This document shows, one piece after another, positions 1-64,000 of a DNA stretch of 64,000 nt (position 1 is the stretch's first letter; the number at the start of each line of letters is the position of its first letter). The notes beneath the pieces are model-generated. The model had not been told where the DNA came from and searched no databases. It was given only the letters and a program-made list of their open reading frames with translations. Made by a program: the position numbers and the translations under genes. This stretch comes from Candidatus Gastranaerophilales bacterium (lineage in GTDB: Bacteria; Cyanobacteriota; Vampirovibrionia; Gastranaerophilales; Gastranaerophilaceae), in contig CALUWE010000001.1 in assembly GCA_944324425.1 (NCBI GenBank), forward strand, positions 124,001 to 188,000, in the 5' to 3' direction.

Positions 1-1
1 T

Positions 2-55
2 TTAGATGCGGTTTATAACTATGTTAAAGAAATGAAGGAAGCAATTAATTCATAG
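2..55 (+). CDS. C-terminal end of an unidentified protein (partial)
   Basis: An open frame enters from the left edge and stops at TAG 53-55. It encodes LDAVYNYVKEMKEAINS. The charged helical tail looks like the end of a cytosolic enzyme, but 17 residues are too few to name it. It overlaps the 3' end of the convergent transporter gene by 11 bp, which is common in this compact genome. Confidence 0.4.
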   Translation, partial: LDAVYNYVKEMKEAINS

Positions 56-935
56 CTTCTTTTTTTGGTTTTTCCAAAATTACAATAAAAACGGCAGATA
101 AAATTAAAATAATTCCTGTTATAATTTTTGGCGTTAAAATTTCACCAAAAACCGTAACACCGAAAAATATGGCGGTTAATGGTTCTAATGCTCCTAAAAT
201 TGAAGTTGGAATTGAACCTATTAATTTTATTGATAAATTTAAAAATTCAATTGAGCAAATTGTGGGAAAAATTGCAAGCAAAAGCGCCAATATCCACAAA
301 TTTGGGGTATTTAGAGGCTGCAAATTAACCCCAAAATTTAAACTTAAAAATAAGACAACAAGCCCAAATAAAAGAACATAAAAACAAAGTTTAATGCTGT
401 CCATCCTTTTAATTTCTTTTGTTGTTTTAATTTTTACAATGTATAGAGCATAAGATAATGCAGACAATAAAACAATAAAAACACCTTTTATGCTAAATTT
501 TTGAATATCTCCGTCATACAATAAAATAATCCCCAAAAGAGTTATAAAAATTGAAAATATAATCCCTTTTTGAACTTTTTCTCCGTAAAATAAAACCATA
601 ATAAGAGCAACAATAACAGGGTAGATAAAAAGGATGGTGCATGCAATTCCAACATCAATAAACCTGAATGAATCATATAAAGTAACGGATGAAATTGCAA
701 ATAAAACCCCCAAAATAAAAACGGGAATTATTTGGTTTTTCTTAATTTTTAAGGGAATTTTTTTTACAAATTTAATTAAAATAAAAAATATAAAAAGGGC
801 AATAATGTACCTATAAAAAAGAATTGAATTCATTGAAATTCCCATTTTGTTCATAGGCAAGGCAAATAAGGGGTTTGCCCCGTAGCAAGCCGCAGCAAGA
901 GCTCCAAATATAGAACCTTTTATTTTTTCATTCAT
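45..935 (-). CDS. EamA/DMT-family transporter
   Basis: A 296-residue inner-membrane protein made almost entirely of hydrophobic helices, about ten in all. They are arranged as two EamA repeats (roughly residues 5-140 and 150-290), the normal layout and length for drug/metabolite transporters. The N-terminal repeat has the family-like stretch GALAAACYGANPLFA, and the C-terminal repeat has SILGALEPLTAIFFGV. Family members export or import small metabolites such as amino acids, but the substrate cannot be read from sequence. The minus-strand upstream DNA has TATAAA or TATTAT within 8-11 nt of the ATG and no clear Shine-Dalgarno. The upstream neighbour is the phage terminase gene on the same strand, which is unlikely to be functionally related. 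Confidence 0.85.
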   Translation of the reverse strand: MNEKIKGSIFGALAAACYGANPLFALPMNKMGISMNSILFYRYIIALFIFFILIKFVKKIPLKIKKNQIIPVFILGVLFAISSVTLYDSFRFIDVGIACTILFIYPVIVALIMVLFYGEKVQKGIIFSIFITLLGIILLYDGDIQKFSIKGVFIVLLSALSYALYIVKIKTTKEIKRMDSIKLCFYVLLFGLVVLFLSLNFGVNLQPLNTPNLWILALLLAIFPTICSIEFLNLSIKLIGSIPTSILGALEPLTAIFFGVTVFGEILTPKIITGIILILSAVFIVILEKPKKEAMN

Positions 936-964
936 AAAAAATTTTTATAATAAAAATTATTCTT

Positions 965-2131
965 TTACAACCATAAACCCTTAATAATGCTCACTGTTTC
1001 ATCGCCTATAAGATCTTCTATTGCATATCTTAGAGCATCAATCAAGTGGTTATCTTTATCTTCAGGAACAGGGGTAATTTCCCCTTCTAAATTTTTTTTA
1101 AAAGAATAATTAAAAAATTCTTTTTCAGAGTTTTTGCAATCAGGGTGAATATAAATTTTAGTAAAACTCTGAAGAAATTTAATTCCCCCTTCAATGCTGC
1201 CTTTTCCCTTTTTGGCAGCTGTTGCGTTAATTCCTTTCATTCTAAATTCCGCTATACTTTTTGGCTCATTTGAATCACAAGTAACATATTCATTGCCCAC
1301 AATTTCTTTAACCAAAGGAATTGAATCTTTATTTAAAAGGTTAACTCTGTATATTTCATCTGTTATATAAAGGCAATCTTTTTCAATTGCAGCTCTTATA
1401 AATGCAAAAGGGTCTGTTGAAAAGCCCCAGTCTATGCCGTTATAGTATCTTTCAAATTGGTTTTTATCAAATTCTTTAACTTCTAAATTTAAAAAAACTC
1501 TGCCCTCAATAAAACCAACTTCACCAAGCCCGTAAACTCTCCAGAAATTTTCATCATTTTTTCTTGATTCTAAGGCATTTACAATTTCTTTTTCTAAAAA
1601 AGGGTTATCTTTGTACGTTGATTTAATTAAAATGGAATTTTTTTCTTCTTTGGCTAAAATTTCATCGTGAACCCAAAACCTTCTTGTGGGGTTAAAATCT
1701 ATAAAAACTTTTTCTCTTGTTCTTATGATTAATTGTTCCGCTATTTTATAGTTAAGATGGTTTGCTTCATTTAAATATAAAATATCCCTGCGCCCCCCGT
1801 GAGCTTTTCCTATTGTATCAACGGATATAAAATTAATTGTCCCGTTTGGGAATATAAGAGATTTATTTGTTTTTGAAAAAAGGGAGTAAAAATCAAGCCC
1901 AAATTGAGATAAAACCTTTGGCATATCAAGAAGAACGCCCGTTTTTAAGTGGTTTTGAGTAAGACCAACAATATCAATTTCAAATTTATGCTTAAGTGCC
2001 AAAACCGTTAAAAGTTGAAGCGTTGAAAAAGTTTTGGTGCTTGAAGTGCCGCCTTGGTTTATTATGTAGCGGTATTTTTTATAGGCAGCAGCCATTTTTT
2101 CAAATACTTTGGATAATTTTAAATAATTCAT
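965..2131 (-). CDS. Phage terminase large subunit (PBSX-like)
   Basis: A 388-residue DNA-packaging ATPase/nuclease of near-normal length. The Walker A-type loop is GGTSSTKT near residue 27 and the Walker B-like strand is DILYLNEAN near residue 116. The C-terminal nuclease half starts at GIDWGFSTDPFAF and ends with DNHLIDALRYAIEDL, typical of terminase_3/6 nuclease domains. In phages this protein cuts concatemeric DNA and drives it into proheads. It is the last of three closely spaced minus-strand genes (11-nt gap to the 74-aa gene). No portal, capsid or tail gene follows: the next gene downstream is a host-type transporter. The frame looks intact, so it is either a recent remnant or a retained cassette. 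Confidence 0.88.
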   Translation of the reverse strand: MNYLKLSKVFEKMAAAYKKYRYIINQGGTSSTKTFSTLQLLTVLALKHKFEIDIVGLTQNHLKTGVLLDMPKVLSQFGLDFYSLFSKTNKSLIFPNGTINFISVDTIGKAHGGRRDILYLNEANHLNYKIAEQLIIRTREKVFIDFNPTRRFWVHDEILAKEEKNSILIKSTYKDNPFLEKEIVNALESRKNDENFWRVYGLGEVGFIEGRVFLNLEVKEFDKNQFERYYNGIDWGFSTDPFAFIRAAIEKDCLYITDEIYRVNLLNKDSIPLVKEIVGNEYVTCDSNEPKSIAEFRMKGINATAAKKGKGSIEGGIKFLQSFTKIYIHPDCKNSEKEFFNYSFKKNLEGEITPVPEDKDNHLIDALRYAIEDLIGDETVSIIKGLWL

Positions 2132-2142
2132 GGTTGGGGAGT

Positions 2143-2367
2143 TTAAATTTCATCAATGAGCTTTTTTTGGCGTTTTGTTTGAACAACAACATTTAATGTA
2201 AAATTTTTTTCATTTTCACATTCTATTTTCATTTGGGCAAATTTTGCTTTCAATTCTTCAATTTTAACGGCAAGCGCAATATTAATATCTCCCTTTTCAT
2301 TTGGAGTTAACGCCATTTTTTCAAGCTCATCAAGCCTTTCTATTGTTTCATCTGTGCTAAAAGACAT
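2143..2367 (-). CDS. Small helical protein of the terminase cassette
   Basis: A 74-residue, highly charged, probably all-helical protein. It lies between the 121-aa gene (28-nt overlap) and the terminase large-subunit gene (11-nt gap), so it is translated from the same mRNA. Position and size suggest a DNA-packaging accessory or small-terminase role, but I recognise no domain. The stretch DERIERLDELEKM-like near residues 6-20 (actual reading TIERLDELEKMALT) could form a short coiled coil. The start is supported by overlap with the preceding gene and a weak purine-rich GGCGG upstream. Confidence 0.6.
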   Translation of the reverse strand: MSFSTDETIERLDELEKMALTPNEKGDINIALAVKIEELKAKFAQMKIECENEKNFTLNVVVQTKRQKKLIDEI

Positions 2368-2705
2368 AATTTTACCGCCTTTAATTTTGAATATCCTTTC
2401 CTTAAAAGTTTAAGGAGCCTTATATGTATTTTAAGCCTTTTTAAAAGCGGCAGGTTTGATGTGCCGAAAACCTCTGCCTGATTGCCTAAAACGGGGTCAA
2501 TATATAAAATTATTCCATCCGAATTAATTTGCCAGTCGCCAAAATAATATTTTTTAAAATCATAAAAAAATTCATCCGCAATTTTTGTATAGATATTTTG
2601 CAGCAGCTTCTCTTTTTCAATCAGGAACTCGTCTTGGGCGCTTATTTTATAAAATTTTTTAAATTTTGGAATGTGTTTTCTTTTATATTTTTTCTTTTTG
2701 GGCAT
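2340..2705 (-). CDS. Basic protein, first gene of the terminase cassette
   Basis: A 121-residue protein with a very basic N-terminus (MPKKKKYKRKHIPKFKK) and a second basic helical segment near the C-terminus (LKRLKIHIRLLKLLRKGY). Both suit nucleic-acid binding. It is the first gene of the three-gene cassette ending in the terminase large subunit, the usual place of a small terminase subunit. I do not recognise the fold, so that role is inferred from position only. A 26-bp near-perfect palindrome lies 23 bp upstream of its start and may control the cassette. Confidence 0.6.
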   Translation of the reverse strand: MPKKKKYKRKHIPKFKKFYKISAQDEFLIEKEKLLQNIYTKIADEFFYDFKKYYFGDWQINSDGIILYIDPVLGNQAEVFGTSNLPLLKRLKIHIRLLKLLRKGYSKLKAVKLCLLAQMKQ

Positions 2706-2727
2706 AAAAAAATATTACTACTTTTTA

Positions 2728-2753
2728 TTTCTATTAGATATATCTATTAGAAA
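2728..2753. promoter_or_regulatory. 26-bp palindrome, candidate operator
   Basis: The left arm TTTCTATTAGATA and right arm TATCTATTAGAAA form an inverted repeat centred between 2740 and 2741 with one mismatched pair (T opposite T). It has no loop, so it is better as a binding site for a dimeric protein than as an RNA hairpin. It sits just upstream of the minus-strand terminase cassette and about 80 bp from the end of the next gene. The words TCTATTAGA also form a direct repeat. Confidence 0.55.
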
Positions 2754-2769
2754 TAATTTTACAAAAGTT

Positions 2770-2798
2770 AAAAAAATGCCTGAAAAAAATTTTCAGGC
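2770..2798 (-). terminator. Intrinsic terminator of the 176-aa tagged gene
   Basis: Stem GCCTGAAAA / TTTTCAGGC with a 3-nt loop. On the minus strand it is followed by seven T residues. It lies about 40 bp past the stop at 2836, after a tandem 15-bp AT-rich repeat (about 2806-2836). Confidence 0.75.
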
Positions 2799-2835
2799 CG
2801 CAATTTATGAAAAGATAATTTATGAAAAGATAAAT

Positions 2836-3366
2836 TTATGCGTTAAGTTCAAGTTCTTTTTCTTGAATATTGCCGTCTTCATCCAAGCTGAAAGACTGCA
2901 CTCTTGTTCTTTTATTAATTATGTATGCAAAAAGTTCTCTGCATTTATCTGAATGTTTTTTAACTGCCGCTTTTATGCCTTTTTTTATTTCGGGAGTTCT
3001 CATATCTTCTACGTCAGGGCTGAACGCAACTTTTGAAGGTTTAATTGTGGCAAATTCTTCTTCGTTTGTTTTATCAGCCTGAACATCGGCTTCTATAATT
3101 GCCTGTATTTTGCCGTCATTGTCTTCAACACCGAAATATCTTTTTAAATAGCCGCCGTTCATATAATGGTCGCAAAAACGGTTAAACATATTTTTGCCTT
3201 TTTCGCCTTTTGAAGAATCCCATTTTGTTACTTGGTCTCTTATGTGAAGCATATCGTAAAAGCCGTATTCATATTCAACAAAGTTAAGCGGCGTTTCATT
3301 GCTTACGTTTATTGTACTTAGATGTTTTTGTCCAAAATTTATATTGTTAACAGGGTTAATATTCAT
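2836..3366 (-). CDS. Unknown protein with N-terminal MNINPVNN-NFG tag
   Basis: A 176-residue soluble protein with no recognisable domain. It begins MNINPVNNINFGQKH, and the same MNINPVNN plus NFG start occurs on the otherwise unrelated protein at 26395. The body is charged and mixed alpha/beta. It has an acidic middle and ends in a charged C-terminal segment (SLDEDGNIQEKELELNA). There is no signal peptide. The start has a purine-rich ribosome site (GAGGAATT) immediately before the ATG. It has its own terminator and is divergent from ispD, so it is a single-gene unit. I cannot assign a function. The tag suggests membership of a lineage-specific protein set. Confidence 0.75.
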   Translation of the reverse strand: MNINPVNNINFGQKHLSTINVSNETPLNFVEYEYGFYDMLHIRDQVTKWDSSKGEKGKNMFNRFCDHYMNGGYLKRYFGVEDNDGKIQAIIEADVQADKTNEEEFATIKPSKVAFSPDVEDMRTPEIKKGIKAAVKKHSDKCRELFAYIINKRTRVQSFSLDEDGNIQEKELELNA

Positions 3367-3429
3367 AATTCCTCATCTCGTTTAAAATTTTTATCAGCGC
3401 ATATATTAAAACTCGTGAAAAAAAATTTG

Positions 3430-3438
3430 TGCTAAAAT
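3430..3438 (+). promoter_or_regulatory. Extended -10 of ispD, leaderless
   Basis: TGC followed by TAAAAT. The hexamer ends 6 nt before the ispD ATG at 3445, so transcription should start at or next to the start codon. No convincing -35 and no Shine-Dalgarno are present. Confidence 0.55.
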
Positions 3439-3444
3439 TTTTCT

Positions 3445-4110
3445 ATGAATTATGCAATTATTTTAGCTTCAGGAACAGGTTCAAGATGCAACCTTGATAT
3501 GCCGAAACAATTTGTCGATGTTAACGGCAAAACTATTTTGGAATATACAATTGAAGCTTTTGAAAAAAATAAAAATACCGATAGAATTATTCTTGTTACA
3601 AATAAAGATTATCTTGAATTTTGCAAAAGTTTAAAATATGAAAAAATTTTTTTAGTAACTGAAGGCGGCGAAAGAAGACAAGACAGCTCAAGAATAGGCG
3701 TTAATTTAATCAAAGAAGATGACGCCAAAGTTTTAATTCACGACGGTGCAAGACCTTATATAAAAGATGAGTTAATAAACAAATGCTATGAAGCACTGGA
3801 TAAATTTAATGCCATAAATACCGGCATTGAAACCACAGATACTATTATGGAAGTTGATGAAAAGAAAATAATTAAAAAAATTCCGAAAAGAAAAAATTTA
3901 CTAAGGTGTCAAACCCCGCAAGGATTTATTTCGGGCTTAATTAAAAAAGCTCATAAAATTGCACTTGAAAAAAACCTCAGCGTAACAGATGATGCAGGGT
4001 TAGTTGTAAATTTAGGGTTAGATGATGTTTTTGTGGTTGAGGGCGATATTGAAAATATCAAAATAACGTATAAAGACGACATTACAGAAGCCAAAAAAAG
4101 GCTTAAATAA
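3445..4110 (+). CDS. ispD: 2-C-methyl-D-erythritol 4-phosphate cytidylyltransferase
   Basis: A 221-residue enzyme of the MEP isoprenoid pathway. It joins CTP and methylerythritol phosphate to give CDP-ME and pyrophosphate in the cytosol. The N-terminal nucleotide-binding signature is ILASGTGSRCNLDMPKQF (residues 6-23), with the conserved Arg and Lys for the CTP phosphates. HDGARPY near residue 105 and RCQTPQGF near 154 are further IspD motifs, and TDDAGLV is the substrate region. Length is normal. The ATG has no Shine-Dalgarno but lies 6 nt past an extended -10, so the mRNA is probably leaderless. The pathway partner ispG is at 30173-31219. It ends 16 bp from the convergent bamA. Confidence 0.95.
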   Translation: MNYAIILASGTGSRCNLDMPKQFVDVNGKTILEYTIEAFEKNKNTDRIILVTNKDYLEFCKSLKYEKIFLVTEGGERRQDSSRIGVNLIKEDDAKVLIHDGARPYIKDELINKCYEALDKFNAINTGIETTDTIMEVDEKKIIKKIPKRKNLLRCQTPQGFISGLIKKAHKIALEKNLSVTDDAGLVVNLGLDDVFVVEGDIENIKITYKDDITEAKKRLK

Positions 4111-4126
4111 ATTTTCATTTTATTTT

Positions 4127-6145
4127 TTACAGCATATCGCCCATGCCAAACGTAAAGAAGCCGTTTGACCTTGAACCATGGGTATTTGTCAACGGGAAGC
4201 CATAATCTAAGTTGATAGGCCCAAGACCCGGGATAAATATTCTGATACCGGCGCCTGCCGTGATTGCATATCCGGGCCTATCGTAAAGTTCATCAGACAA
4301 AGATTGGTTAAAGATTTTACCCGCATCAACAAAGGCGGCAAGCCTTATATTGTTTATAAATGAGTTTGATGTCAAGCGGTCGATAAATGGAATCGGCGTT
4401 CTGTATTCAATACTACCCATCATAAAGCCGTCGCCGGAACCTACTTCAGATATGTTGAAGCCTCTGATTGTGTAAGGGCCGCCCAGTGTATACATTGCAA
4501 ATTCGGGAATATTGCCGTTTAAGTTGCCGCCTGCACGTGCAGTCAACACAATTGAAGATTTTCTGCCCGCAGGAATAAATTTCTTGATTACACCGTCAAG
4601 CTTGCCGTAAGAGCCAGAACCTGTTATACTTAAGGCTTCTTCTAAGCTGATTCTTGCAACAACACCTCTTCTTGGGTTTGTGATATTGTCTCTTGTGTCA
4701 TAAGTAATTGCAGGAATTGCCCTTAAGTAAAAGCCGCCTTCCAACATTTTATGCCTTTGATCCATAGAAAGACCATGGGCTGCAAAAAGGTTTCTCATTT
4801 GGGTTTCGTCGCCTTCAGAGAGGTTAACATCTTCCGCGCCAAGCGAAATGCTTCCTGTTAACCTTGGGTATTTTTCAAACACTCTTGCTAAAGTAACATC
4901 ACCCCCGTACCTTTTTTCAACAGCCAAAGGAACCTGATATGAACCAAAACTTCTCATAAATGCTCTGAAACCAAGAGATTGTCCTTGCTTTTTAAAGTGA
5001 GGTTCTAAGAATGAAAGTTCAGCCTGCCAGTTTGCACGTCTTAAAACACTGTTGTCGTTCATTAAGATACCGGTACCTGCCATAACGTTCAGGTTGATTT
5101 TTTGCCCCAAGCCCCTAAAGTTATTTTCGCCAAAACCGACCGAACCAAAGAAGCCTGAGCTTGAATCTACACCGACACCAAGAGAAATTTTACCCGTTCT
5201 TTGTTCTTCCAAAGAAATTGTAACGTCATAAAGGCCAGTTTCTTCATTTAAAACAATATCTCTTTGAACATCTTTAAACGCTGCCGTTCCCATTAAGCGC
5301 ATAATGTCTGAGCGCATGACATTTTCATTGTAAACTTCACCTATGGAAGATAAAATGTTTCTTTTAACAATAAAATCTTTTGTTTTATGATTGCCGACAA
5401 CGTTAATGTTACCAATAACACCTTCATCAATTTTAATGTTTATTATGCCGTCAGGATCATCTGTCATCTCGGAAACCCTTGCAACAATATAGCCTCTTGT
5501 TGCGTATAATTCTTGTATTCTTTCAATTGAACGGTTTAATTCAATAATATTTTGAGGGTGGCCTTCCAGGGGAGATAAAATTTCTAAAATATCGGATGAT
5601 GGAATTGAGTTATTACCCGTTATTGTAAAGCCAGTTATCGGCGGGTTTTCTTCAACAACAATTCTTAATCTTATTGAACCGTCATCCAATTTAATCGGAA
5701 CCGCACGAATATTTTGGGTAAAGTATCCTGTCGCATACAAGTTGTTTAAATCTTTGGTGATTTCTTTTCTGTCATAAATATGGCCTTCTTTAGATGAAAT
5801 TATGTCTTTGATAAAAGAGGTTTCAACCATATTATTCCCTAATATTTCAAGGGTTTTAACATATACAAGGTTTTCATCCCCCGCATAGTATGATTCATCT
5901 TCACTGTTTTCAACAGCAGGAATTTCACCTTCTTCCATATTTTCGGTATTTTCATCCAAAACAGGGGTAATTTCTTCGTCTAAGCCGTCAGAGGGCAGTT
6001 TTTCTTCGATTTGTTTTTCTTGTTTGGGTTTGTTTTTCTTGAAAAAGGGGAATTTAAAATTAAAAGCACAGGCAGGGTTATTTGCCTGTAATATCGATAT
6101 AACAGTTAAAATTAGTATAAATTGTTTTATTTTATTAAATGACAT
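4127..6145 (-). CDS. bamA: Outer-membrane assembly protein, Omp85/BamA family
   Basis: A 672-residue outer-membrane beta-barrel protein that inserts other barrels into the outer membrane. An N-terminal signal segment (about residues 5-28) is followed by a Lys/Glu-rich linker. Three POTRA-like domains (about 93-335) begin at YVKTLEILGN, ITGFTITGNN and IGNINVVGN. The C-terminal barrel (about 336-672) includes the Omp85 motif GGPYTIRGF and the GPINLDYGFPL strand. Three POTRAs is the cyanobacterial layout rather than the five of proteobacteria. The last residues are FGMGDML, without the usual terminal aromatic residue. The start has GAGAAG upstream and a good promoter. This gene is direct evidence for a diderm cell envelope. 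Confidence 0.93.
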   Translation of the reverse strand: MSFNKIKQFILILTVISILQANNPACAFNFKFPFFKKNKPKQEKQIEEKLPSDGLDEEITPVLDENTENMEEGEIPAVENSEDESYYAGDENLVYVKTLEILGNNMVETSFIKDIISSKEGHIYDRKEITKDLNNLYATGYFTQNIRAVPIKLDDGSIRLRIVVEENPPITGFTITGNNSIPSSDILEILSPLEGHPQNIIELNRSIERIQELYATRGYIVARVSEMTDDPDGIINIKIDEGVIGNINVVGNHKTKDFIVKRNILSSIGEVYNENVMRSDIMRLMGTAAFKDVQRDIVLNEETGLYDVTISLEEQRTGKISLGVGVDSSSGFFGSVGFGENNFRGLGQKINLNVMAGTGILMNDNSVLRRANWQAELSFLEPHFKKQGQSLGFRAFMRSFGSYQVPLAVEKRYGGDVTLARVFEKYPRLTGSISLGAEDVNLSEGDETQMRNLFAAHGLSMDQRHKMLEGGFYLRAIPAITYDTRDNITNPRRGVVARISLEEALSITGSGSYGKLDGVIKKFIPAGRKSSIVLTARAGGNLNGNIPEFAMYTLGGPYTIRGFNISEVGSGDGFMMGSIEYRTPIPFIDRLTSNSFINNIRLAAFVDAGKIFNQSLSDELYDRPGYAITAGAGIRIFIPGLGPINLDYGFPLTNTHGSRSNGFFTFGMGDML

Positions 6146-6186
6146 TAACTTCTCAAACTAACCCTATCAAAAGACATGATAATAAA

Positions 6187-6215
6187 ATTATACATATAAT
6201 AAAAACCTTGTACAA
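6187..6215 (-). promoter_or_regulatory. Promoter of bamA
   Basis: On the minus strand: TTGTAC, 17-nt spacer, TATAAT. It is about 40 nt upstream of the bamA start, leaving a short leader with a ribosome site. Confidence 0.65.
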
Positions 6216-6245
6216 ATATTTTACAAAAAATATAGGTTTAAAACA

Positions 6246-8159
6246 TTAGTAAAATTTTATCTTAGATGTTATCGGCTGATTGTATTCGGTTTTATTAATT
6301 GACCTTGCATCCACAATAGGAGAAGGCGGCATGATAGACCACTTGAATAGTGCTGTTTGCACTCTTTTGTGGAACTTATCTATCCATTCTGCTTTCTGCT
6401 TGTTTGTAACTTGGTTTTTTTGTTCATATAAAAACCATTCTTTGAGCATTTCTTCTTTTGTTTGATGAAGATTTTCTATTCTCCAGATAATTTCATCCAA
6501 AAATTCGTAAGGCATAAGGGCATCTTCTGCAAGCAGGGGCTTACCTGTTTTCGGGTCTATTGCAAGTTCAGCCCCGGGGCGTTTATTTAAAATTGCTCTT
6601 GGAATTGCATTTTTTTGAACACGGTTGGCATTTAACCATCTTGCAAGAGCAAAAAGTTTTGTTTTTGTAACATCTGCAATGGGTGCAAAGCCGCCTGACA
6701 TATCGCCGTTTATTGTGGCATAGCCCATATAAAGCTCCGATTTGTCGCTTGTTGCAATCGGAATTGTTCCTGAAAATTCGTTTGAAACGCCCCATAAAAT
6801 CATGGCACGAGAGCGAGCTTGAATGTTATCCATGGTTAAAGGTGCAGTATATCTGCCATCCCATGATTTTTCAACATTATTAAAAACTTCATTAAATGTG
6901 TTTTTAGAAGCTTCCACCATCTCATTAATCGGAATTTCAAAATAATTTATTCCTAAATTTTCGCAAAGTTCTTTAGCGTCAGATTTGCTTTCTTTGCTTG
7001 TAATTTTAGATGGCATTGAAATGGCATAAACATTTTTATTGCCCAAAGCATCTGCCAATAAAACCGCACAAACCGAAGAATCCAACCCCCCTGAAACTCC
7101 TAAAACCGCCCTTTTAAAGCCATTTTTCTTAAAGTAATCCCTTATTGAATTTATTATTGTTAAATAAGTTCTTTCTAAATCAGGTTCATAATCCAAAGAA
7201 AATGCTTTTTGTTCATTTAAGCTTTTATCTAAGCCTGAAGGCAGAGAAAAAATTTGGTTTAAATTATTTTTTGTTTGCTTTTTGGTTGGCATGGAAAGCA
7301 AAAAGAATTGTTCCTCAAAAGATTTTGCCCTTGCAATAATTTTGCCCGAGTCATCATAACACCTTGATGAACCCAAAAACGAAATGCTATCAACCGCGCC
7401 CACTTGGTTAACATAAACGATAGGAGTTTTATGCTTTTTGGATACAAAAGAGAGCATATTATTTAAAAGTTGTTCTTTTTTGGCACGGGTTGGGGAAGAT
7501 GAACAATTTATAATAATATCAGGGTGTTGGGTTTTAACAATTTCATCAACAGGGTCAAAACCATAAACGGGTGTTTCAAAGAAATCTTTATCCGCCCAGT
7601 TTTCTTCACAAATTACAATTGCAGCTTTATTTGAACCGATTTCTATAATTCTGTCTGCCGGATTAAATTCAGCAGATTGAAAATATCTTGCATCGTTAAA
7701 TTCGCTATAAACAGGGAGCAGAGTTTTTCTTATAATTTTTTCAATTTTTTTATTTTGTAAAACCGCAACAGAGTTAAAATATCTTTTACCTATATAAAAC
7801 CTGTTAAATTCGCAAAACCCGATTAAAACTTTTGTGTTGCCCGTTAATTTTGCAAGCTTTTCCAAGTATTCAATATTTTTTTCAACAATGTTTGGGAACC
7901 TGTCTATAATGTCAAAAACGGGGTATCCCATTAAAAATAGTTCAGGAAAAACAATTGCCCCCAATTTTAATTCGTTTGCCCATTCGATATAAACTTTTGC
8001 TTTGTTAAAGTTATGTTCAATATCGCAAACAACAGGATCAACCTGAGCCAGTGCTATTGTATCTTTATTTACTAAAGGTTTTAACCTTTTTATTGTTTCT
8101 TTTTTATTAACGGCTTCGCCGTTTAATTCCATATTAATTAAAGTTGTTATTTCATTCAT
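6246..8159 (-). CDS. nadE: Glutamine-dependent NAD+ synthetase
   Basis: A 637-residue two-domain enzyme catalysing the last step of NAD synthesis, amidation of deamido-NAD with ammonia from glutamine. The N-terminal nitrilase-type glutaminase has the Glu of FPELFLMGYP (about 71), Lys in RKTLLPVYSEF (about 145) and nucleophile Cys in AIVICEENWAD (about 185). The C-terminal synthetase has the PP-loop SGGLDSSVCAVLLADAL near residue 357 and GDMSGGFAPIADVTKTKL for substrate binding. Length matches the fused long form, so no separate ammonia supply is needed. It is divergent from gyrA. On the minus strand a TGC-TAAAAA element lies 9 nt before the ATG, so the leader is very short. Confidence 0.95.
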   Translation of the reverse strand: MNEITTLINMELNGEAVNKKETIKRLKPLVNKDTIALAQVDPVVCDIEHNFNKAKVYIEWANELKLGAIVFPELFLMGYPVFDIIDRFPNIVEKNIEYLEKLAKLTGNTKVLIGFCEFNRFYIGKRYFNSVAVLQNKKIEKIIRKTLLPVYSEFNDARYFQSAEFNPADRIIEIGSNKAAIVICEENWADKDFFETPVYGFDPVDEIVKTQHPDIIINCSSSPTRAKKEQLLNNMLSFVSKKHKTPIVYVNQVGAVDSISFLGSSRCYDDSGKIIARAKSFEEQFFLLSMPTKKQTKNNLNQIFSLPSGLDKSLNEQKAFSLDYEPDLERTYLTIINSIRDYFKKNGFKRAVLGVSGGLDSSVCAVLLADALGNKNVYAISMPSKITSKESKSDAKELCENLGINYFEIPINEMVEASKNTFNEVFNNVEKSWDGRYTAPLTMDNIQARSRAMILWGVSNEFSGTIPIATSDKSELYMGYATINGDMSGGFAPIADVTKTKLFALARWLNANRVQKNAIPRAILNKRPGAELAIDPKTGKPLLAEDALMPYEFLDEIIWRIENLHQTKEEMLKEWFLYEQKNQVTNKQKAEWIDKFHKRVQTALFKWSIMPPSPIVDARSINKTEYNQPITSKIKFY

Positions 8160-8213
8160 AGCAAAATATTTTTAGCATAAAAGAAAAAAAATATAAACAT
8201 TTTATATCAAAAT

Positions 8214-8242
8214 TTGCAACGCCTCTTTGCTTGTTGTACAAT
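8214..8242 (+). promoter_or_regulatory. Promoter of gyrA
   Basis: TTGCAA (8214-8219), 17-nt spacer, TACAAT (8237-8242). It gives a leader of about 48 nt containing AAGGAG at 8284-8289. Confidence 0.65.
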
Positions 8243-8296
8243 AAGATTACCGTGCATGAAGAAAATGCACATTAATTATTTTTAAGGAGTTTAATT

Positions 8297-10840
8297 TTGA
8301 GCCAAACTAATTTATTTGACCATGGAAAAATCGTACCCGTTAATATAAGAGATGAAATGAAACGCTCATATATCGACTATGCAATGAGCGTTATTGTAGG
8401 CCGCGCGTTGCCTGATGTCAGAGACGGGCTGAAACCCGTTCACAGAAGAATACTTTTTGCTATGAACGAACTTGGCATGGCGCCTGATAAACCTTTTAAA
8501 AAGTGTGCCAGAATCGTCGGGGAAGTTCTTGGTAAATATCACCCTCACGGCGACAGTGCGGTTTATGAGTCTTTGGTTAGAATGGCGCAAGATTTTGCAA
8601 CAAGATATTTAACAATAGACGGCCATGGTAACTTTGGTTCTGTGGATGGCGATTCCCCCGCTGCTATGAGGTATACGGAAGCCAGAATGCACAAAATTAC
8701 AACTTCAATGCTGGCTGATATTGATTGTGAAACTGTTGAATTTATGCCAAACTTCGATGGCTCTCTTCAAGAGCCTGCGGTTTTACCTGTCAGATTACCA
8801 ATGCTTTTATTAAACGGTGTTTCGGGTATTGCAGTCGGTATGGCAACAAACATTCCGCCTCACAATTTATGTGAAATTGTTGAAGGCACAAAAGCTTTGA
8901 TAGATAACCCCGATATTACAAACGAAGGGTTGATGGAATATATTAAAGGGCCTGATTTCCCGACTGCCGCAACGATTATTGGAACATCTGAAATCAAAAA
9001 AGCTTATGAAACAGGCAGAGGCTCAATTAAAATGTCAGCAGTTTCCACTATTGAAGAAATTCAAGGGGGCGCAGGCAGACAGTCTAAAACTGCAATTGTT
9101 ATAACGGAATTACCATATCAGGTGAATAAAGCCCAATTAATTATGAAAATTGCAGAGCTTGTTAAAGATGAAAAAATTAAAGGCATTTCAGATATCAGAG
9201 ATGAATCCGACAGAGACGGCATGAGAATTGTTATTGAATTAAAACGCGATGCAAAACCTGATGTTGTTCGAAATAACCTTTACAAGCAAACCCCATTGTT
9301 ATCAACATTTGGGGTAAATATGGTAGCTCTTGTCGGCCAACAACCAAGGCTTCTTAATTTATATGAAGTTTTGAACGAATTTGTTGAGCACAGGGTTGAA
9401 GTTATCACAAGAAGAACGATTTTCTTCCTGAAAAAAGCAAAAGCAAGAGCCCACATATTAGAAGGCTTGATGATTGCCTTAAATGCATTGGATGAAGTTA
9501 TTGAATTAATTAAAAAATCAAAAACAACAGAAATTGCACGTGAAGGCTTAATGAACAGGTTCGGGCTTGATATTGAGCAAGCAAATGCAATTTTAGAAAT
9601 GCAATTAAGAAGGTTAACAGGCTTAGAACAAGATAAAATAAGAGCCGAATATAATGATTTATTGGAAAAAATTAAAGAATACGAAGCAATTTTAGCTGAT
9701 AGGAATAAAATTTTAACAATCATTAAAACCGAACTTGATGAAGACAAAGAAAAATACGGCGATGAAAGAAGAACGCAAATTCTTCCGGAACAAGGCGAAT
9801 TTAACATTGAAGATTTAACACCCAATACTTCAATGGCTGTTTTCATTACAAGACAAGGCTATATTAAAAGAATTTCGCTTGATACTTTTGAAAGGCAAAA
9901 CCGCGCCACAAGAGGCAAAGGCGGCATGAAAACAAAAGAAGATGATGATGTTGAACATTTCTTTACCGCAAAAATGCACGATAAAGTTTTATTCTTCTCA
10001 TCAAAAGGCGTTGTATATAGCTTAAATGTCTATGATTTCCCTGAAGGTTCAAGACAATCTAAGGGCTTACCTATCATAAATGTTCTTCCGATTGAACAAA
10101 ATGAACAAATAACAGCTGTTGTTCCCGTTAGCAAGTTTGATTCAAGCACAAACTTAATTATGCTCACAAAAGAAGGCTACATTAAAAGAATAAGCTTGGA
10201 TAACTTTGCTTCAATCAGAAAATCAGGCATTATTGCAATTACCTTAGAAGAAAATGACACCTTGAATTGGGTGAAATTAGCAAAAGATGATGATGAAGTT
10301 ATAATCGGTACTGCTTGCGGCATGGCAATCAGGTTTGCAATTTCAGACTTAAGGCCTTTAGGAAGAGCTGCAAGAGGCGTTAATTCAATGAAATTAAGAA
10401 CAGGTGATACAATCATAGGCTGCGATGTTGTTCCAAAAGATTATGATGCAGACCTTCTTGTTTTAACATCTGATGGTTTTGGTAAACGTTCAAAACTTTC
10501 TGAATTCAGACCTCAAAACAGAGGCGGTTTAGGTTTAATTGCAACTAAGTTCAAAACCTCAACCTCAAGGCTTGTAGCATTAACTATTGTTGAAGAAAAA
10601 GATGAAATTATGGTGGTTAGTGCAAATGGTGTTGTTACAAGAGTTTCGGCATCAGACATTTCAAGACAAGGCCGCCCTGCAACAGGTGTTAAGGTTCAGA
10701 ATTTATCTGAGGGTGATAGCGTTGTTTCCGTTAACAAAATTATTGACCCTGATGAAGGCGCAACAACACCTGAAGGTGAAAACCAAAAGGTTGAAGAAGA
10801 TACTTCGGTTTCACAAACAAACCTTTCATTTGAAGAATAA
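8297..10840 (+). CDS. gyrA: DNA gyrase subunit A
   Basis: An 847-residue type II topoisomerase subunit that cuts and rejoins DNA to add negative supercoils with GyrB. The start is TTG at 8297, supported by AAGGAG 7 nt upstream; no ATG fits as well. The breakage domain has the quinolone-region stretch [19 protein letters not shown] near residues 80-98, with Ser and Glu at the usual resistance positions. The catalytic Tyr is in [13 protein letters not shown]. The C-terminal wrapping domain (about 510-815) has blade repeats with SRATRGKGG-like (NRATRGKGG) and RQSKGLP words. This is closer to cyanobacterial GyrA than to the proteobacterial GyrA box. An acidic tail follows. It is monocistronic, with a strong terminator after it. 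Confidence 0.95.
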
Positions 10841-10856
10841 TTTTAAATTTGATATT

Positions 10857-10888
10857 AAAAAGCCCTTGAATTTCAAGGGCTTTTGTTT
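10857..10888. terminator. Bidirectional terminator between gyrA and the ankyrin gene
   Basis: Stem AAAAGCCCTTGAA / TTTCAAGGGCTTTT with A and T tracts on both sides. It serves gyrA on plus and the convergent ankyrin gene on minus. Confidence 0.85.
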
Positions 10889-11409
10889 TATTCACTTTTA
10901 GCACCGTTTTCAATTAAAATTTTTACAATTTCTTTTCTGTCTTTTTTTATTGCATAATCCAATGGGGTTTTATTTCCAAGTTTTTTATTTACATCGGCAC
11001 CATATTCAATTAAAAGTTTCACCATTTCAACATCATTTTTTTTGATTGAATAAAACATTGGGTTTGTTTTTTTAAATGTTACCATGCAAGGAATTGCCGT
11101 TTGTTCAACATCTGCGCCATTTTCAAGTAAAAGTTCGGTTATTTTTCTATCCCCTTCAATAATAGAATAAATTAAAGGGGTAACGCCCATAAAGGTTTCA
11201 TTAACATCAAAGCCCGATTTTATAAAAAGATTAACAAGCTTTATATCTTGTTTTTGAATTGCCCCAAAAAAGCCAATTGGCCTGTATGGAAGGTTGTTTT
11301 CCCCGATTTCAATTTTTGCTTCTTCAATTTCATAGGGGTTAGCTGAAAATGTCGGAAGATTAAAATTAAAAAATAGAAAAAATAAAAAAATAAAAACGCC
11401 TTTTTTCAA
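10888..11409 (-). CDS. Secreted ankyrin-repeat protein
   Basis: A 173-residue protein with an N-terminal signal peptide (FIFLFFLFFNFNLPTFSA, cleavage likely near residue 23). Four ankyrin repeats follow, of which at least three are clear: GVTPLIYSIIEGDRKITELL, the NPMFYSIKKNDVEMVKLLI segment, and KTPLDYAIKKDRKEIVKIL, each followed by ENGAD/EYGAD-type loops. Ankyrin repeats mediate protein-protein contacts; the partner here is unknown. The signal suggests periplasm or export. It lies between gyrA and the restriction island with its own transcription unit. Confidence 0.85.
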   Translation of the reverse strand: MKKGVFIFLFFLFFNFNLPTFSANPYEIEEAKIEIGENNLPYRPIGFFGAIQKQDIKLVNLFIKSGFDVNETFMGVTPLIYSIIEGDRKITELLLENGADVEQTAIPCMVTFKKTNPMFYSIKKNDVEMVKLLIEYGADVNKKLGNKTPLDYAIKKDRKEIVKILIENGAKSE

Positions 11410-11512
11410 AATTTCACCCCCATAAATTCCAAAACTAAGAATATTATAGCATAATCAATTGTGGCATTTATTTATCAAATTTTGCCCAATAATTTAAAAT
11501 GATTATTTATAT

Positions 11513-11518
11513 TATAAT
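11513..11518 (+). promoter_or_regulatory. -10 element of the restriction-modification operon
   Basis: A consensus TATAAT ends 6 nt before the ATG at 11525, predicting a leaderless mRNA. I see no good -35. Confidence 0.5.
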
Positions 11519-11524
11519 ATTTTT

Positions 11525-12328
11525 ATGCAAAAAGTTTATGAAAAAGAGGATATAGCCTTATTTCAAGGGGATTGTATTGAAATTTTAAGTAAAGCAACTC
11601 CAAAATCCGTTGATATGATCTTTGCAGATCCACCGTATATGTTATCTAATGGTGGAATTACATGCCAATCTGGAAAGGTTGTTTTAGTTAATAAAGGAAA
11701 GTGGGATGAAAGTAAAGGAATTGATGAGGATTTTGAATTCCACAACAAATGGATAAAAGCCTGCAAAAGAGTATTGAAACCGAATGGAACAATCTGGATT
11801 TCGGGAACTTACCATTCTATTTATGCTTGTGGGTTTGCCTTGCAAAAAAACGGATTTAAAATTTTAAATGATATTTGTTGGTTTAAACCCAATGCTTCAC
11901 CTAATATGTCTTGCAGGTATTTTACAGCAAGCCATGAAACACTTTTATGGGCAAAAATAGATAACAAAGAAAAACATAAATTTAATTATGAGCTCATGAA
12001 AAATGGTGTTTGGGGTGAAGATTTTATCAAAAAGCCAGAAAAACAAATGCGTTCAGTTTGGGCAATAGGAACTCCTAAAAATTATGAAAAAGAATTTGGA
12101 AAGCACCCGACACAAAAACCTTTAGAATTGTTAAGGCGGATAATTCTAGCTTCCACAAATAAAGATGATTTAATTTTAGACCCTTTTACAGGAAGCTCAA
12201 CAACTGGTATAATGGCTTTAGAATTGGGAAGAAGATTTATTGGAATTGATTTAGAAAAGGAATACTTAGACCTTTCAATTAGAAGGTTTGAGCGAGCCTT
12301 TTCAAAGAAGGAAAAAGTATGGCAGTAG
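11525..12328 (+). CDS. dpnA: DpnA-like adenine DNA methyltransferase
   Basis: A 267-residue N6-adenine methyltransferase of the beta type: the catalytic motif FADPPYMLSNGG (about residues 35-46) precedes the SAM motif DPFTGSSTTGIMALELGR (about 219-236). HPTQKPLELLRRII just before it is the family motif X region. In DpnII systems this second methylase modifies GATC and can act on single-stranded DNA. It is first in a five-gene plus-strand operon and overlaps dpnM by 10 bp. The start codon is 6 nt past TATAAT, so early expression of the protecting methylase may come from a leaderless message. Confidence 0.9.
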   Translation: MQKVYEKEDIALFQGDCIEILSKATPKSVDMIFADPPYMLSNGGITCQSGKVVLVNKGKWDESKGIDEDFEFHNKWIKACKRVLKPNGTIWISGTYHSIYACGFALQKNGFKILNDICWFKPNASPNMSCRYFTASHETLLWAKIDNKEKHKFNYELMKNGVWGEDFIKKPEKQMRSVWAIGTPKNYEKEFGKHPTQKPLELLRRIILASTNKDDLILDPFTGSSTTGIMALELGRRFIGIDLEKEYLDLSIRRFERAFSKKEKVWQ

Positions 12329-13161
12329 TTTTAAAACAATTGAAAAACGAAACATATCCAATTGTTAAATGGGTTGGCGGGAAACGCCAGCTAATGTTTG
12401 AACTGCTTAAAAATATGCCAAAGTCATACAACAGATATTTTGAACCTTTTATCGGTGGTGGAGCTCTGTTTTTTGAACTGCAACCACAAAATGGTTATAT
12501 TTCAGATATGAACGAGGAGCTGATAAATTTATATTCAACTGTTAAATATAATGTTTATGAATTAATTGCAGATCTGAATAAGCATGAAGTTTCAAAAGAA
12601 TATTTTTTAGAAATAAGAAATTTAGATCGAACTGAAAAATATTCAACACTTTCAAATGTAGAAAAAGCAAGTCGCTTTATATACTTAAATAGGACTTGTT
12701 TTAACGGATTGTATAGAGTAAATTCTCAAGGACAATTTAATGTTCCGTTTGGAAACTATAAAAATCCAAGAATTGTCGATACGGATAATTTAATAAATTG
12801 TTCAAAATTACTTAAAGATACAGAAATTAAATGTACAGATTTTTCAACGATTCTAGAGAAAGTCCATAAAGGTGATTTTGTCTATTTTGACCCTCCTTAT
12901 GTTCCATTAAATGAGACTTCTAGTTTTACTTCATATACAAAAGATGGTTTTGATATTGATATGCAATTTAAACTAAGAGAGGTCTGCGATGAATTGGATT
13001 CAAAGGGTGTAAAATTTATGCTTTCAAATTCTGATACCAAATTGGTTAATGAATTATATGCAAATTATGAAATCAAAAAAGTTTTTGCTTCTAGGGCAGT
13101 AAACGCTAATGCTAATGGTAGAGGTAAAATTACAGAAGTTTTGGTGAGGAATTATGAATGA
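12319..13161 (+). CDS. dpnM: DpnM/Dam-like GATC adenine methyltransferase
   Basis: A 280-residue alpha-type adenine methyltransferase (MethyltransfD12). Motif X/N-terminus is IVKWVGGKRQLMFELL (residues 14-29), motif I FEPFIGGGALFFEL (about 41-54), and catalytic motif IV VYFDPPYVPLNETSSFTSY (about 191-209). The order and spacing match Dam and DpnM, which methylate adenine in GATC. It overlaps dpnA by 10 bp and the next gene by ATGA. With the DpnII-like nuclease two genes downstream, its role is to protect host GATC sites. Confidence 0.93.
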   Translation: MAVVLKQLKNETYPIVKWVGGKRQLMFELLKNMPKSYNRYFEPFIGGGALFFELQPQNGYISDMNEELINLYSTVKYNVYELIADLNKHEVSKEYFLEIRNLDRTEKYSTLSNVEKASRFIYLNRTCFNGLYRVNSQGQFNVPFGNYKNPRIVDTDNLINCSKLLKDTEIKCTDFSTILEKVHKGDFVYFDPPYVPLNETSSFTSYTKDGFDIDMQFKLREVCDELDSKGVKFMLSNSDTKLVNELYANYEIKKVFASRAVNANANGRGKITEVLVRNYE

Positions 13162-13646
13162 AAACAAGTAGCTATCGACATACTGCTAGTTTTGGAAAAC
13201 GCGCAGAATATTTTATCATTGCTCAAATGTTAAAAGAAGGTTTAGATTGCTATGTTCCATTGGTTGATGATGAAGGAATTGACGTTGTTGTAAAAAAAGA
13301 TGATAAGACATTTATAATGGTACAAATAAAGGCTCGTTCTAAAAATGTTATAAGTGGTGATGCAGCATTATTTGCCAATCTATATCATGAAAAAAGAGAT
13401 AATTATTTTTTTGTTTTTTATTCAGAGAGAATGCAAAATGATACAGAAAAACCTTTTTATTGGATTTTATCATCAGAAGAATTTTTACAATTGGCAACCA
13501 CTAATAAAACAGGCAAAAACGTTGGTTCTAGAAGCATATGGTTTAATGGTAATAAAAAAAATAAAATTACTGGGAAAAAAGAAGAATATATAAAAGAGCA
13601 GTTTAAAAAATATGTATATTCAGATTTTAAACGAATATTGGAATAA
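13158..13646 (+). CDS. Putative PD-(D/E)XK-type nuclease-like protein of the DpnII operon
   Basis: A 162-residue protein. The early segment has a nuclease-like core: helix FGKRAEYFIIAQMLKEG, then DDEGIDVVVKKDD and FIMVQIKARSK, i.e. D...QxK on consecutive strands (about residues 33-56). This resembles the DUF4365/Mrr-like branch of the PD-(D/E)XK fold. That is a motif reading, not a proven assignment. It is inserted between methylase and endonuclease genes and joined to dpnM by an ATGA overlap, so it is part of the operon. The classical DpnII operon has only two methylases and one endonuclease. Possible roles are an accessory nuclease or a control factor. Confidence 0.65.
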   Translation: MKTSSYRHTASFGKRAEYFIIAQMLKEGLDCYVPLVDDEGIDVVVKKDDKTFIMVQIKARSKNVISGDAALFANLYHEKRDNYFFVFYSERMQNDTEKPFYWILSSEEFLQLATTNKTGKNVGSRSIWFNGNKKNKITGKKEEYIKEQFKKYVYSDFKRILE

Positions 13647-13660
13647 AAGGAAGCATAAAA

Positions 13661-14527
13661 ATGGTAAGAGATTTTCAAAAATGGTTATCAACTTTTAGAC
13701 CTTGTATTGCAGATTATGGATATTATGCGGATTTTGATAAAATTACTAAAAATATTGGCAATTTAAAAGTTGAGCTAAATATTTTAAACTCTCTAGTTGG
13801 TTCAAAAAATATTGAAAAAGATTTTGAAAATATTATAAAAAAATATCCTGAGACTTTAAAATGCATTCCTTTGCTTTTAGCTGTAAGAGCTAATGAAATT
13901 TATACAATAGATAAGGATGGGGAATATAGTTTTTCGTTTACTAAGATGAATTATTCAATTGAAGAATACAAAATGTTTATGAGAAAAACAAAGCTTTTTG
14001 ACTTGCTACAAAACCATATTGTAAATAATTTAGTAGATTATGCAACAGGTGTTGAAACGGGTTTAGATTCTAATGCTCGTAAAAATCGTGGCGGACATTT
14101 AATGGAAAATCTTGTTGAAAGTTATATTCAAAAAGCAGGTTTTATTAAGGGACAAAATTACTTTAAAGAAATGCATATTCATGAAATTGAGCAAAAATGG
14201 AATATAAATTTATCCGCAATTTCTAATCAGGGTAAAATGGAAAAACGTTTTGATTTTGTAATTAAAACAGATAAACAAATTTATGTAATTGAAACTAATT
14301 TTTATGCTAGTGGCGGCTCAAAGTTAAACGAAACAGCAAGAAGTTATAAAACACTAGCTCAAGAAGTTGCAACAATAGATGGGGTAACATTTATCTTGTT
14401 CACTGATGGTTCTGGCTGGAATAGTGCAAGAAATAATCTTGAAGAAACTTTTGATGTTTTAGATACTGTTTATAATATTCAAGACTTGGAAGATGGCATA
14501 TTGAATAATTTGGGTCAAATCCTATGA
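13661..14527 (+). CDS. dpnII: DpnII-type restriction endonuclease (GATC)
   Basis: A 288-residue type II restriction enzyme. Length and the DpnII family stretches fit: FQKWLSTFRPCIADYGYY at the start, LNILNSLVGSKNIEKDFENI, and KCIPLLLAVRANEI. The later half carries RFDFVIKTDKQIYVIETNFY (about residues 203-222), the D...ExN active-site strand pair of this family. It cuts unmethylated GATC in double-stranded DNA. The preceding GGAAGC is a ribosome site at good spacing, and the stop overlaps the next start as ATGA. The context of two GATC-type methylases makes the assignment firm. Confidence 0.92.
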   Translation: MVRDFQKWLSTFRPCIADYGYYADFDKITKNIGNLKVELNILNSLVGSKNIEKDFENIIKKYPETLKCIPLLLAVRANEIYTIDKDGEYSFSFTKMNYSIEEYKMFMRKTKLFDLLQNHIVNNLVDYATGVETGLDSNARKNRGGHLMENLVESYIQKAGFIKGQNYFKEMHIHEIEQKWNINLSAISNQGKMEKRFDFVIKTDKQIYVIETNFYASGGSKLNETARSYKTLAQEVATIDGVTFILFTDGSGWNSARNNLEETFDVLDTVYNIQDLEDGILNNLGQIL

Positions 14528-15453
14528 CAGAAACAATGTTTCAAAAATTAATAGAACAAGAATTAAAATTAATAAAAGAATTGTTATTACAAATTAATGT
14601 TAAAAACGAAGGACACATTAAGGGAACAGCATTAGAATTTAGGCTGAGGAGTCTTTTTTCAAAAATGCTGCCTTCTTTTTGTTTGGTTTCTAATGGTTGG
14701 ATAATTGACGAAAAAGGTAACAAGTCTGACGAACGTGATTTACTCGTCTACAATAAGGACAAGGCACCACAAATTTTATTTGATATTGGTACTGGAATTT
14801 TTCCAATAGAATCAATTGAATATGACATTCAGGTCAAAAACTCCATTACAGACAAAAGCTTCAAACAAGCTTATGATAAATTTGACAAACGAACTAAAAG
14901 AAATGTGCTTTTAGGAATAAGTGGAACAAGTTTATTCAAAAAATATACGAAAATTGATCCAAAATATCTACACTCTCCTAAAATTTGTGCTTTTGCTTCA
15001 GAAGATGACAAGTATTATTTTTTCTCTAGAGAAAAGATGAAATACAAAAAAATTTTTAACATTAATAAATTACAACTAGATAATGGTCCAGCAATAAATG
15101 TAAACAATAAAAGTTGTAATTTTACAATTAATGGTAATAATTTATCAGAATTTGGAGAAAAGGAAATTAGTATATGCAGATGGTTTTGTGTTGACCTAAA
15201 ACCCCAAAGCAACATGCTTGGATTTATTAACGGATTTGTCAACACCCTTTATAAGGAAAAGACAGGAAAATATTTTTATGATTTTAATAATAGAAAACCC
15301 AAATGTCTAACATTTGTGGTATTTGACAATGATGGAAAACAAATATTTCAAGCATCAGATGAAGAATTAAACAAAATATTGAGCTTTGAAACAAATGCGG
15401 CTTTTCATATAAATGGCAGCATTGAATTATCAATAAAGGCATATACAAAGTAA
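14524..15453 (+). CDS. DUF6602-like nuclease-related protein in the restriction island
   Basis: A 309-residue protein. Its N-terminal half follows the DUF6602 pattern: GHIKGTALEFRLRSLF helix, LPSFCLVSNGWIIDEKGN, then KSDERDLLVYNKD and IESIEYDIQVKNSI. The D...xxK strand pair (about residues 70-105) resembles a PD-(D/E)XK core with an unusual DIQVK in place of EVK. The C-terminal half is unassigned. The gene is coupled to the endonuclease by an ATGA overlap and is last in the operon. Relatives are known beside defence genes, so a defence-linked role is likely but inferred. Base use is AT-rich and irregular, like the rest of the island. Confidence 0.65.
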   Translation: MTETMFQKLIEQELKLIKELLLQINVKNEGHIKGTALEFRLRSLFSKMLPSFCLVSNGWIIDEKGNKSDERDLLVYNKDKAPQILFDIGTGIFPIESIEYDIQVKNSITDKSFKQAYDKFDKRTKRNVLLGISGTSLFKKYTKIDPKYLHSPKICAFASEDDKYYFFSREKMKYKKIFNINKLQLDNGPAINVNNKSCNFTINGNNLSEFGEKEISICRWFCVDLKPQSNMLGFINGFVNTLYKEKTGKYFYDFNNRKPKCLTFVVFDNDGKQIFQASDEELNKILSFETNAAFHINGSIELSIKAYTK

Positions 15454-15513
15454 AATATAAATTAAACCAATTATAGGATTGCGTGTGGATTTTTCACCCC
15501 AAAATTGAGCAAT

Positions 15514-15542
15514 AAAAAAGACCTTTTAATAAGGTCTTTTTT
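15514..15542. terminator. Bidirectional terminator, restriction operon and tRNA-His
   Basis: Stem AAAAAAGACCTT / AAGGTCTTTTTT with loop TTAAT. It serves the restriction operon on plus and lies 10 bp past the 3' end of tRNA-His on minus. Confidence 0.85.
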
Positions 15543-15551
15543 ATATATAAA

Positions 15552-15628
15552 TGGGGCGGACAGTGGGATTCGAACCCACGCATAATGGAACCACAATCCA
15601 TGGTCTTAACCGCTTGACGATGCCCGCC
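15552..15628 (-). tRNA. tRNA-His (GTG)
   Basis: Minus-strand cloverleaf. The acceptor stem is GCGGGCA / TGTCCGC with an encoded extra 5' G (G-1) opposite discriminator C73, the hallmark of tRNA-His. The D-arm is GTC...GAC and the anticodon stem ATGGA/TCCAT encloses TTGTGGT with anticodon GTG. The T-arm is GTGGG-TTCGAAT-CCCAC, and CCA is encoded. The 3' end points to the restriction island, but I see no duplicated 3' end that would mark an attachment site. Confidence 0.95.
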
Positions 15629-15667
15629 ACATAAGTTTTTATTATTCAATTGTAAAATTTTGTTTCC

Positions 15668-15931
15668 TTGTGGTTCCAAATGGAACCAATCATCCCTCAA
15701 GGTCGGGTAACCGCTTTTGACGATACCATCCACAAGATTATAGTTCAAATGTGAAATCCTATCTTGTGTGGTTCCAAATGGAACCAATCATCCCTCAAGG
15801 TCGGGTAACCGCTTTTTGACGACACCAAGCACAAGATTATAATTCAATTGTAAAATTCATCTTGTGTGGTTCCAAATGGAACCAATCATCCCTCAAGGTC
15901 GGGTAACCGCTAATTGACGATGCCCGCCACA
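15668..15931 (-). repeat. Three ~98-bp tandem repeats derived from the 5' half of tRNA-His
   Basis: The word TGGTTCCAAATGGAACCA starts at 15671, 15769 and 15867, an exact 98-bp period. Each is followed by AATCATCCCTCAAGGTCGGG, then TAACCGC and TTGACGA. Read on the minus strand, each unit starts like tRNA-His (the farthest copy keeps GGCGGGCATCGTCAA), continues through the D-arm, and diverges in the anticodon loop. It ends in an 8-bp inverted repeat, TGGTTCCA/TGGAACCA. No unit has the T-arm or 3' acceptor strand, so none is a full tRNA. The DNA beside the farthest copy (TTTTTATTATTCAATT) also matches the DNA just upstream of the real tRNA. The units therefore look like tandem duplications of the upstream region plus the tRNA 5' half. 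Confidence 0.85.
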
Positions 15932-16083
15932 TTGGTTTTTATTATTCAATTTAAAACTTTGCTTTAGCGAACTCGCCGCTAAAAATTGCTTTCAACCCAT
16001 CGGTATTCAGCAAGAATAAGCATATTCTAAAAATAAAATAATTTCAAGTGAAAGAATTTAAAATATTACCCACCTGTGCATTT
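15932..16083. other. Intergenic region between repeat array and secreted-protein gene
   Basis: It contains a weak hairpin TTTAGCG/CGCTAAA near 15963-15981 and GAATA-AGCA-TATTC near 16013-16027. On the minus strand it should hold the promoter of the repeat/tRNA transcript. I see no gene. Confidence 0.4.
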
Positions 16084-16111
16084 TTGAAAAGTTCAAGTTT
16101 TCAATTAAAAT
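16084..16111 (+). promoter_or_regulatory. Promoter of the secreted 164-aa gene, leaderless
   Basis: TTGAAA, 16-nt spacer, TAAAAT. The hexamer ends 7 nt before ATG 16119 and there is no room for a Shine-Dalgarno. Confidence 0.6.
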
Positions 16112-16118
16112 AGAATTA

Positions 16119-16613
16119 ATGAAAAAGTTTTTATTAATTTTTATCTTTTTAATATTTTTAATTTCACCCTCAAATTGTGAAACCTTGAGGGGCTCCACAA
16201 GCTATGATGCCCCATTTAAGGGGTTTTTTGGCAGTTGGCATGTTACAAGCAAAATTGAATCATCAAACAATTATTCAATTTTTAATAAAATGAGCGTCGA
16301 TATTTGGAACTTATCAGGGTATAATAACGTCTTAATTTTAGAAAACGGTTTAACGGGTGCAACTTCTCAAATAAAAGTAGATAATGCGCTTTCAAACCTT
16401 GATGGTAAAAAATTAAAATTCACAAGAATAAAAGAATTTAAAGAGGGTGAATTTAAATATAAACATATTGAGCAGCCGGAATTTATTTTGGATGGGGATA
16501 TTTTCAAAGGGTATGACACTTTTAAAATTGAAAAATATGACCTTGGTGGCAACTTAATTTCGGTTGATGTTGTAAAATATAAAGTAATCGGACAAAAAAT
16601 TGCAGGAGAATAA
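16119..16613 (+). CDS. Secreted protein of unknown function
   Basis: A 164-residue protein with a classical signal peptide (LLIFIFLIFLISPSNCE, probable cleavage after residue ~20; the Cys could alternatively suggest a lipoprotein, but the box is not canonical). The mature part is predicted beta-rich, with FGSWHVTSKIESSNNYSIF and repeated Phe/Tyr-Lys strands, and has no domain I recognise. Its stop overlaps the ribosome site of the thioredoxin reductase gene, so both are probably co-transcribed. The start codon lies 7 nt after a good promoter -10. Confidence 0.75.
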   Translation: MKKFLLIFIFLIFLISPSNCETLRGSTSYDAPFKGFFGSWHVTSKIESSNNYSIFNKMSVDIWNLSGYNNVLILENGLTGATSQIKVDNALSNLDGKKLKFTRIKEFKEGEFKYKHIEQPEFILDGDIFKGYDTFKIEKYDLGGNLISVDVVKYKVIGQKIAGE

Positions 16614-16614
16614 A

Positions 16615-17574
16615 TTGGAAGAGAAAATTTTTGACCTAATTATTTTAGGCGGCGGCCCGGCCGGCTTAAACGCTGCACTTTATGCAAAAAGGGGCGGCAT
16701 TGATGTTGCAATTATTGATACATCATCTGTTGGGGGGCAGCCTGTAAATTACCTTGAAATTGAAAACTATCTTGGCTTTCCCACAATTCAAGGGTGGGAG
16801 CTTGCAGAAAAGTTTGAACAACATATAGATAAATTCAACATTCAAAAATTTCAAAATGAAGAAATTCAAAATGTAGATTTAATAAGCACGGTTAAATCTG
16901 TTCAAACACTAAAAAATAAATATTTGGCAAAAACAATAATCATTGCAACGGGTGCTTCGCCTAAAAAACTCGGAATAAGGGGCGAAGATGAATACATAGG
17001 AAAAGGCGTCAGCTATTGTGCCGTTTGCGATGGCGCATTTTACAAAAATAAAACCATTGTTGTAATTGGCGGCGGAAACGCTGCCGTTGAAGAAGGGGTT
17101 TACCTCACAAAATTTGCGGAAAAAGTTTATATAATGCACAGAAGAGATGAACTTAGAGCAGATAAAATTATTCAAGAAAGGGCTTTTGACAACGAAAAAA
17201 TTGAATTTATTTTTGATTCAATTCCATTAGAAATTGCGGGCGATGATAAAAAAGTTAATTTAATTCAATATAAAAATGTTAAAACGGGCGAAATTAAAAC
17301 TTTAAATGTTGATGGCGTTTTCCCTTACATTGGTTTTAGCCCGAACACGGAATTTTTCAACGCTCAACTTGTTCAAGATGAATTTGGCTTTATCAGGGTT
17401 GATGAAAACATGAGAACAAGCGAAGTGGGCGTTTTTGCAGCAGGGGATGTTCGAAGAACACCTTTAAGGCAAGTTATAACGGCTGTTGCAGATGGGGCGG
17501 TTGCAGGCATGAGCGCAGTTAAATATTTAGAGGAAGTAAAACATTTGGAAAAAGAAGGAGTTATCATTAGATAA
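16615..17574 (+). CDS. trxB: Thioredoxin reductase-like flavoprotein
   Basis: A 319-residue FAD/NADPH oxidoreductase that passes electrons from NADPH to a redox disulfide and on to thioredoxin. FAD is bound at ILGGGPAGLNAALYAKRGG (start) and the late AAGDVR motif, and NADPH at VIGGGNAAVEEGVYL. The redox pair is Cys135 and Cys138 in YCAVCDGAFY. Length is normal. I chose TTG 16615 because AGGAG at 16604-16608 is correctly spaced. The in-frame TTG five codons earlier would leave no ribosome site. The gene follows the secreted-protein gene directly and overlaps the next start as TAATG. Confidence 0.92.
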   Translation: MEEKIFDLIILGGGPAGLNAALYAKRGGIDVAIIDTSSVGGQPVNYLEIENYLGFPTIQGWELAEKFEQHIDKFNIQKFQNEEIQNVDLISTVKSVQTLKNKYLAKTIIIATGASPKKLGIRGEDEYIGKGVSYCAVCDGAFYKNKTIVVIGGGNAAVEEGVYLTKFAEKVYIMHRRDELRADKIIQERAFDNEKIEFIFDSIPLEIAGDDKKVNLIQYKNVKTGEIKTLNVDGVFPYIGFSPNTEFFNAQLVQDEFGFIRVDENMRTSEVGVFAAGDVRRTPLRQVITAVADGAVAGMSAVKYLEEVKHLEKEGVIIR

Positions 17575-18533
17575 TGAGGGCAGTTGTTTTTGATAATGAA
17601 CTAAAACTTGATGAAAATTATATGGAACCTGAAAGAAAAGAAGGGGAAGCCCTTATAAAGCCTTTGCTTTTAGGGGTTTGTAACACGGATGAAGAAATAA
17701 CAAAAGGCTATATGGGCTATAACGGCGTTTTGGGCCATGAATTTGTTGGCGTTGTAGTTGAATCTGATGATAAAAATTTAATTAATAAAAGGGTGGTTGG
17801 CGAAATTAACCTTGGGTGCAATAATTGCCCTGAATGTCATAATAACCTTCAAAGACACTGCAAAAACAGGTCAACTTTTGGAATTTACAAAAAAGACGGC
17901 TGCTTTAGCGAATTATTTACGCTTCCAAATTCAAATTTGCTTGTTGTACCTGATAATGTTGATGATGAAACGGCCGTTTTTGTTGAACCTTTGGCTGCAG
18001 CTTATGAAATTTTTGAACAAATTCAAATTAAACCGAAAGATAAAGTTGCAATTTTGGGCGATGGCAAACTTGGGCTTTGCATTTCAACAATTTTTTCAGC
18101 CTTAAATGTAGATTACACCCACATTGGAAAACATTTGGATAAACTTCAAATTACAAAAAATTTGAGCGGAAAAATTAAACTTTTATCTGATATTAAAAAT
18201 GAAGAATTAAAAACTTATGATGTTGTGGTTGAAGCAACAGGCTCTGTTGGCGGTTTTGAAACATCTTTAAGTTTGGTAAAACCAAGGGGAATATTGGTTT
18301 TAAAAAGCACAATTGCAGCAAAAGAAGGTTTGAATTTAGCTTCCGTTGTAATAGATGAAATAACCGTTTTAGGTTCAAGGTGCGGGCAGTTTGAACCCGT
18401 TTTAAGATTAATGGAAAAAAACAAAATAAATACAAAACCCTTAATTTCAAAAATTCTGCCTTTTTGTGATGCTATAAAAGCTTTTGAATTAAACAGGCAA
18501 AAAGACACAATAAAAATTTTATTAAAAGTTTAA
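17574..18533 (+). CDS. Zinc-dependent medium-chain dehydrogenase
   Basis: A 319-residue alcohol dehydrogenase-type enzyme. Catalytic zinc ligands are Cys in GVCNTDEE and the His-Glu of GVLGHEFVGVV. The structural zinc site is CNNCPECHNNLQRHC (about residues 80-94). The cofactor Rossmann loop is VAILGDGKLGL. The order fits medium-chain zinc dehydrogenases that act on alcohols, polyols or threonine; the substrate is not readable. It overlaps the trxB stop by one base (TAATG), so translation is coupled. Pairing with a reductase suggests redox metabolism, but no pathway is evident. Confidence 0.85.
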   Translation: MRAVVFDNELKLDENYMEPERKEGEALIKPLLLGVCNTDEEITKGYMGYNGVLGHEFVGVVVESDDKNLINKRVVGEINLGCNNCPECHNNLQRHCKNRSTFGIYKKDGCFSELFTLPNSNLLVVPDNVDDETAVFVEPLAAAYEIFEQIQIKPKDKVAILGDGKLGLCISTIFSALNVDYTHIGKHLDKLQITKNLSGKIKLLSDIKNEELKTYDVVVEATGSVGGFETSLSLVKPRGILVLKSTIAAKEGLNLASVVIDEITVLGSRCGQFEPVLRLMEKNKINTKPLISKILPFCDAIKAFELNRQKDTIKILLKV

Positions 18534-18537
18534 TTAA

Positions 18538-18566
18538 AAAAGCCGCTTAATTTAAGCGGCTTTAAT
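18538..18566. terminator. Bidirectional terminator between dehydrogenase and hydrogenase
   Basis: Stem AGCCGCTTAA / TTAAGCGGCT flanked by A and T tracts, between convergent genes. Confidence 0.85.
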
Positions 18567-18567
18567 T

Positions 18568-20034
18568 TTATTCTTCCATTTGAATATCATTGCCTTTATC
18601 AACGTATTCTTTAATTTGCTTAACAGCATTTCTTGGCATGCAGAAGGTGGAAGGCCCGCCAACGCAGCCCCCTTCACATGACATTATTTCAATCAAGTTG
18701 CCGGATGAACAAGCGCCGTCTTTTGCAAATTTTTTAAGGTCTCTTATTGTTTGTTTGTTGATGCCTGAAATTACATAAGGGTTAACAAGGCTTTCTTTGC
18801 CCATTAATTTAAGCGCATCTTTAACGGCAGAAGCAACACCTGTTGTTAATGGGAAGGCTCTTCCTTGTCTTGAACTTTCGATTTCAAAAGGCGTTTCTTC
18901 GCATTCTGATAAATTAATTTTATAAGCATCAAACAAACTGTTTAGTTCTTGAATGTTCATAACATAATCAACATTGGGGTTATCAAGCCCTTCTTTTCTT
19001 TTTGTAGCACAGGGGCTTACAAAAACGGTTATACAATCGGGGCTTTTTTGTTTTTCGATTTCTGCCGTGTAATAAAGTGGAGTGTGAGTATCTGAAACAA
19101 ACTTTTTAATTTCAGGAATATGTTTTTTCACAAGTTCATTCCAAGCGGCACAGCAAGAGGTTGTCATAAAAGAATCATTTTTTTCCATTCTTTCAATAAA
19201 TTCTTTTGCTTCTAATCTTGTTGTAATGTCTGCACCGTGAGCAACTTCAACAACATCTTTAAAGCCGCATTTTAAAAGAGCGGTTTTAATTTGCCCTGCC
19301 GTTTCTTTAAATTGACCGATAACAGCAGGTGCTAACATTGCAACAACTTTTTTGCCTTCTTTCATTCTTGATAAAATGTCAACGATTTGGCTTTTTTCAT
19401 GGATTGCGCCAAACGGGCATCTTGCAAGACATTTAGCACATGATATGCATTTTTCTTCAAAGTTTATTTTTGCATGGCCTGATTCATCTTTTCTGATTGC
19501 ATCTGCAGGACAAGCATTTTCGCAAGGAACAACGATTCTTGTAATTGCGCTATACGGGCATGCTTGAATGCACATACCGCAGTTTTTGCATTTTGTAGGG
19601 TCAATTTTTGATTTACCGTTTTCAACCGTTATTGCGCCAAATTTACAAGAGCCTTGGCACGGCCTTGCAACACAGCCTTGGCAAAGGTCTGTAACATGTA
19701 CTCTTGAAGGAACGCAGCCCCTGCAAGCATCTTGAAGAACGGTTAAGGTTTCTCTGTCGGGTTCTTTTCTTTGGGTTGCTTTTTTAGCATATTCTGATAA
19801 AAGAGTGATTTCATCATCATTTTCGATTGAAAAACCAAGCCCTGCTATAATTCTGTCCCTAATAACCGCACGTTCTTTATGAATACAGCACCTGTACGGC
19901 ACTTCGCAATTTTTAGGGCGCATAACATAAGGTATTCTTTGAACATTGTTTTCAAAATCATCTGACATAAAAGCTTCAATGATTCTTGTCATAATTTCTT
20001 TTTTCAAAGCTAAAATTTGGTTTATACTGTCCAT
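18568..20034 (-). CDS. [FeFe] hydrogenase, monomeric group B type
   Basis: A 488-residue cytosolic enzyme that reduces protons to H2, or the reverse, with ferredoxin. The N-terminus is Cys-rich (CRGC, CQGCVARPCQGSC at about 104-130). Two [4Fe4S] motifs follow: CKNCGMCIQACP (about 149-160) and CISCAKCLARCP (about 196-207). The H-cluster motifs are TTSCCAAW (about 291-298), VSPCATKRKE and MSCEGGCVGGP. TSCCAAW rather than TSCCPGW, together with the length and N-terminal layout, points to group B. All H-cluster cysteines are present. No HydE/F/G maturase is in this window. AGGAATT precedes the ATG. Control by Rex (22112) would be in keeping with known NADH-responsive hydrogenases. Confidence 0.9.
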   Translation of the reverse strand: MDSINQILALKKEIMTRIIEAFMSDDFENNVQRIPYVMRPKNCEVPYRCCIHKERAVIRDRIIAGLGFSIENDDEITLLSEYAKKATQRKEPDRETLTVLQDACRGCVPSRVHVTDLCQGCVARPCQGSCKFGAITVENGKSKIDPTKCKNCGMCIQACPYSAITRIVVPCENACPADAIRKDESGHAKINFEEKCISCAKCLARCPFGAIHEKSQIVDILSRMKEGKKVVAMLAPAVIGQFKETAGQIKTALLKCGFKDVVEVAHGADITTRLEAKEFIERMEKNDSFMTTSCCAAWNELVKKHIPEIKKFVSDTHTPLYYTAEIEKQKSPDCITVFVSPCATKRKEGLDNPNVDYVMNIQELNSLFDAYKINLSECEETPFEIESSRQGRAFPLTTGVASAVKDALKLMGKESLVNPYVISGINKQTIRDLKKFAKDGACSSGNLIEIMSCEGGCVGGPSTFCMPRNAVKQIKEYVDKGNDIQMEE

Positions 20035-20069
20035 AAATAATTCCTAACTAAAAATTCACATCATTAAAA

Positions 20070-20078
20070 ATCATACCA
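20070..20078 (-). promoter_or_regulatory. Extended -10 upstream of the hydrogenase
   Basis: On the minus strand TGG-TATGAT, about 36 nt before the start codon. A lone TGTGAA half-site follows it; I do not see a full Rex operator. Confidence 0.4.
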
Positions 20079-20080
20079 TA

Positions 20081-20114
20081 AAAACAAAAAAGAACCCTTT
20101 CAAAAAAGAAAGGG
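20081..20114 (-). terminator. Terminator-like hairpin upstream of the hydrogenase
   Basis: Stem CCCTTTC / GAAAGGG with a six-base loop. On the minus strand it is followed by a long T-rich run (TTCTTTTTTGTTTTT). The only minus-strand DNA upstream is the rph intergenic region, so it must end or attenuate a short minus-strand transcript. A minus-strand TATAAT lies about 40 nt before it. Confidence 0.6.
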
Positions 20115-20227
20115 AAATGAAAAGCAATCAGAAGAGTTGAGGATTTACATTTTTATTATAAAAAATTAAAGTTTACGTTTTATTAGCAAATACAACTAAC
20201 TTTATTTAATTTTATTACCCTTTATGG

Positions 20228-20233
20228 TATAAT
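20228..20233 (+). promoter_or_regulatory. -10 element of rph
   Basis: Consensus TATAAT, about 38 nt before the rph ATG at 20271. The -35 is weak. Confidence 0.45.
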
Positions 20234-20270
20234 AAGCAAGTATAATTTGATTTTTTGGAGATTGAAGGTT

Positions 20271-20966
20271 ATGCGAAAAGACGGCAGACAAAATGATGAG
20301 ATGAGAGAAATTAAATTTACAAGAGATTATACAAAATACGCTAAAGGTTCCGTTTTAGTTGAATTTGGCGACACAAAGGTTTTGGTTTGTGCAACATTGG
20401 AAAATGCAAAACCGAAATGGATGCCAAAAGAAGAAACCTCAGGCTGGATAACTGCCGAATATTCCCTTCTCCCAACATCAACCACAATTCGCTGTCAAAG
20501 AGAAAGAACAAAATTATCGGGAAGAACCCAAGAAATTCAAAGGTTAATCGGAAGAAGCTTAAGAGCTTGCGTTGACCTTGAAAAATTGGGTGAGCGCACA
20601 GTTACGATTGATGCCGATGTTATTCAGGCAGACGGCGGCACAAGGGTTGCAAGCATTTGCGGCGGTTTTGTTGCCTTGAATGATTTATTTAACAAAATGG
20701 TTAAAGAAAAAGAACTTGAAGAAAATCCCATAATTGAACCAATTGGGGCAATTTCTGCTGGAATTATGAACGGAGAAATTTTGGTTGACCTTTGTTACGA
20801 TGAAGATTCAACAACCGATGTTGATTCAAACATTGTTATGACAAAATCGGGCAAAATTATTGAAATTCAAGGAACAGCAGAAGGCGACCCTTTTACAAAA
20901 GAAGAATTTGACACTTTGTTTTATCTTGCAAAAAAATCGATACAAAAAATTATAGCTATGTACTAG
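20271..20966 (+). CDS. rph: Ribonuclease PH
   Basis: A 231-residue phosphorolytic 3'-5' exonuclease that trims tRNA precursors. The N-terminal family motif is MRKDGRQNDEMREI, so ATG 20271 is the start; an upstream in-frame ATG at 20247 adds only an unconserved octapeptide. GAAGG lies just before 20271. Phosphate and RNA binding residues fall in CQRERTKLSGRTQEIQRLI and ADVIQADGGTRVASICG. The conserved acidic pair is in DLCYDEDSTTDVDSNIVM. Length is slightly below the usual 240-250 because of a short C-terminus. A long inverted repeat covers its stop codon. Confidence 0.93.
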   Translation: MRKDGRQNDEMREIKFTRDYTKYAKGSVLVEFGDTKVLVCATLENAKPKWMPKEETSGWITAEYSLLPTSTTIRCQRERTKLSGRTQEIQRLIGRSLRACVDLEKLGERTVTIDADVIQADGGTRVASICGGFVALNDLFNKMVKEKELEENPIIEPIGAISAGIMNGEILVDLCYDEDSTTDVDSNIVMTKSGKIIEIQGTAEGDPFTKEEFDTLFYLAKKSIQKIIAMY

Positions 20967-20982
20967 ATCATAGCTATAATTT
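20947..20982 (+). repeat. 14-bp inverted repeat across the rph stop codon
   Basis: AAATTATAGCTATG pairs perfectly with CATAGCTATAATTT around an 8-nt loop that contains the rph stop. The stem is AT-rich and followed only by TTGAACATTTTAT, so it is a weak terminator or a protective 3' end structure. Confidence 0.6.
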
Positions 20983-20999
20983 GAACATTTTATACGCTT

Positions 21000-21860
21000 T
21001 TATTTAACAAAAGTCATTATATATTCATGTTCAAAAATGTTAAAGCCGCCTGCAAGCGCTCTATATCTCCAAAGGTTTGCGGTTTTGCCTTTTGCTTTTT
21101 CGTTGCCTGTTATATTTTTTACAACAATTGCTTTTGTTGTAAAGCCCACATTTTCCATTCTTTTCATACATTCAAAACCAAGAGGGATAACTCTTGAATT
21201 TTTATATTCATCTCCTATGATAAGGGCTGCAAATCTGCCCTTTTCAAGAAGGTCATAGGCATTTTTAGCAACTTTTTCAAATAAATCATAAAATTCTTCG
21301 GTTGTTTTACAGTTAGATAAATCTTCTTTTTTATCCGAAAATTTAATAATGTCGTCATAGGGCGGGTGCAAAACAACAAACTGTGCTTGTTTTTTGCCCA
21401 TAATTTCAAGCCTTGCCTGAACTTTTTCTTTTGTCTCATCTGATGTTGAATCACCGCAAATGATATTTATATCTGTAACCAACTCTTTTTTTGAAAATTT
21501 ATTTGAGACATAATCTACCATATCTTGTTTTAATTCAACACCAATACAGCGTCTTTCCATATTCAAGGCTTCAATGCCGGATGTTCCCGAACCAAAAAAT
21601 AAATCTAAGATAACATCATTTTTTTTGGTAAATCTTTCAAACAATTGTGTTGCAATTTGGGGGATATAGTTCCCGTGGTAATCATAGCTGTGGCCGTTTG
21701 TTTTATCACGAGATGCAAATTCCCACAAAGACCCTGTTTTTATATGAGAATAAAGTTTCCAATTTCTAAGGTCAATATCGTTGTAGTTTGTTGTTTTTGG
21801 TTTTTCTACAACTCTTAAGTCCGGTTTTTGAATATTAATCTTAACTGATTTTTTTGGCAT
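21000..21860 (-). CDS. Orphan site-specific DNA methyltransferase
   Basis: A 286-residue N4-cytosine/N6-adenine methyltransferase. The SAM-binding motif is LDLFFGSGTSGIEALNMERR (about residues 94-113) and the catalytic strand is FVVLHPPYDDIIKFS (about 167-181), with HPPY in place of DPPY/NPPY. An upstream WEFASRDKTNGHSYDYHGNY segment resembles the target-contact region of this type. I prefer ATG 21860 because GGGGAG lies 10 nt upstream; seven more in-frame codons exist. No restriction gene is adjacent, and the neighbours are rph, a candidate small RNA and rex. It may be a regulatory or residual methylase. The recognition site is unknown. Confidence 0.82.
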   Translation of the reverse strand: MPKKSVKINIQKPDLRVVEKPKTTNYNDIDLRNWKLYSHIKTGSLWEFASRDKTNGHSYDYHGNYIPQIATQLFERFTKKNDVILDLFFGSGTSGIEALNMERRCIGVELKQDMVDYVSNKFSKKELVTDINIICGDSTSDETKEKVQARLEIMGKKQAQFVVLHPPYDDIIKFSDKKEDLSNCKTTEEFYDLFEKVAKNAYDLLEKGRFAALIIGDEYKNSRVIPLGFECMKRMENVGFTTKAIVVKNITGNEKAKGKTANLWRYRALAGGFNIFEHEYIMTFVK

Positions 21861-22009
21861 AAAATACATTCTCCCCAACAAACAAAGAGTTTACAATAAG
21901 TTTTTCGGGTTGAAATCATATTAAAAGAGTAAAAAAGAGAAATATACAATATAAGGATGATAATTACAAAAATGATTAAAGAAAATAGTCAAGGTTACGT
22001 TAAAATTCA

Positions 22010-22015
22010 TATAAA
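22010..22015 (+). promoter_or_regulatory. -10 of candidate small RNA
   Basis: TATAAA with a poor -35 (TAGTCA, 18-nt spacer, 21986-21991). It would start transcription about 22022, exactly at the first hairpin of the candidate RNA. Confidence 0.4.
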
Positions 22016-22021
22016 GAAGGA

Positions 22022-22094
22022 CGGAAGGAAAACTCCTTCCGCTAAAAACCTCCTCCCCAAGTCTAGTAGCCGCAAATTTAAGCGGCTTTTTTTT
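22022..22094 (+). ncRNA. Candidate small RNA with anti-Shine-Dalgarno stretch
   Basis: A compact plus-strand unit of about 73 nt lies between two minus-strand genes. The 5' hairpin is CGGAAGGA-AAAC-TCCTTCCG. A single-stranded stretch then contains CCTCCTCCCC (22049-22058), complementary to a strong ribosome-binding site. It ends in an intrinsic terminator, AGCCGC/GCGGCT followed by eight T. The terminator works only in the plus direction, yet no plus-strand gene precedes it after rph, which is separated by a whole minus-strand gene. C-rich unpaired stretches are known in small RNAs that block translation initiation. Expression is inferred, not shown. Confidence 0.55.
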
Positions 22095-22111
22095 ATTTTA
22101 AAAATGAGGGT

Positions 22112-22729
22112 TTATTTTGAGATTTTATATGTGAACTGTAAAAAGTTGCCCATTAAGTTTTCGTTCCAAACTTCAACACCAATGGGAACGGATAAAACCG
22201 CAGGGGAAAAGTTCCATATATATTTAATTTTTGATTTAACCGCAAAATCGGCAATATTTTGTGCAAAATCCGCAGGAACGGTTAAAATTGCAATTTCAAC
22301 GTTTTGTTCTTTTGTATATCTTGAAAGCTCTTTAATATCGTAAACGGGTTTTGAATTAATCGATTTTCCGATTTTATTTTTGTCTATGTCAAAAAGCGCA
22401 AGAACGCATAAGCCGTAATCTTCAAAATCATTATATTTTGCAAGCGCGGTGCCTAAGTTTCCGGCACCTATTATAAAAGCGTTTTTGGGGTTTGAAAAAC
22501 CAAGAGTTTTTTCGATTGTTTCTTTTAATTCAACCGCATCATACCCGACTCTTGATTTTCCGGTATTATTTAACATTGAAATATCTTTTCTGACCTGCGA
22601 ATCATCAATTTTTAACAATTGCGCCATAGATGAACTTGTAACTGTTGTTTCGCCCTTTTTGATGCAATCTGCCAAAATTGAATGATATTGAGTAAGCCTG
22701 TTTATAACTTTATTTGATATTTTTTCCAT
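22112..22729 (-). CDS. rex: Redox-sensing transcriptional repressor Rex
   Basis: A 205-residue NADH/NAD-responsive repressor. An N-terminal winged helix (SMAQLLKIDDSQVRKDISML, about 34-53) precedes the Rossmann domain with AFIIGAGNLGTALAKY (about 83-98). The family word SRVGYD lies between them. A C-terminal helix completes the domain-swapped dimer type. Length is normal. Rex represses fermentation and hydrogenase genes until NADH rises, and the [FeFe] hydrogenase 2 kb away is an obvious candidate target. It is last in an operon with the LOG and YdjC genes and overlaps the YdjC gene by 20 bp. Confidence 0.93.
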   Translation of the reverse strand: MEKISNKVINRLTQYHSILADCIKKGETTVTSSSMAQLLKIDDSQVRKDISMLNNTGKSRVGYDAVELKETIEKTLGFSNPKNAFIIGAGNLGTALAKYNDFEDYGLCVLALFDIDKNKIGKSINSKPVYDIKELSRYTKEQNVEIAILTVPADFAQNIADFAVKSKIKYIWNFSPAVLSVPIGVEVWNENLMGNFLQFTYKISK

Positions 22730-23588
22730 GGTCGTTAACTTCTTTGTTGTAAATTGAACAATCGCTTAGTTTAAAACCAAGTGCTTTAATTTCATCTGTA
22801 ATTGTTTCATCTTCAGTTATTTTATATTCATTATAATTATACGGCTTCAAAATTTCATTTTCATAATAAGCGGGATGAATTAAAAGCTCAACAATGCCGC
22901 CTTCAATTGCCCTCAAGCCTTCTAAAACCGTGTTTTTATCCATAAAGCCCGTGTAGGTTACACCCAAAAGATAATCGTTTGTTAAAAAGTTTTTTGGCAA
23001 GTATTTCTTATTTTGAACCGTAAAATAATTCAAAAGCCCCCTTTTAATTAAATTTACGGGGTATTTTAAATTAAGATTTTTCTTTAAATTTTTTACTATA
23101 TAAGGCTTTTCAAATTGGGTTCTTATGTATGGAATTTTATATTCATCCGCCAGTTTGCAGACAATTTTAAAAATATTTGGAATTGAATGAATATGAACGT
23201 GAGAATTTATGTGGTTAATTTCAAAGTCGGATAAAATTCTTTCAATTTGCGCCCTGAATTCAAATTCAACGGAATTTAGAAAATCAATGTCGTTTGATTT
23301 TTTTAAAATGTCGATATAACCCAAATTAAAATTGCTTTTGGAATCAACCAAAAATTTAGCTTCTGTTACACTTTTTCCTTCTATTAAATTAAGATGAATT
23401 CCGAATTTAATATTTTTTAGGTCGGAAATTAAAGATGTTGCTTCATTGTAACCTTCCATATTGGCTAAAACGCAAGAAGTTGCAAGAACCCCTGCTTTAA
23501 TTCCCCTGTACACACCCATATTAAAGGGGTGCGAATGGCCAAAGTCATCCGAATTAAAAATCAATATTTTTTCTTTTTTAGCCTGCAT
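22710..23588 (-). CDS. YdjC/ChbG-type carbohydrate deacetylase
   Basis: A 292-residue metal-dependent deacetylase of the YdjC family. Metal-site residues are in FNSDDFGHSHPFNMGVYRG at the start (Asp-Asp and His) and in HINSHVHIHSIP (about 136-147). GIHLNLIEGK is the other conserved block. Family members remove an acetyl group from chitooligosaccharides or from hopanoid/lipid-linked N-acetylglucosamine; the substrate here is unknown. It sits between the LOG gene (11-bp overlap) and rex (20-bp overlap), so the three are co-translated. Length is typical. Confidence 0.88.
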   Translation of the reverse strand: MQAKKEKILIFNSDDFGHSHPFNMGVYRGIKAGVLATSCVLANMEGYNEATSLISDLKNIKFGIHLNLIEGKSVTEAKFLVDSKSNFNLGYIDILKKSNDIDFLNSVEFEFRAQIERILSDFEINHINSHVHIHSIPNIFKIVCKLADEYKIPYIRTQFEKPYIVKNLKKNLNLKYPVNLIKRGLLNYFTVQNKKYLPKNFLTNDYLLGVTYTGFMDKNTVLEGLRAIEGGIVELLIHPAYYENEILKPYNYNEYKITEDETITDEIKALGFKLSDCSIYNKEVNDHGKNIK

Positions 23589-24180
23589 GTTTTAAAAGTT
23601 CTTCTTTTCCGAAATTTGTTTTTTCAAACGTATAACCTTTTAAATAATTAATGGCGTCAATTGGCGTATCTGCAACAAAATAAAGTTTTCTTGCGTTTTT
23701 GTTTGCAAAATTTTTGTTTATTATATTGTCAAAGAATTTTAAAAGATGGTCATAAAAACCGTTTGTATTTAAAATTATAATCGGTTTGTTGTTATAGCAT
23801 AATTGTTTTTGAACAATCATTTCAGACAACTCCTCAAGAGTGCCGAAACCGCCTGCAAGAGCAATAACGGCATCAGATTTTTCATCTAATTTGGCTTTTC
23901 TTTCTCTCATGCCGTCTGTTAAATAAAATTCGTTGCAAAAGTCTTCGTTGCCGCAAAGCGCATATAATTTTTCAGGCATGACTCCTGTTATTTTAGAACC
24001 GAAATCTTTGGCGGTTTTTGAAACTTTATACATAATGCCTAATTTTGAGCCGCCGTAAACAATGTCGTAATTGTTTTCGGCTAAAAGTCTGCCCAGAATT
24101 TCAGCATCTTTATAATACCCTTCATCCAACAAATTACTGGATGAACAAAAAATACAAATCTTTTTTATTTTGTTTTCCAT
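23578..24180 (-). CDS. LOG-family phosphoribohydrolase
   Basis: A 200-residue Rossmann-fold protein of the LOG (lysine decarboxylase-like) family. The conserved motif pair is GGSKLGIMYKVSKTA (about 40-54) and GGFGTLEELSEMIVQKQL (about 110-127, the GGxGTxxE signature). Many bacterial members split nucleoside monophosphates such as AMP or cytokinin ribotides into base and ribose phosphate. Members were once misnamed lysine decarboxylases. It is first of the LOG-ydjC-rex operon. The start codon is 6 nt after a near-consensus promoter -10, so the mRNA should be leaderless. Confidence 0.88.
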   Translation of the reverse strand: MENKIKKICIFCSSSNLLDEGYYKDAEILGRLLAENNYDIVYGGSKLGIMYKVSKTAKDFGSKITGVMPEKLYALCGNEDFCNEFYLTDGMRERKAKLDEKSDAVIALAGGFGTLEELSEMIVQKQLCYNNKPIIILNTNGFYDHLLKFFDNIINKNFANKNARKLYFVADTPIDAINYLKGYTFEKTNFGKEELLKHAG

Positions 24181-24186
24181 ACTGTA

Positions 24187-24215
24187 AGTATAAAAAAAGC
24201 CTGATTAATAGTCAA
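24187..24215 (-). promoter_or_regulatory. Promoter of the LOG-ydjC-rex operon, leaderless
   Basis: Minus strand: TTGACT, 17-nt spacer, TATACT, then exactly 6 nt to ATG 24180. The -35 overlaps the last codons of the upstream gene. This is the clearest leaderless promoter in the window. Confidence 0.7.
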
Positions 24216-25275
24216 ACAATGAACCTGCAGGCACCATAATGGGCGCTGTAATGCTTGTTTGAGGGTCGGTTCTTGTAAAATTGGATTCAATAATAGAAGG
24301 TGTACCTATCGGGTTTCTGTCAGTTGTCGGAAAGGTAATCACTTTTTCATGCTCAGGTGCTTTTATTCCTTCTTCTTGTTTTGTTTCAGGATTTTTCATT
24401 TCTTCTTGCTTTTGAACTGAAGAAAGTTTTAAAATGTCTGAAATATCATAAGATATAACGCTGTTATTTTGCTGTTCGGTTACATAAATTTTTGAATTTT
24501 TTTCATCCAAATTTATGCAATAGGGTTTTTTTACATACATTAAAACATTCGGATTTCCTTTTTTATCAAAGCAAACAACATTTCCCTTGTTGTAGTTTGC
24601 AACATAAATATTGTCGAATGAATCTATTGCAATGCCTATTGGGCCGTCTATACCTTTTTCTTTACCTGCAAAAACAAACTTATTTAAACCGTCAGACGAG
24701 ATTTTAAAAATAGTGCTTTGAGAAAAGCTTGCAACTATCATATTCCCGTTTGAATCTATAACAAGCCCTGAGGGAGCCGGAACAGAACCTACTATGGATG
24801 TTTTTATGCTTTGTGCAGCCTTCACCCTTGATTCTTCCTGAATTTCGCTTTGTCGTTTTGTAATTTTATCCGACAATATTTTTGCCTTAGCTCCAAATTC
24901 ATCACCGGCGGGAATTTTTGAAAGATAATTTTGCGCTTTTGCCAAATAGCCCTTTTTATAAAGCAGGTTTGAATATTGGTAAATGCTTTCATAATCCTTC
25001 GGTTCAAGCTTTAACAATGCTTCGTAACTCAAAATTGCATCTTGATATTTGCCCACCGACTCTTGAATTCTTGCCAAATTATAGTAAGCTTCATAGAATT
25101 CGGGGTTAATTGAAATTGCTTTTTTAAACGTTGCAATTGATTGCTCAATTTTGTCCTGCTCATATAAATCTATGCCTTTGTTATACAGCACGGTAGCATC
25201 GTCTTCAATGGAAGCGAATGCAGGCATTATGAAAAACAAACCCAATAAGATTGTGAGCAAAAAACTTTTTTTCAT
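24205..25275 (-). CDS. Secreted TPR and NHL-repeat protein
   Basis: A 356-residue exported protein. The signal peptide covers about residues 1-21 (LLTILLGLFFIMPAFA). TPR-like helices (about 24-125, e.g. SIATFKKAISINPEFYEAYY) are followed by a beta-propeller-type NHL segment (about 155-290: SGLVIDSNGNMIVASF, GIAIDSFDNIYVANYNKGNV, CINLDEKNSKIYVTEQ). The C-terminal tail is low in complexity. TPR and NHL parts both bind proteins. A periplasmic or surface scaffold is likely, but no function is known. The start codon is 6 nt past TGC-TAAAAT. Confidence 0.82.
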   Translation of the reverse strand: MKKSFLLTILLGLFFIMPAFASIEDDATVLYNKGIDLYEQDKIEQSIATFKKAISINPEFYEAYYNLARIQESVGKYQDAILSYEALLKLEPKDYESIYQYSNLLYKKGYLAKAQNYLSKIPAGDEFGAKAKILSDKITKRQSEIQEESRVKAAQSIKTSIVGSVPAPSGLVIDSNGNMIVASFSQSTIFKISSDGLNKFVFAGKEKGIDGPIGIAIDSFDNIYVANYNKGNVVCFDKKGNPNVLMYVKKPYCINLDEKNSKIYVTEQQNNSVISYDISDILKLSSVQKQEEMKNPETKQEEGIKAPEHEKVITFPTTDRNPIGTPSIIESNFTRTDPQTSITAPIMVPAGSLFDY

Positions 25276-25281
25276 GCTATT

Positions 25282-25290
25282 ATTTTAGCA
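25282..25290 (-). promoter_or_regulatory. Extended -10 of the TPR-NHL gene, leaderless
   Basis: Minus strand TGC-TAAAAT ending 6 nt before ATG 25275, with a TTGTTT -35 at 17-nt spacing. Confidence 0.6.
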
Positions 25291-25350
25291 AAAAAGGGCA
25301 ATAAAAACAATTATAATCTTAAATTTTGCCATAATGATTGAAGGAAAAAG

Positions 25351-26337
25351 ATGTTAATATTCGGAATTGAAACAAGCTGCGATGAAACAGCTGCGGCCAT
25401 AATTAAAGACGGCAGAGAAGTTATTGCAAATGTTGTTGCAACACAAATTAAAACCCACGAAAAATTCGGCGGGGTTATCCCCGAAATTGCGGCAAGGGAA
25501 CATTTGGATGCAATTAATGTTGTGATTGACGAAACATTTGAAATTGCAAAAAAGAATTTTAATATTGAACCGAATGATATTGACGCTTTTTCATCCACAG
25601 TAGGCCCGGGGTTAGTAGGGTGTTTGCTTGTCGGGTTAAATGCCGCAAAAAGCCTTTCTCTTGTTTATAATAAGCCCTATATCGGAATTAACCACCTTCA
25701 GGGGCATGTTTGTGCAAACTTTTTAGAAACAGAATTAAAACCCCCTTTTATCTGCCTTTTGGTTTCAGGCGGACACACACAGGTTATAAAGGTTGAAGAT
25801 TATGATAAACAAGAAATTATAGCTTCCACCATAGATGATGCAACAGGTGAAGTTTACGATAAAGTTGCAAGGCTGATGGGGCTTCCGTACCCTGGCGGCA
25901 TTAAGCTTGATAAACTGGCACAAACAGGGAACCCTAAAGCTTTTATTTTGCCAAAGGCAAAAGTTAAAGAAAATGAATTTAGTTTTTCCGGCTTAAAAAC
26001 CGCAGTTTTAAGGCTTGTTCAATCATATAAGGGGGGAGAGCTTCCTGTGGCTGATATTTGTGCAAGCTTTCAAGAAAATATAACATCCACTTTAATTGAT
26101 AAAACAAAAAAACTTGCGGATAAATATAATATTAAAACTATTGTTTTATCCGGAGGGGTTGCTGCTAATTCCGAGTTAAGAAAAAAATTATTTGCTCTTC
26201 AAGATATGGGGTATAAAACTTTTGCACCTCAGATGAAATTTTGCACGGATAATGCCGCTATGGTTGCATCCTGTGCTTATTTTAACCCGATTAAAACAGA
26301 TGACCCGTTAATTTTAGAAGCATTTTCCAGAAGCTAG
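25351..26337 (+). CDS. tsaD: tRNA threonylcarbamoyladenosine transferase TsaD
   Basis: A 328-residue ASKHA-fold enzyme. It transfers the threonylcarbamoyl group to A37 of ANN-decoding tRNAs, working with TsaB and TsaE. The N-terminus is GIETSCDETAAAII, the metal-binding HxxxH is NHLQGHVCANF (His 111 and 115), and the nucleotide loops are LVSGGHTQVI and VLSGGVAANSELRK. Length is normal. AAGGAAAAAG directly precedes the ATG. The neighbours are unrelated, so this is a single gene. Confidence 0.95.
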   Translation: MLIFGIETSCDETAAAIIKDGREVIANVVATQIKTHEKFGGVIPEIAAREHLDAINVVIDETFEIAKKNFNIEPNDIDAFSSTVGPGLVGCLLVGLNAAKSLSLVYNKPYIGINHLQGHVCANFLETELKPPFICLLVSGGHTQVIKVEDYDKQEIIASTIDDATGEVYDKVARLMGLPYPGGIKLDKLAQTGNPKAFILPKAKVKENEFSFSGLKTAVLRLVQSYKGGELPVADICASFQENITSTLIDKTKKLADKYNIKTIVLSGGVAANSELRKKLFALQDMGYKTFAPQMKFCTDNAAMVASCAYFNPIKTDDPLILEAFSRS

Positions 26338-26394
26338 ACAAAAAATTTTTTTTCGGGTTTTAAATGTGTATTCACATATTTTCGAGGTATTGAA

Positions 26395-26964
26395 ATGAAT
26401 ATAAACCCTGTAAATAATTCTTGTAATTTCGGCAAAAGCCCGATTTTCAATTGCACGGTAAAAAGAAAAGGTACTAACCAAAAAGAAGGCGCAACTTTAT
26501 ACATATATGACAAAAGAAATCCTGATGACAGAAAAGAAATCAGAGAATCAAACTTGCCCGTAAGATTGCGCACAAATTTTGACAATTTATTTGCTGCAAA
26601 AAATGCAAAATTTTATTGTCTTCAAACAGATGGCACACAAGAATTTGTTTCTGCCGCACAAACAAGCAGGCATTATAAACCCGAAGAAGGAAAATACGGC
26701 GGATTACATACTATTATTGACGAATACGGCGAAAGCACAGATTTTGTTGACCCCGCAACACCTCTTTTGGCGCACATTGCAAAAACAGCAATGGAAAAAG
26801 GGGACGGCTATATAGCAACATCTTTCAGAGCCGAAGAAGCGCCCTCATTTAAAAATGCAAGCTTTTCCGAAACAAAATATGAAAATTGGGTGATTCCCGA
26901 AAGGCGTTTTGTCGGCTTGATTGACAGAGCAGAAAAAAGAGCCGGAATTGAATATATAGTATAA
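26395..26964 (+). CDS. Unknown protein with N-terminal MNINPVNN-NFG tag
   Basis: A 189-residue soluble protein beginning MNINPVNNSCNFGKSP. The first eight residues and the following NFG match the protein at 2836-3366. The rest does not, and synonymous codons differ, so the tag is conserved at protein level. The body is mixed alpha/beta (LHTIIDEYGESTDF, PATPLLAHIAKTAM) with no domain I recognise and no signal peptide. CGAGG is present upstream, together with a short TGTG-TATT-CACA hairpin. It is convergent with gatD, 9 bp apart. Function unknown. Confidence 0.75.
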   Translation: MNINPVNNSCNFGKSPIFNCTVKRKGTNQKEGATLYIYDKRNPDDRKEIRESNLPVRLRTNFDNLFAAKNAKFYCLQTDGTQEFVSAAQTSRHYKPEEGKYGGLHTIIDEYGESTDFVDPATPLLAHIAKTAMEKGDGYIATSFRAEEAPSFKNASFSETKYENWVIPERRFVGLIDRAEKRAGIEYIV

Positions 26965-26973
26965 AACCATGCT

Positions 26974-27711
26974 CTACTTACGTTTAACACAATATTCATG
27001 CGTTTTCTCTTCAATTTCATCATTCAGGGCAGGCAGCGGAATTTCACATTTATATTTTCTTTTTAAAGCCAATGAAATTAAATAGTCGCAAAATTTTGGA
27101 TTTTTCGGAAGCAGCGACCCATGAAGATATGTGCCGAAGACGTTTTTAAACCTTGCGCCTTCGGTTTTATCTTTGCCGTTATTGCCGTAACCGTTTATAA
27201 CTTTCATTAAAGGTTTGGTATCCCCCTTTAAAAAAGTGAGGCCGCTATGGTTTTCAAAGCCTGTTATTGTTGAATCATCAATATATGAACATTTGCCTGT
27301 AATGTTGCCGATAAATCTTTTGTTTCCGGCAACGGTGTATGCATCCAAAAGGCCTATGCCGTCAAGCTTATCCGCATTTTTTGGCTGATAATAGTGTCCT
27401 AAAAGCTGGTAACCGCCGCAAATTCCAAGAAATACGGCGTCTTGTTCCATTGCGCGGTGCAAACGTTCCTTGTTTTTCAAAAGTTCTTTTGATGCTTCTA
27501 TTTGCTGTTTATCTTGACCGCCGCCAATAAAATAAAAATCAAATTCATCAGGGTTAATTCTGAATCCCGATTTGATTTCAACCACATTGACATTAATTCC
27601 CCGCCAATTGCATCTGTTTTTAACGGCCGTTATATTGCCTAAATCGCCGTATATATTGAGCAATTCAGGATAAAGATGTGCAATTGTAATTGAAAAATCT
27701 ATTTGATTCAA
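26974..27711 (-). CDS. gatD: GatD-like glutamine amidotransferase
   Basis: A 245-residue class I glutaminase of the CobB/CobQ-like type. The nucleophile Cys is in FLGICGGYQLLGHYY (about residue 96) and the catalytic His is in FGTYLHGSLLPKNP (about 197). In lipid II isoglutaminyl synthase, GatD supplies ammonia to MurT for amidating the D-Glu of peptidoglycan. No MurT gene lies next to it; instead it follows proS with a 1-bp gap and is likely co-transcribed. Length and motifs fit GatD better than a cobyric acid synthase fragment. Whether MurT exists elsewhere cannot be seen. Confidence 0.85.
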   Translation of the reverse strand: MNQIDFSITIAHLYPELLNIYGDLGNITAVKNRCNWRGINVNVVEIKSGFRINPDEFDFYFIGGGQDKQQIEASKELLKNKERLHRAMEQDAVFLGICGGYQLLGHYYQPKNADKLDGIGLLDAYTVAGNKRFIGNITGKCSYIDDSTITGFENHSGLTFLKGDTKPLMKVINGYGNNGKDKTEGARFKNVFGTYLHGSLLPKNPKFCDYLISLALKRKYKCEIPLPALNDEIEEKTHEYCVKRK

Positions 27712-27712
27712 T

Positions 27713-29425
27713 TTAATTTACCTTTAATTTTTTAACCTCTTCAGCAATTTTTTGAACGGCTTTATCAGGAGTGATTGTAACCATTTCACCTGTTTGTCTT
27801 GTTTTGGATTCAACAAGCCCGTCTTTGATTGTTTTTCCGACTGTAATTCTATAAGGGAAACCGATTAAATCGGCATCTTTGAATTTAACGCCTGCTCTGT
27901 CGTCTCTGTCATCTATAACAACTTCAACGCCCTCTTTTTGAAGTTTTTCATAAATTTCAAATGCAACTTTTTTCTGCTCTTCTTCTTGAATGTTGACAGG
28001 AACCACAACACAATGATAAGGTGCAATTGCTAACGGCCAAATAATGCCAAAATCATCATGGTGTTTTTCAATGGCGGCAGCTGCCGTTCTTGTAATGCCG
28101 ATACCGTAGCAGCCCATAATAAAGGGTTTATTTTCGCCGTTTTCATCCGTGTAGGTTGCATTCATGGGTTTTGAATATTTTGTGCCCAACTGGAAAATGT
28201 TTCCGACTTCAATGCCTCTTGTAATAAATAAGGGTTTTTTGCAAACAGGGCAAAGTTCCCCTGCCTTTACAAGTGAAACATCTACAAATTCAGGGGTTGA
28301 TTTAAAATTGTAGCCTACAATGTGTTTATCAAGTTCATTTGCGCCTATTACAAAGTTTTTCATTCCTTTAGCTGATAAGTCAAAAATGATTTTTATTTTA
28401 TCTTCTAAGCCTACAAATGAAAGAAAGCCTGCTTTTGAACCCGTATATTCGCTTGTCTCGTCTTCCGTTGCCTTTCTTATTTCAAGGCCGCCAACCGCAT
28501 TTAAAAGCTTTGTTTCTTCAACTTCTTTATCGCCTCTTATCATAACCATAACGGGTTTTGAATCTACAATATAGAAAACCGATTTTAAAATGTTATTTTC
28601 ATTAACACCTAAAAATTCCGCTAAATCCTTAATTGTTTTAACATTTGGGGTATCAACAATTTTTTCTTCCGCAAAATTCGTTGTTGTTTCAATTTCATTT
28701 AAAATTGAAGTTGAATGGTTTGAATTTGCGGAATAATCACAATTTTTGCAATAAAAAACATCGTCTTCCCCTGTTTGGGTTTCTGTTAAAACCATAAATT
28801 CATGGCTAACCTTGCCGCCGATTGCACCTGAATCCGATTGAACGGGCTTTGTGTCTAAACCGCAGCGATCAAAAATTCTTTTATAAGTATTCCACATGTT
28901 TTTATATTCTTCATCCAAACTTTCTTGAGATGTGTGGAAAGAATAGCCGTCTTTCATAATAAACTCTCTGCCTCTTAATAAACCAAATCTTGGGCGAATT
29001 TCATCTCTGAATTTTAATTGGAATTGATATAAATTTATAGGCAATTGTTTATATGAATTTAAAATGCCGTCAACAATTGATGTTATAACTTCTTCATGGG
29101 TTGGCCCCAAGCAAAGTTCAACATCGTGCCTGTCTTTCATTCTTAACAGCTCTTTACCGTAAACTTGCCATCTGCCTGATTTTTGCCAAAGTTCAGCCGG
29201 TTGTACAAAAGGCATGGAAAGTTCCTGCGCCCCTGCTTTATTCAATTCTTCCCTTGCAATTTGTTCAATTTTAGATATAACCCTTTTCATTAAAGGCAAA
29301 TACGAATAAATTCCGTTTGTTAATTTTTTAATATATCCTGCTCTGACTAATAATTTATGGCTCATGGCTTCTGCATCTTGGGGAAAATCCCTCAAGGTCT
29401 GCACAAAAAGTTTACTCATTTTCAT
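27713..29425 (-). CDS. proS: Prolyl-tRNA synthetase
   Basis: A 570-residue class II aminoacyl-tRNA synthetase of the bacterial (long) type. Motif 2 is the KFRDEIRPRFGLLRGREF region (about 138-155). Motif 3 is MGCYGIGITRTAAAAIE (about 446-462). Between them lies the INS editing domain (about 225-380), which hydrolyses mischarged Ala-tRNAPro. The C-terminal anticodon-binding domain contains VVIDDRDDRAGVKFKDADL. AAAGGA lies about 11 nt before the start, and a second ATG two codons later is possible. gatD follows after 1 bp. An upstream TGC-TATAAT is a good extended -10. Confidence 0.95.
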   Translation of the reverse strand: MKMSKLFVQTLRDFPQDAEAMSHKLLVRAGYIKKLTNGIYSYLPLMKRVISKIEQIAREELNKAGAQELSMPFVQPAELWQKSGRWQVYGKELLRMKDRHDVELCLGPTHEEVITSIVDGILNSYKQLPINLYQFQLKFRDEIRPRFGLLRGREFIMKDGYSFHTSQESLDEEYKNMWNTYKRIFDRCGLDTKPVQSDSGAIGGKVSHEFMVLTETQTGEDDVFYCKNCDYSANSNHSTSILNEIETTTNFAEEKIVDTPNVKTIKDLAEFLGVNENNILKSVFYIVDSKPVMVMIRGDKEVEETKLLNAVGGLEIRKATEDETSEYTGSKAGFLSFVGLEDKIKIIFDLSAKGMKNFVIGANELDKHIVGYNFKSTPEFVDVSLVKAGELCPVCKKPLFITRGIEVGNIFQLGTKYSKPMNATYTDENGENKPFIMGCYGIGITRTAAAAIEKHHDDFGIIWPLAIAPYHCVVVPVNIQEEEQKKVAFEIYEKLQKEGVEVVIDDRDDRAGVKFKDADLIGFPYRITVGKTIKDGLVESKTRQTGEMVTITPDKAVQKIAEEVKKLKVN

Positions 29426-29476
29426 ATAGCTTATAATTCCTTTATAAAAGTTTTTGATAAAAAAATTATAGCATTA

Positions 29477-29521
29477 ATTAAAAAATAAAGTGTGCAAATA
29501 TATAACCTGCACACTTTATTT
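29477..29521 (-). terminator. Terminator of the 181-aa secreted-protein gene
   Basis: A 13-bp perfect stem AAATAAAGTGTGC / GCACACTTTATTT with a 13-nt loop, followed on the minus strand by a T run. Confidence 0.8.
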
Positions 29522-29540
29522 GAAAAAATTTCAATTTTTA

Positions 29541-30086
29541 TTATAGGTCTTCAAGAATAAATTCGTCTTCTAAAGCCCTTTGAACTCTTGTTTCGGTTTT
29601 CGGCGCATCTTCTTCACTCACGTTAAGAATTTCTCTTGCGCTGTCTTCGCTGCCATTTGAACCTTTAACAATTCTGCCCGTATATTCAAGACGTTTAATA
29701 TCGTCATCAAATAATCTTTGGAATCTGTCGTTGGGGTTAACAAATCTGCTGTAACTTGGCGATGCATCAAACCAGCCGTTTTGGAAATTAATTTCTTTAA
29801 ATCCGAAATCAGACGAATCTGAGGCAGGGTCCCAATATCTTCTCGCCATTTGATAATATTTTAAAATAGGATTATCTGAATAAAATTTTCTTGAGTAGAA
29901 GGGCACGTAATCTTTTTCAGCACCTTGTTTTAAATATCTTGCAGTATCAACTATTTTTAATAACTCCTGAGAATAACCTTTTTCTTGAAGGCTTGCTATA
30001 TCAGAAGAAGTGTATTCTTCGTAATAAGCATATGATGCCTGCGCAACAATAAGAAATGCCGTAAGCAGTAACATTACTTTTTTCAT
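29541..30086 (-). CDS. Secreted protein of unknown function
   Basis: A 181-residue protein with a signal peptide (VMLLLTAFLIVAQASYA, cleavage near 20). The mature part is acidic and rich in Tyr, Asp and Ser (e.g. YYEEYTSSDIASLQEKGYSQ). Several short helices end in an acidic tail. I recognise no domain. AAAGGA precedes the ATG. It is a single-gene unit with its own terminator between proS and ispG. Localisation is periplasm or outside; role unknown. Confidence 0.72.
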   Translation of the reverse strand: MKKVMLLLTAFLIVAQASYAYYEEYTSSDIASLQEKGYSQELLKIVDTARYLKQGAEKDYVPFYSRKFYSDNPILKYYQMARRYWDPASDSSDFGFKEINFQNGWFDASPSYSRFVNPNDRFQRLFDDDIKRLEYTGRIVKGSNGSEDSAREILNVSEEDAPKTETRVQRALEDEFILEDL

Positions 30087-30172
30087 AAATTTTCCTTTTA
30101 AATTGCAAACTTTGCTACACTTAATATTATTATATATGTGTTTTTGATTTAAACCAACTATATGAAGTAAAT

Positions 30173-31219
30173 TTAATCCAAATCGCTTAAAACAATTTTT
30201 TCAAATTCATCTAAAAGTTCATTTTCTTTAACTTTTTTTATTAATTCGCCTTTTTTAAAAATGTAGCCTTCGCCAATAGCGCCCGCTATGCCGTAATCTG
30301 CGTCTTTTGCTTCGTTTGGCCCGTTAACGGGGCAGCCCATTGTCGCAATTGTAATTGGCTTATCTAAATTTTTGAACCTTTCTTCAACTTTATGCGCAAG
30401 GTCTATTAAATTAATTTTGCATCTTCCGCAAGTGGGGCAAGAAACAAAATTAACGCCTTTTCTTCTTAATTTTAAAGCGGATAAAATATCAAACCCTGCT
30501 TTTACTTCTTCAATCGGGTTTTCAGTTAGGGATACTCTTATGGTGTCGCCTATGCCGTCAGCTAACAAGGAGCCTATTCCGATTGCGGATTTTATAATTC
30601 CGCCTCTTAGGGTTCCTGCTTCAGTTACGCCCAAGTGAAGCGGGTATGGAATTAATTCATAAATTTTTCTGTAAGCTTCAATCATTGTCATAACATCTGA
30701 TGATTTCAGAGAAACTTTTATCAAATTAAAATCAAGGTCTTCTAAAATTTTAATGTGATCAAGTGCACTTTTAATCATTTTATCAGCTAAATTCATTGAA
30801 GAATCTGAATATAAATATTTTTCTAATGAGCCGCCATTTATACCAATTCTGATTGGAATATTTCTTTTTTTTGCAACTTGAACCACTTGTTGAACATGGT
30901 CAACTCCGCCAATATTCCCCGGGTTCAAGCGAAGAGCATCAATTCCCATATCCATTGCAGTTAAAGCGAGACGGTAATCAAAATGAATATCTGCCACAAG
31001 CGGGATATTGGTTTTATTTTTAATTTCTTTAATTGCTTCGGCGCAGGTTTTATTTAATACAGCAAGCCTAACTATGTCGCAGCCGGCTTTTTGCAGTTCA
31101 TTTATTTGTTTAACTGTTTTATCAATATCATCTGTCGGGGTATTTGTCATACTTTGCACAGAAATCGGCGCACCGGCCCCTATTAAAATGTCCCCTATTT
31201 TAATTTGAATCTTTTTCAT
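30173..31219 (-). CDS. ispG: 4-Hydroxy-3-methylbut-2-enyl diphosphate synthase
   Basis: A 348-residue iron-sulfur enzyme of the MEP pathway that converts MEcPP to HMBPP. The N-terminal TIM barrel starts with GAPISVQSMTNTPTDD and contains LVADIHFDYRLAL and RLNPGNIGG. The C-terminal cluster-binding part has SCPTCGRCKINL and TMGCPVNGPNEA, supplying the conserved cysteines of the [4Fe4S] cluster. Length is the normal bacterial short form. AGGTGG lies upstream, with a TGC-TACAAT extended -10. It is divergent from the phosphoesterase gene. Works in the same pathway as ispD at 3445. Confidence 0.95.
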   Translation of the reverse strand: MKKIQIKIGDILIGAGAPISVQSMTNTPTDDIDKTVKQINELQKAGCDIVRLAVLNKTCAEAIKEIKNKTNIPLVADIHFDYRLALTAMDMGIDALRLNPGNIGGVDHVQQVVQVAKKRNIPIRIGINGGSLEKYLYSDSSMNLADKMIKSALDHIKILEDLDFNLIKVSLKSSDVMTMIEAYRKIYELIPYPLHLGVTEAGTLRGGIIKSAIGIGSLLADGIGDTIRVSLTENPIEEVKAGFDILSALKLRRKGVNFVSCPTCGRCKINLIDLAHKVEERFKNLDKPITIATMGCPVNGPNEAKDADYGIAGAIGEGYIFKKGELIKKVKENELLDEFEKIVLSDLD

Positions 31220-31223
31220 AAAT

Positions 31224-31252
31224 TTGCAAACCCACCTGTTTTTGTTTATTAT
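31224..31252 (+). promoter_or_regulatory. Promoter of the metallophosphoesterase gene, leaderless
   Basis: TTGCAA, 17-nt spacer, TATTAT, ending 6 nt before ATG 31259. No ribosome site is present. Confidence 0.6.
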
Positions 31253-31258
31253 TGTAGC

Positions 31259-31975
31259 ATGAAAATTGCTTGTATATCAGATATCCATGGGAATAAACTG
31301 GCGCTTGACAGTGTATTAGAAGACATTAAAAAAGAAGGTGCGGCTAGAATTTTAGTGTTGGGCGACCTTGCTATGGGCGGGTATGACCCAAATTACACCA
31401 TAGAAAAAATTTTTTCGCTTGAAAATTGTGAAATTATTCAAGGGAACACGGATAAATTAATTGTTAATTATACTGATGAAATGTATAATTTAATGCATCC
31501 TAAAAACCCGCTTATGGCAGGGGCTTTGAAATTAGATGTTGTTGAAATTAAAAAAGAAAACAAAGAACTGTTAAAAAATTTGCCCGAAAATAAAACGGTT
31601 GATATAGAAGGTATTAAAATTCAAATGGTCCACGGGTCGCCAAGAAGGCAAGATGAGAACATTTTCCCCGATACCAAAATAAGCGAAGTTGAAGAAATGG
31701 TGAAAACTTCACCCTGTGATTTAATTTTTGCAGGCCACACTCATATTCCATGCGGTTTTTCATTAGATTCGGGCAAAACCGTTATAAATGTCGGCAGCAT
31801 CGGGCGCTCTATGACAGAAGATAAAATGCCAATTTACCTTTTAATGACGGTTAATTCTGACGGCTCATTTTCTTTTGAACATAAAAAAGTTAAATATGAT
31901 AATAAAAAAGTTGCTGAAATTATTAAAAACAGAAACTTTAAAGAAAGCTTAGATTTTTCAAAACTGTATTTATAA
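31259..31975 (+). CDS. Calcineurin-like metallophosphoesterase
   Basis: A 238-residue two-metal phosphoesterase. The metal-site motifs are ISDIHGNKLAL (D-x-H), LVLGDLAMGGYD (GD), QGNTDKLIVN (GNxD), MVHGSP, and FAGHTHIPCGF (GHTH). The order and spacing match the YfcE/DUF-type phosphodiesterases. The substrate is unknown. I start at ATG 31259, right at the fold's first strand. The upstream in-frame ATG 31205 would add 18 unconserved residues that overlap the promoter. The next gene follows after 11 bp, so both form an operon. Confidence 0.88.
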   Translation: MKIACISDIHGNKLALDSVLEDIKKEGAARILVLGDLAMGGYDPNYTIEKIFSLENCEIIQGNTDKLIVNYTDEMYNLMHPKNPLMAGALKLDVVEIKKENKELLKNLPENKTVDIEGIKIQMVHGSPRRQDENIFPDTKISEVEEMVKTSPCDLIFAGHTHIPCGFSLDSGKTVINVGSIGRSMTEDKMPIYLLMTVNSDGSFSFEHKKVKYDNKKVAEIIKNRNFKESLDFSKLYL

Positions 31976-31986
31976 AGGATTTTAAA

Positions 31987-33159
31987 ATGGACACAAACGC
32001 ACTTCATATAAAAGCATCTGAAATTTTAGCGGATGGGGAAGTTGAAAAGGCAAAAGAAATATATGAAACGATTTTAAAAGAAACCCCTAATGATGAAGCT
32101 GCACTATCTGCCCTTATGGATATTTACCAAGATACGGACAGATTAAAATATTATATTGTTCGTGCAAACTATAACATTGTAAACGGCAAGCTTGAATATG
32201 GAATAACGGATTGCAAAAAAGCCCTGAACATTGATGCATCCAACATTGAAGCAAGGGAAAAACTTGCAAGGCTTTATAAAATTACAAATAAACCACTAAA
32301 AGCAATTGATGAATTTTCAAAAATAATTGAAATTGATGAAGGCCAAATAACGGCTTATATTGAATTAATTGACCTTTATACAAAAGAAAAAGCGCTTGAA
32401 TCTGCCATAAATGTTGCAAAAAAAGGAAATGAAATTTTTGGCGACAGGGCAAATTTTAATGATATTGAAGCAAAATTATATTTTGATTTGGGTGATTATG
32501 AAAGCGCTTTAAAAGTTGTATCTGATGAAACCTTAAAGGTAAAAATTCTGCTTCAGGATGAAAAAAATGATGAGGCAAAAGAAATTTTAGACAAATTAAA
32601 CCCCAACGAAATGGAAAAAGAAAGAAAAGCCTTATATTTTCTTTTAATGGCGCAATATTCGTATAATACGAAAAATTTTGATGAAGCATTTAAATTTATT
32701 GACGAATACACAAAAATTTTAGGTCCAAACCCGATTAGTTTTCAGATGAGAGCTTTATGCTATGAAGAAAAAGGGGATGATTTTATGGCTTCATATAATT
32801 ATGCCTATATGAATAAATCAATGGGCAAACTTGATGAAGCACTTGTTGAATTTAACAATGCTTATACCTTAAATCCCAAAAACAAAGATGTTTTAATTGA
32901 GCTTGCAAAATTATATGAAGCAAACAAAGAAAAATATACAGCTATTGATTATTGGCAAAAGGTGTATGAACTTGACGGTGATGAATACGCCAAAAACATC
33001 TTAAAAGATTTTTACATTAAAGAAGGCGATTTTATGATGGCGCAAAAATACGGCGCAGAAGCCGATTCAAAAGAAAATGGCGCTGATTCGTACAGCGAAC
33101 CGGAAGAAGAAGACGAAGGGCTTTTAAATAAAATCATTAACTTATTTTCGAAAAAATAA
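31987..33159 (+). CDS. TPR-repeat protein
   Basis: A 390-residue soluble protein built of tetratricopeptide repeats over most of its length (about 5-355). Examples are AKEIYETILKETPNDEAALS and ALVEFNNAYTLNPKNKDVLI. It ends in an acidic stretch followed by LLNKIINLFSKK, which may be an amphipathic membrane-touching helix. There is no signal peptide. TPRs form protein-binding scaffolds; the partner is unknown. AAAGGA lies before the ATG, 11 bp after the phosphoesterase stop, so they are co-transcribed. Confidence 0.85.
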   Translation: MDTNALHIKASEILADGEVEKAKEIYETILKETPNDEAALSALMDIYQDTDRLKYYIVRANYNIVNGKLEYGITDCKKALNIDASNIEAREKLARLYKITNKPLKAIDEFSKIIEIDEGQITAYIELIDLYTKEKALESAINVAKKGNEIFGDRANFNDIEAKLYFDLGDYESALKVVSDETLKVKILLQDEKNDEAKEILDKLNPNEMEKERKALYFLLMAQYSYNTKNFDEAFKFIDEYTKILGPNPISFQMRALCYEEKGDDFMASYNYAYMNKSMGKLDEALVEFNNAYTLNPKNKDVLIELAKLYEANKEKYTAIDYWQKVYELDGDEYAKNILKDFYIKEGDFMMAQKYGAEADSKENGADSYSEPEEEDEGLLNKIINLFSKK

Positions 33160-33171
33160 AAGGTGTGTGGA

Positions 33172-33303
33172 ATTTTTGAAGTGCGATGAGCACTTTAAAA
33201 ACGTAACCGTTTCAAGCCGCCCGTTATGAAGCGAAGTTGAAAACAAGGCCGAACCGCAATTGTAAGATGAGCAAAACCATTCAAATTGTCGCCGAATAAA
33301 ATC
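33172..33303. other. Intergenic segment with small hairpins, no gene recognised
   Basis: It holds AAGTGC-GATGA-GCACTT (about 33178-33194) and a partial GTTTCAA/TTGAAAAC pairing further on, and is richer in G and C than nearby spacers. I tested it by eye for tRNA and SRP RNA and found neither. Confidence 0.35.
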
Positions 33304-33306
33304 AAC

Positions 33307-33333
33307 AAAAAAGCGGGCAATTTGCCCGCTTTA
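33307..33333. terminator. Bidirectional terminator between TPR gene and rpsO
   Basis: Stem AAAGCGGGCAA / TTTGCCCGCTTT with flanking A and T tracts, between convergent genes. Confidence 0.8.
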
Positions 33334-33348
33334 AATTTATTCTCTCTT

Positions 33349-33618
33349 TTATCCTCTTATGTTTAAGTCTTTAACTAACTTTCTGTATCCTTCGAGGTTA
33401 TTTTTCTTTAAGTAAACAAGCATTCTTTTTCTTTTACCAACCATCATCAAAAGACCTCTTTTAGCCTGAAAATCTTTTGCATTTTCTTTAAGGTGTTCAG
33501 TTAATTCTGCAATTTTTTTTGATAACATTGCAATCTGAACTTCGATTGAACCTGAATCCTTGTTGTCTTTTCCGAATTTGGAAATAATTTCTTGTTTGTT
33601 TTTTAAATTGATTGTCAT
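33349..33618 (-). CDS. rpsO: 30S ribosomal protein S15
   Basis: An 89-residue primary rRNA-binding protein of the small subunit platform. The start is set at ATG 33618 (MTINLKNKQEIISKFG) because GAAGGA lies 9 nt upstream and the length then matches S15; a longer frame adds 23 unconserved residues. Family stretches are DSGSIEVQIAMLSKKIAELT, KRGLLMMVGKRKRMLVYLKK and YRKLVKDLNIRG. A hairpin near the predicted mRNA 5' end may be used for autogenous control, which S15 is known for in several bacteria. Confidence 0.96.
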   Translation of the reverse strand: MTINLKNKQEIISKFGKDNKDSGSIEVQIAMLSKKIAELTEHLKENAKDFQAKRGLLMMVGKRKRMLVYLKKNNLEGYRKLVKDLNIRG

Positions 33619-33651
33619 TTTAATTTTTCCTTCTTTGCCTTGCTCATCACA

Positions 33652-33704
33652 GTGCACAAAGGTTGTGCGCATTAAAGTATCCGACAAACAAAAATTAAAG
33701 TCAA
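33652..33704 (-). promoter_or_regulatory. rpsO promoter and 5' leader hairpin
   Basis: Minus strand: TTGACT (33704-33699), 18-nt spacer, ATACTT (33680-33675), placing the start near 33668. The RNA would begin with GCGCACAA-CCT-TTGTGCAC (33670-33652), a 7-of-8 bp hairpin about 30 nt before the ribosome site. Confidence 0.5.
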
Positions 33705-34291
33705 TTCATTTTTTCAAAAGAATCTGCTTTTGGTAACATTTCCTTAATGCTGCTATCGTTTGCTTTTAATTCATTATATTTTTCATATATTTTTTTACCC
33801 GCCAATGCAACCAAAGCAAACGCCGTTGCAAAACCAAGAATGGAAGCTCTTCTTTCTGCCATTCTGCCATAGGATATAACATTTGCGCCTCTTTTTGCAA
33901 GAACGGCATCTTCTGCGGGAACATTTTGTCTGTCTGTTAAAAATTTTATACCTAAATCATAAGTTTTTTGAAGCATTTTTCTGTCAGAGCTGCCGGAAAC
34001 ATATTTTGCATTTGTTGCCTGCTCTTTAACTATGGCTACTTTGCCTTTTAACCATGTTCTTTTAACGTGCGGATCAATGTTTCTGTATATATCGCTCGTT
34101 GAAACCTTATCGGCATATTTAATATATTTATTTGTTATAACCGTTCTGTTAACACCGTCAACAACAACATCTCTGACCATTTTTGTCGGAGTTTTTTGAT
34201 AAACATAGTTGCCCAAAAGAGCACCTGCGCCTGCACCTGCTGCCATTATACCAATATCGCCCTTATGTTCGGTTATAACGGGTGGTATCAT
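33701..34291 (-). CDS. Unknown protein with two possible membrane segments
   Basis: A 196-residue protein. A glycine/alanine-rich hydrophobic segment lies near the N-terminus (GIMAAGAGAGALLGNYVY, about 14-31). A second one is near the C-terminus (SILGFATAFALVALAG, about 150-165). The basic-acidic middle is probably helical. This suggests a small membrane-attached protein, but I recognise no family. AAGGAAAG precedes the ATG. It lies just upstream of rpsO and downstream of another unknown gene on the same strand, with a 31-bp gap. Confidence 0.68.
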   Translation of the reverse strand: MIPPVITEHKGDIGIMAAGAGAGALLGNYVYQKTPTKMVRDVVVDGVNRTVITNKYIKYADKVSTSDIYRNIDPHVKRTWLKGKVAIVKEQATNAKYVSGSSDRKMLQKTYDLGIKFLTDRQNVPAEDAVLAKRGANVISYGRMAERRASILGFATAFALVALAGKKIYEKYNELKANDSSIKEMLPKADSFEKMN

Positions 34292-34322
34292 ATTAAGCTT
34301 TCCTTACTTTGTGTGTTTGATT

Positions 34323-34808
34323 TTAGTTTGTTGTATAAATTTTTTCAAATGCATAACCCACTTTTGATTCGTTTTGAACCAAATATTTAACAGGGTCTAA
34401 AAGTGCATTTTTAAAATCATACAGTTCGTTTTTACATTTAACAAGCTCTTTAAATATGCCTATGTTGTCTGCATTCAAATATTCAAGGTTTGCCGCAACT
34501 CTGAAAATAAAATCTGATTGAGTTTGGCCGTTTGCCTTAAATTCTTCGTCATTATATATTTTTTGAGCTTCTTTTATAATTTCGATTTTTTCATCATTCA
34601 ATGTTGTCTGGCTTAAAAGAAAACTTATATCGAAATATTTCAAATTCGGCATTTTTGCCAAAACTTCAAAATATTTTAAATTTTCTTTTTTGGAAACAGA
34701 AACTATTTCTTTAATTTCTTTCTGTGTAAACCTGAACCCTGCTTTAATTCCGTTATTAACATTTTCAGCGTTATTGAACAGTTCTTTTAAGAATGATAAA
34801 AAACCCAT
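34323..34808 (-). CDS. Unknown helical protein
   Basis: A 161-residue, probably all-helical soluble protein (GFLSFLKELFNNAENVNNG at the start, then repeated amphipathic helices). There is no signal peptide or recognised motif. Two AAGG words lie upstream of the ATG. It is the first of two adjacent minus-strand unknown genes and is divergent from cimA. No function can be proposed from sequence. Confidence 0.65.
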   Translation of the reverse strand: MGFLSFLKELFNNAENVNNGIKAGFRFTQKEIKEIVSVSKKENLKYFEVLAKMPNLKYFDISFLLSQTTLNDEKIEIIKEAQKIYNDEEFKANGQTQSDFIFRVAANLEYLNADNIGIFKELVKCKNELYDFKNALLDPVKYLVQNESKVGYAFEKIYTTN

Positions 34809-34906
34809 TTAATTTAACCTTACTTCCTTATATTTTATTAAAAACTGTTCAATAAAAAAAATTGCTTTTTTGTTAAATAAAATATAAACATTTTTAACAA
34901 TTTTTA

Positions 34907-34915
34907 TGGTATAAA
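34907..34915 (+). promoter_or_regulatory. Extended -10 of cimA, leaderless
   Basis: TGG-TATAAA ending 7 nt before ATG 34923; no ribosome site and no clear -35. Confidence 0.5.
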
Positions 34916-34922
34916 TAAACTT

Positions 34923-36509
34923 ATGAAAAAGATTGAAATATATGATACCACTCTAAGAGACGGCGCACAGTCCGAAGGAATAAATTTTTCGGTTTCGGAC
35001 AAGTTTAAAATAATTAAAAAGCTTGATGACCTTGGCATAGATTTCATTGAAGCGGGCTGGCCCGGGGCTAACCCTGTTGATAATGAAATTTTTAACAAAA
35101 TTGATGAACTTAATTTAAAAAATGCAACTATTGCCGCTTTCGGCTCAACAAGAAAAGCAAATGTTAATGTTGAAAATGACAATGTAATAAACAATTTGGC
35201 AAAATCAAAAGCCTGCATTATAACCATTTTTGGCAAATCTTGGGATTTTCAGGTAAGAGAGGCTCTTAACACCACATTGGAAGAAAATCTGTCCATGATA
35301 AAAGACAGTATTGAATATTTAATTTCAAAGGGCAAAAGGGTTTTCTTTGATGCAGAACATTTTTTTGACGGCTACAAACAAAACAAAGGCTATGCACTTG
35401 AAGTTTTAAAAACAGCACAAAACGCAGGGGCAGAAAGAATTATTCTTTGCGACACAAACGGCGGTTCAATTAATAATGATATTTATAGAATTACAAAAGA
35501 AGTTTTAGACAGTCTGCCTGAAATAAAACTCGGAATTCATGCGCATAATGACGCCGACCTTGCAACGGCAAATTCAATTGCGGCGATTGATGCGGGCGCA
35601 ATTCAAGTGCAGGGGACAATAAACGGCTACGGTGAAAGATGCGGCAATGCAAACCTTTGCTCTGTTATTCCCAATTTGCAGCTGAAAAAAGAATATTTAA
35701 CCATTGGCGAAAATATTTCAAAATTGGTTGAATGCGCGAAGCAAATCGCAGAAATTGCAAATAAATCCGTTGAGCCAAATTTGCCATACGTTGGTTCAAG
35801 TGCTTTTGCGCACAAAGCGGGAATCCATGCTTCAGGAGTCAGAAAAAATTCTCAAACGTATGAGCATATTAACCCTGAGCTCATAGGCAATGTCAGAAGA
35901 TTTTTGGTTTCCGATCAGGCAGGAAGTGCTTCTATTAAAGAAAAGGCGAAAAATTTCAGATTTGTTCAATTTGAGAATGATAACGAAATAAAAAAGGTAA
36001 CCGAAAGAATTAAACAACTGGAATGGCAAGGCTTTGCATATGAAGGGGCCGATGCCGGTTTTGAAATTCTTGTTATGGATGTTTTAGGCAAAAAACCTGA
36101 ATTGTTTGAACTTTTAGGCTTTAGAGTAATAGGCGATACAACCCTTTTAGATTCCAAGGGCGAATATAAAAATGTAACTATAACGGAAGCTTCCGTAAAA
36201 ATTAAAATAAAAGATGAAATTATTCATACCGTATCTGAAGGCGACGGCCCCGTTAACGCTTTAGACATTGCTTTAAGAAAAGCTTTATTTGAAAAATATC
36301 CTGCGGTCAAAAAATTTAAACTTTCAGATTTTAAAGTAAGAATACTTGATTCAAAAGACGGAACCGCAGCAACGGTAAGAGTTTCAATTGAAAGCACGGA
36401 TGGTATTAACATTTGGGATACTGTCGGGGTGTCTGAAAACATTATTACCGCATCATACAATGCCATAGCGGACAGTATCTTATACGGTCTTATTCTTCAT
36501 TCAAAATAA
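34923..36509 (+). CDS. cimA: Citramalate synthase
   Basis: A 528-residue enzyme of the isopropylmalate synthase-like family. It condenses acetyl-CoA with pyruvate to (R)-citramalate, the threonine-independent route to isoleucine. The HMGL-type TIM barrel begins with IYDTTLRDGAQSEGINFS. FIEAGWPGANPVD (in place of the isopropylmalate synthase sequence) and GIHAHNDADLATAN are family blocks. The C-terminal regulatory LeuA-dimer domain covers about 400-528. Overall order and length match citramalate synthase (TIGR00977-type) better than LeuA. The start is 7 nt past an extended -10, so probably leaderless. The neighbours are not isoleucine genes. Confidence 0.9.
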   Translation: MKKIEIYDTTLRDGAQSEGINFSVSDKFKIIKKLDDLGIDFIEAGWPGANPVDNEIFNKIDELNLKNATIAAFGSTRKANVNVENDNVINNLAKSKACIITIFGKSWDFQVREALNTTLEENLSMIKDSIEYLISKGKRVFFDAEHFFDGYKQNKGYALEVLKTAQNAGAERIILCDTNGGSINNDIYRITKEVLDSLPEIKLGIHAHNDADLATANSIAAIDAGAIQVQGTINGYGERCGNANLCSVIPNLQLKKEYLTIGENISKLVECAKQIAEIANKSVEPNLPYVGSSAFAHKAGIHASGVRKNSQTYEHINPELIGNVRRFLVSDQAGSASIKEKAKNFRFVQFENDNEIKKVTERIKQLEWQGFAYEGADAGFEILVMDVLGKKPELFELLGFRVIGDTTLLDSKGEYKNVTITEASVKIKIKDEIIHTVSEGDGPVNALDIALRKALFEKYPAVKKFKLSDFKVRILDSKDGTAATVRVSIESTDGINIWDTVGVSENIITASYNAIADSILYGLILHSK

Positions 36510-36599
36510 AGACAATTAAAATTACCCGTTCGGCTAGTAGCCAAAAACCCCTTAAAACAGGATAATACACTTGTTTAACAAAAAGCGGGTTAAAAAATA

Positions 36600-37253
36600 G
36601 TGCTGCATCAAAATAAAATTTTAATCACAGATTCCGAATTTTTGGCAATGCTTGCACATGATATGAAAACACCCGTAAAAGCGCAAATTATGGCCTTAAA
36701 ACTGCTGTATTCGGGCGCATTTGGCAAATTAAGCAAAGAAGCCTGCAATTTAATTTTAAATCTTTTGGCATCAAACAGATATTTACAACTGCTGCTTGAA
36801 AATGTTTTGGGCAATTACAGAATAAACAAAAACGATTTTATTTTAAACAAAACAAAAAGCGATATAAGAAAGACCATTGAAGAATCAATCGGAAACATTC
36901 AGGTTTTATTTGAAGCAAAAGAACAAAAAATTGAAGTAAATTATCTGGCGGACGATTTTATAAAATTTTATGACGAGATTGAAATACAAAGGGTTATAAT
37001 CAATCTTTTATCAAATGCATTCGAGTATTCAGAAGAAAATTCAACCATAAATATTGAAGTTAATAATATCGGCAAAAATTTATGCGTTGAGATAAAAAGC
37101 AGTGCAAAAATAAACAACAAAAAAAGACTTGAGCAAAAAACAAGCACGGGGCTGGGTTTAAAAATTTGCCGCAAAATAATTGAAGCCCACTGCGGAAAAA
37201 TCCGCCAAGAAAACAGGAACGGTAAATTTTCAGTAATTTTTCAATTGCCGTAA
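36600..37253 (+). CDS. Reduced histidine kinase without sensor domain
   Basis: A 217-residue soluble protein with only the transmitter core. The H-box LAHDMKTPVKAQIMALKLL holds His20. The N-box is VIINLLSNAFEYS (about 130-142). The late G-box is STGLGLKICRKIIEAHCGKI (about 180-199). The usual DxGxG (G1) loop is replaced by KSSAKINNKK, so ATP binding may be impaired or altered. The start is GTG 36600, with a poor ribosome site. No response regulator is adjacent; one with an abnormal receiver is at 49945. It could be a phosphotransfer or ligand-binding relic rather than an active kinase. Confidence 0.75.
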   Translation: MLHQNKILITDSEFLAMLAHDMKTPVKAQIMALKLLYSGAFGKLSKEACNLILNLLASNRYLQLLLENVLGNYRINKNDFILNKTKSDIRKTIEESIGNIQVLFEAKEQKIEVNYLADDFIKFYDEIEIQRVIINLLSNAFEYSEENSTINIEVNNIGKNLCVEIKSSAKINNKKRLEQKTSTGLGLKICRKIIEAHCGKIRQENRNGKFSVIFQLP

Positions 37254-37283
37254 ATTTTGTCTTTTTCTTTCAAATTCTTAAAA

Positions 37284-37322
37284 GGATAAATAGTACAGAA
37301 GAAAAGGTTATTTATCCGTTTT
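37284..37322 (+). terminator. Probable terminator of the histidine kinase gene
   Basis: Stem GGATAAATA / TATTTATCC with a 16-nt loop and GTTTTA after it. The weak T run lowers confidence. Confidence 0.45.
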
Positions 37323-37366
37323 AAAAAGTTGTTTCTTGAATTAAAAGACAAAAAAGGGGTGATTAT

Positions 37367-37663
37367 ATGAAAAAAACTTTACTGTTAGCGGCTATGGTTT
37401 GTTGTTTCATCTTTGGAAACAATGCAGTATACGCTCAAAATGATTTAATCTCTTATGACCCTACATACAGACTTGAAAGAGAATTAAAAAAAATTGATTA
37501 TGATATAAGATACAAAGAAAAACAAATCAGAAAAATAAGATATTCATCTTCCCTTTCAAGTGATGAAAAAAGAATAAAAATCAGAAGACTTCAAAGAGAA
37601 ATTTCAAACAAAGAAAGAGAACAAAGAAGAATTAAGGCAAAATGCAGAAGAATTATATCTTAG
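37367..37663 (+). CDS. Small secreted coiled-coil protein
   Basis: A 98-residue exported protein with a signal peptide (LLLAAMVCCFIFGNNAVYA, cleavage after about residue 23). The mature part is a strongly basic, charged helix (KKIDYDIRYKEKQIRKIR, RRLQREISNKEREQRRIK) likely to form a coiled coil. AAGGGG lies 9 nt before the ATG. A positively charged periplasmic helix might bind envelope polymers or nucleic acid, but that is speculation. No family is recognised. Confidence 0.75.
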   Translation: MKKTLLLAAMVCCFIFGNNAVYAQNDLISYDPTYRLERELKKIDYDIRYKEKQIRKIRYSSSLSSDEKRIKIRRLQREISNKEREQRRIKAKCRRIIS

Positions 37664-37719
37664 CGCCTATATTAAGTATTATTAAGTATATGAATTTTAA
37701 TTAACAAAAAAAAATTTGT

Positions 37720-37748
37720 TTGAGTTTTAACCTTTTGTATGCTAAAAC
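37720..37748 (+). promoter_or_regulatory. Promoter of the tagged nucleotidyltransferase gene
   Basis: TTGAGT, 17-nt spacer, TAAAAC preceded by TGC. The leader of about 43 nt contains AGAAAGG before ATG 37798. Confidence 0.6.
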
Positions 37749-37797
37749 AAATGAACGTGTTGTTCTTAGTAATTAATATATAGAGAAAGGTGTTAAA

Positions 37798-39855
37798 ATG
37801 CTCAATCGAATTTCGATGGCAGACAGTCTGACCAAAAATTACAGTCTGCAATCATCAACAAATGTTCAAAAAAGAGAGAATAATGCAACAAACGTTATTC
37901 AATTTAAAGGTCAAAATGCAAGTTACGGTGCAGATAAATTAGCTGCAGCTTATCGTGCTTATAACAAAATTCCGATGGCCTCAACCGTTTCCTTTACAGG
38001 AAGCTTGGCTACGGCTTTTGAAGAATTAAACCAATCAATGGTAACTTGCCAAGACATTGAACATGGCAGAAAAGGTGAAGAAGTAGGCTCACGTGCGGAT
38101 GTATCACAACTTGTTTCAAAATTTATAGATGATCTTCCACGCTATGATGATGCAATGAAAACCACAATTCAAATTGCAAAAGATAAAGACAAAGGAACGA
38201 TAACAGACGCCAGAACCCAAGTGAAAAAAGGCCATGGCGACAATATGAAATTTGAAATGGTTGTAAGAACCCCGAGAAAAGAAAATGAAAACCCCGGTTG
38301 GACAGAAAAAATTCAACAAATTTTAAAATTTGAACTTGAACCATATTCAATTAATCTTGATTCCGATAACAGAAGAAGCATAAAAGGAACCCCTGAAAAT
38401 GCTTATGTATTGAATACAAAAGGAAAATTGATGGCAGTTGTTGAAGACGGCGATAATGTTCTTTTAACAAATGCAGGCAAATTAAATAAAAAAGATTCAT
38501 CAAGCGGTTACTTAAACGTTACTGCAGAACAAAACAAAAATGTATTCAAACCGTTTGAAGTTCATAATGTTCCTGTTGTTGAACAGAAATCAGGCGGCTC
38601 ACAAGGCGGCGGCACAGAACTTGTAATCGGTCTTGAAGACGGCAGATTTGTTCCTGAAATTATCGATTCAATTGCAACTTTTGTTGAAAAAGTTGATAAC
38701 GGCGAAATCGTTCTTGATGAATTTAAACCCGCAGAAGGTGCACAAAATATGCAGCTTTCAATGTTAGCAGGCGGCTTTGGTTCACGTGCGGAATATACAA
38801 ATGCTTCATCAAGCAAAATTATGCATGGTAACCCTCAAGGCTCAAACCTTACAAAAGGCTGCTTCAGAACAGCAACAGGCTTAACACCTATGGAAACAAC
38901 CTTTGTTTCACTTCATAAGGCAGGCCTTCTTGATTGCTCAAAAGGCAATTTGGGCATCGGCAAAAACATTAAATTCTATTTGAATGATTCAGGCGTAAAC
39001 GGCGGTAACGGCGGCTTCACGGTTGATATGTACGATACAATGGAAAGAGAAGGCAGAGATAGCTTGCTTATACTTCCAAACGATGCTATGAGCCGTATTC
39101 CAAAAGCTTTATCAGAAATGACAAGCATAATGAATTCAGGAAACGCTGCAGTTGTTATGGTTGCAAAAGAAGTTGATAAGGAAGATGCAAGAGGTTCTTT
39201 GGGCATTATGAAAATTAATGACAAAGGTGAAATTGAAGCTTTTGCGGAAAAACCGAAAGAATTTGAAGAAGGCTATGTTGATGAAAATGACAACTGTTTT
39301 GCAAATACTTTCCAATTTGCGGTTTCAAAAGAAGCATTTAAAGCATTATCTATCTTAGAACCGTATTTACCTGCAAATAACTCAGGTAAAGAACCAAGAG
39401 ACTGGTCAAAAACATTCACACCAATCTTAATGGCCTTAACTCAAAACGAAGATGCCGAAGGTGCTCAAAAACAAATTAAAGATTCTATCAAACAAGATAT
39501 GCCATTAGAAGCACTTAGCGAAGCAAAAGAAGTTCTTGGTAATCAAAAGATTTATGCTGTTAAATCTAATGAACCTTGGGCAGATTGCGGCACATTAAAC
39601 GCACTTTATCACACAACAATGCAAATTGCATCAGGCGACTTCCCGTTGGAAGATTTCGAAAGAAAACACGTATTAGATTCAGTTAACACTCAAACAGGTC
39701 TTGTTGCTTCAAGCCCTGAACAAAAAGCGGAAATTGAAGATAAATACGACATCGAAGGCCAAGTAATGGCAGTGCCTAAAGCAAAAGCTGTTTCAAACGA
39801 TATAATAGATGAATACGCGGATGCAATTACAAGATATTCTGATAAAGCCGAATAA
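37798..39855 (+). CDS. Sugar nucleotidyltransferase-like protein with INFKG-type tag
   Basis: A 685-residue protein. The first ~70 residues carry the lineage-type words VIQFKGQNASYG (about 38-49) and VSFTGSLA. Residues ~80-310 are unassigned, with a Gly-rich loop GGSQGGGTEL. From ~318 a nucleotidyltransferase fold is visible: LSMLAGGFGSRAEY (glycine-rich NTP loop), LLILPNDAMSR, GSLGIMKINDKGEIEAFAEK, and WADCGTLNALY near the end. This is the layout of glucose-1-phosphate adenylyl/uridylyltransferases, but the usual PK.M..V Lys region after the loop is altered. A nucleotide-sugar role is inferred and the substrate is unknown. AGAAAGG precedes the ATG. It is a single-gene unit with good promoter and terminator. 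Confidence 0.78.
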   Translation: MLNRISMADSLTKNYSLQSSTNVQKRENNATNVIQFKGQNASYGADKLAAAYRAYNKIPMASTVSFTGSLATAFEELNQSMVTCQDIEHGRKGEEVGSRADVSQLVSKFIDDLPRYDDAMKTTIQIAKDKDKGTITDARTQVKKGHGDNMKFEMVVRTPRKENENPGWTEKIQQILKFELEPYSINLDSDNRRSIKGTPENAYVLNTKGKLMAVVEDGDNVLLTNAGKLNKKDSSSGYLNVTAEQNKNVFKPFEVHNVPVVEQKSGGSQGGGTELVIGLEDGRFVPEIIDSIATFVEKVDNGEIVLDEFKPAEGAQNMQLSMLAGGFGSRAEYTNASSSKIMHGNPQGSNLTKGCFRTATGLTPMETTFVSLHKAGLLDCSKGNLGIGKNIKFYLNDSGVNGGNGGFTVDMYDTMEREGRDSLLILPNDAMSRIPKALSEMTSIMNSGNAAVVMVAKEVDKEDARGSLGIMKINDKGEIEAFAEKPKEFEEGYVDENDNCFANTFQFAVSKEAFKALSILEPYLPANNSGKEPRDWSKTFTPILMALTQNEDAEGAQKQIKDSIKQDMPLEALSEAKEVLGNQKIYAVKSNEPWADCGTLNALYHTTMQIASGDFPLEDFERKHVLDSVNTQTGLVASSPEQKAEIEDKYDIEGQVMAVPKAKAVSNDIIDEYADAITRYSDKAE

Positions 39856-39872
39856 AGCAAAAATCAGATAAC

Positions 39873-39909
39873 TAAAAACGGTTCTTAAATTTTAAGAACC
39901 GTTTTTTTA
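39873..39909. terminator. Bidirectional terminator
   Basis: Stem AAAAACGGTTCTTAAA / TTTAAGAACCGTTTTT with T and A tracts at both ends, between the convergent nucleotidyltransferase and 81-aa genes. Confidence 0.88.
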
Positions 39910-39912
39910 TTA

Positions 39913-40158
39913 TTATCCTAAAAGTTTTTTAAGTTCTTTTTCCCGTTTCTTTTTCAAAAGTTTATTTGTTCTTTTTCTGATTGCAACAATTGGCGTATCA
40001 CTTGGCATAGCCGCTTTAAAAAATGTTTCATTCATGGCGTCAAACTCTCTTAATTTAGCCAAAGCCTCTTTCAGGCAATCTTTTTTGGCTTGATTTATAA
40101 CCTTCTTCAAGCCGGCTTTATCCAATATATCTGTTGAAATTAAACTATAAAACACCAT
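39913..40158 (-). CDS. Small basic helical protein
   Basis: An 81-residue protein, lysine-rich at the C-terminus (RKRTNKLLKKKREKELKKLL) and helical throughout. It has no motif I know. It lies 44 bp after engB on the same strand and ends at the shared terminator, so it may be the last gene of the engB transcript. Basic charge suggests nucleic-acid or membrane contact. Function unknown. Confidence 0.6.
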   Translation of the reverse strand: MVFYSLISTDILDKAGLKKVINQAKKDCLKEALAKLREFDAMNETFFKAAMPSDTPIVAIRKRTNKLLKKKREKELKKLLG

Positions 40159-40202
40159 AGACCCATGATGCTCTTATAAAAAAATCATGGCAACATTATT
40201 AA

Positions 40203-40781
40203 TTAAATGTTACATTCTAAAAATTCATATACTTTTTCTTTATAAAACGGCTTTGAGTTTGAAAATAAAATACACATTGTTTTTGTAAAATTTTCAATTT
40301 CTTGTTTTCTTTTTTGAACTTCCCCTTGGCGGCTAAGGTCGCATTTGGTTAAAATGTTAATAAAAGGAACCTTATTTAAAATAAGCCAATTTATCATATT
40401 TATATCGTTTTCCAACATTCCATGCCTTGCATCTAAAAATAAAAAACAATATGCCAAATTTTCACGCTGCAAAAGATATTCTTCCAAATTTTTTTGCCAT
40501 TCGTTTTGCATGGTTTTTGAAACCTTAGCATAGCCGTACCCCGGTAAATCCGCAATAATAAAATTTCCTTTATCGGATTCAATTTCAAAATGGTTTATAA
40601 GTCTTGTTTTCCCCGGGGTGTTAGATGTTTTTGCAAGCTTGCCGTTATTGGCAATTACATTTATAAAAGTTGACTTTCCTGCATTAGAGCGGCCCAAAAG
40701 TGCAAACTCAGCTTCTTTAAATGTGGGAGCTGACTTGAGGCAGGGTGAGCTTTTTATGAACTTCGCCGTTTTTATTTTCAT
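40203..40781 (-). CDS. engB: Ribosome-assembly GTPase EngB/YsxC
   Basis: A 192-residue GTPase needed for assembly of the large ribosomal subunit in other bacteria. G1 is LLGRSNAGKSTFINVIA (about 28-44), G2/G3 region NTPGKTRLINHF and ADLPGYGYAKV, G4 LTKCDL and the late SN stretch as G5. Length is normal. The start ATG overlaps the 3' end of the upstream 101-aa gene by 65 bp in another frame. The N-terminal sequence MKIKTAKFIKSSPCL is typical, so this start is likely true. Confidence 0.94.
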   Translation of the reverse strand: MKIKTAKFIKSSPCLKSAPTFKEAEFALLGRSNAGKSTFINVIANNGKLAKTSNTPGKTRLINHFEIESDKGNFIIADLPGYGYAKVSKTMQNEWQKNLEEYLLQRENLAYCFLFLDARHGMLENDINMINWLILNKVPFINILTKCDLSRQGEVQKRKQEIENFTKTMCILFSNSKPFYKEKVYEFLECNI

Positions 40782-41022
40782 TAATTAAATGCCTTAATTC
40801 TGATATTTGCCTTTTGTACATAACGGAAGATAAAAGGTTGTATGCCTTTCTTGAATTTATAACATTAATTTGAATTTTGCCGTCATCAGTTGTTTCAACG
40901 GTGATTGACCTGTTTCCGCCTTCAGCCGTTTCAATACCCGTTATATTCACAATGGTTCTTCTTAAAATGCTGATGGGTTCTCTTAAAAATTCTTCAAACG
41001 TTTTTAAAATGTTATTCTTCAT
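40717..41022 (-). CDS. Unknown protein overlapping engB
   Basis: A 101-residue protein, beta-rich in the middle (RSITVETTDDGKIQINVINS) and helical at the end. AGGGTGG lies upstream of the ATG. Its last 21 codons overlap the start of engB in a different frame, so the two genes are translationally coupled. No domain is recognised. The overlap is unusually long for this genome. Confidence 0.6.
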   Translation of the reverse strand: MKNNILKTFEEFLREPISILRRTIVNITGIETAEGGNRSITVETTDDGKIQINVINSRKAYNLLSSVMYKRQISELRHLINENKNGEVHKKLTLPQVSSHI

Positions 41023-41066
41023 AAAAATTTTCCACCCTTATTCTATCAAAAAAGCAACTTTTTTTG

Positions 41067-41072
41067 TATAAT
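41067..41072 (+). promoter_or_regulatory. -10 of the speE-aroA-pgeF operon
   Basis: TATAAT about 45 nt before the speE ATG, with TTG just upstream; no convincing -35. Confidence 0.45.
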
Positions 41073-41117
41073 AAACAGATGACGGTTTAATATTTTGTTA
41101 TAAGGAATTTGAAGATT

Positions 41118-41963
41118 ATGCTAAATAATTTATATAAAGAAATTACACCTAACGGTTACGGAATTGCCATTGAAACAGAGGGCGACATTTTATATTCAAA
41201 ACAATCCGAATTTCAAAAAGTTGAAATTTTTAAGTCTAAGGGTTTAGGGAATGTTTTGACATTGGATGGTTTGATGATGACAACCGTCGAGGATGAATTT
41301 TTTTACCACGAAATGATTTCGCATATTCCTTTATGTTCTCATAAAACCCCTGAAAATATTCTTGTGATAGGCGGGGGAGACGGCGGAACAGTCAGAGAAG
41401 TTTTATTGCATGACACAGTTAAAAATGTTGATTTATGCGAAATAGACGGGCTTGTAATTGAAGCAAGCAAGCAGTTTTTGCCCACTATTGCAGGTAAACT
41501 GGACGACAAATGTGTTAACATTTATGTGGAAGATGCAATTGAATTTATTAAAAACAAAAAAAATTGCTATGATGTCGTTTTAATTGATTCAACAGACCCT
41601 ATGGGCCCGGGGGAAGGGTTATTTACTGAAGAATTTTACACAAATGTTAAAGAAAGCTTAAAAGAAGGCGGCATTGTTGTTCCTCAATCAGAATCACCTT
41701 TTGCAAACAAAAACGAAATGAGAAAAATGTATATCTTGCTTCATAAAGTGTTTAAGACGGTTCTGCCATATGCAGGCCCCATTCCCACATACCCCGGCGG
41801 CTATTGGTCTTGGGCATTTTGCACAAATGATAACGACAATTCTATTAAAGATGAAGCCCGTGCAATAAAAATTGAACAAAATGCCAAACTGTATAACAGA
41901 GAACTCCATAAGGGCGCCTTTATGGTTCCAAACTTTGTAAGGAAACTTGCAAATAATGAATAA
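41118..41963 (+). CDS. speE: Spermidine synthase
   Basis: A 281-residue aminopropyltransferase making spermidine from putrescine and decarboxylated SAM. Substrate-binding blocks are LDGLMMTTVEDEFFYHEMIS (about 52-71), the SAM-type loop VIGGGDGGTVREVLLHD (about 81-97), and VLIDSTDPMGPGEGLFTEEF (about 153-172). Length is normal. ATG 41118 is preferred over TTG 41109: AAGGA at 41102 lies 11 nt upstream. It overlaps aroA by 8 bp. No speD for the SAM decarboxylase is in the window. Grouping with aroA and pgeF looks like a general housekeeping operon. Confidence 0.93.
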   Translation: MLNNLYKEITPNGYGIAIETEGDILYSKQSEFQKVEIFKSKGLGNVLTLDGLMMTTVEDEFFYHEMISHIPLCSHKTPENILVIGGGDGGTVREVLLHDTVKNVDLCEIDGLVIEASKQFLPTIAGKLDDKCVNIYVEDAIEFIKNKKNCYDVVLIDSTDPMGPGEGLFTEEFYTNVKESLKEGGIVVPQSESPFANKNEMRKMYILLHKVFKTVLPYAGPIPTYPGGYWSWAFCTNDNDNSIKDEARAIKIEQNAKLYNRELHKGAFMVPNFVRKLANNE

Positions 41964-43260
41964 TGATATAAAAGTTAACGGCATAAATTCACCCTTAAAT
42001 GGCGAAATAACAATTCCGTCGGATAAATCCATTTCCCATAGGGCGATAATTTTAGGTTCTTTAACAAACGGTAAAATAAAAATTTCAAATTTTTCAAAAG
42101 GAAAAGACCCGATTTCAACCCTTGAAATTTTTAAGAATTTAGGGTTAGAGGTTAGTTTTGTTGACGATAAAACGCTCATCATAAATTCAAAAAACGGTTT
42201 GTCTGCTCCTTCTTCTCCTCTTGATTGCGGCAATTCGGGCACAACAATGAGGCTTATGACAGGGCTTTTATCGGGGCAAAAATTTAATTCGGAACTATTT
42301 GGCGATGTTAGTTTATCTAAACGCCCGATGAAAAGAATAATTGAACCCTTAACCTTAATGGGCGCAAAAATTGAATCAAATGAAAATAGAGCGCCATTAA
42401 AAATTAAAGGTTCAAAGCTGAATGGAATTACATACGAATCAAAAATAGCTTCAGCTCAAGTTAAATCTTCAATTTTGCTTGCAGGGTTTAATAGTATTGG
42501 CGAAACAAAAGTGATTGAACCAAGTTTATCCAGAAACCACACTGAAATTATGCTTCAATATTTTGAATCTGATATTAAAACAGGAAAAATTGAAGATAAA
42601 TTTTACACCGCAATAAGAAGTTCATTTTTAATTCCGAAAGATATTTATATCCCCGGTGATATATCTTCTGCCGCATTTTTTATGGCGGCAGCCGCTATAA
42701 CCAAAAATTCAGACATCATAATTAAAAATGTAGGCCTAAATGAAACAAGAACAGGCATTATTGATGTTATGAAAAATATGAACGTTGATTTTGAAATTCT
42801 TGATGAAAAGAAAGTAAACGGTGAAAAAATTGGGGATGTTAGAGTTAAATATTCGCCCGATTTAAAAGGAACGATTATTGAGGGGGATATTATCCCGAGG
42901 TTAATAGATGAAATTCCTGTTATTTGCGTTTTAGCAAGTTTTGCAAAAGGCAAAACAATAATAAAAGATGCATCAGACCTTAAAAACAAAGAATCTGACA
43001 GAATAAAATGCACGGCAGATGAACTTAAAAAAATGGGCTTTAATATTGAAGCGACAGATGACGGCTTTATAATTGAAGGAAATAATCAAGCACAAATTGA
43101 AGGTAATGTTGAACTTAATACATATAACGACCACAGGCTTGCAATGAGCTTTTATGTTGCAGGGTTGAATGCAAAATCAGAATGTTTAATAAAAGATTTT
43201 ATTTGGGTAAATACATCCTTCCCCGAATTTTTAGGCCTTTTTAATAAATTAGGGGTATAG
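41956..43260 (+). CDS. aroA: 3-Phosphoshikimate 1-carboxyvinyltransferase
   Basis: A 434-residue enzyme of the shikimate pathway joining PEP and shikimate-3-phosphate (EPSP synthase). Signatures are ITIPSDKSISHRAIILGSL near the start, LDCGNSGTTMRLMTGLLSG and the late YNDHRLAMSFYVAG. ATG 41956 is preferred; an upstream TTG at 41947 is possible. Within the second block, GNSGTT and the Lys/Arg set LSKRPMKR are present. Overlap with speE is 8 bp. The next gene starts directly after the stop. Confidence 0.94.
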   Translation: MNNDIKVNGINSPLNGEITIPSDKSISHRAIILGSLTNGKIKISNFSKGKDPISTLEIFKNLGLEVSFVDDKTLIINSKNGLSAPSSPLDCGNSGTTMRLMTGLLSGQKFNSELFGDVSLSKRPMKRIIEPLTLMGAKIESNENRAPLKIKGSKLNGITYESKIASAQVKSSILLAGFNSIGETKVIEPSLSRNHTEIMLQYFESDIKTGKIEDKFYTAIRSSFLIPKDIYIPGDISSAAFFMAAAAITKNSDIIIKNVGLNETRTGIIDVMKNMNVDFEILDEKKVNGEKIGDVRVKYSPDLKGTIIEGDIIPRLIDEIPVICVLASFAKGKTIIKDASDLKNKESDRIKCTADELKKMGFNIEATDDGFIIEGNNQAQIEGNVELNTYNDHRLAMSFYVAGLNAKSECLIKDFIWVNTSFPEFLGLFNKLGV

Positions 43261-43995
43261 ATGTTTTATTTTGATAAGGTTTTGGGTAAAACAGTTTTAA
43301 AATCAACCTTGTTTAGTGGTGTTAACCATTTTTTTACAACAAAAGAATTAATTCTAAAAACAAAAGAACCTGCTTTGATTGAAGAAGCTGACAGACAAAA
43401 AGAATTAATTAAAAAAGAATTTAATTTGGAAAGGTTAATTCACCCCAAACAAACCCACACAAATAACATTCAAATTGTAAAAAAAGATATTGATTTATAC
43501 CCTGAAACTGACGCTTTAATTTTAGATGATAATAAAACAGGAATTTTTCTAAACTTTGCAGATTGCACACCCATTGTTTTATACGATTTTAAATTAAATA
43601 TAGGCGCAATAATCCATGGCGGCTGGAGAGGAACAGTTCAAAAAATTGCACCCTTAACCGTTTTAAAAATGCAAAAAGAGATTAATTCAAACCCAAATGA
43701 TATAAAAGCATTAATTGGCCCGAACATTTGTTTTAACTGTTTTGAAACAAGTGAAGAAACTATGAATGAACTTAAAAATACGGTTAAAAATAATGTTGGC
43801 ATTTATAAAATTGAAAACGGCAAATTTTATGCGGATTTAAAGGAAATAAATAAAAGACAATTAATTGAAGCCGGAATTAAAGAGATTGATGTAACAACGT
43901 ATTGCACTTTTCACAATAATAATCTCTTCTTTTCGTACAGAAAAGAAAATAAAACCACTAACAGAATGAGCACTTTTTTAACTTTAAAAAATTAG
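43261..43995 (+). CDS. pgeF: Peptidoglycan editing factor PgeF (laccase-domain)
   Basis: A 244-residue protein of the YfiH/PgeF family. Conserved metal-site blocks are HPKQTHTNNIQIV (about 61-73), FLNFADCTPIVLYD (about 99-112, with the Cys) and IIHGGWRGTVQKIA (about 118-131). FFSYRKENKTTNRM closes the family order. In E. coli the member hydrolyses wrongly built UDP-MurNAc-L-Ser to keep peptidoglycan correct; other members were called multicopper oxidases. ATG 43261 touches the aroA stop codon, so it is translated from the same message. The 3' end overlaps a convergent gene by 4 bp. Confidence 0.9.
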   Translation: MFYFDKVLGKTVLKSTLFSGVNHFFTTKELILKTKEPALIEEADRQKELIKKEFNLERLIHPKQTHTNNIQIVKKDIDLYPETDALILDDNKTGIFLNFADCTPIVLYDFKLNIGAIIHGGWRGTVQKIAPLTVLKMQKEINSNPNDIKALIGPNICFNCFETSEETMNELKNTVKNNVGIYKIENGKFYADLKEINKRQLIEAGIKEIDVTTYCTFHNNNLFFSYRKENKTTNRMSTFLTLKN

Positions 43996-44516
43996 AATAA
44001 ACCTTTTTTATTTTGAGCGGCTTTTTGAAGAAAATTTGTATTTTCTGTTTTTCTCAGCTTGTCTTTCGCTTTAATTTCTTTTTCAATATCTTCGGGTTTA
44101 AGATTTTTCATTATTTCAATATATTTATTTGAAGCCTGTTTAATTCTTTCGATAAGACTGTCTATATATTTTGCATAGCTTTCGGCATCGTCGTTTTTAT
44201 ATCTCCAAGTTTCAAAGTTAAATGCCGTCATAACATCTTTCTTGTAGTCTTCTAAAATGCCGTCTCTTGCTTCTATAAAAGTTTTAACGGTTTCATCCCC
44301 CGGGAACAACCTGCATTTTTTATATGTATTTTCCAAAATAATTAGCGATTTTTTTGTTGCAAGCCTTGTTTGAACACCGCGAATAAAATACCTGTCTTCT
44401 TCTTCCTTTGGAATTTTTAAATCAAAAGGAAAATCGAGATTGCACATTACTGTTGCATCTGCAAGCTCTACCATAAGTTCGGATTTTAAGTATTCATATT
44501 CGTCTCTTAAGGTCAT
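43992..44516 (-). CDS. Unknown helical protein
   Basis: A 174-residue, charged, mostly helical soluble protein. KLRKTENTNFLQKAAQNKKG near the C-terminus is basic. A central segment (YAKYIDSLIERIKQASNKYI) looks coiled-coil-like. No family is recognised. AGAGAATTTT precedes the ATG. It lies between the convergent pgeF and the ppdK gene, with a 113-bp gap that holds a long palindrome. Confidence 0.62.
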   Translation of the reverse strand: MTLRDEYEYLKSELMVELADATVMCNLDFPFDLKIPKEEEDRYFIRGVQTRLATKKSLIILENTYKKCRLFPGDETVKTFIEARDGILEDYKKDVMTAFNFETWRYKNDDAESYAKYIDSLIERIKQASNKYIEIMKNLKPEDIEKEIKAKDKLRKTENTNFLQKAAQNKKGLF

Positions 44517-44586
44517 GGTAAAATTCTCTAACTTTGTTACTTATATTTTAAACAAATATAAATGATTTTGCAAATTATTAAAAGAA

Positions 44587-44614
44587 AATGCGCCGTTTAT
44601 ATAAACGGCGCATT
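44587..44614 (-). terminator. 28-bp perfect palindrome after ppdK
   Basis: AATGCGCCGTTTAT followed by its exact complement ATAAACGGCGCATT. On the minus strand it is followed by TTCTTTAATAA. It lies 16 bp past the ppdK stop, so it is most likely the terminator. Confidence 0.7.
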
Positions 44615-44629
44615 AATTTATATTATATT

Positions 44630-47293
44630 TTATACAAGTGCTTTTTCTTTATTTTCGGCAATTGCAGCTTGTGCTGCGGCTAACCTTGCTTGAGGAACCC
44701 TAAATGGTGAGCAGGATACATAATTCAAACCGATTTTATGGCAGAATTTAACCGAATTCGGGTCGCCGCCGTGTTCACCGCAAATACCTCTTTTTAAATT
44801 AGGTCTTACAGGAAGTGCTTTTTGAAGCGCTATCTGCATTAATTGACCGACGCCTTTGGTATCAAGTGTTTCGAATGGGTTTTGAGGTAAAATTTTATCT
44901 TCAACGTATTTACCTAAAAATTTACCTTCGGCATCATCTCTTGAATAACCGAATGTCATTTGAGTTAAGTCGTTTGTGCCGAATGAGAAAAATTCCGCAT
45001 ATTCTGCCACTTCATCCGCAGTTAAAGCAGCGCGGGGAATTTCAATCATTGTGCCAAACATATATTCAACTTCAATGCCTTTTTCTTGCATAACTTCTTT
45101 TGCAACCGTTTCAAGAAGGGTTCTGTCAATTTTTAATTCATTAACATGAGAAATTAAAGGAATCATAATTTCAGGTTTAACTGTTAAACCTTCTTTTTTA
45201 AGGTCGCATGCAGCTTCAAAGATTGCTCTTACTTGCATTTCATTAATTTCAGGGAACATTAAGCCTAATCTGCAGCCCCTTAAGCCCATCATCGGGTTAG
45301 ATTCGGATAATTCTTCAACCGTGTGGAGAAGATTTTCTTTTTCTTTATAATCTTCGCCTTTTGCTTTAAGTGTTGCAACTTCCGCAATTAATGTTTCTTT
45401 ATCGGGTAAAAATTCGTGCAACGGCGGGTCTAAGAGTCTGATTGTCATAGGATAGCCGTTCAAGGCTTTGAACATATCTTTAAAATCTTGATACTGCATA
45501 GGAAGCAGTTTTGCTAAAGCTTCTTTTCTTGCTTCTTTTGTGCCTGCAATAATCATTTTTTGAACCCAAGGAAGTCTGGATGGGTCCATAAACATATGTT
45601 CCGTTCTGCAAAGGCCAACACCTTCTGCACCCAATTTAAGAGCGTTTTGAACATCCAAAGGAGTATCTGCGTTTGCTCTTACCGTTAATTTTTTGAATTC
45701 ATCAACCCATTTAAATAAGGTTTCAAAATTTTCATCCATCGTAGCGGATTGTGTTTGAACAGCCCCTGCCATAACTTCGCCTGTTCCGCCATCGATAGAA
45801 ATAACGTCGTTTTCATGGTAAATAGCGCCGTCTGCGGCAGTTAAGGTTTTATTTGCAAGGTCAATTTTTAAGTCTTCACAGCCTGAAACACAGGGTTTAC
45901 CCATACCTTTTGCAACAACCGCAGCGTGGCTTGTCATACCGCCTCTAAGTGTTAAAACGCCTTGAGAAGCTATCATACCGTGAATATCATCAGGACAGGT
46001 TTCAATTCTGACCAAAATAACTTTTTCGCCAGCTTCACCCCTTGTTGCAGCTTCATCGGTATCAAAAACAATTTTGCCGATAGCAGCCCCTGGGGATGCA
46101 TTTAAGCCTTGAGCAATTTTATGTGCTTCTTTTTTAGCTTTAGGGTCAAAAGAGGGAAGAAGAAGTTGATATAATTGATAAGGATCAACAAGTTCAACTG
46201 CTCTTTCTTTTGAAATAATGCCTTCTTTTGCCATTTCAACGGCAATTCTAACGGCAGCTGCAGCCGTTCTTTTGCCGTTTCTTGTTTGAAGAATGTATAA
46301 TTTACCTTTTTCAATGGTAAATTCCATATCTTGAACGTCTTTATAGTGATTTTCAAGGTTTTTTGCAATATCAACGTATTGTTTGTAAAGTTCAGGCATT
46401 TCGTTTGCCAATTCTTTAATCGGTTTTGGAGTTCTTATACCTGCAACAACGTCTTCACCTTGAGCGTTTGTTAAATATTCGCCGTAAAATTCGTTTTCAC
46501 CCGTTGCGGGGTTTCTTGTGAAGGAAACACCTGTTGCGCAATCATTTCCCATATTGCCAAATACCATGGTCTGAACGTTAACGGCTGTACCAAAATTATG
46601 GTCAATTTTATTTAAGTTACGGTATGCAACCGCTCTTGGAATGTTCCAGCTTCTAAATACCGCTTCAATAGCTTCTTGAAGCTGAATATACGGGTCTTGA
46701 GGGAAATCTTTTCCTGTTTCTTTTTTGATTATTTCTTTATACACGGGGATTAATGATTTTAGGCCTTCTGCCGATACTTCAGCATCCGTTTTAACGCCTT
46801 CTTTTTCTTTAACTTTGTCTAATTCGTCTTCAAATTTAATTCTTTCAATATCCCAAGCAACAGAACCAAACATTGTTAAAAATCTTCTGTAACTGTCATA
46901 GCAAAATCTTTCATTATTTGTAAGATTTACCATACCTTGAAGAGTTTCATCGTTTAAACCTAAATTCAAAATAGTTTCCATCATACCGGGCATAGAAAGT
47001 CTTGCGCCTGATCTTACAGAAACCAATAACGGGTTTTCTTTATCGCCAAATTTTTTGCCTGCTTGGTTTTCAACTTCTTTTAAATAAGTTTTAACTTCAT
47101 CCATAAGGCCATCAGGCATTTTGTTTCCGTTATTAATATATTCCATGCAGGTTTCTGTTGTAATTGTTAAACCGGGGGGAACAGGAAGCCCTGCATTAGT
47201 CATTTCGGCAAGGTTTGCGCCTTTGCCGCCCAACAAGTTACGCATATCGGCGTTTCCTTCTTTAAACAGCCATACTCGCTTGTTATCTGTCAT
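44630..47293 (-). CDS. ppdK: Pyruvate, phosphate dikinase
   Basis: An 887-residue enzyme interconverting pyruvate + ATP + Pi and PEP + AMP + PPi. The N-terminal ATP-grasp part starts with GGKGANLAEMTNAGLPVPPG. The swivelling phosphohistidine domain has LRGGMTSHAAVVAKGMGKPC (about 450-469, catalytic His). The C-terminal PEP barrel has GLCRTEHMF, MIPLISHVNELK and FSFGTNDLTQM, and ends with ICGEHGGDPNSVKFC and VSCSPFRVPQARLAAAQ. AAGGAG lies 8 nt before the ATG. Its presence fits PPi-linked or gluconeogenic PEP metabolism in a fermenter. It is a single-gene unit. Confidence 0.95.
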   Translation of the reverse strand: MTDNKRVWLFKEGNADMRNLLGGKGANLAEMTNAGLPVPPGLTITTETCMEYINNGNKMPDGLMDEVKTYLKEVENQAGKKFGDKENPLLVSVRSGARLSMPGMMETILNLGLNDETLQGMVNLTNNERFCYDSYRRFLTMFGSVAWDIERIKFEDELDKVKEKEGVKTDAEVSAEGLKSLIPVYKEIIKKETGKDFPQDPYIQLQEAIEAVFRSWNIPRAVAYRNLNKIDHNFGTAVNVQTMVFGNMGNDCATGVSFTRNPATGENEFYGEYLTNAQGEDVVAGIRTPKPIKELANEMPELYKQYVDIAKNLENHYKDVQDMEFTIEKGKLYILQTRNGKRTAAAAVRIAVEMAKEGIISKERAVELVDPYQLYQLLLPSFDPKAKKEAHKIAQGLNASPGAAIGKIVFDTDEAATRGEAGEKVILVRIETCPDDIHGMIASQGVLTLRGGMTSHAAVVAKGMGKPCVSGCEDLKIDLANKTLTAADGAIYHENDVISIDGGTGEVMAGAVQTQSATMDENFETLFKWVDEFKKLTVRANADTPLDVQNALKLGAEGVGLCRTEHMFMDPSRLPWVQKMIIAGTKEARKEALAKLLPMQYQDFKDMFKALNGYPMTIRLLDPPLHEFLPDKETLIAEVATLKAKGEDYKEKENLLHTVEELSESNPMMGLRGCRLGLMFPEINEMQVRAIFEAACDLKKEGLTVKPEIMIPLISHVNELKIDRTLLETVAKEVMQEKGIEVEYMFGTMIEIPRAALTADEVAEYAEFFSFGTNDLTQMTFGYSRDDAEGKFLGKYVEDKILPQNPFETLDTKGVGQLMQIALQKALPVRPNLKRGICGEHGGDPNSVKFCHKIGLNYVSCSPFRVPQARLAAAQAAIAENKEKALV

Positions 47294-47364
47294 TTTAATT
47301 TCTCCTTACTACTTAAGTTCATTTCTGCACTTAAGAACACCTATTTACAATGTTTTTGCCCTAT

Positions 47365-47378
47365 TTTTTTGCAAAAAA
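47365..47378. repeat. 14-bp AT palindrome in the ppdK upstream region
   Basis: TTTTTTGCAAAAAA is its own complement, without a loop. It lies between divergent ppdK and the ATP-grasp gene, next to an ACTTAAG direct repeat at about 47316-47336. An operator is possible. Confidence 0.35.
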
Positions 47379-47496
47379 CGAAAGTTACAAAAATCTTATC
47401 ACAGAAATTGCCTTTTGTCATGAAAAATTGTACTTTTTAGTTGATTTTGGCATATAATGTTAAAAAGAATTTACTAAGTTTTTGCGGAAGATTAAA

Positions 47497-48654
47497 ATGT
47501 TTATTTTGGATGAACCATATATTTCAAATTTTTTATTTGAAACATTGAATAAAAATAATTACCCTGCTCTTGAAAACGAAATAACAAAAGGGAAGGTTTC
47601 AAATTTAGTAAGCGATGAAGAATTTAAAAAACTTTTTTGCAAGAATAAAAAAGTTTATACAAATTCAGAAAATTCCATTAAAAAAATTATGGAAAATTTA
47701 GAGGGAGAAGAAATTTTATCTTGGATTAAGCTTTTTAAAGATAAAGTTGAGTTCAGAAAAATTTTAAAATCAATTTATCCTGATTTTTATTTTGAAGAAA
47801 TTCCATACTCAAAATTAGGCGAAATTGACAAAACAAAATTAAAATACCCTTTTGTAATAAAACCCTCTATCGGTTTTTTAAGCTTAGGGGTTTATACCGT
47901 ATGGAATGAAAATGAATTTGATTCCGTTATAGAAAATATTCAAAATTCCTATGAAAAAAACCAAAAATTATTCCCGATTGAAGTTTTAAATTCTAACAAC
48001 TTTATTATTGAAGAATTTATCAAGGGGGATGAATATGCAGTTGATGTTTATTTTGATAAATCATCGAATCCTGTTATTTTAAACCTTTATAAACACCCGT
48101 TTTTTGATAAATATGACGTTTCAGACAGGCTTTATTTTACATCATCTGAAATTATCAACAAAAATTATGACAAATTGAATGAGCTTTTATCGGATATGGG
48201 AAAATTAATAGGGCTTAAAAATTTCCCCGTTCATATTGAACTCAGAATAGATAATGAAAATATAATTCCGATTGAAGTTAACCCCTTAAGGTTTGCAGGC
48301 TGGTGCCTTTGCGATTTGGCAAAATATGCCTACGACATTAACGTTTATGAATATTTTATGGAAAATAAAAAACCCGATTGGAATGAAATTTTAGAAAATA
48401 ACAATTCAACATATGCTTTTGTTATGGGTGAAGTTCCATCTGATATAAATAAAGAAGAAATTTTATCTTTTGATATTGACGCATTTTTAAAAGACATTAA
48501 AGTTAAAGTGTTAGAAACAAGGCAATATGACTATAAAACAAAGCCTATGTTCTGCTCGCTTTTTATTGAAGCCGAAAACTTTGATGAAATGAAACACATT
48601 TTAAATTTAGATATGAAAAAATATATTAGATTGAAGGAAAAAGTTGCTTTTTAA
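47497..48654 (+). CDS. ATP-grasp ligase-like protein
   Basis: A 385-residue protein with an ATP-grasp fold. Blocks are FVIKPSIGFLSLGVYTVWNE (about 118-137, nucleotide lid), NNFIIEEFIKGDEYAVDVYF (about 167-186), and ENIIPIEVNPLRFAGWCLCD (about 251-270, metal-binding Glu/Asn). The family joins a carboxylate to an amine or thiol using ATP; the substrate is unknown. The start is ATG 47497, with GGAAG 7 nt upstream. The TTG five codons earlier lies in the ribosome-site region. It overlaps the next gene by 11 bp. Confidence 0.82.
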   Translation: MFILDEPYISNFLFETLNKNNYPALENEITKGKVSNLVSDEEFKKLFCKNKKVYTNSENSIKKIMENLEGEEILSWIKLFKDKVEFRKILKSIYPDFYFEEIPYSKLGEIDKTKLKYPFVIKPSIGFLSLGVYTVWNENEFDSVIENIQNSYEKNQKLFPIEVLNSNNFIIEEFIKGDEYAVDVYFDKSSNPVILNLYKHPFFDKYDVSDRLYFTSSEIINKNYDKLNELLSDMGKLIGLKNFPVHIELRIDNENIIPIEVNPLRFAGWCLCDLAKYAYDINVYEYFMENKKPDWNEILENNNSTYAFVMGEVPSDINKEEILSFDIDAFLKDIKVKVLETRQYDYKTKPMFCSLFIEAENFDEMKHILNLDMKKYIRLKEKVAF

Positions 48655-49861
48655 AAAAGAATTTGACATAGATAAAGAATTTTTTGAAGAAGGCGTTAAG
48701 CGCCCGAAAAAAAGAAAATTGGCATTAAGGGTTTTTGTTGCCGTTCTTTTAATAACTTTCGCAATTCTTTGTTACAGCGCTTTTACCTTTAATTTTAACA
48801 CCCGTTTCGGAAACATTGATTTATCAAAACCCGACCTTGGGCTTAAAGAAGCACAAAATTATTTTTTTGAAGCGGTTAAAAATTATGATAACGGCGAATA
48901 CGATAAAGCCATTGAAAATTTAAACAAACAAATTGCAATTGTTGATGACCCCGATGCCTACAATTATCTGGCCAAAATTTATATGGAAAAAGGAAACAAT
49001 GAACTTGCAATTGAAAATTACAAAAAAGCTGTTGAATTCAAACCCGATTTTTTTGAGCCCAATTTTGAATTAGGCAAATTTTATTATTCAATAAACGATT
49101 ATAAAACAGCATCTAAATATTTGACAACGGCAAGCAATTCTCAACCGGATAACATTGAAGCTCTTTCTTTAACCGCAGAAACCTATAAACAAACAGGTAA
49201 GGCAGATGAAGCAATTAAGATTTTTGAAAAAATTCTTGAATTTGAACCGAATTCCGCCTTTACAAATGCAAAAATAGGAGAAATTTATTTCCAAAGGCTT
49301 CAATATAAAAAAGCAATTCCGTACCTTGAAGATTCAATTCAAACATCTTTTGAAGAAAACGTTGCAATGGAACTTGCCAAATGCTATTTTGAACTAAACA
49401 GTTTGGAATCTGCAAAAAGTATTGCGGAAGAAATTTTAGCGGAAAACAAAGATAACAAACAGGCGCAATCTCTAAAAAGGGCTGCTGAATATAAAATGGG
49501 CTTATCAAAAGAAGAGGCTAAAGAAAAAGAACCCGTCCAAACCGCACAACAACCTGAACCTGCACCCTTAAATTCAAAAATTGTTGCGGAATATATAAAA
49601 GAAATTGAACTTTCAATTAAAACAAATTGGACTCCGCCTGTCGGTTCAAACCTTAAAAAAGCTTCCGTAAAGTTTACCGTAAACAGAGACGGTGAATTGA
49701 TTTCAAATGTTTTATTTTCAAGTTCAGGCATGCCCGATTTTGATAAATCAGCGCTTGATGCGATTGAAATGTCAAAACCCTTTCCCCCGTTGCCGGATGA
49801 GCTCAACAGAGAAAGTTTGGATATCGTCTTTACGTTTGATTTTAATGTCGGCGAGCCATAA
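48644..49861 (+). CDS. Membrane-anchored TPR protein with TonB C-terminal domain
   Basis: A 405-residue protein. One N-terminal transmembrane helix (VAVLLITFAILCYSAFTF, about 33-50) precedes TPR repeats (about 69-290, e.g. AIENYKKAVEFKPDFFEPNF). A short Pro/Gln linker and a TonB/TolA-type C-terminal domain (about 311-405) follow, with SIKTNWTPPVG, VKFTVNRDGELISNV and SALDAIEMSKPFPPLPDEL. The TTG start at 48644 has AAGGA upstream and overlaps the ATP-grasp stop. It should be anchored in the inner membrane and reach into the periplasm. The classical proline-rich spacer of TonB is replaced by TPRs. Confidence 0.85.
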   Translation: MLFKKEFDIDKEFFEEGVKRPKKRKLALRVFVAVLLITFAILCYSAFTFNFNTRFGNIDLSKPDLGLKEAQNYFFEAVKNYDNGEYDKAIENLNKQIAIVDDPDAYNYLAKIYMEKGNNELAIENYKKAVEFKPDFFEPNFELGKFYYSINDYKTASKYLTTASNSQPDNIEALSLTAETYKQTGKADEAIKIFEKILEFEPNSAFTNAKIGEIYFQRLQYKKAIPYLEDSIQTSFEENVAMELAKCYFELNSLESAKSIAEEILAENKDNKQAQSLKRAAEYKMGLSKEEAKEKEPVQTAQQPEPAPLNSKIVAEYIKEIELSIKTNWTPPVGSNLKKASVKFTVNRDGELISNVLFSSSGMPDFDKSALDAIEMSKPFPPLPDELNRESLDIVFTFDFNVGEP

Positions 49862-49944
49862 TGATTACCCGACTGGGTGATTTATTTTCAAGTTTTTGTG
49901 GTGTTTGATATTTTAGTAAACGAAATAATATAACGGGACAGAAA

Positions 49945-50625
49945 ATGAGTAGTATAAATTGCGCCAAAATAAGGCTTTCTATTGTCGAAAGCTGTTTATT
50001 GACAAGGATTTCATTAAAACATCACCTATCCAAATTTGAAAACATTGAAACAATTAAAGATTTTGAAAATGCCGATGATTTTATTGCCTCTCTTAAAAAT
50101 TCAAACCAAACAGACATTGTTCTTGTAAGTTTAAATTTAAACGGAATAAACGGAATTGAGGCAACAAGAATAATCAAGAAAGAATTTCCGAAAGTCAAAG
50201 TGATTATTTTAAGCTTAAACAAAGAAAAAGAATGTTTTATAGCAAGTATGTATGAAGGGGCAAATGCCTTTGTTCAAAAAAGCATCGACCCGGAGCAACT
50301 CATGAAAATAATAAAGGCGGTGCACTTTGGGGCATACTGGATAGGCCCTGAACACCTTAACCTCTATAAAGAAGCATTTCCAAAGCCTGATTCTTATGAC
50401 CTTCAAAACCTCTACAAGAAACAGGCTTCTTCTTTTGATTTAACCGTAAGAGAAAAACAAGTTTTAAAACTTCTTGTAGAAGGCAAATCAAACAGCGAAA
50501 TTGCAAAAGAAATTATAGTAAGTACAAATACGGCTAAAGCACACGTGGGAAACATTTTAAATAAAATGCATGTTACAGACAGAGTGCAAGCTGCCGTTAT
50601 TGCTGTAAAATCCAACATTATTTGA
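49945..50625 (+). CDS. LuxR/NarL-type regulator with atypical receiver
   Basis: A 226-residue DNA-binding regulator. The receiver-like domain (about 9-130) keeps the fold but lacks the phosphoacceptor: the position corresponding to Asp is Ser62 in DIVLVSLNLNGINGIEA. The acidic pocket near residue 14 is reduced to IVES. The conserved Lys in AFVQKS is kept. The LuxR helix-turn-helix is complete (LTVREKQVLKLLVEGKSNSE to AKAHVGNILNKMHV). GGGACAG lies upstream. It is probably controlled without phosphorylation. No cognate kinase is adjacent. The uvrA promoter follows directly. Confidence 0.88.
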   Translation: MSSINCAKIRLSIVESCLLTRISLKHHLSKFENIETIKDFENADDFIASLKNSNQTDIVLVSLNLNGINGIEATRIIKKEFPKVKVIILSLNKEKECFIASMYEGANAFVQKSIDPEQLMKIIKAVHFGAYWIGPEHLNLYKEAFPKPDSYDLQNLYKKQASSFDLTVREKQVLKLLVEGKSNSEIAKEIIVSTNTAKAHVGNILNKMHVTDRVQAAVIAVKSNII

Positions 50626-50649
50626 TTAGAATACAATTCGGCATATAAT
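50622..50649 (+). promoter_or_regulatory. Promoter of uvrA, leaderless
   Basis: TTGATT, 16-nt spacer, TATAAT. The hexamer ends 7 nt before ATG 50657. Confidence 0.65.
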
Positions 50650-50656
50650 GTTTTAT

Positions 50657-53503
50657 ATGAACGACAAAATAATCATAAAAGGTGCAAGACAGCACAATTT
50701 AAAAAATGTTGATATTGAACTTCCAAAAGACAATTTAATTGTTTTTACGGGAGTTTCGGGTTCAGGGAAAAGCTCTTTAGCATTTGATACCATTTTTGCG
50801 GAAGGCCAAAGAAGATATGTTGAGAGCTTATCAACATATGCAAGACAATTTTTAGGGCAAATGGATAAACCCGATGTAGATTCTATTGAAGGCTTATCTC
50901 CCGCAATTTCGATCGATCAAAAATCAACCTCAAACAACCCAAGATCAACCGTTGGCACAATAACAGAAATTTATGATTATCTAAGGCTTTTGTTTGCCCG
51001 TGCGGCAATTCCTCATTGCCCGAAGTGCGGCAGAGAAATTGTTCCTCAAACAATAGATGAAATTGTATCAAAAATAACAGCCCTCAAAGAAGGCACAAAA
51101 ATTCAGATAATGGCGCCTGTTATAAGAAGCAAAAAGGGTGAATATTCAAATCTTTTATCTGCTCTAAAACAGGAGGGTTTTATAAGGGTCAGGGTTGATG
51201 GTGAAATTTATAATTTAGATGAAGATGAAATTGAACTTGAAAAAACAAAAAAACATAACATTGATATTGTAATAGATAGAATTGTTGTGAAGGATTCCGC
51301 TAAAGCAAGAATTTTTGACAGTGTTCAAACGGCACTTCAAAGGGCAGAAGGGCTTGTTAGCGTTGATATTGTGGGGAGTGAAGAAAAATTATTCTCGGAA
51401 AAATTAAACTGCCCTGATTGCGAATTAAGCTTTGAAGAACTATCTCCAAGGTTATTCAGCTTTAATGCCCCATATGGTGCTTGCAAAGTTTGTAACGGTC
51501 TTGGCGCACATTATGAAGTTATGCCGGATTTAGTTGTACCTGATGACACCAAAAGCATAAATGAAGGCGCCATTTACCCTTGGGCAAAAACACAGAATAA
51601 ATATTATCAAGATGTTTTAACTTCTGTCTGTGAACACTATGAAATAGACCCGAATAAACCGTTTAGGTCGCTGTCTCCCCGTGAAAAAGGAATTATTTTA
51701 TATGGCAATGATGATGAAACCATAAAAATGCGATATTGTGATTTTGGCACAAAAACCATGAGGACTCATTATCAATCATATATGGGCGTTATTCCTTATA
51801 TGATGAAAAAATATGAACAATCGGATTCAGATATTATTCGTGCGGAAATTTCAAAATATATGGATGAAACACCCTGCAAAGCCTGCAATGGTGCCAGGTT
51901 AAACCCTTATGTTTTAGCTGCTGTCATAAACGGTAAAAACATTGATGAATTTTGTGAAATGTCCATTGATAAAGCCTATGATTTTATTCAAGACCTTTAT
52001 TTAAGTTTGGATGATTTTAAACTTTCAATCGTAAAACAAGTTTTGGATGAAATAAGGGCAAGATTAAAATTTTTAATGGATGTAGGGCTTTCATACCTTA
52101 ATTTAAAAAGAAAAGCTGCAACCTTATCAGGCGGCGAATCTCAGAGAATTCGCCTTGCAACACAAATAGGAAGCGGTTTAACCGGTGTTTTATATGTTTT
52201 AGATGAACCCTCAATCGGGCTTCATCAAAAAGATAATTCAATGTTAATTGAAACATTGTTTAAATTAAGAAATTTAGGAAACACTTTAATTGTGGTTGAA
52301 CACGATGAAGACACAATAAGAAGTGCCGATTATATTGTTGATATTGGCCCAAAAGCAGGTACAGAAGGCGGAAATATAATAGCCAAAGGCAACATTGAAG
52401 ATATTGTTAAAGAAAAAAATTCCATAACGGGAAAATATTTATCAGGCGAAGAAGAAATAAAAGTTCCAAATAAAACAAGGCTTGGAAACGGCAATTATTT
52501 AGAAATTAAAAATGCACACCTGAACAATTTAAAAAATATAGATGTAAATATTCCATTGGGTAAAATTGTTGCGGTAACCGGCGTTTCAGGTTCCGGTAAA
52601 TCAACCTTGGTGAATGACATTTTATATGAATACGCCATTCACAAATTAAGGGGCAATCGCCCAAAACCCTTGGGGGTAGATGAAATTAAAGGCTTTGAAA
52701 ATATAGATAAAGTTGTTATGGTAGACCAATCTCCCATAGGAAGAACCCCGAGGTCAAACCCTGCAACATATACTGAACTTTTTGGTCATATTAGAGATAT
52801 TTTTTCTCAAACAAATGAAGCCAAAGTAAGAGGGTATAAGCAAGGCAGGTTCAGTTTTAATGTTAAAGGCGGAAGGTGCGAAAAATGCAAAGGCGACGGG
52901 CTTTTAAAAATTGAGATGAACTTTTTATCTGATATTTATATAACATGTGATGTCTGCAAAGGAAAAAGATATAACTCTGAAACCTTAGAAGTTAAGTATA
53001 AAGGCAAAAGTATATCGGATGTTCTTGATATGACAGTAAAAGAGGCATTAGAATTTTTTGAAAATATTCCAAGAATAAAAAGCCGCCTTCAAACTTTATA
53101 TGATGTGGGGTTAGATTATATTAAATTAGGGCAAAGTGCAACAACGCTATCCGGCGGTGAGGCGCAAAGAATAAAATTGGCTTTGGAATTAAATAAAAGA
53201 GCAACCGGCAAAACCCTTTATATAATGGATGAACCGTCTGTGGGCTTACACTTTTATGATGTTGATAAACTTGTTAAAATCATTCAAAAACTGGCAGATC
53301 AAGGCAATAGCATTTTAATTATTGAACATAATATGGATATAATTAAATGCGCAGACCACATTATAGACCTTGGCCCCGATGGCGGTGATTTTGGCGGAGA
53401 AGTTATTGTAAAGGGCAATTTGAACAAAATTTTAAAATGTAAAAATTCTTATACCGCAAAATTTTTGAATGAACATTTAAAAAGAGAAAAAATTACCGTT
53501 TAA
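50657..53503 (+). CDS. uvrA: Excinuclease ABC subunit A
   Basis: A 948-residue DNA-damage recognition ATPase of nucleotide excision repair. Two ABC modules: Walker A TGVSGSGKSSLAFDTIFAEG (first) and TGVSGSGKSTLVNDI (second). Signatures are TLSGGESQRIRLA and TLSGGEAQRIKLALEL. Zinc-binding cysteine clusters are CPKCG, CPDC...CKVCN, CKACN and CEKCKGDGLL...CDVCKG. GQFLGQM/RQFLGQMDKP and IDQKSTSNNPRSTVGT are UvrA blocks. I start at ATG 50657, since ATG 50648 overlaps the -10 element. Length is normal. No uvrB is nearby. Confidence 0.95.
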   Translation: MNDKIIIKGARQHNLKNVDIELPKDNLIVFTGVSGSGKSSLAFDTIFAEGQRRYVESLSTYARQFLGQMDKPDVDSIEGLSPAISIDQKSTSNNPRSTVGTITEIYDYLRLLFARAAIPHCPKCGREIVPQTIDEIVSKITALKEGTKIQIMAPVIRSKKGEYSNLLSALKQEGFIRVRVDGEIYNLDEDEIELEKTKKHNIDIVIDRIVVKDSAKARIFDSVQTALQRAEGLVSVDIVGSEEKLFSEKLNCPDCELSFEELSPRLFSFNAPYGACKVCNGLGAHYEVMPDLVVPDDTKSINEGAIYPWAKTQNKYYQDVLTSVCEHYEIDPNKPFRSLSPREKGIILYGNDDETIKMRYCDFGTKTMRTHYQSYMGVIPYMMKKYEQSDSDIIRAEISKYMDETPCKACNGARLNPYVLAAVINGKNIDEFCEMSIDKAYDFIQDLYLSLDDFKLSIVKQVLDEIRARLKFLMDVGLSYLNLKRKAATLSGGESQRIRLATQIGSGLTGVLYVLDEPSIGLHQKDNSMLIETLFKLRNLGNTLIVVEHDEDTIRSADYIVDIGPKAGTEGGNIIAKGNIEDIVKEKNSITGKYLSGEEEIKVPNKTRLGNGNYLEIKNAHLNNLKNIDVNIPLGKIVAVTGVSGSGKSTLVNDILYEYAIHKLRGNRPKPLGVDEIKGFENIDKVVMVDQSPIGRTPRSNPATYTELFGHIRDIFSQTNEAKVRGYKQGRFSFNVKGGRCEKCKGDGLLKIEMNFLSDIYITCDVCKGKRYNSETLEVKYKGKSISDVLDMTVKEALEFFENIPRIKSRLQTLYDVGLDYIKLGQSATTLSGGEAQRIKLALELNKRATGKTLYIMDEPSVGLHFYDVDKLVKIIQKLADQGNSILIIEHNMDIIKCADHIIDLGPDGGDFGGEVIVKGNLNKILKCKNSYTAKFLNEHLKREKITV

Positions 53504-53576
53504 TTTTTTAAAAAAGGCAATGGAATAAGTTTTTATTTCTCATATATTCCTTTTTGGATAAAGAAAGGAAAAAACT

Positions 53577-53849
53577 ATGAGCGAAAAAATGTATGAAGCA
53601 ATTTATAAAGTTGCAAAAACAAGTGAATCTGACACGGTTGTCTTGTGGATGGATAAAGTTGAAATTAAAGGAACTTTATTAGATTGCGAAGATAACAAAT
53701 GCATTAAAGATATTATCACTCTGCAAGATGCAACCGTAAAATGTATGAAGCATTCAAATAATGAAGAAAAAGAAAGACATTTCAGGTGGTTAAACATTTC
53801 AGCCTGCCACATTAAAGCCTTTACTTTTAAATGTTGTTTGGAAGATTAA
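53577..53849 (+). CDS. Small cysteine-containing unknown protein
   Basis: A 90-residue soluble protein. Six cysteines are spread along it (KGTLLDCEDNKCIKDI, VKCMKH, SACHIKAF, FKCCLED) without a clear zinc-ribbon spacing. AAAGGA lies 7 nt before the ATG, so translation is supported. It is a single gene with its own terminator between uvrA and the U32 gene. No family is recognised; metal or redox roles are conceivable but unsupported. Confidence 0.65.
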   Translation: MSEKMYEAIYKVAKTSESDTVVLWMDKVEIKGTLLDCEDNKCIKDIITLQDATVKCMKHSNNEEKERHFRWLNISACHIKAFTFKCCLED

Positions 53850-53854
53850 TTTTA

Positions 53855-53893
53855 AAAATTCGGCATTAGCGGTATCAATGCCGAATTTTATTT
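53855..53893 (+). terminator. Terminator of the 90-aa gene
   Basis: A 13-bp stem AAAATTCGGCATT / AATGCCGAATTTT with a 9-nt loop, followed by ATTTTT. The next promoter starts 4 bp later. Confidence 0.8.
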
Positions 53894-53896
53894 TTA

Positions 53897-53905
53897 TGCT
53901 AATAT
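53897..53905 (+). promoter_or_regulatory. Extended -10 of the U32 peptidase gene, leaderless
   Basis: TGC-TAATAT ending 6 nt before ATG 53912. The preceding terminator leaves no room for a normal leader. Confidence 0.6.
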
Positions 53906-53911
53906 TTTTTT

Positions 53912-55162
53912 ATGAGCGAATTATTGTTACCTGCAGGAAGTATTGAAAAAATGCGCTATGCCTTTCATTATGGGGCAGACGCTTGCTATTTGGGGCTTGT
54001 TGATTTTTCTTTAAGAACAATGAGAAAAGGCGACATTATAACAAAAGACAACTTAAAAATTGCCACAAAAACAGCAAAAGAGTTAAATAAAAAAGTTTAT
54101 TTAACTCTAAACATTTTTGCATTTGATAATGATATTAAAAAATTATATGAAACCTTGCCCGTAATTGAAAAAGCAAAACCTGATGCACTTATTATTTCAG
54201 ATTTTGGAATTTTAAAAGTTGTTCAAAAAGAATTAAAAGATATTGATATTCATATTTCAACCCAAACTAACACTCTAAACTCGGAAGCCGTTAAATTTTG
54301 GAGAGATTTAGGCGCTAATAGGGTTATTTTAGCTCGTGAACTTTCTTTATTTCAAATAGAAGAAATAAGAAAAAATGTTCCTGATATTGAACTTGAATGT
54401 TTTATCCACGGCGCACAATGTATGAGCTATTCAGGCAGATGTCTTCTTTCAGATTATATGACAGGAAACGAAAGAAAAGCAAACCAAGGGGCCTGCGCTC
54501 AGGCTTGCAGATGGAGCTATAAACTTGTTGAAGAAACAAGAAAAAACGAATATTATGAAATAATTCAAGATGATAAAGGCTCACACATTTTATCCACCAA
54601 AGATTTATGCCTTGTTAAATATTTAGATGAACTTAAAAATTATGTTGATTCTTTTAAAATTGAAGGCCGAACAAAAAGCTTGTATTATGTAAGCGCAACA
54701 GCCCGTGCCTACAGAATGGTAATGGATAAAAAAATAACCCCTGAAGTTGGGTATAATGAACTTTTAAAAGTCGGAAACAGAGGCTATACAACGGGATTCT
54801 TCTTAGGAAATAACGATTCAACAACATATAGCTACGACATTTCAAAAGGCTTAGCGGGGGCAGATTTTTTAGGCATTATTCAAGAATTAACTGATAATAA
54901 AATTAAAGTTTTAATGAAAAACAAAGTTTATTTGAATGATGAATTTGAAATAATAACACCGAATTATTCAACAAAAGCAAAGGTTATTAATATAATTAAC
55001 GACAAAAGAGAAACAAACGATGTTGCCCATACTAATGATGTTGTTTTAATGGAAGTTGAAACAGTTGATGATAATTGGAAAAAAGAAGCCAATTTCGGGC
55101 TTTTAAGAACAATCGGCATAAAAGATAGTTCAAAAGAAATAAAGGATACAATATGCGAATAA
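53912..55162 (+). CDS. Peptidase U32-family protein, probable tRNA hydroxylation factor
   Basis: A 416-residue U32 family protein. The N-terminal TIM barrel has HYGADACYLGLVDFSLRTM (about 20-38). The signature is ELECFIHGAQCMSYSGRCLL (about 158-177), followed by ACAQACRWSYKL (about 193-204) with the iron-sulfur-type cysteines. FKIEGRTKSLYYV is another family block. Members (TrhP/YegQ type) help make 5-hydroxyuridine in tRNA using prephenate; others affect rRNA. Exact function is inferred. It overlaps the phosphatase gene by 10 bp. The start is 6 nt past an extended -10. Confidence 0.88.
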   Translation: MSELLLPAGSIEKMRYAFHYGADACYLGLVDFSLRTMRKGDIITKDNLKIATKTAKELNKKVYLTLNIFAFDNDIKKLYETLPVIEKAKPDALIISDFGILKVVQKELKDIDIHISTQTNTLNSEAVKFWRDLGANRVILARELSLFQIEEIRKNVPDIELECFIHGAQCMSYSGRCLLSDYMTGNERKANQGACAQACRWSYKLVEETRKNEYYEIIQDDKGSHILSTKDLCLVKYLDELKNYVDSFKIEGRTKSLYYVSATARAYRMVMDKKITPEVGYNELLKVGNRGYTTGFFLGNNDSTTYSYDISKGLAGADFLGIIQELTDNKIKVLMKNKVYLNDEFEIITPNYSTKAKVINIINDKRETNDVAHTNDVVLMEVETVDDNWKKEANFGLLRTIGIKDSSKEIKDTICE

Positions 55163-55632
55163 AACCTGATTATAATCTTGAATCTATTTATGATATTGAT
55201 AAAAATGAATTAAAAAGCAAAGGAATAAAAGGTATTTTCTTTGATTTGGATTCAACCGTTATGCAATCTAAAACAGGCAAATTCACAAAAAAAACCTTAG
55301 ATTTTTTGAATGAACTGCAAAAAGATTTTAAAGTTGCAATTATTTCAAATAACCACAAAAAAGGCTATATAGATAAAGTTCAAAAAATTTCCCCCGTTAA
55401 AGTTTATGGCAACGCAAGAAAACCTGATGTCAAAGTTTTAAAAATAGCCTGCTTTGAAATGGGACTTGAAATTAAAGAGGTTGTTATGGTGGGAGATAGG
55501 CCTCTGACTGATATTTTGGCAGGTAAAAAAATCGGAATGAAAACAATTCTTGTAGATTCAATCTCAAAAGATGAAGAAGGAATTTTAACAAGATTTGTAA
55601 GGTTTTTAGAAAGATTAACCATTAAAAAATAA
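55153..55632 (+). CDS. YqeG-type HAD phosphatase
   Basis: A 159-residue HAD IIIA-type hydrolase. Motif I is IKGIFFDLDSTVMQSKTGK (Asp nucleophile about residue 32) and motif II is VAIISNNHKKGY. The Lys motif region is ARKPDVKVLKIA, and motif IV is VVMVGDRPLTDILAGKKIG. Length matches the YqeG family, seen as a phosphatidylglycerophosphate phosphatase in plants and cyanobacteria; the substrate here is inferred at best. Translation is coupled to the U32 gene by a 10-bp overlap. Confidence 0.85.
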   Translation: MRIKPDYNLESIYDIDKNELKSKGIKGIFFDLDSTVMQSKTGKFTKKTLDFLNELQKDFKVAIISNNHKKGYIDKVQKISPVKVYGNARKPDVKVLKIACFEMGLEIKEVVMVGDRPLTDILAGKKIGMKTILVDSISKDEEGILTRFVRFLERLTIKK

Positions 55633-55726
55633 CTGTTAAGTTATGTAACATTTTTTAAATTTTTGGTTCAAAAGTGCCGAAAACATGGGATGAAGTATGC
55701 TTATAAAAAGAAGGAGCAGCCAGACC

Positions 55727-57313
55727 ATGACGGATATTACAAATAAAGATCTAACTACCGTTGATCCTCAAGTTACAGGTGTTACAGCGACAGGTGCCTC
55801 GCAAACTCAACAGCCGGCAGGAACCGTTGCAAATGAAACTCCTTTATTTGACGGTACGCAGCAAACAGAAGGTGTTTCGACAACGGACAGAACAGATGCA
55901 TATATCCCTTCTGCAACTCAAACAGACGGCGTAAAATCAGCAGAAATGTCGGCGCTTGAAGAACAATTGGTTGAAAAACAAAGTGCGGTTGCAGATATTG
56001 ATGCAAAAATTGAAGCCAACAGTGTTGATCAAGAAAATAAGAAAAATGCATATTTTGCAGCAGGCGACACTTTAGAAGCCGCATCTGCAGCTTATGATAA
56101 AGCGACACAAGAATATACGGCAGCATTTGCAGAGCTTGAAGAGCTTCAAAATTCAAATGTGGTTTCAAAATTCTTAAGCACAATTACACAAAAAATGGCC
56201 GCAGCTGAAGAAAAGGTTAAAACCCTTGAAGCAACAATGAAAAAAGCTAATGAAGACTATCAAAAAGCGCTTCAAGAAAGAGAAGATGCACGCGAAGAAT
56301 ATACGAATTCAATTCAAGAGGGAATTGACCTTAAAAAAGAAAAAGAAAGCGCATCAAAAGAGGTTGATACCGTTCAACAGCAAATAAAAGAACTGTCTCA
56401 GCAAGAAGCTAACAGCCAAAGCCAAGAAGCATCTGATGCCGAAGGCGGCAATAAACCTGTTGAAGAATCAGGCGAAGGCGCAGAATCCGGTGAAAACGGA
56501 GAATCAGGTTCGGGAGAAAATCCTCCTTCCGATAACACAACAGACCCGACCGGAGAAAATCCGGAAGATCCGTATCAAGAAGAGTATGATAAACTTAATG
56601 CTCTGAAAGAAGATGCCGCAAGAGAGGCCGAAGAACGTGAAAAACGTCCCGACATCCATGAAATGGATTTAGAAGACGTTGATAAATTAGTCGAACTATT
56701 CTGCGGCGAGTTAACCCATGGCGAAGTTCAAAGCTTAGGACTTGGGCTGCTTGATATGGTTAATGAGGCTTCCAAAATTTTTGAAACAAAATTAACGGCC
56801 TCAGCTTATTCAAAATCGGGAGCTATGGCAACCAGCGACAATGCCAGCGCAAAAGAACACTCTGAAGCACAGGCGGATTTTACGGAAGCAGTACTTCAGG
56901 TTTCAGATGTTTTAAATACAAATAATGTAGAATTTTACAATGTTTCGGATCAATCCAATTTTGAATTAGCTTCACATACACTGGACAGAATTAACGATGG
57001 CGAATACATTAAAACAGACACGCTTCAAAAACAAGCATCCGTCGTCAAAAATATTCGTGTAACGGAAAAAACAACAACCGAAGCGGCCGAAACAAATGAT
57101 GACAAATATAAACAGTACTCTGACGCAATTCTGAACGAATTACATGATTTAATTTCAGACTCCGGAGACGGAATTTCGGAACAAGAGTACAATTACATTA
57201 AAACAAACTTCGACCTCAAATCTTCTCAAGATATGGAAAGCGCATTTGATTATCTTGAAGAAGAAGCAAGAAAACATAACATTACAGCAGCAATCAATGA
57301 ATATGAAAATTAA
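55727..57313 (+). CDS. Acidic coiled-coil protein, paralog A, unknown
   Basis: A 528-residue protein. The Thr/Gln-rich N-terminus (about 1-75) precedes a long coiled coil (about 76-240, e.g. AEEKVKTLEATMKKANEDYQ). A Gly/Ser/Glu/Pro linker follows, then a conserved C-terminal region (about 330-528). That region matches the downstream gene: EAQADF, VSD, NNVEF, VSDQSNFELA, NDGEYIKTDT. It also contains an EF-hand-like loop, SGDGISEQEYNYI. There is no signal peptide or membrane segment. I start at ATG 55727 because AAGGAG lies 10 nt upstream; the ATG at 55697 precedes that site. Terminator at 57338. No known family; a structural, secreted or surface role is possible. Confidence 0.75.
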   Translation: MTDITNKDLTTVDPQVTGVTATGASQTQQPAGTVANETPLFDGTQQTEGVSTTDRTDAYIPSATQTDGVKSAEMSALEEQLVEKQSAVADIDAKIEANSVDQENKKNAYFAAGDTLEAASAAYDKATQEYTAAFAELEELQNSNVVSKFLSTITQKMAAAEEKVKTLEATMKKANEDYQKALQEREDAREEYTNSIQEGIDLKKEKESASKEVDTVQQQIKELSQQEANSQSQEASDAEGGNKPVEESGEGAESGENGESGSGENPPSDNTTDPTGENPEDPYQEEYDKLNALKEDAAREAEEREKRPDIHEMDLEDVDKLVELFCGELTHGEVQSLGLGLLDMVNEASKIFETKLTASAYSKSGAMATSDNASAKEHSEAQADFTEAVLQVSDVLNTNNVEFYNVSDQSNFELASHTLDRINDGEYIKTDTLQKQASVVKNIRVTEKTTTEAAETNDDKYKQYSDAILNELHDLISDSGDGISEQEYNYIKTNFDLKSSQDMESAFDYLEEEARKHNITAAINEYEN

Positions 57314-57337
57314 AAAACGAAACTAAATTAAGCTTTT

Positions 57338-57363
57338 AAGCCGCAATTTATGCGGCTTTTTTA
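57338..57363 (+). terminator. Terminator of paralog A
   Basis: Stem AAGCCGCA / TGCGGCTT followed by six T. Confidence 0.82.
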
Positions 57364-57472
57364 TTTGTTAATTTTTATTTGTAAACAAATGTAACAAAAT
57401 TGTTAAAGTTTGAATTTGTATATTTTATATATACTTTATATATATGTAGTGTAAAATGTGGAAAGAAACAAA

Positions 57473-59254
57473 ATGTCATTCTTATCAGGAGTAAGTTCAA
57501 TAGTTTCAAACGTCGGCGAAACAGTCGTTGGCGCTGTTGGAGCTGCAGCTGATGCCGCATCAAGAGCATTAGGCATTGTTGAAGATACTTCTGTTACGGA
57601 TGCTCTCGCAGGTGAAGTAGACAACGAAAATGCCGGTTTAGATACGTTTAATTCAACTTCAACACAAGCCAAAGATGCTGCACAACAGGCAGATGCTAAC
57701 CAAAAAACAGCAGAAGAAAACAAATTAAGCGCAGAAGAAAGAATCGTCGCAGCCGATGCAAAAATTGCGGCAGCAGACACCGAAATCGCTTCTTGCACAA
57801 CGCAGTTGGAAGAACTTAAAGCTCTTCAAGCTGCTCAAAATGCATCATCCGAAAGCACAACTGGCACAAAGGATGAAACAAAACAAGATTATTCACAACA
57901 AATAGCAGCAGTTCAAGCACAATTAACAGCCGCTCAAAAAGCAAAAGCTGAAGCAGAAGCTGAAAAGGCAGAAGCTGAAGCTGAACTTGGCGAAGCCGAA
58001 ACAGACATAGAAACAGCAAAAGCTGAAGGTGCAGATGCCGAAAGCAACGCACAAAGCAGCGCTGACGGCGGCAATGCAACTGCAGAAAGTGCAGAAGGCA
58101 CGGAAGCTTCAGCTGAAACAGCAGTTACGGAAGCCGAAACAGAAAAGGCTGAAGAAGAAGCTGCAGAACAATCGGGAACAAGTGAACAACCCGCAGAAGC
58201 TGCAACAACCGAAGGTCAAACCACAACAAATGAAGGTTCAACCCAAGGTGAAACAGGATATACCGAATTATCAGGCACAACAACAAATAATGCCGGAACA
58301 AGCACAACAGTTGTAAATAATTCAAATTATTCAACTTCAGACAGCACGGATAACGGCACCTCTTTAGAAGAACATTCAACATCTGCCGCAACAACTCCTT
58401 CAGATACAACAACAAATACAGAACCTGAAACAGGCATGGATTACGGCGATTTGGGAGACTATTTGGCAGATGAAATGCAAGGCGAAAACCAAGACCCAAA
58501 TATGCAAAATCCGGGGTCAGATTCTATGCAACAACCAAATTTAACACCCGAAGAAGAAGTACACCAAAGAATTGAAAATAACGAAGAAACTGATGCTGAA
58601 ATGGCAGATGTAATCATCAACGATATGTTCGAAGGTGAATCCTTAGAAATCGGTACGGAAGAACTTATCGGTATGGCAGCACACGATGCCGTTGAAGTTG
58701 CATCAGAAACCTTCAAAACAAAATTATATTCAACAACTGTTTATTCAACAGCAGTTTCAACAAGCACAGATACAGCAACAGTTGAAGAAAACCAAGAAGC
58801 AATAGCAGACTTTATGGAAGCATACAGCATAACATCAGACAAAATTAATGCTCCAAATGTTGAATTCTTAAGCTTAACAGATAAATCAAACTATGAAAAC
58901 GCAACAAGAGTTCAAGAAAGATTGAATAACGGCGAATACATTTTAACAAGAGAAATTGAAAAATCAACAGCAACAGTTCAAAGCATTCAAGTTTCAACTG
59001 ATGAAACAGTTAACCAAAAAGAAGAAATGAGCAAAACAAAAGGCCAAGATCTTTTAAGACAATTAGAAGCAGTTATTACAACGGATGAAACCATTCAAGA
59101 AGACAAAAACGACGATGTTTTAACACAAAAAGAATATGATGAAATTGAAAATTTCTTCAATAACACGGACGACACCGCTTCATACTACAAAGAAATGGTT
59201 GAAGAAGCTAAAAAATACGGCATCTACACGGAAGCAAACGCAATAGCTGCATAA
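57473..59254 (+). CDS. Acidic coiled-coil protein, paralog B, unknown
   Basis: A 593-residue protein. It starts with a Gly/Ala/Val-rich amphipathic segment (LSGVSSIVSNVGETVVGAVG). An Ala/Glu/Lys coiled coil (about 58-170, EAEAEKAEAEAELGEAETD) and a long Thr/Ser/Glu-rich disordered stretch (about 175-380) follow. The C-terminal region (about 395-593) is homologous to paralog A: EAIADFMEAY, SDKINAPNVEFLSLTDKSNY, NNGEYILTRE and an EF-like DKNDDVLTQKEYDEI. No signal peptide. I start at ATG 57473, with GGAAAG 7 nt upstream; the GTG 15 bp earlier overlaps that site. Tandem duplication with paralog A is clear. The disordered centre could be a stalk, and the Thr/Ser content could carry glycans. Confidence 0.75.
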   Translation: MSFLSGVSSIVSNVGETVVGAVGAAADAASRALGIVEDTSVTDALAGEVDNENAGLDTFNSTSTQAKDAAQQADANQKTAEENKLSAEERIVAADAKIAAADTEIASCTTQLEELKALQAAQNASSESTTGTKDETKQDYSQQIAAVQAQLTAAQKAKAEAEAEKAEAEAELGEAETDIETAKAEGADAESNAQSSADGGNATAESAEGTEASAETAVTEAETEKAEEEAAEQSGTSEQPAEAATTEGQTTTNEGSTQGETGYTELSGTTTNNAGTSTTVVNNSNYSTSDSTDNGTSLEEHSTSAATTPSDTTTNTEPETGMDYGDLGDYLADEMQGENQDPNMQNPGSDSMQQPNLTPEEEVHQRIENNEETDAEMADVIINDMFEGESLEIGTEELIGMAAHDAVEVASETFKTKLYSTTVYSTAVSTSTDTATVEENQEAIADFMEAYSITSDKINAPNVEFLSLTDKSNYENATRVQERLNNGEYILTREIEKSTATVQSIQVSTDETVNQKEEMSKTKGQDLLRQLEAVITTDETIQEDKNDDVLTQKEYDEIENFFNNTDDTASYYKEMVEEAKKYGIYTEANAIAA

Positions 59255-59288
59255 TCAAGAACCCACTATTCAATAGGTTATCATACAG

Positions 59289-59316
59289 ATAAAAGCCCCA
59301 ATAAAGGGGCTTTTAT
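59289..59316. terminator. Bidirectional terminator between paralog B and carB
   Basis: Stem AAAAGCCCC / GGGGCTTTT with a 6-nt loop and T/A tracts, between convergent genes. Confidence 0.85.
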
Positions 59317-59317
59317 T

Positions 59318-62300
59318 TTATTTGTTTTTACTTAACAGAAAATCGAAAAAGTGTTTTTTTCTGTAATTTGAAACGGTATCCGTTGTAAGACGAACCTTTT
59401 TGTCATAGGTTTTAACTGCGCTTAAATATGCCCTTGCTGTGTCTATACTTGTAAAGCAGGGAATACAGTACATTTCGGCGATTGTTCTTATTTGAAAACC
59501 TGATGTTTGAGAATTTTTGCCTAAGGTCGGTGTATTTAATACAAAACTCAAACGCCCTTCCTTCATTCTTTTTTGAAGTTTATCTATCATGAACTTTTCA
59601 ATCATTTTACTTGGAATACCGTTCTTTTCCAAAAATTTGTGCGTTCCCCAAGTTGCCATTATGAAATAGCCCTGATTGAACATTTTTTTGACGATTTTTA
59701 ATGCCGGTTTTTTGTAGTGGTCATTCAAAGAAACCAAAACCCTTTGTTTTCTTTGGCCGAATTTATAGCCGCCTGCAATAAACGCTTTTAAAAGTGCCTT
59801 TTTATAATCCGTATCAATTCCTAAGACTTCGCCTGTGGATTTCATTTCAGGTGCAAGCGCAGGGTCAATTCTGTTTAGTTTTTGGAAACTGAATACAGGC
59901 ATTTTAACGCAAATAAGGTTTGATTTTTTATATAAACCAACGCCAAAGCCTTGAGATTTCAGGCTTTTTCCTAAAATTACGTTAACCGCAATTTTTGCCA
60001 TAGGAATGCCTGTTACCTTTGACATGATGGGAACGGTCCTAGACGCCCTCGGGTTAACTTCAATTACATAAACAACATCGTCTTTTATAATGAATTGAAT
60101 ATTCATCAAGCCTATGATGTTTGTTTTCTTTGCAATTTCTTTTGCATATTTTACAAGGGTTTTTTCTTGTTTACTTGTAATATTTCTTGTGGGGTAAATG
60201 CTCATGGAATCGCCCGAATGAACCCCTGCCCTTTCAATGTGTTCACAAATGCCGGGGATTAAAACGTCTTTGCCGTCTGAAATAGCATCCAGTTCAACTT
60301 CTTGGCCTTCAATATATTGGTCAATTAAAACGGGGTGCTCTGATGAAAATTTAAAGGCTTCATTAATGTAGGTTAAAAGCTCTTCATCATTGTATACAAC
60401 CTGCATGCCCCTTCCGCCTATAACATAAGACGGGCGAACAAGAACAGGATAGCCTAATTCTTTTGTTGCGTCCAAAGCTTCTGCCGCACTTTTAACACCT
60501 TTTCCCTTTGGTTGGGGAATTTTTAGGTCTCTTAAAAGTTTTTCAAAAACTTTCCTGTCTTCAACGGCATTTATGCTCTCTAAGCTTGTGCCTAAAATTT
60601 TAACTCCTCTTTCATTTAATTTTGAAGCAAGGTTAATTGCCGTTTGCCCCCCAAATTGAACCATAACACCAAGTGGTTTTTCTTTTTTGATGACGTTCAT
60701 AACGTTTTCTATGTTCATCGGTTCAAAATATAATCTGTCCGCAATGTCAAAATCTGTCGATAAGGTTTCGGGGTTTGAATTTATCATAACCGATTCATAC
60801 CCGTTATCCGCTATTGCCCAGCTACTATGAACGGAACAATAATCAAATTCAATACCTTGGCCTATTCTAATCGGGCCTGAACCTAGTACAACAATATTTC
60901 CTTTTGATTTTTTATTAAAGTTTCTTTCTTTAATTTTTTGTAGTTCACATTCTTCATTGTAGGTTGAATAAAAATAAGGCGTCATTGCGGCAAATTCTGC
61001 AGCACAAGTATCAACTATTCTAAAAGAAGCTTCTACATTATATTTTTCAAATTCTTTTTCACTAACCCCTTTTATTTTTGCAATTTCAGAATCTAAAAAG
61101 CCCATTTCTTTTGCTTTTTTATAGGTTTCTTCGGTTAATTCGTTTTGAGAGATGAACTTTTCAAAATCAACAATTTCTTTAATTTTTGAAATAAACCAAA
61201 AATCAACTTTTGTGATGTCTGAAATTTTATGAGGGTCAACACCCCTTTTAATGGCTTCAGATACTCTGAATATTCTTCTGTCATCTTGAATTGATAGGGC
61301 GTCAATTAATTCATCATACCCTATACTTTCAAATTCAGGGCGCATCGTAAGGCCTGTATATTTTTCTTCTAAAGATGCTATGGCTTTTTTAAAGGCATTG
61401 TTAAATGTTCTTCCGATTGCCATAATTTCGCCCGTTGCCTTCATTTTTGTGCCTAAAATTCTATCGCCCGTTGCAAATTTATCAAACGGCCATTTTGGAA
61501 TTTTAACAACAACATAATCCAAGCTTGGTTCAAAAGCTGCAACTGTTTTTTTAGTGATTGCGTTTTGAATTTCGTTTAATTTATAGCCGATTGCAATTTT
61601 TGTTGTAACTTTTGCAATCGGATACCCCGTGGCTTTGCTTGCAAGGGCAGATGACCTTGAAACACGGGGGTTGACTTCAATTACATAATATTGGTTAGAT
61701 TTTGTATCAAGCGCAAATTGAACATTGCAGCCGCCTTCAATTTTTAAGGCTCTTATAATTTTTATCGCTGATGTTCTTAACATTTGATATTCATTATTTG
61801 TTAAGGTTTGGCTTGGTGCAACAACAATAGAATCGCCTGTATGAATACCAATCGGATCAATATTTTCCATATTGCAAACCGTTATACAACTGTCATTTGC
61901 ATCTCTCATAACTTCATATTCAACTTCTTTAAAGCCTGCAATACTTTTTTCAACAAGAATTTGATTTATAGGAGATTGTTGAAGCCCTGTTGTTACATAT
62001 TGGTCATATTCGGCTTCATTTTTGGCAATACCGCCGCCGGAGCCCCCTAATGTAAAAGCAGGGCGAATGATGATAGGAAAGCCTATTCTTTCAGCAAATT
62101 TTTTAGCACCTTCATAGTCAGATACTATTTCAGATTCAGGAACAGGTTCGCCTATTTCATTCATTAAATTTTTAAATAATTCTCTGTCTTCCGCTTTATT
62201 AATAGAATCTATGTTTGTTCCCAAGAGTTTTAAATTGTATTTTTCTAAAATTCCTGCCTTATGAAGTTCCATTGCAAGGTTTAAGCCTGTTTGACCGCCC

Positions 62301-62569
62301 AATGATGCAATTAAACCGTCAGGGCGTTCTTTTTTTATAATGCCTTCTAAAATGTTTATATCCAAAGGTTCTATATAAACTTTATCCGCAATGTTTTCAT
62401 CCGTCATAATTGTTGCAGGGTTTGAATTTACAAGAACAACTTTTATATTTTCTTCTTTTAATGCTCTGCAAGCTTGCACGCCCGCATAGTCAAATTCGGC
62501 GGCTTGCCCGATTACAATAGGCCCTGAGCCTATTACCATAACTTTTTTTAACCCTTGTATTTTTCCCAT
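59318..62569 (-). CDS. carB: Carbamoyl-phosphate synthase large subunit
   Basis: A 1083-residue enzyme making carbamoyl phosphate from bicarbonate, ammonia and two ATP. Two homologous ATP-grasp synthetase halves are visible. The N-terminal half starts MVIGSGPIVIGQAAEFDYAG, with FTLGGSGGGIAKN. The second half starts VVLGSGPIRIGQGIEFDYCS, with VIGGRGMQVVYND. The oligomerisation region lies between them. The C-terminal MGS-like allosteric domain (about 940-1083) contains YFIMATWGTHKFLEKNGIPS. Length is normal. It lies 16 bp after carA in the pyr operon. Confidence 0.95.
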   Translation of the reverse strand: MGKIQGLKKVMVIGSGPIVIGQAAEFDYAGVQACRALKEENIKVVLVNSNPATIMTDENIADKVYIEPLDINILEGIIKKERPDGLIASLGGQTGLNLAMELHKAGILEKYNLKLLGTNIDSINKAEDRELFKNLMNEIGEPVPESEIVSDYEGAKKFAERIGFPIIIRPAFTLGGSGGGIAKNEAEYDQYVTTGLQQSPINQILVEKSIAGFKEVEYEVMRDANDSCITVCNMENIDPIGIHTGDSIVVAPSQTLTNNEYQMLRTSAIKIIRALKIEGGCNVQFALDTKSNQYYVIEVNPRVSRSSALASKATGYPIAKVTTKIAIGYKLNEIQNAITKKTVAAFEPSLDYVVVKIPKWPFDKFATGDRILGTKMKATGEIMAIGRTFNNAFKKAIASLEEKYTGLTMRPEFESIGYDELIDALSIQDDRRIFRVSEAIKRGVDPHKISDITKVDFWFISKIKEIVDFEKFISQNELTEETYKKAKEMGFLDSEIAKIKGVSEKEFEKYNVEASFRIVDTCAAEFAAMTPYFYSTYNEECELQKIKERNFNKKSKGNIVVLGSGPIRIGQGIEFDYCSVHSSWAIADNGYESVMINSNPETLSTDFDIADRLYFEPMNIENVMNVIKKEKPLGVMVQFGGQTAINLASKLNERGVKILGTSLESINAVEDRKVFEKLLRDLKIPQPKGKGVKSAAEALDATKELGYPVLVRPSYVIGGRGMQVVYNDEELLTYINEAFKFSSEHPVLIDQYIEGQEVELDAISDGKDVLIPGICEHIERAGVHSGDSMSIYPTRNITSKQEKTLVKYAKEIAKKTNIIGLMNIQFIIKDDVVYVIEVNPRASRTVPIMSKVTGIPMAKIAVNVILGKSLKSQGFGVGLYKKSNLICVKMPVFSFQKLNRIDPALAPEMKSTGEVLGIDTDYKKALLKAFIAGGYKFGQRKQRVLVSLNDHYKKPALKIVKKMFNQGYFIMATWGTHKFLEKNGIPSKMIEKFMIDKLQKRMKEGRLSFVLNTPTLGKNSQTSGFQIRTIAEMYCIPCFTSIDTARAYLSAVKTYDKKVRLTTDTVSNYRKKHFFDFLLSKNK

Positions 62570-62585
62570 ATCTTAAATTCCTTTT

Positions 62586-63707
62586 TTAAACATTCACCAT
62601 ATCATCAGCTTTTCTAACAGGAAGCTTTTGATATTCCTTCATAAGTTCTATCCATTCATCAAAAATAACAGAAGCATCCATTGGCCCCGGTTTTGCTTCG
62701 GGGTGGAATTGAACCGCATAAATTTTTAACCTTTCGGATGAAAACCCTTCCATTGTGTCATCGTCTAAATTTTTATAGGTTTCAAGCATAATGCCCGATA
62801 ATGTGTTTCTATCTACTGCATAGCCGTGGTTTTGGCTTGTTACCATAACTTTTCCCGTTTGAAGGTTTATAACGGGGTGGTTGCCGCCTCTGTGGCCATA
62901 TTTTAATTTGTAGGTTTTAGCGCCAAGTGCTATTGATAAAAGCTGGTAGCCAAGGCAAATTCCAAAAATGGGAATTTTCCCTATTAATTCTTCAATTGTT
63001 TTTATTTCAAATTCGCAATCCGCAGGGTCCCCCGGGCCGTTTGATAAAAACAAGCATTTATGGCCGTTTTCTAAAATTGTTTTAGAATCAATTCCGGCCG
63101 GATATACTGTTACCTTACAACCTCTATCAGCTAAAGAATTTACGATTCCTTGTTTTGTGCCGTAATCAATTAAGGCTAAATCTATTTCGCCATTTGAATT
63201 TACAACGTACGGTTCATTTGTTGTTACTTTAAATACAACATCTTTATCTGCCTTATGAACACAAATTGCTGCTATTCTTTGGGTTATGTCATCTTCTGTG
63301 AATATGGCATCCGTTGTTACCATACATTTCATAACCCCTTTTTCTCTTATTTTTATGGTTAAACTTCTTGTGTCTATGCCTTCAATTCCGATAATACCGT
63401 TTCTTTCAAGGTATTTTGAAATTGTTTCTTTTGACTTATAGTGCGAATCATTTTTGCAGGCATCTTTAACAATAAAACCAAGACACCTTGGGCTGATTGA
63501 TTCAAAATCTTCTTCATTTATCCCGTAGTTGCCAATTTCAGGGTATGTCATAACTATTATTTGATTAGCGTATGATGGGTCTGTTAAAATTTCTTGATAC
63601 CCCGTCATTGATGTATTAAAGACAATTTCACCTATTTTTGTACCAAACGCACCAAAATGTTCGCCTTTATAAACTGTTCCATCTTCCAATATTAATGTTG
63701 CAAGCAT
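62586..63707 (-). CDS. carA: Carbamoyl-phosphate synthase small subunit
   Basis: A 373-residue glutaminase subunit that feeds ammonia to CarB. The N-terminal CPSase domain starts ATLILEDGTVYKGEHFGAFG and contains VFNTSMTGYQEILTDPSY. The C-terminal class I amidotransferase has LSNGPGDPADCE, catalytic Cys in IFGICLGYQLLSIALGAK and His/Glu in YAVQFHPEAKPGPMD. GICLGYQ instead of the more common GICLGHQ is a small variation. It overlaps the pyrF end by 16 bp and precedes carB by 16 bp. Confidence 0.95.
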   Translation of the reverse strand: MLATLILEDGTVYKGEHFGAFGTKIGEIVFNTSMTGYQEILTDPSYANQIIVMTYPEIGNYGINEEDFESISPRCLGFIVKDACKNDSHYKSKETISKYLERNGIIGIEGIDTRSLTIKIREKGVMKCMVTTDAIFTEDDITQRIAAICVHKADKDVVFKVTTNEPYVVNSNGEIDLALIDYGTKQGIVNSLADRGCKVTVYPAGIDSKTILENGHKCLFLSNGPGDPADCEFEIKTIEELIGKIPIFGICLGYQLLSIALGAKTYKLKYGHRGGNHPVINLQTGKVMVTSQNHGYAVDRNTLSGIMLETYKNLDDDTMEGFSSERLKIYAVQFHPEAKPGPMDASVIFDEWIELMKEYQKLPVRKADDMVNV

Positions 63708-64000
63708 AATTCTTCCTTTATTTCTTCATATATTTTTTCCATTGCTTCAATTCTGTTTTCCGCTTTTGTAACTGCACGCCCCAAAACTATGTAATCGGCA
63801 CCCCTTTTAATTGTAGCGGAAGGCGTTGCAATTCTTTTTTGATCATCCGCTAAGCTCCACTTTGGACGAATGCCGGGGCATAAAACTTTAAAATCAGCCC
63901 CTAATTCCTTTTTAATTGTTTCAACTTCCACAGGTGATGCCACAACACCATTTAGCCCTGCTTCTTTTGCTAAATGTGCAAGTTTAATTGCAAAATCTGA
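63692..64000 (-). CDS. pyrF: Orotidine 5'-phosphate decarboxylase (partial, C-terminal)
   Basis: The last 102 codons of a minus-strand gene that continues past the right edge. The blocks AKEAGLNGVVASPVEVETIK, VLCPGIRPKWSLADDQKRIA and ATIKRGADYIVLGRAVTKAE are the C-terminal half of PyrF, including the substrate phosphate site in the last two. The enzyme makes UMP from OMP. The 5' half and the catalytic Lys lie outside the window. Its end overlaps carA, so pyrF-carA-carB form one operon. Confidence 0.92.
   Translation of the reverse strand, partial: SDFAIKLAHLAKEAGLNGVVASPVEVETIKKELGADFKVLCPGIRPKWSLADDQKRIATPSATIKRGADYIVLGRAVTKAENRIEAMEKIYEEIKEELCLQH

Follow-up and report, generated by a model that had tools for sequence, protein, structure and literature searches.

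A genus-restricted pair of acidic coiled-coil proteins in Galligastranaerophilus and the composite HLR1-like promoter that joins one of them to a regulon of mainly signal-less proteins

Genes A and B and their genomic setting

The window analyzed here, a stretch of 64,000 nucleotides from a Candidatus Gastranaerophilales genome of the genus Galligastranaerophilus, contains two adjacent open reading frames (ORFs) on the + strand, genes A and B. The features of the locus are as follows.

55634 to 55649, + strand: HLR1-like direct repeat upstream of A, TGTTAAGTTATGTAAC, imperfect in the window and without promoter core
55727 to 57313, + strand: gene A, acidic protein with a coiled-coil/disordered N-terminal part and a conserved C-terminal domain (ORF; orthologues at the matching locus in other species of the genus; start from orthologue alignment)
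56651 to 57310, + strand: C-terminal domain of A, 220 aa (homology to B and orthologues; dN/dS 0.08 to 0.11; model pLDDT 74, pTM 0.42)
57340 to 57362, + strand: terminator-like hairpin GCCGCAATTTATGCGGC followed by a T run, 3' of A (read from sequence)
57378 to 57395, + strand: HLR1-like direct repeat of B, TTTGTAAACAAATGTAAC, whose reverse complement GTTACATTTGTTTACAAA exactly fits the HLR1 consensus (consensus from PMC11633204)
57410 to 57443, + strand: promoter core of B, TTGAATTT-N10-TATATACTTTATATAT, kept in all 7 B orthologues compared
57473 to 59254, + strand: gene B, acidic protein with a coiled coil, a Thr/Ser linker, and a conserved C-terminal domain (ORF; orthologues within the genus)
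58559 to 59251, + strand: C-terminal domain of B, 231 aa (homology to A and orthologues; dN/dS 0.12 to 0.14; model pLDDT 78, pTM 0.41)
59292 to 59316, + strand: hairpin and T run between B and convergent carB (read from sequence)

The start of A was placed at 55727 (MTDITNKDL) and not at the first ATG (55697), as its orthologues begin MASIDDKNL or MASIDNKNL; a GGAG lies upstream of position 55727. B starts at 57473 (MSFLSG). A terminator-like hairpin separates the two genes, so each is probably transcribed separately. The initial annotation had described both products as acidic and lacking a signal peptide, and this is borne out: the calculated pIs of the ORF translations are 4.28 (A) and 4.05 (B), and neither N terminus has a hydrophobic Sec-like core, with hydropathy below that of signal-peptide controls. 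Each protein contains 1 Cys and 0 Trp, while about 9 Cys plus Trp would be expected from neighboring genes.

The A/B family is present in all nine genomes of the genus, and the syntenic locus order is uvrA, a small ORF, a U32 peptidase-like gene, yqeG, A, B, and convergent carB. In two species (G099 and G026) B alone was found, and in G098 an A-type C terminus was found in a gene interrupted by masked bases. An extra 562-aa ORF (L025:9781-11469), whose product has an N-terminal ..VSFRG.. motif and is unlike A or B, lies between B and carB in G088. Compared with the two closest species (G100 and G101), uvrA, yqeG, and carB are 95 to 99% identical, whereas A and B are 52 to 63% identical. The C-terminal domain, with dN/dS values of 0.08 to 0.14 against close species, is thus under purifying selection. 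The N-terminal parts (dN/dS 0.32 to 0.55; 44 to 56% identity where carB is 98% identical) are under much weaker constraint.

Outside the genus, no credible match was found: in the family (383 genomes) and the order (286 genomes), all other matches were weak (best E value, 0.004), and none of the viral contigs searched carried A/B relatives. As far as they were read, the weak C-terminal profile matches in other genera lie in unrelated frames (malQ-like, GatA-like, and long repeat proteins), and a match in Roseivivax is an RTX-type protein with similarity limited to a short GEYVLTRDID-like stretch. By sequence, A and B are a new family restricted to the genus Galligastranaerophilus.

Elsewhere in the window, several proteins (2836-3366 [-], 26395-26964 [+], and 37798-39855 [+]) share an N-terminal motif, MNINPVNN..FGK or ..FKG-like, which may mark proteins of this group for sorting or export. 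A terminase-like ORF (965-2131 [-]) and clustered ORFs resembling DNA methylases and nucleases (11525-15453 [+]) are perhaps mobile-element or restriction genes.

The shared C-terminal domain

The C-terminal regions of A and B (about 220 aa) align by blastp with an E value of 9e-25 and about 30 to 31% identity over 254 columns, and their Smith-Waterman score is 280, compared with a mean of 54 and a maximum of 94 in 500 shuffles. The shared region proposed in the initial annotation is thus real, and the words quoted for it (NVEF, N/DGEYI, and QEY/KEY) are present in the two proteins. Its description as a new conserved domain also stands. A search of curated models and PDB sequences with the C-terminal region matched no known family, A and B had no match in Pfam, NCBIfam, PHROGs, PADLOC (no defense gene match), or PDB sequence searches, and a search for further copies in the host genome found the A/B pair alone. 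Two candidates were discarded, namely phrog_25315 on B (E value, 0.0026; unsupported) and juvenile hormone diol kinase, the sole match of the PDB profile search (E value, 0.87; not significant).

AlphaFold models of both C-terminal domains, built from 13 to 14 sequences, are helical and of low confidence (pLDDT 74 to 78, pTM 0.41 to 0.42), and Foldseek returned nothing at an E value of 0.001 or below with either. The combination of a variable N-terminal part and a conserved C-terminal domain prompted us to consider a FliK-type ruler. This seems unlikely, as the all-helical prediction does not appear to match the FliK C-domain.

The composite promoter of B and its regulon

An alignment of the upstream regions of seven B orthologues revealed a strictly kept block. 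It is a rigid composite in which a direct repeat, TGTAAA-N4-TGTAAC, is followed by TTGAAWTT-N10-TATATACTTTATATAT; the same block, with equal spacing, precedes a 56-aa ORF on a contig bearing flagellar genes. The core pattern occurs at 9 sites in the host genome with up to 3 mismatches (control, 1) and, with up to 2 mismatches, at 103 sites in relatives (33 of 38 genomes, including other families of the order), where the reversed control gave 0. The direct repeat was left out of the search pattern, yet 42 of the 51 promoters retrieved by the core alone have an HLR1-like repeat at a near-fixed distance (up to 2 mismatches; 1.3% in shuffles), and TGTAA[AC] clusters at positions -30 and -20 relative to the core in these 51. 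Half of the exact HLR1 sites in 986 kb of the host genome (4/8) lie at composite promoters, and at most sites a start codon follows 20 to 40 bases 3' of the core. B thus belongs to a regulon defined by this composite promoter, and it is this promoter that gives the A/B pair its importance, as it places B in an order-wide regulon. The open-access literature that we searched contains no earlier description of such a regulon. A may also belong to it, given that it has an HLR1-like box, is paralogous to B, and lies next to it.

The Synechocystis HLR1 consensus is (G/T)TTACAWWNN(G/T)TTACAWW (PMC11633204), and Melainabacteria encode homologues of RpaA, RpaB, and NblS to which no role has been assigned there (PMC3787301). 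One full OmpR-type regulator, at L235:15664-16383 (G000:C3), was recognized in stretches covering about 54% of the host genome; its best NCBIfam model is RpaB (NF045944; E value, 2e-63), with a score of 214 bits where the cut-off is 330. We infer that an RpaB-like regulator acts on the B promoter.

The regulon products are mostly proteins of 100 to 1100 aa with coiled-coil or low-complexity sequence, often with EF-hand-like matches. Two have domains above curated cut-offs: a 714-aa host protein with a C-terminal CHAP domain (PF05257; 4e-13) and, in a sister species (G100), a 1129-aa protein (L204:263-3652) with a C-terminal ADPrib_exo_Tox domain (PF03496; 4e-20). The latter also has hydrophobic segments, and hydrophobic stretches in some regulon members recall membrane-inserting proteins, as a matter of resemblance only. 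A recurrent family of about 55 aa (MAVAPTDSIDKKLAKLY...; L083:4427-4597) follows the promoter in many genera (e.g., L198, L203, L207, L210, and L213) and has no Pfam match; homology of this family to the A/B C-terminal domain was hinted at by ranks and rejected by profile comparison. Behind one host promoter (G000:C3:20425 [-]), the regulon ORF is split into frames of 49 and 198 aa (L232), which may reflect a frameshift, an assembly error, or two genes.

In six genera (L145, L158, L161, L163, L167, and L173), regulon promoters precede a conserved transcript of about 120 bases without a clear ORF, which has GAGAGAGA and CCTACCTTCCT motifs and a terminator and is a candidate small RNA. Similar ORF-less promoter sites occur in the host genome (G000:C16:8467 and C6:12910). 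As one type of regulon promoter drives an ORF-less transcript, the regulon extends beyond exported proteins.

Better EF-hand matches than the loops of A and B, although below the Pfam curated cut-offs, occur in other regulon members, and they bear on the initial proposal that A and B are secreted or surface stalk proteins, perhaps calcium-sensitive. Acidity and coiled coils are in keeping with this proposal, and so is the loop of B (D-K-N-D-D-V-L-T-Q-K-E-Y), which is one residue short of DxDxDGxIxxxE yet conserved in B orthologues. However, the loop of A varies among orthologues (SGDGISEQEY, SENGITEEEY, SEGGITEDEY, and DVQLSDEEY), neither protein has the canonical 12-residue loop, and the EF-hand models searched matched neither. 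Calcium sensitivity is thus unsupported for A and doubtful for B, where a conserved loop stands against a noncanonical length, and we consider calcium-dependent stalks very improbable. Coiled-coil and disordered architecture by itself would suggest a stalk character.

Export of the regulon products and comparison with known systems

None of 36 distinct regulon N termini has a Sec-like hydrophobic core, compared with 120 of 537 background proteins. The fraction of Ser, Thr, Asn, and Gln in the N termini is 0.36 in the 36 regulon proteins and 0.21 in the background (P = 2e-10), and as a set the regulon N termini are enriched in Ser/Thr (P = 4e-8) and depleted in Leu (P = 1e-3); these P values are optimistic because several regulon proteins share ancestry, and the background (n = 537) is a single genome. 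Regulon N termini are also lower in Leu, Lys/Arg, and the residues ILVFM, and regulon proteins are lower in Cys/Trp, than the background. The late-starting ORF L182 was excluded from the 36 because its start lies off the usual distance. That CHAP and ADP-ribosyltransferase domains occur in proteins lacking a Sec signal suggests export by a route other than Sec. The secreted or surface location predicted in the initial annotation gains indirect support from the common regulon, the composition of the N termini, and these domains of co-regulated signal-less proteins.

The missing signal peptides and low pI of A and B would also suit cytoplasmic proteins, that is, acidic helical scaffold or stress proteins co-induced with the rest of the regulon by the RpaB-like regulator and not exported; moreover, cyanobacterial RpaB governs intracellular light-stress genes (PMC11633204). 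Against this, CHAP and ADP-ribosyltransferase exoenzyme domains normally act outside the producing cytoplasm, the regulon N termini are shifted from the background toward a type III-like composition, and A and B combine fast N-terminal divergence with Cys/Trp depletion. We therefore regard a cytoplasmic role as unlikely.

The host genome encodes FlhA (2.5e-214), FliF, FliE, and FliH above cut-off, and it has a rod gene cluster in which the Pfam rod-protein matches are partly weak. It has no match to flagellin_N and no credible match to FliD_C, although a filament of an unrecognized kind could exist. A stand-alone FlhA cytoplasmic domain without the membrane part (L080:10173-11621 [-]) is encoded on a contig apart from the main FlhA gene. 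Given an export apparatus without a filament and a large signal-less regulon, this apparatus is the most likely exporter. The link between regulon and apparatus is circumstantial, and in the stretches of the host genome that were read the composite promoter does not occur at export apparatus genes. The lack of a common promoter would be in line with export by a nonflagellar route, e.g., an unrecognized nonclassical path. Such a route appears improbable, since none of the 36 regulon proteins has a Sec-like core, a type I system is reported to be missing in gut Melainabacteria (PMC3787301), and the flagellar export set without a detected filament would need a cargo.

We slightly favor a model in which both proteins are exported as cargo, probably via a filament-less flagellar type III apparatus, with B under an RpaB-like regulator; export, type III route, and surface role are all predicted from sequence. 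In this model, an OmpR-type relative of cyanobacterial RpaB would bind the HLR1-like direct repeat of B, and RNA polymerase would use the adjoining TTGAAWTT-N10-TATATACTTTATATAT core, so that B would be transcribed from a composite promoter common to the order Gastranaerophilales. The regulon consists mainly of signal-less proteins, which would be exported, most likely by the retained flagellar-type III apparatus. Once exported, both proteins would be extended, acidic, and helical and would be secreted or sit on the cell surface. Their rapidly diverging coiled-coil/low-complexity part would face gut or host selection, and the conserved helical C-terminal domain would serve to anchor, to oligomerize, or to bind a constant partner. 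More tentatively, and with somewhat less than even confidence, the model may be extended to the whole order: in this nonphotosynthetic sister lineage of the Cyanobacteria, an RpaB-type regulator would use HLR1 sites joined to a dedicated promoter to control effector-like and surface proteins, which a flagellar apparatus lacking its filament and acting as a secretion system would export. Of these proteins, A and B would be specific to the genus.

RpaB and NblS typify light control in Cyanobacteria. Their role in nonphotosynthetic Melainabacteria is a standing question (PMC3787301), which can be tested directly on a defined set of promoters with HLR1 sites. The regulon also offers a reason why flagellar export genes are kept without a filament in gut Gastranaerophilales, where the earlier reading was genome reduction. 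The regulon products are candidate molecules for contact between these uncultured gut bacteria and their host or neighbors. The promoter is a useful handle for such proteins because they evolve too fast to be found well by similarity searches.

Among known systems, the HLR1/RpaB-NblS regulon of Cyanobacteria is similar in that the B repeat exactly fits the Synechocystis consensus and RpaB and NblS homologues are reported in Melainabacteria (PMC3787301). The targets differ, being signal-less coiled-coil, EF-hand-like, and toxin-like proteins here and photosynthesis genes in Cyanobacteria, and here the repeat keeps a fixed spacing to an unusual promoter core. B resembles EF-hand proteins in having an acidic loop between two helices; it differs from them in the noncanonical loop length, while the A loop is not conserved and both proteins lack a Pfam EF-hand match. 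As with flagellar type III substrates, the host has FlhA, FliF, FliE, FliH, and rod-type proteins, and the candidate cargo lacks a Sec signal and has an S/T/N/Q-rich N terminus. Unlike in a flagellar type III system, no flagellin_N match or credible FliD_C match was found in the host, and A and B, for which export is predicted, resemble no known substrate in sequence. The incomplete flagellar sets of Gastranaerophilales have been published as genome reduction or nonmotility (Di Rienzi 2013, Soo 2014). The host set is similarly partial, but the large co-regulated candidate cargo found here suggests that the export part may still be used.
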